Virus record (IMG/VR): IMGVR_UViG_3300013133_000071
Coordinates: 1-23,173 of that record
Source of the DNA: a virus
DNA length: 23,173 bases
Strand: one strand, 5' to 3'
Within the stretch, counting starts at the first letter, position 1; every line of letters begins with the position of its first letter. Below are positions 1 through 23,173 of the stretch, piece by piece. The position numbers and the translations under genes were made by a program. Below the pieces are notes generated by a model. That model was not told where the DNA came from, did not search any database, and saw only the letters and a program-made list of their open reading frames with translations.

Positions 1-1
1 G

Positions 2-1504
2 CCGGAAGCAAAGAAGCTGGCAAATCAGAAATGGCGCCTCAACAACCTGTATCAGATCGTTGATCGGGATGGGAATTCGGTTCCATTCAAATTCAATCCG
101 GTGCAGGAGTACGTCTATGAGCGCCTACACACTAGAAACCTGATCCTGAAGGCCCGACAATTAGGGATGTCTACCCTGGCAGTTTTGTACCTCTTGGACG
201 AAACTTTGTTTTCTCAAAATATGTCTGCTGGGATAGTCTCTTATTCGCTTGAACATGCACAATACATATTTAAAAAGATTATCGGTCATGCTGTTGATAA
301 TATTCCCGCTTGGCTTGCTCCTTTTGCCCGTGTTGATTCTCGTTCAGCTCGCGAAATACGCTTTGCAAGCGGCTCTTCTATCCGCGTCGATACTACTCTC
401 CGTGGCGGCTCTTATCAGCTCGTATTGGTGTCCGAGTACGGCAAAACATGCGCTCGAAATCCGATCAAAGCTGAAGAGGTTATCACAGGAACTCTAAACA
501 CTCTATCGGCCAACTCTCGCAGCATCATTGAATCGACGGGAGAAGGAAATGAAGGGTTCTTCGCTGAAATGGTCTACTCGGCCAATGAGCGCGGCAATGA
601 TCACTTAAGTCCTCTCGACTACTATCTCCACTTTTTCCCCTGGTACATGGAGCCTACCTATTCCATGTCTCAGCCCGTCACCATCGACGTTTCGCTTACC
701 GACTATTTCAAAAAGATCGAGGAGGAAACGGCCTACAAATTCACCCAGCAACAGAAGAACTGGTATGCCCACCAGCGCTCTATGATGGGAGATAAAATCA
801 AACAGGAATTCCCTTCAGTTATCTCCGAGGCTTTCCTTTCAAGCTCCGATGCCTATTACTTCCAGCTAGGCGTGGAGAAAGCCTATTCCGAGAACAGGAT
901 CCTGAACACTCCTCTTTACGATGCCCTGCAATCTGTCTATATCGCGATGGATATCGGCGCTACCGACATGACCGTGATGGTCTTTTTCCAATTGATTCAT
1001 GGAGAAATCCGAATCATCGACTACTACGAAGACAACAACAAGGGCGTCGATTTCTATGCTAGGTTCCTTCTACAGGACAAAAAATACCTCTATCACACGA
1101 TTTTCCTGCCTCACGACGCTGCTCATAAAGACGGTATCATCGTTGAAAACACCTACAAGCGAGAGTTCGCTAAGCTCTTTGCGCATACGCCCACCAAGTT
1201 CCATGTCCTCTCTCGAACAGACAAAAATCCGAACATTTCCAACGCCCGACTCAAGCTCGATCGTTGCGTCTTCAACGAGAATCGCACCAAGCCGCTTATC
1301 GATTGGATGCGCAAATACCGCAAGAAATGGTCCGAGCAATATGGGAAGTACATCGATGAACCCTTCCACGACCTCTCCTCTCACTATGCCGACGCCTTTA
1401 TATACGCCATGCAAAGCGTATCCCACCTCGAAACTGTGGGCACTATGAAGGGCGCGCTTGAGAAGCACAAGGCCGTGGTAGATAACCGGAGACTCCGAAT
1501 ATGA
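2..1504 (+). CDS. terL: Terminase large subunit (5' end cut by window)
   Basis: DNA-packaging motor: an ATPase that drives DNA into the prohead plus a nuclease that cuts the concatemer. The reading frame is open to the window edge, so the gene is 5'-partial; the GTG at 101 is an internal codon or a fallback start. Numbering from 101, a variant Walker A reads KARQLGMST (residues 17-25). The Walker B-like strand LVLVSEYGK has Ser-Glu (S111-E112) in place of the usual Asp-Glu, a form I recall from other phage terminases. An RNase H-like nuclease follows, with candidate metal ligands D284 (AMDIGATD), D339 (LPHDAAHKD) and D431 (HYADAFIYAM). Its stop overlaps the next start (ATGA). The downstream portal gene supports the call. 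The small subunit is not in the window. Confidence 0.93.
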   Translation, partial: PEAKKLANQKWRLNNLYQIVDRDGNSVPFKFNPVQEYVYERLHTRNLILKARQLGMSTLAVLYLLDETLFSQNMSAGIVSYSLEHAQYIFKKIIGHAVDNIPAWLAPFARVDSRSAREIRFASGSSIRVDTTLRGGSYQLVLVSEYGKTCARNPIKAEEVITGTLNTLSANSRSIIESTGEGNEGFFAEMVYSANERGNDHLSPLDYYLHFFPWYMEPTYSMSQPVTIDVSLTDYFKKIEEETAYKFTQQQKNWYAHQRSMMGDKIKQEFPSVISEAFLSSSDAYYFQLGVEKAYSENRILNTPLYDALQSVYIAMDIGATDMTVMVFFQLIHGEIRIIDYYEDNNKGVDFYARFLLQDKKYLYHTIFLPHDAAHKDGIIVENTYKREFAKLFAHTPTKFHVLSRTDKNPNISNARLKLDRCVFNENRTKPLIDWMRKYRKKWSEQYGKYIDEPFHDLSSHYADAFIYAMQSVSHLETVGTMKGALEKHKAVVDNRRLRI

Positions 1505-1731
1505 ATGGAACCAATCCCCGTATGGATTCCTTTATCCATTTGAGCAAAAACAAAATCGACTTCGATAACGATGGCTATCCCTGTTGGATCTGCAATGAAT
1601 GCGCCACCTCTCGAGGCTATTCCAATCGATGCACGATGTCTACCTACCATGAAGACGCTTGCGGCTGGTGTGAAGAAATAAAAGCAGTAACTCAGCCGCG
1701 TGATTATGGATACCCACGCTTTTCAAAATAG
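1501..1731 (+). CDS. Small Cys-rich zinc-ribbon-like phage protein
   Basis: A 76-aa protein whose start overlaps the terminase stop by four bases, so it is probably translated by coupling. Six cysteines fall in the pattern C28-x2-C31-x2-C34, C44 and C54-x2-C57 (DACGWCEE), which suggests one small metal-binding knuckle. The tail reads AVTQPRDYGYPRF. I recall small phage proteins ending in a similar CxxC then VTEPRDFGYP-like stretch, often near terminase genes, but I know of no established function. It has no signal peptide or membrane segment. A structural or regulatory role in packaging is possible but unproven. Confidence 0.75.
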   Translation: MNGTNPRMDSFIHLSKNKIDFDNDGYPCWICNECATSRGYSNRCTMSTYHEDACGWCEEIKAVTQPRDYGYPRFSK

Positions 1732-1771
1732 TTGTGGTATATAAAAAAATATAAAGTATATCTTGAAAATT

Positions 1772-1794
1772 AACAGGGAGCATCAACCCCTGTT
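1772..1794 (+). promoter_or_regulatory. Hairpin in AT-rich leader before portal gene
   Basis: The 78-bp gap 1732-1809 between the Cys-rich gene and the portal is AT-rich and contains a perfect 7-bp stem, AACAGGG (1772-1778) with CCCTGTT (1788-1794), around a 9-base loop. No T-run follows, so it is not a normal intrinsic terminator. The AT-rich stretch 1738-1762 could hold a -10 box, but no good -35/-10 pair stands out. A structured 5' leader or mRNA-processing element is possible. The portal's own Shine-Dalgarno-like AAGGG lies downstream of the stem. Confidence 0.4.
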
Positions 1795-1809
1795 CTTACA
1801 AGGGCATAG

Positions 1810-3969
1810 ATGCAGACACGAGCAGAAATCTGGTCAGAATTCCAAGAAAACTACCGTTATGCGCATGATTTCTGGTCGCCATTCGTTTCAAACGCGCAAG
1901 TGTATACACTCGCTGCGTCTGGGTATACTTGGAGCCAGAAAGAGCGTCTGCAATTAGACAAAGAAGGCAGGGAACCGCTCGAATTGAATATCATGCGCAG
2001 GCCAATAGAGTTCTTCTCTGGCTATTTGCGCGATAATCTCAATTCAATTGTGTTCGCACCCGTTGAAGGGTCTGATCAAAAAACAGCGGATCAACTCACA
2101 GAACTCTCCTACTATGTTTGGGACAAAGGCGGCGGCTATAACACATACCTAGACTCGTGCGACGAAATGTTCAAGTCCGGCATGTCCCTCACTGGGATCA
2201 TGATGGATTACTCGAAAGACTTCGTGAACGGCGATATCACTTTTTACAAGCGCTGCTACAACCAGTTTTACCTTGATCCCACGTTTGAACGGCTCGATTT
2301 GAGCGACTGCGCCTTCGCAATCATGCGCGATTTACTCGACCGCAATGTCATCAAGCAGCTACTTCCATTTGTCGATCCAAAAGAAATCGACAGCATCCAA
2401 AATGCGTTCAGAGACGACAAATTCCTATCGTATCACCCCAACTTCACGACTTTGAGCCGCAATCGGAACCTGATGGCATACGATCAATATTATCGCCGCA
2501 CAACGCGTACGCGCAAATTCCTAGTCGATGAAGACAATTCCTACTACCGAGACATCTCCCATCTCGATGAAGAAGAAATTCGCACACTGAACATTGGAAT
2601 CCGTCGCGTGAAAGCACTCCGCGAGGAGTTCGAAGCTACTGGGCAAGACGTCTCTTCTTTGCCACCCGTATTGACAATCAGAGACGTCGAGCGCCCGTAC
2701 ATCGAGCTGCATATTATGCTCAACGGACAAGAAGTTTACAACGGGGAAGATCGAACGGGCATCGTTGAGACCTATCCGTTTGTGCCGACGATCTGCTACA
2801 TGGAGCCTTCAATCTGGATGCCTTCTCAGAGGATCCAAGGGATCTCGGCGACACAATGGTCGAACCAGAGGAACTTCAACAAGCGCCACATGAAGATCGT
2901 GGACATGATGGATTCCGACATCTCGACGGGCTACAAGTACATGATCGGCGCTGTGGCAGACCCGCAAGATCTGCAGCAATCGGGTCAAAACAAGCTGATC
3001 GGCATAGATCCCGAGAATGCACCCGCTGGAATGGATTCAGTGCAAGAATTGCGCGGCGGCGGCGCAAATCCGGCCCTCATCGAGTACCAAGCCATCATCG
3101 ACCAGTTGTCTCTCACCTTGGCAAACGTCAATGAATCTGTGCTTGGTATCGATGACAAGGGCAACACTCAAATCAGCGGCAGGCTTGCTCAAGTGCGCAT
3201 CGCGCAGGGTCTACGTTCTAACCGCAAAGTGTTCGACAACATCGAAGTGAGCCAGCAAATCCTCGGAGGATTAGTCGGCAAAGCGATTCAGCTGAACATG
3301 CCTCCTGGAAAAGTGAAGCGCATCCTGGGCGAGGATCCAACCGAGCAGTTCTACAAGCGAGAGTTCGAGCAATACGACGCAGTCATCAAAGAAGGCGTCC
3401 GATCTCAATCTCAGAAAGACGCCTACTACTACGAAATCGTTAACCTCAAGCGAGAAGGCATCGTTGATGTTCCCCAAACCGAAATTATTAAAGCCCTTCG
3501 CATGGCGGGTCTCTCCGATCTGGAAGAAGCTATTGAGCAACAGCAAGCTGCACAGCAACAAGTACAACGAACTGCTGCCCAAATCCAGGGAGCAGAGCTG
3601 GAAGAACTCAACGCTAACAAAGAAGAAAAACTTGCTCTCGCTCAAGAACGACGCGCTAGAGTCCTATCTGATCTCGCGCTCAAAGACGAGAGAGAATCCG
3701 AGGCTCAACAAAACATTGCGCAAGCAGCATTGGACCGAGCTAAGACAATCACTGAAATAGCCAAGATGAATGACGATCGAATCCTCGATGTATTGCAGTT
3801 CGTCAACATGCTTGTGCAGCAAGAAGCATTGGGTCGAGAGGCGCAAAAAGCACAGGTTGAGGCGCAATCCGATCGATTGAACACGGATACTGAGGGATCT
3901 GTGGAGCAAGTCCAGTCGGCAGAGCAAGCTCGAACCGAAGCGGAGTTGTTTGGGTTAAATCCTCAATAA
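1810..3969 (+). CDS. Portal protein, P22-like
   Basis: Forms the dodecameric ring at the capsid vertex through which DNA enters and leaves, and docks the terminase and tail. At 719 aa it is close to the size of the P22 portal (about 725 aa). Its N-terminal and central parts resemble P22-type portals, for example the stretch around FKSGMSLTGIMMDYSKD and NQFYLDPTFERLD, and it directly follows terL. From about residue 560 to 700 it is Gln/Ala/Glu-rich and predicted helical or coiled-coil, matching the long C-terminal helices that make the barrel in P22-type portals. The start has AAGGG about eight bases upstream. I am confident of the family from position and composition, but have run no profile search. 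Confidence 0.88.
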   Translation: MQTRAEIWSEFQENYRYAHDFWSPFVSNAQVYTLAASGYTWSQKERLQLDKEGREPLELNIMRRPIEFFSGYLRDNLNSIVFAPVEGSDQKTADQLTELSYYVWDKGGGYNTYLDSCDEMFKSGMSLTGIMMDYSKDFVNGDITFYKRCYNQFYLDPTFERLDLSDCAFAIMRDLLDRNVIKQLLPFVDPKEIDSIQNAFRDDKFLSYHPNFTTLSRNRNLMAYDQYYRRTTRTRKFLVDEDNSYYRDISHLDEEEIRTLNIGIRRVKALREEFEATGQDVSSLPPVLTIRDVERPYIELHIMLNGQEVYNGEDRTGIVETYPFVPTICYMEPSIWMPSQRIQGISATQWSNQRNFNKRHMKIVDMMDSDISTGYKYMIGAVADPQDLQQSGQNKLIGIDPENAPAGMDSVQELRGGGANPALIEYQAIIDQLSLTLANVNESVLGIDDKGNTQISGRLAQVRIAQGLRSNRKVFDNIEVSQQILGGLVGKAIQLNMPPGKVKRILGEDPTEQFYKREFEQYDAVIKEGVRSQSQKDAYYYEIVNLKREGIVDVPQTEIIKALRMAGLSDLEEAIEQQQAAQQQVQRTAAQIQGAELEELNANKEEKLALAQERRARVLSDLALKDERESEAQQNIAQAALDRAKTITEIAKMNDDRILDVLQFVNMLVQQEALGREAQKAQVEAQSDRLNTDTEGSVEQVQSAEQARTEAELFGLNPQ

Positions 3970-3987
3970 AAAACTATATGATATTAA

Positions 3988-4015
3988 ATACTTTACACCG
4001 TATGGTGTGGAGTAT
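3988..4015 (+). promoter_or_regulatory. 12-bp intercistronic RNA hairpin after portal gene
   Basis: The arms 3988-3999 and 4004-4015 pair over all twelve positions in RNA (two are G-U) around the tetraloop GUAU (4000-4003). The hairpin starts 19 bases after the portal stop and ends before the Shine-Dalgarno AAGGAGG of the next gene. No U-tract follows, so it is more likely an mRNA 3'-end stabiliser, processing site or attenuator than a terminator. The pairing is directly visible; the function is inferred. Confidence 0.5.
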
Positions 4016-4034
4016 AGCCAAAGGAGGCTAAATC

Positions 4035-4247
4035 ATGGGATACGATAAAGCAAAAATGAGCGGCGGAGGAAAGTTTATGGACAATGCAAAAGGCATGTGT
4101 TCCTACAAAGACAATCCGATGAAAGCTGCTCGTCAGGTAAAACCTGAGTGCGGACCAGGCATGAATGCTGACCAAAAGAAGGCAAACGGTTTGCTCCAAA
4201 AAGCACAAAAACAAGTTGATTCACTCCGTGGAATGAGCGGGATGTAA
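4035..4247 (+). CDS. Small hypothetical phage protein
   Basis: A 70-aa protein with a strong Shine-Dalgarno (AAGGAGG) at good spacing before ATG 4035. It is rich in Lys, Gly, Met and Gln. Two cysteines sit in KGMCSYKDNP and KPECGPGMNAD, and the C-terminal half (about residues 44-66) looks helical. I recognise no domain. It lies between portal and scaffold, where phages often encode small head proteins of unknown role. The next gene starts three bases after its stop. Confidence 0.7.
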   Translation: MGYDKAKMSGGGKFMDNAKGMCSYKDNPMKAARQVKPECGPGMNADQKKANGLLQKAQKQVDSLRGMSGM

Positions 4248-4249
4248 TC

Positions 4250-4627
4250 ATGTCGGTGCATGCAATCATCGAAACGCCAGGACTGTTGGTTGATCCAGCA
4301 TTCATTGATGAGAAGGAGTTGCTCAAATTCTATCTCAACAAGGCTATCGAAACGATCGTCATGCAAAACCAAAATAGGACGGAACGTTATTTTGTTATTT
4401 TTCACGAGCGATTCGACGGCGTAGATTCACGCATGAAAATCTCTGTGTCGACCGAATTTCCAGGCCGTATCACCAACACGATTGTCTTCTGGGTGTGCAA
4501 TCGAAGAGGGATATGTGAATGGCTCTGGACAGTTCCTCCTAAAGACCAAAATGGGCATCAGCCCCCAGTAGAGTACAACCTCACAGGTGTCGCCTACCTG
4601 CAAGCAAAGGGCGCTATGCCGAAGTAA
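4250..4627 (+). CDS. Conserved-looking hypothetical protein
   Basis: A 125-aa soluble protein without membrane segments. It has an N-terminal helical stretch (about residues 20-40), then a beta-rich part containing a Trp/Cys segment (FWVCNRRGICEWLWTVP), and ends in TGVAYLQAKGAMPK. I do not recognise the family. The start lies almost directly after the preceding stop and has only a weak ribosome-binding site, so translation probably depends on coupling. Its stop codon lies inside the first of two hairpins before the scaffold gene. Confidence 0.7.
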   Translation: MSVHAIIETPGLLVDPAFIDEKELLKFYLNKAIETIVMQNQNRTERYFVIFHERFDGVDSRMKISVSTEFPGRITNTIVFWVCNRRGICEWLWTVPPKDQNGHQPPVEYNLTGVAYLQAKGAMPK

Positions 4628-4666
4628 GGGGCTTTCCTTACTGCCATCGTGAAAGGCTGTTTCACG
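4623..4666 (+). promoter_or_regulatory. Two adjacent perfect hairpins before scaffold gene
   Basis: Hairpin 1 pairs AGTAAGG (4623-4629) with CCTTACT (4636-4642) around a 6-base loop and includes the stop codon of the preceding gene. Hairpin 2 pairs CGTGAAA (4648-4654) with TTTCACG (4660-4666) around a 5-base loop. Both stems are perfect 7-mers and only five bases separate them. No T-run follows either, and the scaffold start is 17 bases further on. A processing or stabilising element that sets head-protein levels is a plausible inference. Confidence 0.5.
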
Positions 4667-4683
4667 CTAACAACGGGTAAAAG

Positions 4684-5325
4684 ATGAGTGCAGAGACCGT
4701 TCCTGCCGAGAATACAGAGCAAGAGTTGCCGATTCCAGCTCAAGAGCCGATTGCGGCTGAGGATGCTGGTCAAGCGGTTGCTCAAGAACCTCCAAAAGAG
4801 GAACAAGTGCCCCTTTCCGCGCTTCAAAAAGAGCGAAGGAAAAGACAAGACACTGAGCAAGAAGCCAGATGGTACAAAGAACAGCTGATGAGACAGCAAC
4901 AAGCTGCCGCATCTTCTGCTCCTGAGTCAGATGATTCCGATCAAGAGCCTGTTTCTCGAAAAGAGTTAGGAAATGTAAAGAGGCAAGCTGTAAGGGAAGT
5001 TTTAGAGACCACTTGGATCTCGCAGAATCCCGAAAAGGCAGCCGACATAAACGACAAACTATCGGAATTTTTGAAACAAAGACCGCACCTCGCCCGTGCG
5101 ATTGAAGACGCGCCGAATAGATATGAGGAGGCATGGACCTTGATGGATGCTTTAAGCCCAAAGCAAAAAGCCTTACTTAGACCAGCTCCGTTGCCAAAAA
5201 GAGATGCGCCAGGTAATCCTGCAACTCTCCCAAAAGCACACGGATTGAATCAAAGTGTAGATGTCATGGCCATGAGCGATTCAGAATTTAACGCGTGGAG
5301 GCAGTCGCAGCGTAAGCGTAGGTAG
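4684..5325 (+). CDS. Head scaffolding protein
   Basis: Internal scaffold that guides capsid assembly and leaves before or during packaging. The 213-aa protein is Glu/Gln/Lys-rich and mostly helical, with a disordered N-terminus (residues 1-40). VPLSALQKERRKRQ (about 42-56) is typical of phage scaffolds. A helical middle follows, and the basic C-terminal helix ends AMSDSEFNAWRQSQRKRR, like the capsid-binding ends of P22-type scaffolds. It sits directly before the major capsid gene, the usual place. The last codons pair with the leader of the capsid gene (see the hairpin at 5298-5345). Confidence 0.85.
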   Translation: MSAETVPAENTEQELPIPAQEPIAAEDAGQAVAQEPPKEEQVPLSALQKERRKRQDTEQEARWYKEQLMRQQQAAASSAPESDDSDQEPVSRKELGNVKRQAVREVLETTWISQNPEKAADINDKLSEFLKQRPHLARAIEDAPNRYEEAWTLMDALSPKQKALLRPAPLPKRDAPGNPATLPKAHGLNQSVDVMAMSDSEFNAWRQSQRKRR

Positions 5326-5345
5326 GTCGCTAAGGAGACTGCCTC
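5298..5345 (+). promoter_or_regulatory. Inverted repeat overlapping the capsid gene start region
   Basis: A perfect 9-bp inverted repeat joins GAGGCAGTC (5298-5306, last codons of the scaffold gene) to GACTGCCTC (5337-5345). The second arm lies between the Shine-Dalgarno AAGGAG (5332-5337) and the capsid ATG at 5346. The 30-base loop contains the scaffold stop codon. If it folds, the stem would hide the capsid start until ribosomes finish the scaffold gene, which would couple scaffold and capsid synthesis. The repeat is seen directly; the coupling role is inferred. Confidence 0.5.
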
Positions 5346-6278
5346 ATGTCCGTTACAACAACCTCAAACTATGGCTCAATGAGCGATAGATGGGCACAGC
5401 GTGCGTTGCTTCAAAGGAGCAAGCCACGATGCGTCCATAACCTATTTGGTCGGGCGTTTACGCTGCCACAAAAAAACACAGATACCATGGCATTTAGAAG
5501 ACAAGAGAACTTGCCTTCGGATCCAGTGGTTCTATCGCAAGATGCGGATCCCGCACCTGTACAAGTCAACAAATTCGACATCAACGTTACCATCCAAGAA
5601 TTTGGTCAGGTTGTATTGCTTTCTCGCAAAGTTATCCTCGTCGTTGAAGATGACACTGCCAATGAGACAGCTGATAACCTTTCACAAAGCATGCACACCA
5701 TGCTGGATAAGGTAACACGCGATGTTTTCGCAAGTTCTGTCCCACAAATTTCTTGCCTAAACGGGACCAATGGCAACGCGATTACAGAATTAACGATGAT
5801 CGACGTTCAGAGAGCGATCACCTATCTAGACCAAAACGACAGCGAAAAGATGGCGCCTACCATCGAAGGAACTTCGCGTTTTGGAACCGGACCTGTGGAA
5901 CCGGCATACTGGGTAACTGCTCACGTAAAAATGAAGCCAGATATCCGTTCGCTAGACAACTTCGTTCCAACCTCTCAATACGGTTCTCAAGACCCTGTTT
6001 TGCAGGCCGAATTCGGATCCACGGACGAAGCGCGCTGGGTAACTTCTACCCTCGTTACTGTATCGGATGCTAACCCACCCGTTTTTTACAACACATTCAT
6101 AGCCGCTAACGCTTATGGATATGTAGGAATCGACGAAGTGTCAACCGAGATGATCTTGAAGCCGCTTGGATTCAACGACTACCTCAACAGATTTCAGTCC
6201 ATGGGCTTTAGCGCATGGTTCAATGCTGCGATCTTGGATGACTCCCACATCGTAACCCTGCTTTCAACACAAGCGTAA
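5346..6278 (+). CDS. Major capsid protein, N4-gp56-like
   Basis: Builds the icosahedral shell. The 310-aa length and motif order match the N4-gp56 family: an early RALLQRSKP segment followed by VHNLFGRAFTLPQKN, then MAFRRQENLP, then VNKFDINVTIQEFGQVVLLS, and the long helix around DNLSQSMHTMLDKVTRDVF (about residues 106-126). The C-terminal part contains VGIDEVSTEMILKPLGF. It directly follows the scaffold gene. Translation starts at ATG 5346 with AAGGAG upstream, inside a possible regulatory hairpin. High expression is expected. Confidence 0.9.
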   Translation: MSVTTTSNYGSMSDRWAQRALLQRSKPRCVHNLFGRAFTLPQKNTDTMAFRRQENLPSDPVVLSQDADPAPVQVNKFDINVTIQEFGQVVLLSRKVILVVEDDTANETADNLSQSMHTMLDKVTRDVFASSVPQISCLNGTNGNAITELTMIDVQRAITYLDQNDSEKMAPTIEGTSRFGTGPVEPAYWVTAHVKMKPDIRSLDNFVPTSQYGSQDPVLQAEFGSTDEARWVTSTLVTVSDANPPVFYNTFIAANAYGYVGIDEVSTEMILKPLGFNDYLNRFQSMGFSAWFNAAILDDSHIVTLLSTQA

Positions 6279-6293
6279 GCTTAAGGAGACAAC

Positions 6294-7070
6294 ATGGCAG
6301 ATCTATTTTTAGGGCAGACTTGCACCGAAGCCTATCAGTTCATATCGGCTGGTACGGCCCATACTTTCCAGTTTAGCTGGCAGCCTGACAAAGTGGTGTT
6401 TAATAACATCACCAAGTGGGCAGCCACGGCTGGTAACCTTCCGATCTCGGTTTGGTTCCGAAATCAATTGGCAGCAGCACAAGCGAAGCAGATGCAAGTC
6501 ATCGATAGCGCAGCTGCTCAGTCCTTTAACTTTCTGAATACCACCACTAACGGCTTTACTGTAGCCGATTCGCCTGGTGGGGTTCCTGCGTTCCGAGCAT
6601 TGATTGCTGGCGTGACTCAGGCTGATCCTTGTGTTGTAACTACGACTGCAGCGCATGGCTTCCAGTCTGATCAGATCGTTCGCATCACTGACCTTGGCAA
6701 TGTTGGTCCAGGAGTGGCAGCACGTGGTATGGATCCGTTGAACAACAACAGATTCTTGATCACTGTTCTGTCATCCACGACCTTCTCTTTGCGCGATGTC
6801 ATCACAGACGAGCCAATCGATTCTACAAGCTTCCCAGCTTGGGTTTCAGGCGGCCGCTGTGATATCGAGACGCGAGTAATCACGTTGAACAACCCGCAAG
6901 TAGCTCCCTACAGCGCGTTGAATCCTTACAACCCAAACCCATTTGAGTACGACCCAGCTACCTACGCTTTGACTGCAGGCACTGCCGTCATGGGCGCAGA
7001 CGGCGACGTATTCCTCATTGAGGTTTACAAGTGGGGACAGCTGATTGATTTGGGCGACTTGCTCACTTAA
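6294..7070 (+). CDS. Virion protein with FCCH-like beta domain
   Basis: A 258-aa protein with a strong Shine-Dalgarno (TAAGGAG) and ATG at 6294. Residues about 103-189 form a module with DPCVVTTTAAHGF, IVRITDL, a Gly-rich loop, LNNNRFLI and TFSLRD. This resembles the small beta domain annotated as E1-FCCH-like in many phage structural proteins. The flanking N-terminal (1-100) and C-terminal (190-258) parts are not recognised. The same module makes up almost all of the next gene, so the two are paralogous. Position after the capsid gene suggests a head-decoration or head-completion protein. It has no signal peptide. Confidence 0.75.
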   Translation: MADLFLGQTCTEAYQFISAGTAHTFQFSWQPDKVVFNNITKWAATAGNLPISVWFRNQLAAAQAKQMQVIDSAAAQSFNFLNTTTNGFTVADSPGGVPAFRALIAGVTQADPCVVTTTAAHGFQSDQIVRITDLGNVGPGVAARGMDPLNNNRFLITVLSSTTFSLRDVITDEPIDSTSFPAWVSGGRCDIETRVITLNNPQVAPYSALNPYNPNPFEYDPATYALTAGTAVMGADGDVFLIEVYKWGQLIDLGDLLT

Positions 7071-7101
7071 TGGCTCGTCCGCCAAGTGCGGAAGGAGTTT
7101 G

Positions 7102-7131
7102 GGGACTCGTCTAAAACGCGAGTCCCTCTTT
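7102..7131 (+). terminator. Intrinsic-terminator-like hairpin
   Basis: GGGACTCG (7102-7109) pairs perfectly with CGAGTCCC (7119-7126) around a 9-base loop, followed by TCTTT (7127-7131). The stem is GC-rich, but the T-tract is short and interrupted, so termination is probably partial. A smaller hairpin, TCCGC (7078-7082) with GCGGA (7088-7092), lies just upstream. It would reduce read-through from the highly expressed capsid region into downstream tail genes. Alternatively it is an mRNA 3' stabiliser. Confidence 0.6.
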
Positions 7132-7145
7132 AAATGGAGAGAGAA

Positions 7146-7484
7146 ATGTCGGCGATAGGTCAACTGCCCCATAGGGCGGAAATACTCAGTGTAAGTCTCA
7201 GCGATCCTTGCGTCATTACGACGACCGAGGCGCATGGGTTCTCGACCTTCGATTTTATCCGACTCACCAATCTCAACGGGATGATGCCTGTGCCGCAACA
7301 CGGAGCAGACCAACTGAACAACAATCGATACCGAATCATTGTGATAGGAGATGATGCTTTTAAGCTTCAAGACCCCATCACTTTTGAGGACATCGATTCC
7401 ACCAACTTTCCCCCCTATACCGAAGGCGGAAAGGTTAACTTAGTAGAAAACACGTTCTTCTTTTATGGAGAACCAGGAGATTAA
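7146..7484 (+). CDS. FCCH-like single-domain virion protein
   Basis: A 112-aa protein. I prefer ATG 7146 (MSAIGQLPH) because GGAGAG lies just upstream; an in-frame ATG at 7134 would put that site inside the coding region. The whole protein is one beta module of the type seen in the preceding gene. Shared features are DPCVITTTEAHGF, IRLTNL, DQLNNNRYRI, FKLQDPIT and IDSTNFPPY followed by GGK. Gene duplication or domain shuffling between the neighbours is clear at protein level. It is likely a virion component near the head-tail junction; the exact role is unknown. Confidence 0.72.
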   Translation: MSAIGQLPHRAEILSVSLSDPCVITTTEAHGFSTFDFIRLTNLNGMMPVPQHGADQLNNNRYRIIVIGDDAFKLQDPITFEDIDSTNFPPYTEGGKVNLVENTFFFYGEPGD

Positions 7485-7485
7485 T

Positions 7486-7962
7486 ATGGCACGAGTTAAA
7501 AAAACAGAAGAAGAAGCAGCTAAAGAATTGACCACTTCGATGGTACAAAAACCTGAAGAAGTTGACATGGAGGATATGCCTCTTGTGACACTTACAGATT
7601 ATATTCGCTACAACCGAAAAGCGCGCGAACACAACAAGCGCCTAAAAGTTCTCCGCTACCCAATCAAAGTACCACCTACGGAGCTACATCCTCATGAGAG
7701 AGTGGTTTTTACACGGAATGATCAACCATCTAATCCCCTCCCTGTTTACCTATCGAATGACATGATCCATTATGACCGAACAAAGCTTAGAGATCAGCTC
7801 GTTCCAGGCAAAACCTATGACTTGCCTCGCGTAGTAATCCAACATTTAGCTGATCGCGGGACTCCCGTGTGGAAGTGGTTTGACAATGCAGATGGAAGCA
7901 AAGAAACAAGAAAGGCAGGCGTCACACCTCGCTTTTCATTAAGAACAGTATACGCGGACTAA
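7486..7962 (+). CDS. Hypothetical virion-region protein
   Basis: A 158-aa protein. ATG 7486 is favoured over the in-frame ATG 7465 because AGGAG (7475-7479) precedes it at normal spacing and the upstream gene stops at 7484. The N-terminal 35 residues are Lys/Glu-rich and likely disordered. The centre holds KVLRYPIKVPPTELHPHERVVF and later PGKTYDLPRVVIQHLADRG, suggesting a mixed alpha/beta fold. It ends in a basic stretch. I recognise no named family. Its place between capsid-associated and adaptor genes suggests a structural or connector role. Confidence 0.7.
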   Translation: MARVKKTEEEAAKELTTSMVQKPEEVDMEDMPLVTLTDYIRYNRKAREHNKRLKVLRYPIKVPPTELHPHERVVFTRNDQPSNPLPVYLSNDMIHYDRTKLRDQLVPGKTYDLPRVVIQHLADRGTPVWKWFDNADGSKETRKAGVTPRFSLRTVYAD

Positions 7963-7965
7963 AAA

Positions 7966-8658
7966 ATGGCACAGTTTGTCTCTGATTGCTTAAGGACAAT
8001 GCGGCTAGCGCTAAGCCGTCGCAATGAAAACGATCCCGACCAGAACGATCCTACTTTGTTTAGGTACCTCAATGACTTCATCAATCTGACGATGTCTGAC
8101 GATGTGAAGGTCTTTGAGCAGTTTGGGACGCTCTCTTTTACAATCGACGAGTCAAACACCACTGGCGTCTACACCTTCAATGATGTGGGCGCTAGCTCTA
8201 ATTTCACCAATATCTCACAAGAAGCGTTCATCTCTCTTTTAGACCCACCAGACGGATCGATCTCATGGAATCAACTGTGGATATTTCAAAACCCAGGTGA
8301 ATTTTACAGTGAATGGGGCATAAACAACACCGATGTACTGATTCCTGGATATCCCACTCAGATGCTCTACTATGGCAATGAGATGGTTTTTAGAACTATC
8401 CCCAACACCTCTTACTTGGTTCAGATTTATGGATATAAAATCGTTCCTACCTTCTCCGATGAAGGAGACCCTCAGCTCCCATATGATTATTGGATGCGCT
8501 ATTTGGCTTACGGCGCTGCTCGTGATTACGCCGCAGACTATAGGTTTGACGAAGCGTCACTTGCTCGCATTGAGCGAACTTTTCAGAGGCAGAGACGATT
8601 ACTGATGACTAGAACACACAACCAAATCAAACAACAACGTGCAATGCCAAGGTTTTGA
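7966..8658 (+). CDS. Putative head-tail adaptor (P22 gp4 / T7 gp11 analogue)
   Basis: A 230-aa protein in the position where podoviruses encode the ring that joins portal to tail. The N-terminal helical part (about residues 1-60) and C-terminal helices (DYWMRYLAYGAARDYAADYRFDEASLARIERTF, broken here as a helical region at about residues 168-200) surround a beta-rich centre (60-165). The C-terminal DYW...AYGAARDYA...ARIE pattern is typical of tail-tube/adaptor proteins with alternating helices. The call rests on layout and position, not on a profile match. Translation begins three bases after the preceding stop, with no strong ribosome-binding site. Confidence 0.55.
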   Translation: MAQFVSDCLRTMRLALSRRNENDPDQNDPTLFRYLNDFINLTMSDDVKVFEQFGTLSFTIDESNTTGVYTFNDVGASSNFTNISQEAFISLLDPPDGSISWNQLWIFQNPGEFYSEWGINNTDVLIPGYPTQMLYYGNEMVFRTIPNTSYLVQIYGYKIVPTFSDEGDPQLPYDYWMRYLAYGAARDYAADYRFDEASLARIERTFQRQRRLLMTRTHNQIKQQRAMPRF

Positions 8659-8660
8659 CG

Positions 8661-8939
8661 ATGAAAAAAATTAAGATATCAAAATCCCAGAAAGTCTCGC
8701 CAAAAGAAGCCTCTAAAATGCGAAAACGTGAAGGCGGCTCCAACGTAGGGAAATATAAAAATGTTCCTAAAGGAGACTTTGCAGGACCAAGTGGTGGTGC
8801 TCCATCGGGAAGCTTTCCTATCCCCACGCTCACCAAGGCAAAATCAGCTTTAAAACTGGCTCATAATGCCCCTAATCCAGCAGGCATTAAAGCCCAAGTA
8901 TATAAAAAATATCCTCAACTCAAAAAGAAAGGAAAATAG
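8661..8939 (+). CDS. Small basic phage protein with FPIPTLxxAKSAL motif
   Basis: A 92-aa protein starting at ATG 8661; an in-frame TTG at 8655 overlaps the previous stop and is less likely. It is very Lys-rich. A central motif reads GDFAGPSGGAPSGSFPIP, followed by LTKAKSALKLAHNAPNPAG and ending in KAQVYKKYPQLKKK. This arrangement recalls short phage domains with an YPIPDKAHARAALARAAQ-like stretch (I believe DUF6582-like), where the Ala-rich helix pairs with a terminal VxxKYP. The function is unknown; packaged DNA binding or head maturation are possibilities. Confidence 0.65.
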   Translation: MKKIKISKSQKVSPKEASKMRKREGGSNVGKYKNVPKGDFAGPSGGAPSGSFPIPTLTKAKSALKLAHNAPNPAGIKAQVYKKYPQLKKKGK

Positions 8940-8941
8940 CC

Positions 8942-9121
8942 ATGCCACTGGTCAAAGGAAAAAGTGAAAAAGACATCCGACAAAACATAGAGACGGAAAT
9001 GAAAGTAGGCGGCCGCCCACGCAAGCAAGCAGTGGCCATCGCTCTGAATGAAGCTAAAAAATCAGGATACAAACCAAAGAAAAAAGGCTCTAAGAAGAAA
9101 ATGGGCCGAGGGAAGTGCTAA
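8942..9121 (+). CDS. 59-aa basic protein, DUF6496-like
   Basis: A very short gene with AAGGA upstream of ATG 8942. The N-terminus MPLVKGKSEKDIRQNIETEM followed by GGRPRKQAVAIALNEAKKSG matches a family of tiny phage proteins (I believe catalogued as DUF6496) that usually begin MPL.KGKS and contain a KQAVAIAL helix. The C-terminal twenty residues are almost all Lys, Gly, Ser and Arg. Its stop overlaps the next ATG (TAATG at 9119-9123), indicating coupled translation. No biochemical role is established that I know of; nucleic-acid binding is likely from charge. Confidence 0.75.
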   Translation: MPLVKGKSEKDIRQNIETEMKVGGRPRKQAVAIALNEAKKSGYKPKKKGSKKKMGRGKC

Positions 9122-9450
9122 TGAAAAAACAAAGCGGTCGCAGCCGGATGGATGAATCTCTCGGCGAGCGTAGAGGAAAAGAGTCTAAAAAGAAGCAAAG
9201 CTATAAGGCTCGAAGAGATGAGTCAGACGCTATGGTTCGCTCTAAGAAATTATCTAAGCCAGGGAAAATGGTTTCAGGAAAAAAGTTCTCAAAAGCTTTG
9301 GAGGACTACGATGAAAAAATCGGCATGGAGTCTAACCATCCTGCTCTTAAACCTGCGGATATTTCAGGCGCATTTAGCCGCGCTCAAAAGAAAATGGGAT
9401 ATTCAAAAAAACCAAGAGTAAAGCCTAATCGCGTAGGCAAGGGAAAGTAA
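9121..9450 (+). CDS. Highly basic hypothetical phage protein
   Basis: A 109-aa protein, start at ATG 9121 overlapping the preceding stop, with GAGGGAAG upstream. An in-frame GTG at 9115 is a weaker alternative. Lys, Arg and Ser dominate. The N-terminus contains GRSRMDESLGERRGKE and a second, similar SYKARRDESDAM segment, possibly an internal repeat of an (R)xDES motif. The C-terminus ends KPRVKPNRVGKGK. It is probably disordered and may bind DNA. This is the third basic small protein in a row. No family is recognised with certainty. Confidence 0.65.
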   Translation: MKKQSGRSRMDESLGERRGKESKKKQSYKARRDESDAMVRSKKLSKPGKMVSGKKFSKALEDYDEKIGMESNHPALKPADISGAFSRAQKKMGYSKKPRVKPNRVGKGK

Positions 9451-9451
9451 A

Positions 9452-10066
9452 ATGGTCTGGAATTCGCTATGGCCAGATGGGACTAAGTCTGTAAAGCAAA
9501 ACACGACCCCAGGTCAACAAAACACTGCCTATACCGAAACGACCATGAATAACGATCACTTTTGGAATATAGGCGCTGATGAAGACGGCCATCATAGAGC
9601 TGTCAACATGATGAACTATGCGGATACAGCTACAGGAGCGCCTGCAGATGCTCCCATTGCCACTGGCTTTGATGGGGTCTATTACATCAAGCAGGTCAAT
9701 GGACGCAATGCAGGCTTCTACCGCAATTCGGATGGGATCTTTCAGGCTGTTCCTGGCTTTATCAGCGGCTCAGCTAACATCACTGGATCCTATCAGAATA
9801 TCGTAGCTCTCCCAGATGGCTGCTACGGAAATGTGTGGTTTTTTAAAAACGACAGCTCAAACGCAATGGCTTTCGGCTCGTTTAAGTGTGCCGGTAGTAT
9901 TTGCCAAGCCTATTGCTTGCCTATTTATCCTGGAAACACTGCTACGCTCCAATTTCCTATGAGATTTGGAAGTGCAGATCAAGTAAGTGGCCTTAATCTA
10001 AGAGTGCGCACCTCCGATGGTCCTACAGGAGTGTATCAATACCGAATCCAATTTTGGGCGATTTAA
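9452..10066 (+). CDS. Putative virion/tail structural protein
   Basis: A 204-aa protein. The N-terminus VWNSLWPDGTKSVKQNTTPG and the following NNDHFWNIGADEDGHH segment are of a type I recall in phage tail or head-fibre proteins that start with a WN..WPDG..SV..N stretch. The rest is Gly/Ser/Asn/aromatic-rich and beta-structured, ending in GPTGVYQYRIQFWAI, consistent with a compact beta-sandwich tip. It has no membrane segment. Position before the large tail protein supports a tail-associated, perhaps receptor-facing or stabilising, role. Confidence 0.6.
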   Translation: MVWNSLWPDGTKSVKQNTTPGQQNTAYTETTMNNDHFWNIGADEDGHHRAVNMMNYADTATGAPADAPIATGFDGVYYIKQVNGRNAGFYRNSDGIFQAVPGFISGSANITGSYQNIVALPDGCYGNVWFFKNDSSNAMAFGSFKCAGSICQAYCLPIYPGNTATLQFPMRFGSADQVSGLNLRVRTSDGPTGVYQYRIQFWAI

Positions 10067-11970
10067 TGGAAATCTATGAGATCACAGGATTTAGGTCAGG
10101 GTTAGACAGAAGTGGCGTTAACTTCTTAGACCCTGCTGACTCTTTTGAAACTCTCAAGAATGCCTACATCTATAGACAGGTTCTCCAATCGCGCCTAGGC
10201 TTTTCACAATTTGCCAATCGTCTCTCAGATGGCACCAGAGTGATGGGTCTTTTTGAAAATATCCTCCCGACAGGAGACAGAGAACTTTTAGCCATCAGCA
10301 AAGAATTCCTGTATAGATACAACACCACAACGAATGAATTTGATCAGATTCCATTCAATGCTCGGATTTTAGCTCTAGATCCAACCTTCAATTTTGGAAT
10401 TGCCGCTAACGATCAGTACGTGTCGGGCACGACCTATTTAACAAAAGATGGCTCTCAAAGGTTCATTTTTACTGGCAGCGGCATGACGGTTGCCCCACAG
10501 ACGGGTGGACAAGATAATTCGGCTGTCTTTTTTTATGATGGGACATCGGTGGGGGACTTCTTCTGTGCCTTGGATAATCCAGATGTAGAAGAGCCAGCTG
10601 CATCGATTGGAGATGTGGTTCGAGCGGTAGCAGTGATCTATTTTGGAGAGCGCCTTAACTTCTTTGTTCCAACCACAACGGTCACGACATACAATCAGGG
10701 CGTTTTGTTCTCTGGGATCAAGGACGCTGGGGGGAATGGGGATAAATTCAACGTTCCAGGATCGGGGCTAATTCAATTCGACACCTCTGACGTACTTAAG
10801 ATGGCCATCATTTTAGGAGATGTAATCGTCGCAAGATTCCAGAGATCGGATTGGACTTTAGAAAAGACAAGAGACGCTTTCAACCCCTACTTCCCAAGAA
10901 AAATACCCTCTGTTTTAGGTACCGATGCAGCTTTTTCCGTTGTCCAATGGAATTACGAAGTAAAATCCCTGGGAAAGCCAGGCGCTATCACCACGGATGG
11001 GCGAGAGTCTGTTAGGTTCGATAATAAAGTGCCTTTATTCACCTCTGATGATATCGATCAGTCCCTATTTGACCTATGCTATGGGGGTTTTGATCGGATA
11101 AATGGACAGTTTCTGTTCTCTTTTAGATCCAATCTTTCTAATTTGACGCCTCTCACACAAGATCAGGTCTTAGTCTACAACTATGAAGAGAGCACATGGT
11201 CAGTTTTTGATCAGCGCTTCTCTGTATTTGGTCAAACCATACAAGGGCAAGATCTCACTTGGGATGAGATCGACGAGACTCAAAATCCTGCATGGGCGCG
11301 GATGGATGAGACTGAGGAAGTATGGAATAGGATAGGCATCGAGGCTGTAACTCAAAAGACATTAGCTGGAGATGACCTCGGCTTTGTCTATCAGATCAAT
11401 CAGGATTATGACGACTATTTCGTGGATGTCACAAACATCACTCAGGCTTCCGCTGCGGTTGTAACTGTAGAGCCGTCGGCTTTTCAGATCGGCGATCGTG
11501 TAGTGTTCGTGAATGTTGGCGGCATGGATGAAATCAACAGCATGAAAGGAACTGTGACGGCTGCGTCTCTTGCAAGCATCACTGTAGATATTGATTCACG
11601 TAATTTCACTGCATATACGACAGGTGGAACCGTATCCAAGCTGATTAATTTTGAGGCTCAGACTATCCCTTTTAATCCATGGAGAAATCAAGGCCGAATG
11701 ATCAACATGTCCCATGTAGAGTTTTTAGTAGATTCGAATGCTGGGGATATGTTCGTCGATTTTTACATCGATGAAGAGTCATCTCCATTTAAAACAGCTT
11801 ACGTTGCATCGCCGAGCACAACGACTAAGAAAAAGGTTTGGGTAGCTGTTGAAGTAAACCAAGAAGCAAATTTTATAACGATTGTAATGAGAAATGAAAG
11901 CGCTGGTTTCCAGACGCTGATCACCTCGATTCGCATACACTGCGAGCCAGGTCTTCTCACCAATCCATGA
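10066..11970 (+). CDS. Large tail protein, P22 gp10-like stabilisation/hub candidate
   Basis: A 634-aa protein. I take ATG 10066, which overlaps the previous TAA (TAATG), over an in-frame TTG at 10054. The sequence is beta-rich with repeated aromatic-turn strands (for example VLVYNYEESTWSVFDQRF and AVVQ-type blades), as in beta-propeller packaged-DNA-stabilisation or tail-hub proteins of podoviruses (P22 gp10 is similar in place; its size is smaller). Residues about 455-530 (VDVTNITQASAAVVTVE through TTGGTVSKL) resemble an FCCH-like insert. It lies downstream of the adaptor candidate and upstream of the ejection genes, matching tail-nozzle order. Confidence 0.65.
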   Translation: MEIYEITGFRSGLDRSGVNFLDPADSFETLKNAYIYRQVLQSRLGFSQFANRLSDGTRVMGLFENILPTGDRELLAISKEFLYRYNTTTNEFDQIPFNARILALDPTFNFGIAANDQYVSGTTYLTKDGSQRFIFTGSGMTVAPQTGGQDNSAVFFYDGTSVGDFFCALDNPDVEEPAASIGDVVRAVAVIYFGERLNFFVPTTTVTTYNQGVLFSGIKDAGGNGDKFNVPGSGLIQFDTSDVLKMAIILGDVIVARFQRSDWTLEKTRDAFNPYFPRKIPSVLGTDAAFSVVQWNYEVKSLGKPGAITTDGRESVRFDNKVPLFTSDDIDQSLFDLCYGGFDRINGQFLFSFRSNLSNLTPLTQDQVLVYNYEESTWSVFDQRFSVFGQTIQGQDLTWDEIDETQNPAWARMDETEEVWNRIGIEAVTQKTLAGDDLGFVYQINQDYDDYFVDVTNITQASAAVVTVEPSAFQIGDRVVFVNVGGMDEINSMKGTVTAASLASITVDIDSRNFTAYTTGGTVSKLINFEAQTIPFNPWRNQGRMINMSHVEFLVDSNAGDMFVDFYIDEESSPFKTAYVASPSTTTKKKVWVAVEVNQEANFITIVMRNESAGFQTLITSIRIHCEPGLLTNP

Positions 11971-11976
11971 GGAAAG

Positions 11977-12246
11977 ATGGCAAAAGTAGCAGAATATCTT
12001 CAGGTAGGAAACAGAGAGAATATCTCCAATGAGGAGCTATTGCGCCTTTTAGAAACAGCTTACCGAGATTTAGCTATCCAATTGAATAAAAAGCCCGATA
12101 TTTATCAAAGAGATGCGGATGGTCAAACAACGGATGTCTTTTTAAGCAATGGTGATATAAATATAAACACAAGCACACTGAAGGTTGAAATGCTGACCGA
12201 ACACAGCACCTCATCTGCAGTTGTTTGGACACAACTTAGTCCGTAG
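11977..12246 (+). CDS. Small hypothetical tail-region protein
   Basis: An 89-aa protein with GAGGAA just upstream of ATG 11977. The N-terminal half (about residues 14-42) is helical with ISNEELLRLLETAYRDLAIQLNKKPD. The C-terminal half contains beta strands (DVFLSNGDININTSTLKVEML, seen here at about 52-72) and ends VVWTQLSP. I recognise no family. The helix-plus-strand build fits a small virion assembly factor or minor tail component. Spacing on both sides (six and eight bases) keeps it in the same operon. Confidence 0.65.
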   Translation: MAKVAEYLQVGNRENISNEELLRLLETAYRDLAIQLNKKPDIYQRDADGQTTDVFLSNGDININTSTLKVEMLTEHSTSSAVVWTQLSP

Positions 12247-12254
12247 GAGAATAT

Positions 12255-12965
12255 ATGGCATTTGATTATCAAGGAGCGGCGTCAGGAGCCTCTACTGGGG
12301 CTGGGATTGGCTCTTTCTTTGGTCCGTGGGGTACAGCCGCTGGCGGACTCATTGGGGGTGCAGCAGGAGGATTTTTTGGACGCGAAAAGAGCAAAGAAAC
12401 CGATATCCAAAAAAAGCAGAGACAACTCGTCGACGATCTACTTGGATCCCTCAATGGAAGCGGACCTTACTCAGATTTATTTAATCCGAATGAGGCGGAT
12501 TTTGAAAGATCTTTTGCAGAGCCTGCTCGCAATCGATTCAGAAATCAAACTACTCCGCAAATCCAACAGGGCTTTATCGCCAGTGGGCTGCAAAGAGGAA
12601 CAGGGCTTGAAGACACGTTAGCTAGAGCGGGTGTCAATATGGATGACATCATCAATCAACATTACATGGACTATGCGCAACAGGCTCAGAATAGAAAGGC
12701 GGCAGCTCTAGGGCAAGTTTTAGGGCAAGGCCCAGGGGCTGCACCTGAACAATCGGGTTGGGATGCGGCTCTTCAAGGGATAGGCGGATATCTTAGTGGC
12801 CCAACTTTTGGTAAAGACATCGAAGGGATCCTGAATTCATTTAATAGGCCAAAAACTGGGCAATCAGAATCTATAATGGATACCTTTGAGCCAGCCAGGA
12901 AGGGATTTGAGCGTGATGAGTTCGTTTATAACCCCTACACTGGCGTACAAACAGGAGGCTTTTAA
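12255..12965 (+). CDS. Putative DNA-ejection protein with glycine zipper
   Basis: A 236-aa protein; AGGAG precedes ATG 12255. Residues about 7-42 are a long Gly/Ala-rich, membrane-active segment (GAASGASTGAGIGSFFG and AAGGLIGGAAGGFFG) like glycine zippers in small ejection proteins of podoviruses (P22 gp7, T7 gp14 analogues). A charged helical region follows (EKSKETDIQKKQRQLVDDLL) and then a Gln-rich middle. It heads a three-gene set of helical virion proteins expected to leave the capsid and form a channel across the host envelope. Its stop overlaps the next start (TAATG). The function is inferred from composition and position. Confidence 0.65.
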   Translation: MAFDYQGAASGASTGAGIGSFFGPWGTAAGGLIGGAAGGFFGREKSKETDIQKKQRQLVDDLLGSLNGSGPYSDLFNPNEADFERSFAEPARNRFRNQTTPQIQQGFIASGLQRGTGLEDTLARAGVNMDDIINQHYMDYAQQAQNRKAAALGQVLGQGPGAAPEQSGWDAALQGIGGYLSGPTFGKDIEGILNSFNRPKTGQSESIMDTFEPARKGFERDEFVYNPYTGVQTGGF

Positions 12966-13723
12966 TGGCTACCCCATCACCATTTGAAATAGGCAGAGCT
13001 ATTGGCTCGAATATAAGCGGAGGGATTCGTGGCGCTCAAGAGAGAAGCTCGATCGATGATATCCTGTCTCAAGCCAATTCTTCCGAGGATCCTCAAGCAG
13101 TGAATAATGCGATTGGACAGATTCTTAGAAACGTCTCCCCTGAAAGACAAGAGCAAGCTCTGCAAGTTCTCGGACAAAAACAGCAGCAGATTCAATCTCA
13201 AAAAAGAAGGCAAGCTCTCGAATCTCAAGGAATCAGCGGAGATATCGATGCTTTAGACCCTGCGCTCCAAAAAGAGATCATCAAAGCCAAGAATGCTGGA
13301 AAACCTGGAGGTGCGGACTCAAAACGACACGTTCAGGACGCCTACAATCGCGTAAATGAGATCTTGGAGAGTGGTTATACAGGTTGGAGCCCAACAGGCG
13401 CTACGCCCGAAGGAAGACAGCAACGCGCCGAATTGGATACTTTGAGCGAAGTTTTCATCTCTAATTTGATCCCTCTTTTGAATCCAAGGGGCACAATCTC
13501 CAAAGAGCGTTTTAACTACATCAAAAGCTTGGCTCCCACCTCATGGGATACGGATGCCAAGCTAAAGGGCAAACTCAAAGCACTTTCCGACATCTTTGGA
13601 CTAGAAGGATCGACCTCTTCAAGAAGTAGTCCACCTACAGTGGAGATGCGCGATGCTCAAGGAAACGTGTATGATATCCCACAGGATATGGTCGAAAGAG
13701 CTAGAGCTGGAGGATTGCAATGA
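12965..13723 (+). CDS. Putative ejection protein (middle gene of set)
   Basis: A 252-aa, mainly helical, Gln/Arg/Ser-rich protein with a strong AGGAGG before ATG 12965. The N-terminus FEIGRAIGSNISGGIRGAQE could associate with membranes. A Gln-rich coiled-coil-like stretch (about 55-85, QEQALQVLGQKQQQIQSQKRR) and a Pro/Ser hinge follow. The C-terminus carries a short MRDAQGNVYDIPQDMVERA motif, a small element often found at the ends of phage virion proteins. It probably acts with the proteins on either side in genome ejection. Its stop overlaps the next ATG by four bases. Confidence 0.6.
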   Translation: MATPSPFEIGRAIGSNISGGIRGAQERSSIDDILSQANSSEDPQAVNNAIGQILRNVSPERQEQALQVLGQKQQQIQSQKRRQALESQGISGDIDALDPALQKEIIKAKNAGKPGGADSKRHVQDAYNRVNEILESGYTGWSPTGATPEGRQQRAELDTLSEVFISNLIPLLNPRGTISKERFNYIKSLAPTSWDTDAKLKGKLKALSDIFGLEGSTSSRSSPPTVEMRDAQGNVYDIPQDMVERARAGGLQ

Positions 13724-15792
13724 GTTCAACAACAGACTTCTCGCAATACAGAAGAGGGCAACAGGAGTCATCTGAGCAGAATAATGACTCGCTTGGTCAA
13801 TTCGCTCAGTTTAAACGAGCCCCTAAGCGAGGAGCCTATGAGACATTCGTTGAACGTCCAGGTCAAATTGTAGGTCAATCCGCAGTGGCAGGGCTTAAGG
13901 CTCTTCCCAGAACAGCATACGATCTGTTAAAAACAGTGGTTGAAAAAACTGGCGGCGATCTTTCTAAGCTTCAAGAAGCTGAAAAAAATGCCCCTGAATG
14001 GTTAAAAGACTTTGCAAAAGATCACCTACGAACCTACGAAGAAATCAGAGAAGAACAAGCTCGTACAGGCAAGCAATACGGCTCTGATAAATCTCTCGCA
14101 CAGCCTGAAGGCGCCACTGAAAGAGCGCTCGAGAAATTCGGTAGATTCCTGGGAGAGTCCCCAGCCCTTGGCGGAGTCGGAGGTGCAAGAGGGGTTGCGT
14201 CGCTTGCGGGGCTTGCAGGCGGCATGCAGGTTGGCGAAGAGAGTAAGTTGGGACCGCTTGGACAGTTTATTACGGGAGGAATTGGAGCACTCACACCTGG
14301 CGGTATACGAGGGTTGGGAAGGGCTATTGCAAGCCCCAGACAAACTGTGGCTAAAGGCGTGGCTAAACTCACTCCCTCTAAATCTATTGATATCCAAAAG
14401 CAGCTTATTCGAGATGCGCGAGATGCAGGCGTCCAGCTTGATGTTGGATCCCTTTCAGATAGTCGTCTTGTTAAGTTCGTGCAAAACCAACTCGCTCAAT
14501 CTGCATTGGCAGGGGAATCACTGGAGAATTTCAAAAAACAACTCTCCAAGCAAATCATTGATGAATACAAGGGTGTTGCTGATTCCATAGGACAATCGCG
14601 ATTTCAAACTCATTATCAAGCAGGCGAAGCTGTTCAAAATGCGATCCGCCAACACAAAGACACCACATTAAGCCAAGCCAGGGATCTCTATAATTCAGCT
14701 CGCAAACGTGGAGGAAATTTCCAAGTCTTCACAGGCAAGGTCGGAGATGTAGTCAAGGAGCTTGAAGAGTCTTTGACACCTGGCTCTATAAAATCTGGCG
14801 AGCAAAAAGCTGTATTGGAGGCACTCAACAAGCTTAAATCGGATGTTTTGACCCCTGCAGGCGATATCAAGTCCGCAAGTATCAATGATCTGATCAATGA
14901 CAAGATCGCACTCAATGACATTATCGATTATGAAGTACAAGGGGGGGCCAAACAGCTCCTCAAAAAAGCTGTAAAAGCACTCGATGAAACCATTTCTGCG
15001 CATGGCAAGGTAGACCCTACTTTCGCGAAAGAATGGAACATGGCTAATAAGCGTTTCAGCGAGCATGCAAAGACCTTTAGAAATCAAAATATTTCTAATG
15101 TACTGAAAACGCAAGATCCAGCAACGATTTTGAATAAAATGAATTCGGCTGCTGGAATTCGGGACGTGAAAAATGCTCTTTCGTCGAGTAAAGAAGGGCG
15201 CGATCTTTTTAATGATCTCAAGCGATACAAGATCGACGATCTATTAGAAAAGTCTCTGGAGCAAAACGTAAAGGATCAGATTCAGTTCGGAAAGGTAGGG
15301 AATGCCCTTAAAAAAGGAAAGAATGAGGATCTTTTAAGAGAATTGATGCCTAAGCAGGATTTCGAGCGGTTGCAGAGATTGGCTAAGCTTTCTGGAAACA
15401 TCGCAGAATCGGCGAATAAATTCTTAAACACAAGTCAATCTGGAACTACCATTATAAACATGGCAGCGGTTGCGGATATCCTTCATTCTTTTTCACAAGC
15501 TTTTGTTGGTAATTTTGCACCTGCAGCAGTGAGCATTGGCGGCTTAGCCGGAGTTCGTGGTCTTTCCAAATTAATCACAAATCCAAAATTCCTAACTGCA
15601 GTAGAAGACGCTATCCTAGCTTCTAAATCCAATAACTTAAACTTAATGGAGCGTGCCGGAGCCGAGCTGCTAAACCTAACAGGACAGGGAGCAAAAACAG
15701 CGGCTAGAGGCGTAGGGAACGCGACGGAGAACGAGTTCGTTTCGCAGCGACGGCAGTCTGGCGATCAGCTTCCTTTAAACGCCTCTCAATAG
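13720..15792 (+). CDS. Large internal virion / DNA-ejection protein
   Basis: A 690-aa protein, ATG 13720 with GGAGG upstream and an ATGA overlap. The first 130 residues are charged and contain VERPGQIVGQSAVAGLKALP. Residues about 145-215 are Gly/Ala-rich (GVGGARGVASLAGLAGGMQ and FITGGIGALTPGGIRGLG), suggesting a membrane-interacting hairpin. The long remainder (about 220-620) is helical with Lys, Gln and Ala. Size and place match P22 gp16-type ejection proteins, which cross the envelope ahead of the genome; no lytic transglycosylase motif is evident. Its 3' end overlaps the opposite-strand membrane-protein gene by 89 bases. Confidence 0.65.
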   Translation: MSSTTDFSQYRRGQQESSEQNNDSLGQFAQFKRAPKRGAYETFVERPGQIVGQSAVAGLKALPRTAYDLLKTVVEKTGGDLSKLQEAEKNAPEWLKDFAKDHLRTYEEIREEQARTGKQYGSDKSLAQPEGATERALEKFGRFLGESPALGGVGGARGVASLAGLAGGMQVGEESKLGPLGQFITGGIGALTPGGIRGLGRAIASPRQTVAKGVAKLTPSKSIDIQKQLIRDARDAGVQLDVGSLSDSRLVKFVQNQLAQSALAGESLENFKKQLSKQIIDEYKGVADSIGQSRFQTHYQAGEAVQNAIRQHKDTTLSQARDLYNSARKRGGNFQVFTGKVGDVVKELEESLTPGSIKSGEQKAVLEALNKLKSDVLTPAGDIKSASINDLINDKIALNDIIDYEVQGGAKQLLKKAVKALDETISAHGKVDPTFAKEWNMANKRFSEHAKTFRNQNISNVLKTQDPATILNKMNSAAGIRDVKNALSSSKEGRDLFNDLKRYKIDDLLEKSLEQNVKDQIQFGKVGNALKKGKNEDLLRELMPKQDFERLQRLAKLSGNIAESANKFLNTSQSGTTIINMAAVADILHSFSQAFVGNFAPAAVSIGGLAGVRGLSKLITNPKFLTAVEDAILASKSNNLNLMERAGAELLNLTGQGAKTAARGVGNATENEFVSQRRQSGDQLPLNASQ

Positions 15793-15973
15793 CTTCTTCC
15801 TCTTCCTTAACGAACTGGTGGTAGCTATAAATGCCGCCAATAAAACCACCTATGGCAGCCATCCAACCTAACCCATAGCCGTACAAGCAAAATGCAAAGA
15901 ATCCTGCGCTCAATAATCCAACAAAAAGACATGCTAGTCCGTGTCTAATCGCCTCATCTATTTTTTGTGCCAT
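15704..15973 (-). CDS. Small two-helix membrane protein (holin-like)
   Basis: An 89-aa protein. Residues about 12-31 (GLACLFVGLLSAGFFAFCLY) and 33-54 are hydrophobic, so two membrane helices are likely. A highly charged coiled-coil tail (VKEEEEAIERRLKEADRQ) and basic end follow. This layout resembles class II holins or small phage membrane effectors, but no lysozyme or spanin gene is nearby, so holin is only one option; a superinfection-exclusion protein is another. AGAGGA precedes the ATG. It has its own sigma70-like promoter and overlaps the end of the ejection gene in the opposite direction. Confidence 0.6.
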   Translation of the reverse strand: MAQKIDEAIRHGLACLFVGLLSAGFFAFCLYGYGLGWMAAIGGFIGGIYSYHQFVKEEEEAIERRLKEADRQTAVAAKRTRSPSRSLRL

Positions 15974-15995
15974 AATTCCTCTCTAAAACACCCCT

Positions 15996-16024
15996 ATTAT
16001 GCAACACATGTAGACTAAAGGCAA
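15996..16024 (-). promoter_or_regulatory. Sigma70-like promoter for the membrane-protein gene
   Basis: Read on the minus strand: -35 TTGCCT (16024-16019), a spacer of exactly 17 bp, then -10 CATAAT (16001-15996), five of six matches to TATAAT. Transcription would start around 15989, giving a leader of roughly 16 bases that contains the ribosome-binding site AGAGGA. The same arrangement, TTGCTT-17 bp-CATAAT, occurs before the ribbon-helix-helix gene at the head of this cassette. Confidence 0.55.
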
Positions 16025-16039
16025 TCCGAAGACTTTATT

Positions 16040-16453
16040 TTAATCTCGGGCGTAGTCGATATCGATATGGGTCGTCCATTTGCCGTTTTTAGTGGCTTTT
16101 ATCGGATTTATATGAAGGAATCGAACCCCAGAACTCCCGTATTCATTGGCCTTTTTGATACATTCTACCAGTCCATTAATCCAATCTTTTCGCTTGCGTA
16201 TTCCTCTAGGAATGTCCCTGAATGTAAAGGAATTCTTTCCATAATGTCCACGGATACGCCTATGCTTAGGGATTACTTCAGTCGGCTTGGCCACAGGAAG
16301 AGGAGAGTCCTGCATATTAATGAGGACGTTCAACACTCCATGAATGAGGTTCGTATTTACGATCACTTGGCGCTCATTGATGGTTTGAAAGGTCTTTTCC
16401 AGATCTGCTATATGGTTAATCAAAGCATCCCAGTCTTCATCGGGTATGTACAT
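16040..16453 (-). CDS. Hypothetical protein of minus-strand cassette
   Basis: A 137-aa soluble protein. The N-terminus (about residues 5-45) is helical: EDWDALINHIADLEKTFQTI. A basic linker (KHRRIRGHYGKNSFTFRD, then GIRKRKDW) leads to a helix (WINGLVECIKKANEYG) and a C-terminal beta segment ending in HIDIDYARD. I recognise no domain. Its ATG overlaps the preceding stop (TAATG at 16453), with GAGGA upstream. The basic centre suggests contact with nucleic acid, but that is a guess. Confidence 0.65.
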   Translation of the reverse strand: MYIPDEDWDALINHIADLEKTFQTINERQVIVNTNLIHGVLNVLINMQDSPLPVAKPTEVIPKHRRIRGHYGKNSFTFRDIPRGIRKRKDWINGLVECIKKANEYGSSGVRFLHINPIKATKNGKWTTHIDIDYARD

Positions 16454-16680
16454 TATTTGTCCTCGATCGCGTCTCTGATTTCTTGAAGTTTCATAGAGAT
16501 GATGGCGGTGTTAAAATCAGTCGCCATGACTTTAGCGAGTTCAATTGCATCCGAAACTTTATATGGCATCTCATGCTTGTCCAGGATATCGATAGCCGAT
16601 CCTAGATAATCATCGGCTGTCATTCTAGCCTGTGAAAATGCGTTCTCAATGGTGATAAGAACCTCTCTACTCACGACCAA
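16453..16680 (-). CDS. Small acidic helical hypothetical protein
   Basis: A 75-aa, all-helical, acidic protein containing REVLITIENAFSQARMTADD and a second helix around VSDAIELAKVMATDFN, ending EIRDAIEDK. It has no cysteines or membrane segment. It overlaps the recombinase gene by ten bases and the next gene by one, so all three should be co-translated. No family is recognised. A partner or modulator of a neighbour is possible from the tight coupling. Confidence 0.6.
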   Translation of the reverse strand: MVVSREVLITIENAFSQARMTADDYLGSAIDILDKHEMPYKVSDAIELAKVMATDFNTAIISMKLQEIRDAIEDK

Positions 16681-17381
16681 CTCCTCTTTATAGGATGCGC
16701 GGTTTTAATGCCGTGCGCTCTCAAGGCGCGCCAGACACTATCATGCGTCCAGAGTTTATTTTTTCTATTTAGAAGACCCAATTTATTCATTTCCTGGGCT
16801 ATATCAGCCATGAAAACACCTTTCGATCGAAGTTCTTTCATCTTTTCGAGATGCGGAATGCAAGCAGGATTAATGACGAGTTTTTTATCCGGTCCAACCA
16901 TAAAGCCGAACCTCAAAGAACCAGCTCTTTCTCCTCTGGCTTTCTTTGCTGCTAGAGCGGACTTGATGCGAACGCGCGTAATGTCTCTTTCAAAAGCCGC
17001 TACCACGCGGAACATGTCCCTCATCATTTTCGCACCAGGATCAGCGCTATCCGTGCCTTCACCTGCGGCTGAAACAATCCTAGATTTTTTATCTCTAATC
17101 ATCTCTTCAATAAGCAGTGCCCCATAAAGATCTCGAGACAAGCGATCCAATCTAGACACAAGCAAGACTGAATCTGGTTCCAAGGAGCAAATAGCATTAA
17201 AAAGAGCAGGGCGTTTATCTAGTGGAGCGGCTCCGCTAATGGCTTTTTCTACAAATGAGTGATGAATCTCAAAACCATTTTTTTGAGCCCATTGCTTGCA
17301 GATATCCTCTTGAGCAGATAGTCCCGCGCCGCTTTCAATTTGCATTTCGGTAGAAACTCGATAATAGGCGATTACTTTCAT
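16671..17381 (-). CDS. Small serine recombinase (resolvase/invertase family)
   Basis: A 236-aa site-specific DNA recombinase. The catalytic fold is clear: MKVIAYYRVST places R8 and the nucleophile S10, and SRLDRLSRD gives D79, R80 and R83. A segment at about residues 95-140 (GTDSADPGAKMMRDMFRVVAAFERD, then an E-helix-like RIKSALAAKKARG) completes the resolvase domain. The C-terminal part (about 145-236) ends in a helix-turn-helix-like region (MADIAQEMNKLGLLNRKNK, then THDSVWRALRAHGI). It is too short to be a large serine integrase. It might move or invert the cassette or switch tail-fibre genes, but I saw no long inverted repeats flanking a gene. It starts with an ATGA overlap. Confidence 0.9.
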   Translation of the reverse strand: MKVIAYYRVSTEMQIESGAGLSAQEDICKQWAQKNGFEIHHSFVEKAISGAAPLDKRPALFNAICSLEPDSVLLVSRLDRLSRDLYGALLIEEMIRDKKSRIVSAAGEGTDSADPGAKMMRDMFRVVAAFERDITRVRIKSALAAKKARGERAGSLRFGFMVGPDKKLVINPACIPHLEKMKELRSKGVFMADIAQEMNKLGLLNRKNKLWTHDSVWRALRAHGIKTAHPIKRSWS

Positions 17382-17707
17382 TTAGGAGCAACTCCAACAA
17401 ACACATAATCATTCGCTAAGAAATCTTCAGGGGTGAGGTCTGGTCGCTCGCAAAAAATCATACCCCCGTGCATTTCAAAGTAGACATGAGAATCCCATCC
17501 TTTACGCTGGAAGCGGTCGCCTTCGGTAATGGTCTGCATGACTTGGATAAAGGACAATGGTGAAGAGTAAAGTTCCCATTCAGTGGAGAAGTCGGCCTCA
17601 TATTCTGATCCTTCAATATCACCAGGCAAAAGAGGATTATTCAAATCAATTCGTCTTACTGCATAGCCATCTTCCAAGGCTTTCATCGCTTCGCTAAACC
17701 GCATCAT
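17378..17707 (-). CDS. Tandem DUF2829/Tad2-like protein
   Basis: A 109-aa protein with two consecutive copies of a short module. Copy 1 (residues about 3-49) has FSEAMKALEDGYAVRR and ends TEWELYSSP. Copy 2 (about 52-105) has FIQVMQTITEGDRFQRKGW and ends FLANDYVFVG. This matches the DUF2829 pattern F.eAl.al.eG..v.R..W ... DLlA.DWe. DUF2829 includes Tad2, a phage anti-Thoeris protein that sequesters the signal nucleotide. An anti-defence role is therefore possible, though many DUF2829 proteins are untested and copy 1 lacks the usual Trp. The second Met (17704) overlaps the upstream stop and may be the true start. Confidence 0.65.
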   Translation of the reverse strand: MMRFSEAMKALEDGYAVRRIDLNNPLLPGDIEGSEYEADFSTEWELYSSPLSFIQVMQTITEGDRFQRKGWDSHVYFEMHGGMIFCERPDLTPEDFLANDYVFVGVAPK

Positions 17708-18195
17708 TCTCCCTTTAGAATCTCAAGTTTTACTGGGTTACCATCCTTATCTTTCATGACGGCATCATGAAGAGCATGAGAGCCTCTGCACTGCTTTCTT
17801 TCGATCATCCTTTGCTCTTGTCGAGATCTCACTCGTCCATCCTTATCTTGAAACTTGCAATGCATCATGAGATGAGATTCTTTGCCAAACTCCCGACAAA
17901 CAAAAGGTCTGTCTTCATAGATATTGCACTTCCAGTCTTTGGTTAGAAATGGACAGCGTTGATTCGTACCGCCTGGATCAGGCTCTCCGATTGGCAATAC
18001 CATTTCACCTTCCTTGACTGATTTCGGATTCTTAAATGAATCTTCTGTGAGAATCGGCCCTTCAAAATGAAACTCTTCAACCATGGCGCGCGCAAGTTTA
18101 TCGCGGTTCCTTTCTAGGATTTCTCTAGGCATAGGAGTAGGCGCGCAGCAGCATGCTTTGCACTTTGGCTTCATCTTATCGCAATCAAATCCCAT
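17704..18195 (-). CDS. YkgJ-type cysteine-cluster protein
   Basis: A 163-aa protein with the YkgJ/CxxCxxCC pattern: clustered C12, C15, C16, C17, then C81 (QRCPFLTKDWKC), C90 and C100 (IYEDRPFVCREFG), with C113 and another Cys further on. This family is thought to bind zinc or an iron-sulfur centre; its reaction is not firmly known. It is encoded in many phages and bacteria. The gene overlaps the following DUF2829-like gene by four bases and starts overlapping the previous stop (TAATG at 18195). The metal site is well supported; the substrate is unknown. Confidence 0.8.
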   Translation of the reverse strand: MGFDCDKMKPKCKACCCAPTPMPREILERNRDKLARAMVEEFHFEGPILTEDSFKNPKSVKEGEMVLPIGEPDPGGTNQRCPFLTKDWKCNIYEDRPFVCREFGKESHLMMHCKFQDKDGRVRSRQEQRMIERKQCRGSHALHDAVMKDKDGNPVKLEILKGE

Positions 18196-18413
18196 TATTC
18201 TGTGATCTCAAATGGGTAATGTTCGTGTATGCGTCGCAGGAATCCGTTAGCAGCTGATTCAGTTCGATATTTCTTCAAGAGATATTCCCTCTCTTGGCTT
18301 GCTGCTATGATGTGAAATCTTTCTTGGTAATCCTGTCCTTTGTCTAGGATGAAGATGTATTCCATCCTTTCCATATTGACTAGGTCGTTCTCTATGTCCC
18401 TTATGAATCTCAT
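18195..18413 (-). CDS. Small hypothetical protein
   Basis: A 72-aa protein with a good Shine-Dalgarno (GAGGAG) about eight bases before ATG 18413. It is charged, with a probable strand-helix build: MEYIFILDKGQDYQERFHII, then SQEREYLLKKYRTESAANGF. It contains no Cys. I recognise no family. The stop overlaps the next gene's ATG. A different frame reading through the same DNA (18259-18516) is open but less convincing. The 92-base gap upstream (18414-18505) holds no clear gene. Confidence 0.6.
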   Translation of the reverse strand: MRFIRDIENDLVNMERMEYIFILDKGQDYQERFHIIAASQEREYLLKKYRTESAANGFLRRIHEHYPFEITE

Positions 18414-18505
18414 TGCCGTTCTCCTCTTGCCATTGTTCTAGTTGAGAGCGCATATCATCATTTCGACAGCGTTCCCTTGTTTTTTCGCTATATGCCTTTG
18501 AATTT

Positions 18506-18862
18506 TCAAGTCCCATCGGGTGCCTCATCAGTAGCTAATCGCCATTTCAGTTCGTGGTTTGGGTGCATTTCGAGCATAGACGGGTTGCACCATGCGTCTA
18601 CATCGACTAGATTGAATTGTTTGCCGTCCCAAGCTGCTTTTGATGTAATGGTGTGTTTCATTTCTACAAGCTGACCAGGCAAAGGAAAACGGTCTTTTGC
18701 ATCGACCCAGCTACATTCTTCACATGGCATTTCACTGTCTGGTACATAGTTCTTTCTCCACCCACGTTCGCATATAGTTTTTTTGCAAATTTCACATGAG
18801 ACAAGTCCGCAAAGATAAGGTCTTTTTTTTGATGGGTCGTATTGCTCTTCTCTCATAGACAT
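18506..18862 (-). CDS. Cys-rich, DUF551-like phage protein
   Basis: A 118-aa protein in two parts. Residues 18-50 hold C18, C23, C26, C31, C47 and C50 (CEICKKTIC, then PCEECSW), likely a zinc-binding knuckle. Residues about 52-115 read WVDAKDRFPLPGQLVEM, a WDGKQF turn, and finally LKWRLATDEAP, the pattern of the small phage domain DUF551 (W...dRlP..g..V ... W...P). ATG 18856 gives an ATGA overlap with the previous gene and better spacing to AAGGA, so the protein may start there instead of 18862. The function is unknown. Confidence 0.65.
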   Translation of the reverse strand: MSMREEQYDPSKKRPYLCGLVSCEICKKTICERGWRKNYVPDSEMPCEECSWVDAKDRFPLPGQLVEMKHTITSKAAWDGKQFNLVDVDAWCNPSMLEMHPNHELKWRLATDEAPDGT

Positions 18863-19107
18863 TCATCCTTTATCCAAACTGTATAATCGCTTCGTCCAGG
18901 CTCCATTAAGCAGGAAGTGATACTAAAAATGCAGTCATGCGGGTGAAGATTAGGTCTTTGCGTTAGAACCTTTAATCTTTGAAAAGTATGGTGCAAAGTA
19001 ATGAATAATTCTCTTTCATTTTTTGGATCTTGCATTCTGCATACCACAAATCTAAAAGGCTCCTCTCCTTTATCAACCGTCAACAATGGCAAGTGGTCAA
19101 TTTCCAT
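18853..19107 (-). CDS. Small hypothetical protein
   Basis: An 84-aa soluble protein, starting 14 bases after the upstream stop with GAGGTG upstream of ATG 19107. It contains a beta-rich N-terminus (MEIDHLPLLTVDKGEEPFRF) and a helix around ERELFITLHHTFQRLKVL. A few Cys residues are present (C23, C59, C65, C83) without a clear CxxC pair. I recognise no domain. Co-transcription with its neighbours on the minus strand is clear from spacing. Confidence 0.6.
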   Translation of the reverse strand: MEIDHLPLLTVDKGEEPFRFVVCRMQDPKNERELFITLHHTFQRLKVLTQRPNLHPHDCIFSITSCLMEPGRSDYTVWIKDECL

Positions 19108-19121
19108 ACAGCTTTACACCT

Positions 19122-19349
19122 CTAATCCTGATTCGGTTCACAAATTTTTTTACTCAATTCTTCCGATCGACTCAAAATCCATCCTGTTTTGGAGTTTCCT
19201 GAAATCTGATCTAGACGTAATCCATCCATCAAACGGATAAGAGAACTAAATTGACTTGTTTTTATCCATCCAGGGGCGCTAAGTACTAGAAGACATTCTG
19301 CTCCGCTCGGAGAAATTTCTAGTTTAGTGATCAAAAGATCTTCACTCAT
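19122..19349 (-). CDS. Hypothetical protein, probably 3' part of a frameshifted gene
   Basis: A 75-aa reading frame from ATG 19349 (MSEDLLITKLEISPSG), preceded by GGAG at fair spacing. Upstream in the same frame the DNA stays open back to the stop of the neighbouring gene and reads coding-like: KKPISIRYEWGEKNKFGLWR then MSED. That points to a longer original protein of about 105 aa (see 19350-19440). The visible part includes PGWIKTSQFSSLIRLMDG and ISGNSKTGWILSRSEELSK. No family is recognised. Whether the short form is made from its own start is uncertain. Confidence 0.6.
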   Translation of the reverse strand: MSEDLLITKLEISPSGAECLLVLSAPGWIKTSQFSSLIRLMDGLRLDQISGNSKTGWILSRSEELSKKICEPNQD

Positions 19350-19440
19350 CTCTCTTCTCCACAAACCAAATTTATTTTTTTCGCCCCATTCATACCGGAT
19401 AGAGATGGGTTTTTTGACATCGGTGCTTTGAATTACTCAT
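19350..19440 (-). other. Likely frameshifted 5' part of the gene at 19122-19349
   Basis: ATG 19440 overlaps the upstream stop (ATGA), as is normal in this cassette, and reads MSNSKHRCQK before meeting a stop. Removing one base from the six-A run on the minus strand (19415-19410) joins this start in frame to KPISIRYEWGEKNKFGLW and the 75-aa frame downstream. Explanations are a sequencing or assembly indel, a true disabling mutation, or slippage during transcription or translation. The joining is seen in the sequence; the cause is unknown. Confidence 0.5.
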
Positions 19441-19640
19441 GATTGCTCCTGACAACACTTCTTACATTTCTTGGCAGGCTGATATCCAATCGGGCTAATC
19501 TTGCCCGTTTCTGGATCAGCCGTATAAATCGCATGAAGGATGATCCGATTGATTTCCTGCTTAGTCTTTCTACAAAAATCGCATGTCTGGGCCGTCGTGA
19601 ACATTTTAAAGAAAGGATCGTTCGATTGAGACTCGCTCAT
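19437..19640 (-). CDS. Small zinc-ribbon-like protein
   Basis: A 67-aa protein with two cysteine knuckles: C20-x2-C23 (CDFC) and C59-x2-C62-C63 (CKKCC), separated by a beta segment (INRIILHAIYTADPETG). This is the spacing of a treble-clef or zinc-ribbon fold that could bind nucleic acid or protein. GAGG lies upstream of ATG 19640. It overlaps both neighbours by four bases. I recognise no specific family; a regulatory partner in the cassette is possible. Confidence 0.65.
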   Translation of the reverse strand: MSESQSNDPFFKMFTTAQTCDFCRKTKQEINRIILHAIYTADPETGKISPIGYQPAKKCKKCCQEQS

Positions 19641-19852
19641 TTAGACGCCTCGCGCCACTCTTGCATGATCTCGCGCATCTTGCAGTTGTATTCGTTCTTC
19701 ACCAGCAAATCCATGATCTCATACAGAACCCGATCCCTCTCAACTTCAGGATAATTTCGCATGTCAGGATAATGGAAAGTTTCAGGAATAAACTTTAATC
19801 GCGTCCGCATAAACACATCAAATTTTTTCCAGATTAAATTAGGTTCATTCAT
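19637..19852 (-). CDS. Small hypothetical protein after RHH regulator
   Basis: A 71-aa protein, rich in aromatic and charged residues (LIWKKFDVFMRTRLKFIPET, then YPDMRNYPEVERDRVLYEIM). The C-terminal half is probably helical. AAAGGAAA lies upstream of ATG 19852, with a four-base overlap with the RHH gene. The pairing with a ribbon-helix-helix gene raises the question of a toxin, but the sequence does not look like ParE, RelE or HicA. No family is recognised. Confidence 0.6.
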   Translation of the reverse strand: MNEPNLIWKKFDVFMRTRLKFIPETFHYPDMRNYPEVERDRVLYEIMDLLVKNEYNCKMREIMQEWREASK

Positions 19853-20037
19853 GATGGATTTCCTTTGAGTCCAGCTTGATTTTTCAACTCTTTGATCTTG
19901 TCTGCGAGAGCTATCCGCATGATAAATGAAACGGGGCGCCCTGTTAAGACAGCCATCATCTTAGCGCTGGAATACAGTTCTGCTGGAAGATAAACAGTGG
20001 TTCGAACGAACCCTTCTCTCTTGGATCTTTTTTCCAT
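19849..20037 (-). CDS. Ribbon-helix-helix transcriptional regulator
   Basis: A 62-aa Arc/CopG-type DNA-binding protein. A basic N-terminus is followed by a strand (residues about 11-17, VRTTVYL), helix A (18-31, PAELYSSAKMMAVL), a turn (TGRP) and helix B (35-50, VSFIMRIALADKIKEL), the classic RHH order. Such proteins bind as dimers to short inverted repeats. The first gene of the minus-strand operon, it sits only three bases from a perfect 12-bp palindrome that overlaps its own -10 box, so autorepression of the whole cassette is likely. No Shine-Dalgarno is visible. Confidence 0.8.
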   Translation of the reverse strand: MEKRSKREGFVRTTVYLPAELYSSAKMMAVLTGRPVSFIMRIALADKIKELKNQAGLKGNPS

Positions 20038-20040
20038 AAG

Positions 20041-20052
20041 ACATAATTATGT
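20041..20052. promoter_or_regulatory. Perfect 12-bp palindrome, probable RHH operator
   Basis: ACATAATTATGT (20041-20052) is its own reverse complement and ends three bases before the RHH start codon. It overlaps the -10 box of the minus-strand promoter, the usual place for a repressor site. The RHH protein is the obvious candidate to bind it. The palindrome is seen; binding is inferred. Confidence 0.55.
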
Positions 20053-20074
20053 TGGAATGATTCTTAGAAAGCAA
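20046..20074 (-). promoter_or_regulatory. Promoter of minus-strand cassette
   Basis: On the minus strand: -35 TTGCTT (20074-20069), a 17-bp spacer, then -10 CATAAT (20051-20046). Transcription would begin about 20038-20040, directly before the ATG at 20037, so the mRNA would be leaderless or nearly so; no ribosome-binding site is visible there. The rest of 20053-20145 is AT-rich. It should also hold the promoter for the plus-strand tail fibre, but no convincing plus-strand -35/-10 pair is seen. Confidence 0.55.
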
Positions 20075-20145
20075 GTGAATATATTTTTTAAATCATGTTG
20101 GGAATATTTTGAAGCTAAAGGAAATACTTAACCAAAGGTGAAGCG

Positions 20146-22029
20146 ATGCCTAAGTTTGCTCGTCCCAACATGTATAACGGTCGTCAATCGAACCAAGCTT
20201 GGACAGGATCGGTCCGAGCAGCTAATCCCAGCGAAGCAGCCGCTGGCGATAGCGAACAGCTTTACATCAGCCCTGCAACACTCGCTGGAGCGGTACAAGC
20301 TTTAGTCCCTCACGCATCTGATACAGAGTATGGGATTGTTGTTTTGACAGACGATAGCGAGCCAGTGGCAACAAAGGTCTATGTCGATAACATCGCAATT
20401 GCTGGTGCCCCCGATTGGTCTGAAAGCGTCAAGGGGATTGGAGAGCTTTCAACGCAGGCTGAAGCTATAGCTGGAACAAATGATGATACGGCGATGACAC
20501 CACTTAAAGTCGCTCAAGTTTTTGCGGGTGGTACGGTTTCTCCCTCTTTTACAAACGTCCTCATTTCGGGCACTCTCGGTGTCACGGGCCTTACATCTCT
20601 CAACGGCTCGGCTACCGTTGTAACTGGGGCCACGGCTCTTAATTTAGGGGCAGATGCGGGGACAGGAGCGGTAAACATCGGAACTGGCGCAGCGGCGCGA
20701 ACCATTACGATGGGGAATATCTCGGGTGCGACGGCTCTTGCTTTGAACTCGGGAACGGGCGGAATTGCTCTCGTAAGCACCACTTCGGGCGATATCACCA
20801 TAGCGTCAGCAGACACTTGCTTAATCGACTGCGCTGGCGTTTTAGAGCTGAACTCGTCTGCAGGAGTGATCGGCATTGGTAATGATGCCGTCGCTCAAAA
20901 CATCAATATCGGTACAGGTGCAGCTGCTAGAACGATCACCGTGGGAAATGCCTCTGGAGCCACATCGGTGGTTATCAATGCAGGTACTGGCCCCATTGAA
21001 ATTGGAGCGAATGCAATAGCCCATAGCATCACTGTAGGAAATGACGTTGGAGCTACAGCTATCGTCTTAGAAGTAGGAACAGGAAACTTCGTCGTCGATG
21101 GAGTAGGAGCCTCTGAATATGAAATTGGGGCATCTACAACTACTGGAACTATTTTAATCGGCGGAACAGCGCAAACTGGAGCTATCACTCTAGGCAGCTC
21201 AAGCGGCACTAACGCAGTTAATATTGGCGTTGGAGCTGGAGCTACCACGGTTAACATCGCCACTGGAGCTACCAATGCAAAGGCCGTTAACATAGGTACT
21301 GGAGCTGTTGCAAACGTCATCGCAGTAGGATCTTCGTCCGCTGGTGCAATCACTGTAGATACAGCTGCAGGAGTGTCTGTAGATGGCGCGACCGCTTCCA
21401 ACTTCACAGTAACCGGAGCAGGCCAAGACCTAACGCTGGCGTCTGTTGGAGGTTCCGTTAAAATCAACTCCACTGAAAATGCGGCAGGCGCCATCGCTCT
21501 TTCAGCAAACGGAGGCACTTCCGAGACTATCACCATTGCAGCTGCTCAAGGTACTGGTGCCGCCTCGATTGGAATCTCATCTACAGCCGGAGGAGTTACA
21601 ATTTCGGGCGGTCTAGCCACAGCTGATGCGATCAATCTTTCCGCTGCGGCGGGCGGTGTAGATGTTGATGGTGCGCTCCAAATCAACATCGCCTCTTCTC
21701 AAGCCGCTGCGAATGCTATCGCACTGGTAGCTTCCGACGCTGGGGGTGGAATCACTATTGCGGTTGGAACTGGCGGAGTAGGTATTACGGGTGCCGTGGA
21801 TATAAGTCTAGATGCTCGATGCAGAACTATTTTTGCAGACGGCGACGAAGGAACTGGGATTGCTACAACTACAGCCATGACAAATGGAACAGAAACCACA
21901 CAGGGAGCTGGAGAACTAACTATTGTCTCTACAAACGCAAACAATGGAGACAACGCAGGTTTCTTGAAGTTCTATGTGGGTGCTAGCGTTGTATGGGTTC
22001 CTTACTTCACCAACATTGCACCAAGCTAA
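20146..22029 (+). CDS. Tail fibre, repeat-rich beta-structured protein
   Basis: A 627-aa virion protein that probably contacts the host surface. The N-terminal part (residues about 1-125) carries ATLAGAVQALVPHASDTEYG, VVLTDD and GIGELSTQAEAIAGT followed by DDTAMTPLKVAQVF, a linker type common at the head-proximal end of tail fibres. From about 165 to 600 it is a low-complexity Gly/Ala/Thr/Ile/Val repeat region (NIGTGAAARTITxGN-type units) that should form a beta-helix-like shaft. The end reads DNAGFLKFYVGASVVWVPYF, a small C-terminal tip. No chaperone domain is seen. AAGGTG precedes ATG 20146. Confidence 0.8.
   Translation: MPKFARPNMYNGRQSNQAWTGSVRAANPSEAAAGDSEQLYISPATLAGAVQALVPHASDTEYGIVVLTDDSEPVATKVYVDNIAIAGAPDWSESVKGIGELSTQAEAIAGTNDDTAMTPLKVAQVFAGGTVSPSFTNVLISGTLGVTGLTSLNGSATVVTGATALNLGADAGTGAVNIGTGAAARTITMGNISGATALALNSGTGGIALVSTTSGDITIASADTCLIDCAGVLELNSSAGVIGIGNDAVAQNINIGTGAAARTITVGNASGATSVVINAGTGPIEIGANAIAHSITVGNDVGATAIVLEVGTGNFVVDGVGASEYEIGASTTTGTILIGGTAQTGAITLGSSSGTNAVNIGVGAGATTVNIATGATNAKAVNIGTGAVANVIAVGSSSAGAITVDTAAGVSVDGATASNFTVTGAGQDLTLASVGGSVKINSTENAAGAIALSANGGTSETITIAAAQGTGAASIGISSTAGGVTISGGLATADAINLSAAAGGVDVDGALQINIASSQAAANAIALVASDAGGGITIAVGTGGVGITGAVDISLDARCRTIFADGDEGTGIATTTAMTNGTETTQGAGELTIVSTNANNGDNAGFLKFYVGASVVWVPYFTNIAPS
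20671..21330 (+). repeat. In-gene degenerate repeats in tail fibre
   Basis: Imperfect protein repeats are visible: NIGTGAAARTITMGNISGAT (from residue 177) and NIGTGAAARTITVGNASGAT (from residue 254), 77 residues apart, with weaker units such as AHSITVGNDVGATAIVL and AVNIGTGAVANVIAVGSSS between and after. DNA copies have diverged at third positions, so they are old or selected. They probably build repeated turns of a fibre shaft. Confidence 0.7.
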
Positions 22030-22039
22030 GGAGAAAAAT

Positions 22040-22378
22040 ATGGCAGCTAGAGGTCAGGCGAAAGCTTTTTTTGAGCCTTTGCGATCGATTTTATCGGGAG
22101 CTATTTCAGGAACGTATGCGGATGTTGGACTTCCTACAGAAAATCCTGTCCGTATCTTTAAGGTTTCTAATAATACCAAGGGAGATATGGTTCTGAGCGT
22201 AACCCCTGGGCAAGACGATATGTTCGTCGCGGCGGGTGCGTTCACGCTATATGATGTTCAGGCGAACATGAATCCTCAATCTGATGACAGCTATGTTCTT
22301 CCCAAAGGAACACAGTTTCGAGTCAAGGAGGTAAGTGCCGCGTCTCAAGGGGCTGTCTATATAGAGGTTATTTGCTGA
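22040..22378 (+). CDS. Small virion-type protein next to tail fibre
   Basis: A 112-aa protein starting at ATG 22040, preceded by AAGGAG; the same frame is open upstream but overlaps the fibre gene. It is beta-rich: IFKVSNNTKGDMVLSVTPG, then MFVAAGAFTLYDVQANM and YVLPKGTQFRVKEV. This strand order is like small phage proteins of tail-fibre clusters that I recall but cannot name. It ends EVIC, and the stop overlaps the next start (TGATG). It is likely a minor virion component or fibre assembly factor. Confidence 0.65.
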   Translation: MAARGQAKAFFEPLRSILSGAISGTYADVGLPTENPVRIFKVSNNTKGDMVLSVTPGQDDMFVAAGAFTLYDVQANMNPQSDDSYVLPKGTQFRVKEVSAASQGAVYIEVIC

Positions 22379-23049
22379 TGGCTAGGCTGCAACGGAAAGA
22401 CCTGGCCAAAGAATTTGAGGACATCGTTAAGCAGGAAATAAAGAATCATAATGATTCTGTGGCTGCAAATAACGAGGCGATCAATCAAATGCGCCAGCAA
22501 ATCAAGGACCTGAAGGAAGGATACTCTGCGGCTGATGCGACGATTGGGAGTGTGGTCAGCACCCATTCTAGCCAGCTTTTAGAAATGTCCTCCGTCATGC
22601 AGAGGCTATCCTCTCATGTCCTCAGCCGATTGAATGATCTAGGCGAAAGCACAAATCTCAAAATCGAGGATGTTAAAAAGGGAGCCGCAACACGCGAATC
22701 CTATTATTTAACAGTGAATGACTTCGATCAGTTCCGTGTTAAAATTGATGAATGGGTATCGCAAATCAGGCGCCTCTTTGAGATGCACCAATGCAATCTT
22801 TCCCAAGAGATCTCAAAGGCCGCTCTATCTCATGAAAAGCCGCTGGCTGAATATGAGGATCGCTGGAAATCTCACGTCAATTACCTCTTGAAAGACATCG
22901 AAGACATCAATAAATCGATGGATAGTTTTGGGTCGCAATTTGCAGCTCTAAAACTTGAAATTGAACGGCTAAAAAAGGGCTGCTTTGTTATCGAAAAAAA
23001 TATTGAAAACCTATATACCCAGATTGAAAGGCTGAAGGCGGCAAAATGA
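22378..23049 (+). CDS. Long coiled-coil protein in tail-fibre operon
   Basis: A 223-aa protein; I prefer ATG 22378, which overlaps the previous stop, to an in-frame TTG at 22372. AGAGG lies about ten bases upstream. It is almost entirely helical with heptad-like patterns: DLAKEFEDIVKQEIKNHNDS near the start, a middle helix ending in LSSHVLSRLNDLGE, and the C-terminal LKLEIERLKKGCFVIEKN. It has no membrane segment. A rod-like fibre connector or fibre-folding helper is a reasonable inference from place and shape. The final stop overlaps the next ATG by four bases. Confidence 0.6.
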   Translation: MARLQRKDLAKEFEDIVKQEIKNHNDSVAANNEAINQMRQQIKDLKEGYSAADATIGSVVSTHSSQLLEMSSVMQRLSSHVLSRLNDLGESTNLKIEDVKKGAATRESYYLTVNDFDQFRVKIDEWVSQIRRLFEMHQCNLSQEISKAALSHEKPLAEYEDRWKSHVNYLLKDIEDINKSMDSFGSQFAALKLEIERLKKGCFVIEKNIENLYTQIERLKAAK

Positions 23050-23173
23050 GTCAGACTGGTCTAATAGACATCGAATCGGCGAATCCTCAGATTCCGACCC
23101 TTTTTATAGCGGATGTTGGGAGCGCAATTCCAATAGACAATACTCTTGAGCTATTAGGAGAGGTAATACCTAA
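23046..23173 (+). CDS. Start of another virion/tail protein (3' end cut)
   Basis: The reading frame from ATG 23046 (ATGA overlap with the previous stop) stays open to the window end; 42 residues are visible. The start MSQTGLIDIESANPQIPTLF followed by DVGSAIPIDNTLELLGE resembles the N-termini of phage fibre or virion proteins with a GSAxPxxNxLxxxG motif. The rest lies outside the window, so function beyond virion-associated is not supported. Confidence 0.55.
   Translation, partial: MSQTGLIDIESANPQIPTLFIADVGSAIPIDNTLELLGEVIP

Follow-up and report, generated by a model that had tools for sequence, protein, structure and literature searches.

Translational coupling by RNA unfolding is known from phages, genes VII and IX of phage f1 being an example (PMC12548453, in the sections consulted). 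As those sections present it, structure lies near the downstream initiation site, the upstream gene runs into this structure, and the upstream ribosome opens it. Late structural genes of a podovirus provide a further case: from gene 10 to gene 11 of phage T7, coupling has been inferred from structured start sites, and it runs from the capsid to downstream genes, with no scaffold-to-capsid coupling described in the part of that paper used here (PMC5592923). Coupling hairpins are of a known kind; in the literature searched (titles and abstract openings), coupling at a phage scaffold-capsid border has no apparent description. Heads assemble only when scaffold and capsid are made in proportion, and if the borders of a head operon carry RNA switches, the phage family described here would be a clean system for translational control of capsid assembly.

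The locus lies in a window of 23,173 nt, by which we mean the whole stretch of viral DNA that was analyzed. Its scaffold-capsid junction is like that of f1 in that structure is found near the downstream initiation site and the upstream gene runs into it, and we propose that here, too, the upstream ribosome would open the structure. Unlike f1, for which the consulted sections give a spacing of −4 nt and a long hairpin, the gaps here are nearly all 11–31 nt (one is 7), the hairpins are short and clade-specific, and the coupling is predicted. The features of the head operon and of this junction are as follows:

1810–3969, plus strand: P22-like portal gene (PF16510, E = 1.1e-42), giving the operon context
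4250–4627, plus strand: small conserved gene of 125 aa that precedes the scaffold, ending ...YLQAKGAMPK*
4684–5325, plus strand: putative scaffold gene, 213 aa, with an Arg-rich C-terminal tail AWRQSQRKRR; assigned from position only
5298–5306, plus strand: 5′ arm of the reported stem, GAGGCAGTC, within codons A-W-R-Q-S of the scaffold tail
5317–5348, plus strand: competing local hairpin, CGUAGGUAG.g.UC / GA.CUGCCU.c.AUG, E = −8.9
5323–5325, plus strand: scaffold stop codon TAG, 20 nt before the capsid ATG at 5346
5332–5337, plus strand: capsid Shine-Dalgarno (SD) AAGGAG, from the sequence
5337–5345, plus strand: 3′ arm of the reported stem, GACTGCCTC, comprising the last SD base and the SD-ATG spacer
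5346–6278, plus strand: major capsid protein gene, 310 aa (phrog_1357 major head protein, E = 8.3e-27)

The 213-aa ORF is a putative scaffold gene by virtue of its place, immediately upstream of the capsid gene and downstream of the portal. Neither PHROG nor Pfam offers a match for its product, the PDB none that is credible, and no known scaffold matches it by sequence or profile. In the profile comparison the PHROG hits are few and weak, and hhalign against three candidate scaffolds gave no match. The PDB search returned three RecA fusion chains at low E-values, in which no single stretch passes by itself and which were set aside as repeats of a short match, and a further two hits that are both marginal. 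In StenR_269, a distant relative whose capsid is similar, a gene annotated as scaffolding protein stands upstream of the capsid gene, the two being separated by an endonuclease gene. The tail of the putative scaffold is basic across the family, with a mean of 5.3 Arg/Lys in the last 10 residues of 90 distinct tails, and 86 of these tails have a Trp within the last 15 residues. The 125-aa gene that precedes the scaffold has no family match in PHROG or Pfam.

A preliminary description of this DNA had pointed to a perfect 9-bp inverted repeat tying the last scaffold codons to the stretch between the capsid SD and its ATG, and had suggested that ribosomes ending at the scaffold stop would open the stem and so link capsid production to scaffold production. 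The repeat is exact at these positions, and its arms, separated by 30 nt, do join codons near the putative scaffold end to the SD-ATG stretch; the 3′ arm begins at the last G of the SD and stops one base short of the ATG. Folding the RNA of 5280–5360, the check that had been proposed, favors the stem, at −26.1 kcal/mol (z = −2.38; 5 of 200 shuffles matched it). In each of three folded stretches, seven of its nine pairs have probabilities of 0.96–1.0 and the two outermost pairs 0.57–0.93, and the stem dominates the folding ensemble at the window's scaffold-capsid junction. Opening the SD-ATG stretch of the capsid costs 13.0 kcal/mol, the second highest value among 15 starts in the window.

Such a stem may be a chance pairing between codons fixed by the protein (the W-R-x-S tail) and a drifting SD-ATG spacer, with no role at all, a reading that we regard as rather unlikely but worth serious weight. 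It accords with the frequency of such repeats: with loops of 3–60 nt, the window holds 6 perfect 9-mer inverted repeats against 6.6 ± 3.2 in 200 shuffles, and there is no window-wide excess, as 114 of the 200 hold at least as many. It accords less well with the strongly favored fold or with the location of the stem, exactly on the initiation region; when the stretch from the SD to ATG+6 was shuffled against the window's own scaffold end, at least nine pairs were obtained in 9 of 5000 cases. Among 20 starts compared, the capsid start has the longest run (9), followed by the start at 7134 (8). Because many starts could have shown such a run, the 9-bp stem taken on sequence alone is only mildly surprising, and the case it makes is not compelling.

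Relatives were gathered by capsid-based searches of IMG/VR, which supplied the best 80 each of 161, 107, 165 and 150 confirmed stretches, by a scaffold-based search (16 related stretches) and from GTDB genomes (2). From 298 sequences, 23 without a capsid hit and 6 without a usable start or upstream DNA were dropped; the remaining sequences overlap, many being the same contig twice, and they reduce to 95 distinct scaffold-capsid junctions, which form 69 clusters at 85% identity. The preliminary description had looked to compensatory changes in the two arms among related phages as the decisive observation, and here its expectation fails. The nearest distinct relatives of the window, L003, L004 and L006, alter one arm only: L003 and L004 (98% capsid identity) retain the 5′ arm GAGGCAGTC intact and carry GACTACCTC as the 3′ arm, giving a C-A mismatch, and L006 likewise retains the 5′ arm and carries GACTACTTC, giving a C-A plus a G-U. 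The 3′ arm is also altered in L005 and L008, and the full 9-bp stem is absent in L005, L007, L008, L010, L011 and L016. The junctions of L001 and L002 are identical to that of the window and provide no independent confirmation. The 5′-arm codons are retained in relatives without the 3′ arm, as a chance pairing with protein-fixed codons would have it.

Counts over pairs lead to the same place. In nine sequences, the window included, 69.7% of the cells of the 9-bp stem are paired; its covariation is not significant (score 0.142 versus 0.131 shuffled, with 146 of 500 as high), and two-sided changes occur in 2 cells versus 0.7 in shuffles (71 of 500). Across the 69 clusters, Watson-Crick runs of this type have a mean maximum length of 3.41, versus 3.33 with partners swapped (347 of 2000), and a run of 9 bp is reached by the window's cluster only, which again suits chance pairing. 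The one-arm changes, the null covariation and the swap-level pairing rule out the reported stem as a conserved element. With the 9-bp run confined to a single cluster, these comparisons of sequence indicate that the exact stem is private to the window's lineage.

A stem private to one lineage might still be a working coupling device that has newly evolved there. We consider this improbable, even though the inner pairs are near-certain in folding, the cost of opening the SD-ATG stretch is high and, judged from coordinates, the two arms would flank a terminating ribosome: the two junctions that share the stem are identical to the window and lend no independent support, and the perfect stem is already missing in the nearest distinct relatives. 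Among 14 distant phage records, a 7-bp stem of like shape, with the stop in its loop, is found in the four of Bacillus Pagevirus, and by eye none such is seen in the other 10. The Pagevirus stem, a candidate predicted by folding, joins the final codons of the gene that precedes the capsid gene to the capsid SD; it lies just before 2423 in L299 (Bacillus phage Pascal) and just before 1123 in L300–L302, and the four records amount to two distinct junction sequences (L299; L300–L302).

The 3′ arm of the reported stem has a nearer partner in the window, CGUAGGUAG.g.UC at 5317–5328, which contains the scaffold stop. The resulting local hairpin has the stop UAG in its 5′ arm and the start codon in its 3′ arm, with the SD mostly in the loop. 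In L003 and L006, the substitution that disrupts the reported stem converts a U-G of the local hairpin to U-A. In nine sequences 80.9% of its cells are paired, with covariation that is not significant (114 of 500), and against shuffles that keep the SD its p value is 0.2; as an individually significant element, the window's local hairpin is thus unsupported. Its probability is 0.00–0.03 against the longer stem, which wins static folding.

The picture is different when the local hairpins of the family are considered together. Two of the 69 clusters, in which the SD begins before the end of the stop, were dropped from local folding, and the 67 tested fall into 47 long-gap clusters, with at least 16 nt between stop and start, and 20 short-gap clusters. 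The long-gap clusters have a mean local energy of −5.11 kcal/mol versus −2.74 in SD-keeping shuffles, and 15 of the 47 reach p ≤ 0.05 (14 on a rerun). When right halves were swapped between long-gap clusters, stability was lost: 2 of 5000 permutations reached as low an energy. Thinned to one sequence per <90% capsid identity (n = 30), the set gives 17 of 5000 in the swap, and p ≤ 0.05 is reached in 10 of 30. Combined by Fisher's method the long-gap p values give 2e-12, and by Stouffer's 1.0, the latter because unstructured rows (E = 0) have p = 1. A hairpin inherited from an ancestor by descent alone could contribute to the swap signal.

No such signal is seen at the other junctions compared. 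As a control, 45 clusters of other short-gap junctions from the same loci, 17 of them pre-scaffold junctions, show p ≤ 0.05 in 2 of 45 (Mann-Whitney p = 2e-4) and no swap signal (3797 of 5000). The 20 short-gap scaffold-capsid clusters are similarly silent, with p ≤ 0.05 in 1 and a swap value of 684 of 5000. Counted by locus, 26 of the 59 long-gap junctions reach p ≤ 0.1, as do 6 of the 34 with a short gap. Structure that is beyond chance and co-varies, as expected for RNA unfolding, is seen in the long-gap junctions as a group and not in the short-gap ones. The structure also falls where RNA unfolding would need it, over the downstream SD or start, in the window and in all 27 of the folded long-gap clusters (27 of 47 have a local E ≤ −4), the SD being in or inside the stem in each; at least two bases of the ATG are paired in 12 of the 27. 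The pairing itself changes from clade to clade: UCUCCA/UGGAGA in L061 gives way to UCUUCU/AGGAGA in L049 and L050, and to GGU.CUUCC/GGAAG..ACC, with the stop in the outer stem, in L119 and L123. That the same spot carries other hairpins in other clades also argues against a pairing by chance. These sequences indicate that, at long-gap junctions, the capsid SD region tends to be held within a short local hairpin that adjoins or contains the scaffold stop. The notion that a stop-codon hairpin occurs at every gene border finds no support at the capsid-to-next-gene junction, where no common hairpin is seen by eye in the 69 cluster representatives.

We propose, with moderate confidence, that capsid translation is coupled to translation of the putative scaffold through a junction hairpin, in the RNA-unfolding form. 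In this model an mRNA hairpin anchored where the putative scaffold gene ends would hold the capsid ribosome-binding site. With the scaffold untranslated, the SD-to-ATG stretch would be paired and capsid initiation would be poor; a ribosome finishing the scaffold gene would cover or unwind the 5′ arm and free the capsid site. The selected trait would be a structured region ending at the scaffold stop, rather than any particular stem, and each clade would have its own local hairpin, in which the stop or the bases just after it pair with the SD or the SD-ATG spacer. In the window, the 3′ arm would pair even better with the last scaffold codons, yielding the reported stem by happenstance. We infer that such coupling would have a role in setting the scaffold-to-capsid ratio. 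What survives of the original interpretation is that the capsid start region is structured, as it is in the long-gap junctions of the family; the exact 9-bp stem on which it was built is not conserved.

Given the size of its footprint, a terminating ribosome would by coordinates lie between or on the arms of the stem. With this footprint masked at the stop, opening the rest costs 12.8 kcal/mol, a figure that we set aside, since the folding program still permits the stem to close around the masked footprint; with the mask on the last sense codons, the cost is 7.7 kcal/mol. Structure just after a stop can also reduce coupling (PMC12548453, in the sections consulted), and the junction hairpin may act in either direction. 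The SD hairpins could be real and yet serve something other than coupling, such as the binding of a regulatory protein or the setting of a basal rate of capsid initiation. The register and sequence of the hairpins vary by clade, as partial masking of the SD predicts, but in 15 of the 27 folded long-gap clusters the stem takes in two or more bases of the stop codon, which points to an upstream ribosome and makes this alternative a doubtful one.

From the control junctions came a second and stronger element, the hairpin H1, which immediately precedes the scaffold gene, typically with 7 bp and a GGCUA or GGCUG loop. In the window it is accompanied by a similar hairpin, so that two stand in tandem before the scaffold gene (4623–4666):

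4623–4642, plus strand: second, similar hairpin, AGUAAGGG GCUU UCCUUACU, enclosing the stop UAA (4625–4627) of the preceding gene
4648–4666, plus strand: hairpin H1, CGUGAAA GGCUG UUUCACG, 17 nt upstream of the scaffold ATG (28.8 bits with covariance model R1, E = 1.7e-4)

At the second hairpin, the covariance model gives a weak hit only (4614–4641, 12 bits, E = 2.9). For the survey of H1, 11 of the 95 loci lacking the upstream anchor were left out, leaving 84, and 5 of these without a clear scaffold start were excluded from the strict count, leaving 79. By the strict rule, a 6–7 bp stem with a loop of 4–6 starting GG, H1 is present in 57 of the 79 loci, or 55 of 77 distinct regions, compared with a shuffle mean of 1.4 and a maximum of 5 in 20 rounds. 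Pre-scaffold stems of at least 7 bp occur in 57 of the 77 regions versus 10.5 shuffled. If the rule is relaxed to accept the best stem of at least 5 bp in each of the 79 loci, the 3′ end is 15–22 nt from the ATG in 65 of them; in 68, the preceding gene has the start of its stop codon inside the hairpin.

The pairs of H1 were counted in 41 distinct sequences anchored on the M[PAS][ST]* end of the preceding gene and chosen independently of pairing; 24 of the 84 loci do not end in this way and were left out. Paired cells make up 87.7%, versus 72.3% shuffled, and 52 cells are changed on both sides, versus 18.5 shuffled (0 of 500) and at most 13 when the alignment is slid. Counted by pair, 5 show a two-sided change, no more than shuffles give (268 of 500), since the columns vary so much. 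With the loop fixed at 5 nt, TGA is opposite TCA in 12 of the 41 sequences and TAA opposite TTA in 10, and most of the others have a different loop length. On a capsid-gene tree of 95 rows, the minimum number of changes for the 48 in-register H1 rows is 10 at pair 4 (A-U/G-C) and 16 at pair 6, though rows were kept only at 6 or more of 7 pairs, so the absence of broken pairs is partly by construction. H1 persists where the stop has moved (L013, L029 and L248); hence from these sequences the hairpin, rather than the stop codon, seems to be under selection.

The covariance model finds a pre-scaffold match at E < 0.05 in 53 of 67 sources, many of which also helped build the model, with no match elsewhere at that level; the match is missing in L003 and 13 others. 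Exactly one match at E < 1e-3 is found in 16 of 20 virus records of 30–41 kb, three of these having a second, weak match (E = 0.01–0.03); two further records have a weak match only and two have none. Two distant named phages gave one hit, with E = 0.22. Rfam yields nothing at the gathering score, whether for the window or for 7 related loci, and nothing at E ≤ 5 for window positions 3900–6400, and the literature searched on structured RNA at phage stop codons contains no apparent description of H1. So far as Rfam 15 and these literature searches reach, H1 appears to be undescribed. The fold of 4600–4700 has a z of +0.74 despite the strong covariation of H1, which makes fold z-scores weak evidence either way at this locus.

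An intrinsic terminator is rejected, as no U-tract follows H1 or the junction stem and the terminator scan lists no plus-strand site in 4000–9200. A conserved hairpin at a narrow distance before the scaffold start is what would be expected of a translational operator, and we propose that H1 controls scaffold translation. H1 leaves the scaffold SD uncovered, so the mechanism would not be simple masking. H1 might serve as an autoregulatory operator of the scaffold, insulate against reinitiation from the gene before it, or stabilize the mRNA; with low confidence, we rank the operator first. Wyckoff and Casjens reportedly described, in 1985, autoregulation of the P22 scaffolding protein gene, a study cited in PMC5744158. 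As a precedent this makes H1 a candidate operator, and the parallel is that both are scaffold genes in phages with a P22-like portal, binding of H1 by the scaffold being hypothetical. The coat operator of RNA phage MS2 and the boxB of lambda N are small hairpins of ∼15–20 nt that pair with a structural or a regulatory protein, boxB being bound by an Arg-rich peptide; H1 is like them in size and different in loop and stem.

A fuller scheme, which we put forward as a long shot, links the two controls. H1 (7 bp, a GGCUR pentaloop, one strong copy per record) would be the operator for free scaffold, recognized through the conserved Trp/Arg-rich tail D-x-EF-x-A-WR-x-SKR-x-RR that would also be the capsid-binding end; unengaged scaffold would shut off its own translation, and the junction hairpin would relay that level to the capsid by coupling. 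H1 is a covarying RNA without an Rfam match in the sequences searched, and it lies beside a protein tail that resembles RNA-binding ones, so autogenous control is directly testable. If the operator reading is true, H1 would offer a concrete RNA target for assembly-sensing scaffold control in tailed phages.

Several other features of the window and its relatives were recorded. A perfect 8-bp stem (GGGACTCG/CGAGTCCC, 9-nt loop) followed by TCTTT lies at 7102–7126, after the gene at 6294–7070, and is not among the sites of the window's terminator scan; in L046 a GC-rich stretch and then a long T run follow the equivalent gene. Capsid relatives L124 and L125 come from contigs that binning assigns to a Bacteroidales MAG and a Parcubacteria MAG, an assignment that is a putative hint of the host. 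A serine recombinase (PF00239) is encoded on the minus strand at 16671–17381, in an oppositely oriented block of small ORFs, and this block may indicate a temperate phage. Finally, positions 20146–22029 encode a 627-aa protein with many degenerate repeats around 'GTGAAARTITMG' and no Pfam match, which is perhaps a tail fiber shaft.

Follow-up and report, generated by a model that had tools for sequence, protein, structure and literature searches.

The 109-aa product of a minus-strand gene in the window consists of two shortened Tad2-like modules fused in one chain, and two short PF11195 modules in one such chain were found, in the collections searched, only in this phage and in one relative. 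The window is the whole stretch of viral DNA that was analyzed (23,173 nt; record IMGVR_UViG_3300013133_000071), and the gene is called here the twin-module gene. As judged from its sequence, the protein is to be treated as a relative of Tad2 having a candidate function rather than as a demonstrated Thoeris blocker.

Gene locus and ortholog

The 23-kb window encodes a terminase large subunit as well as a P22-like portal (146.8 bits), and it is probably a partial genome because related contigs reach 34-40 kb. An open reading frame for a 109-aa chain had been placed at 17378-17707 by the sequence-only reading, and this was confirmed, on the minus strand and with an ATG start. The start codon overlaps the upstream CxxCxxCC gene by 4 nt and the stop overlaps the start of the downstream serine recombinase gene by 4 nt (Table 1). 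The minus-strand cassette which holds the gene has the virion genes on one side and a tail fibre-like gene on the other, and it was mostly absent from other relatives when 140 loci of related phages were compared by tblastn.

Table 1. Positions of the twin-module gene, its two modules and the surrounding genes in the window
Feature	Coordinates	Strand	Evidence or remarks
Twin-module gene, 109 aa, two short Tad2-like (PF11195/DUF2829) modules	17378..17707	-	ORF, ATG start, Pfam, ortholog
Module 1 (residues 2-51)	17555..17704	-	Starts MRFSEAMKALEDGYAVRR, ends ADFSTEWELYSSP; very short middle; no Trp after R
Module 2 (residues 52-109)	17381..17554	-	SFIQVMQTITEGDRFQRKGW...LTPEDFLANDYVF; Trp71 kept, terminal DW changed to DY
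Upstream neighbour, CxxCxxCC zinc/iron-chelating domain protein	17704..18195	-	PF03692 35.1 bits
Downstream neighbour, small serine recombinase (236 aa)	16671..17381	-	PF00239 109.8 bits; PHROG 95/125
Cassette of about a dozen small genes, including the twin-module gene	15704..20037	-	ORF list; tblastn, 140 related-phage loci

Eighty viral contigs with a related portal were kept, and 50 of these records were searched whole for orthologs. One of the 50, IMGVR 3300013130_000074, carries an ortholog with the gene order preserved around it; the ortholog's product is 63-66% identical, has a short C-terminal extension and matches PF11195 with 26 bits (cutoff 25). Between this record and the window the portal is 91% and the capsid-position protein 98% identical, which means that the twin-module gene evolves much faster than the portal and capsid-position genes. 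The protein is nevertheless under purifying selection, since pS of the ortholog pair is 0.80, with synonymous sites saturated, while pN is 0.26. The 4-nt overlaps on both sides, the ortholog in the same order and this difference between pS (~0.8) and pN together establish that the gene is real.

The gene was absent from all other members of the phage group that were fetched. Protein-pattern searches of viral contigs and bacterial genomes provided no further relatives beyond the one ortholog, and tblastn gave nothing better than E 0.5 against phages and no match against plasmids. Weak phage matches in Klebsiella LPKP33 and gut MT836694 were rejected as chance-like, the ORF or gene at these places having no matching module. 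Some relatives of the phage carry other single PF11195-like modules elsewhere, one of them fused to an N-terminal extension (L045:3356-3772) and another in the L076 region. The only portal-bearing contigs from bacterial genomes were binned as Parcubacteria and as Bacteroidales, and the host indications disagree.

Family membership of the two halves

Against PF11195 (Tad2-like, formerly DUF2829) the whole protein scores 31 bits (E 3.7e-7; Pfam cutoff 25) in two stretches, and the earlier proposal of two DUF2829-type modules in one chain is thereby borne out. Both halves also match this profile when they are searched separately among 24,736 models, residues 1-50 with 15.5 bits (E 0.027, profile positions 1-22) and residues 51-109 with 19.7 bits (E 0.0013, positions 2-32), each of these single scores being below the cutoff of 25 bits. 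The coverage by the twin-module protein is limited to the first 32 of the 73 profile positions and is thus short of a full-length match. Compared directly with each other, half 1 and half 2 are weakly similar (p = 0.22 by shuffling for the window protein, 0.018 for its ortholog), so the argument for two copies is the match of each half to PF11195.

Ten short modules from other phages, the window protein being excluded, were also used to build a mini-module profile. Among approximately 5,700 ORFs the window protein was its best match beyond the training set (32.0 bits, E 3.3e-8), with a module start placed at residues 2-20, a module end at residues 38-50 and a second module start at residues 52-87; the piece at 38-50, taken alone, is weak and scores 4.3 bits. 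Several sequences of the training set had been reached via a weak match of the window protein itself, and therefore this profile is supporting but not fully independent evidence.

The two copies differ at key positions. The first had been described as lacking the Trp, and this is correct, as the position of W25 in SPO1 Tad2 (the Trp after R) is occupied by Leu22 in copy 1 and by Trp71 in copy 2. In place of the terminal "DW", copy 1 has EW (W44) and copy 2 has DY (Y101); the R-x-G-W and D-x-L-A-x-D motifs are present in module 2. When aligned with the ortholog, half 1 has 35 identical residues out of 49 (~71%) and half 2 has 34 out of 55 (~62%); half 1 is conserved at least as well as half 2 and hence is not a decayed copy. 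PADLOC gave no match for the twin-module protein or four of its neighbours, no defence-linked gene was recognised nearby, and NCBIfam gave no match for the twin-module protein.

Structure prediction

The window protein was modelled by AlphaFold2 with a two-sequence alignment, and the model is of low confidence (pLDDT 62, pTM 0.43), too low for it to reveal a shared pocket. Half 2 is predicted as helix-strand-strand-strand-helix-strand, as expected of a short Tad2-like module, and half 1 is predicted as helix-strand-short helix-strand. The model of the ortholog has the same order of elements without the last strand, at lower confidence (pLDDT 47). When the low-confidence model of the window protein was compared with PDB by Foldseek, the SPO1 Tad2 chains came at the top with E 0.12 and low TM-scores, which is not significant; the best fold matches in BFVD included short proteins that bear the name "Thoeris anti-defense 2-like domain-containing". 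These matches between a predicted fold and Tad2-like proteins are consistent with the family assignment and are no proof of the fold. A sequence search of PDB, done with the protein and with the two-sequence profile, gave no match at E up to 10.

Comparison with Tad2

The window protein shares the Pfam family PF11195 with SPO1 Tad2 (gp34.65; 8sme/8smf/8smg/8wje) and with MoTad2 (8v3e, 9eib), and like Tad2 it has the F-x2-A-L-x3-G-x2-V-x-R start and, in module 2, the D-x-L-A-x-D end motif. Tad2 is a single full-length module of 88-89 aa which forms a homotetramer, whereas the window protein has fused modules of about 50 and 58 aa. All PF11195 positions from 1 to 73 are matched by SPO1 Tad2 (89 aa; NC_011421, 127133-127384; 85.8 bits). 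The spacing from the Trp to the terminal aromatic residue is 60 residues in SPO1 Tad2 (W25-W85), 22 and 30 residues in the window protein (L22-W44 and W71-Y101) and 34 residues in the equivalent part of the short module of gut phage MT835742. Four full-length members have invariant W73, P75 and LAEDW and share the ending W-x-P-x-x-x-D-x-L-A-E-D-W; at this C-terminal motif the window protein reads LTPEDFLANDY and EYEADFSTEW, W-x-P is absent and the greater part of the central segment is gone.

According to a review on sponges, protomers from different Tad2 dimers together form the gcADPR pocket, to which they contribute strand beta4, helix alpha3 and the loops beta1-beta2, beta3-beta4 and beta4-alpha3 (PMC12043709), and cyclic dinucleotides bind the insertion between beta2 and beta5 (PMC12043709). 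Both modules of the window protein thus appear to lack most of the segment which supplies ligand contacts in Tad2. As much of the pocket-forming region is missing from them, the known Tad2 pocket is argued against on sequence grounds, and the protein is probably not a canonical Thoeris gcADPR sponge acting through that pocket.

A true sponge of the Tad2 type, in which the fused modules would form a pocket for gcADPR or another cyclic nucleotide in one chain and block Thoeris, is for these reasons considered very unlikely. It would agree with the common Pfam family, with the place of the Tad2 chains at the top of the (non-significant) fold search and with the R-x-G-W and D-x-L-A-x-D motifs retained in module 2, and since the Tad2 pocket is shared by protomers of separate dimers, two pocket halves might in principle be united by a fusion; but around half or more of the segment from the Trp to the C-terminal motif, W-x-P included, is missing in both modules, module 1 has no R..W Trp and only profile positions 1-32 of 73 are matched. 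The earlier suggestion of a Tad2-like anti-defence factor therefore stands in its family part, as both halves belong to PF11195, and finds no support in its second part, a shared Tad2-type pocket made from one chain, the central segment being mostly lost.

Other PF11195 proteins and short modules

Membership of PF11195 leaves the target unsettled, because Tad2, which acts on Thoeris signals, MoTad2, whose target is His-ADPR (PMC13299392), and AcrIIA7, an anti-CRISPR which carries Pfam DUF2829 and inhibits Cas9 (PMC6739104), are all in the family. The characterised members bind nucleotides (Tad2; PMC12043709) or inhibit Cas9 (AcrIIA7; PMC6739104) and are not described as enzymes. It is conceivable, and in our estimate unlikely, that the window protein is an anti-defence protein with another target, for example one that binds a nuclease or a Cas protein. 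Such a role would follow the case of AcrIIA7 (9kzr), which has the same Pfam domain and is found by SPO1 Tad2 in a search of PDB with E 7e-14, and it would fit the place of the gene in a cassette that is variable and made of small genes which overlap, the most upstream of them encoding a weakly matched, possible ribbon-helix-helix regulator. The closeness to AcrIIA7 is, however, at the family level only: the solved AcrIIA7 chain is 158 aa long and matches Tad2 in a single stretch, and the window protein has no sequence match to AcrIIA7 or to any other PDB entry.

Short modules resembling those of the window protein in length and in their ends (F-x-E-A ... DWEIY-x-E-P) are present in phages C3_41T2LP, MT835742, MIF8 and Semele, and module 1 aligns end to end with the module of gut phage MT835742. 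In Erwinia phage MIF8 they lie in the adjacent genes gp37 and gp38, in Bacteroides phage C3_41T2LP (WLZ21220.1) the module is fused to another domain, and Lactobacillus phage Semele has six PF11195 matches in a paralogous gene array. In these phages a short module thus occurs alone, in a neighbouring gene or joined to an unrelated domain but never twice in a chain. If mini-module genes lying side by side were fused, this would account simply for the twin protein.

Several candidates for an earlier tandem were rejected. The top BFVD matches, from Lactobacillus phages Iacchus and Semele, had the look of tandems, but the Semele proteins that were read are no such precedents, as they have one mini-module and an unrelated domain; the long proteins of Parlo and TJE1 have a single module match each (C-terminal in Parlo); and the matches to PHROG 1048 lie in the C-terminal region of that profile.

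In the array of Semele (MG765279.2, approximately 113015-116093) every paralogous gene begins with a mini PF11195 module, and there are at least six of these genes. The genes read have a common second domain of about 55 aa, and two of them end like ITEENL...L..Y.F. In a Bacteroidales MAG (G052:C181:1026-1708, L094 genome) two neighbouring genes have a full-length PF11195 each, with different N-terminal extensions.

The short modules in the Semele arrays, in the adjacent genes of MIF8 and in the Bacteroides phage fusion are none of them of known function, and the neighbours of the twin-module gene are small uncharacterised proteins and the CxxCxxCC protein. Both observations would suit a small protein for house-keeping or host takeover, with a common beta-alpha fold that binds protein or nucleic acid and has no relation to defence. 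This explanation is regarded as somewhat unlikely, for all the characterised PF11195 proteins found here serve in counter-defence.

Proposed function and significance

The reading which we prefer, and to which about an even chance is given, is that the twin-module gene encodes an accessory protein that evolves fast and consists of two mini-Tad2 modules fused together, and that this protein acts as a non-enzymatic binder of a host molecule and helps the phage. The two modules may pack as an internal pseudo-dimer, in the manner in which Tad2 protomers pack between chains, and this pseudo-dimer would bind a host molecule, which may be a small ligand or else a protein of the host or of a defence system. 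Such binding would help the phage during infection, and the help may consist of counter-defence; a non-defence role is also possible. There is a slim chance of another reading, namely that the protein is a minimal derivative of the Tad2 fold in which the unequal modules would build a single asymmetric pocket, and that this pocket would take up an immune signal or a defence protein unlike those known for Tad2; this would be a new class of phage sponge made from a single chain.

If the protein does counter a defence, this would mean that the Tad2 fold can shrink to about 50 residues and be present twice in a single chain, and that a match to PF11195 need not mean inhibition of Thoeris. The automatic label of Thoeris anti-defence is unjustified for short PF11195 proteins, because most of the pocket-forming region of Tad2 is missing there.

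Observations on neighbouring genes

The best NCBIfam match of the serine recombinase (16671-17381, minus strand) is a DNA invertase, far below the cutoff, and its location near the tail fibre-like gene (20146-22029, plus strand) suggests fibre switching; no clear invertible segment was found around the tail fibre-like gene, where the inverted repeats found were short and imperfect. The CxxCxxCC protein (17704-18195, minus strand) is 83% identical in IMGVR 3300013130_000074 and 60% conserved in L007:3437-3907, a contig with an otherwise different cassette. The most upstream gene of the cassette (19849-20037, minus strand) encodes a possible ribbon-helix-helix regulator of 62 aa (RHH_5 18 bits, below cutoff), which has weak homologs in several relatives. 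A 638-aa protein of the virion region (10054-11970, plus strand) matches the FCCH domain of ubiquitin-activating enzyme E1 with 32.2 bits (cutoff 29.5), and this match is probably a beta-barrel look-alike.
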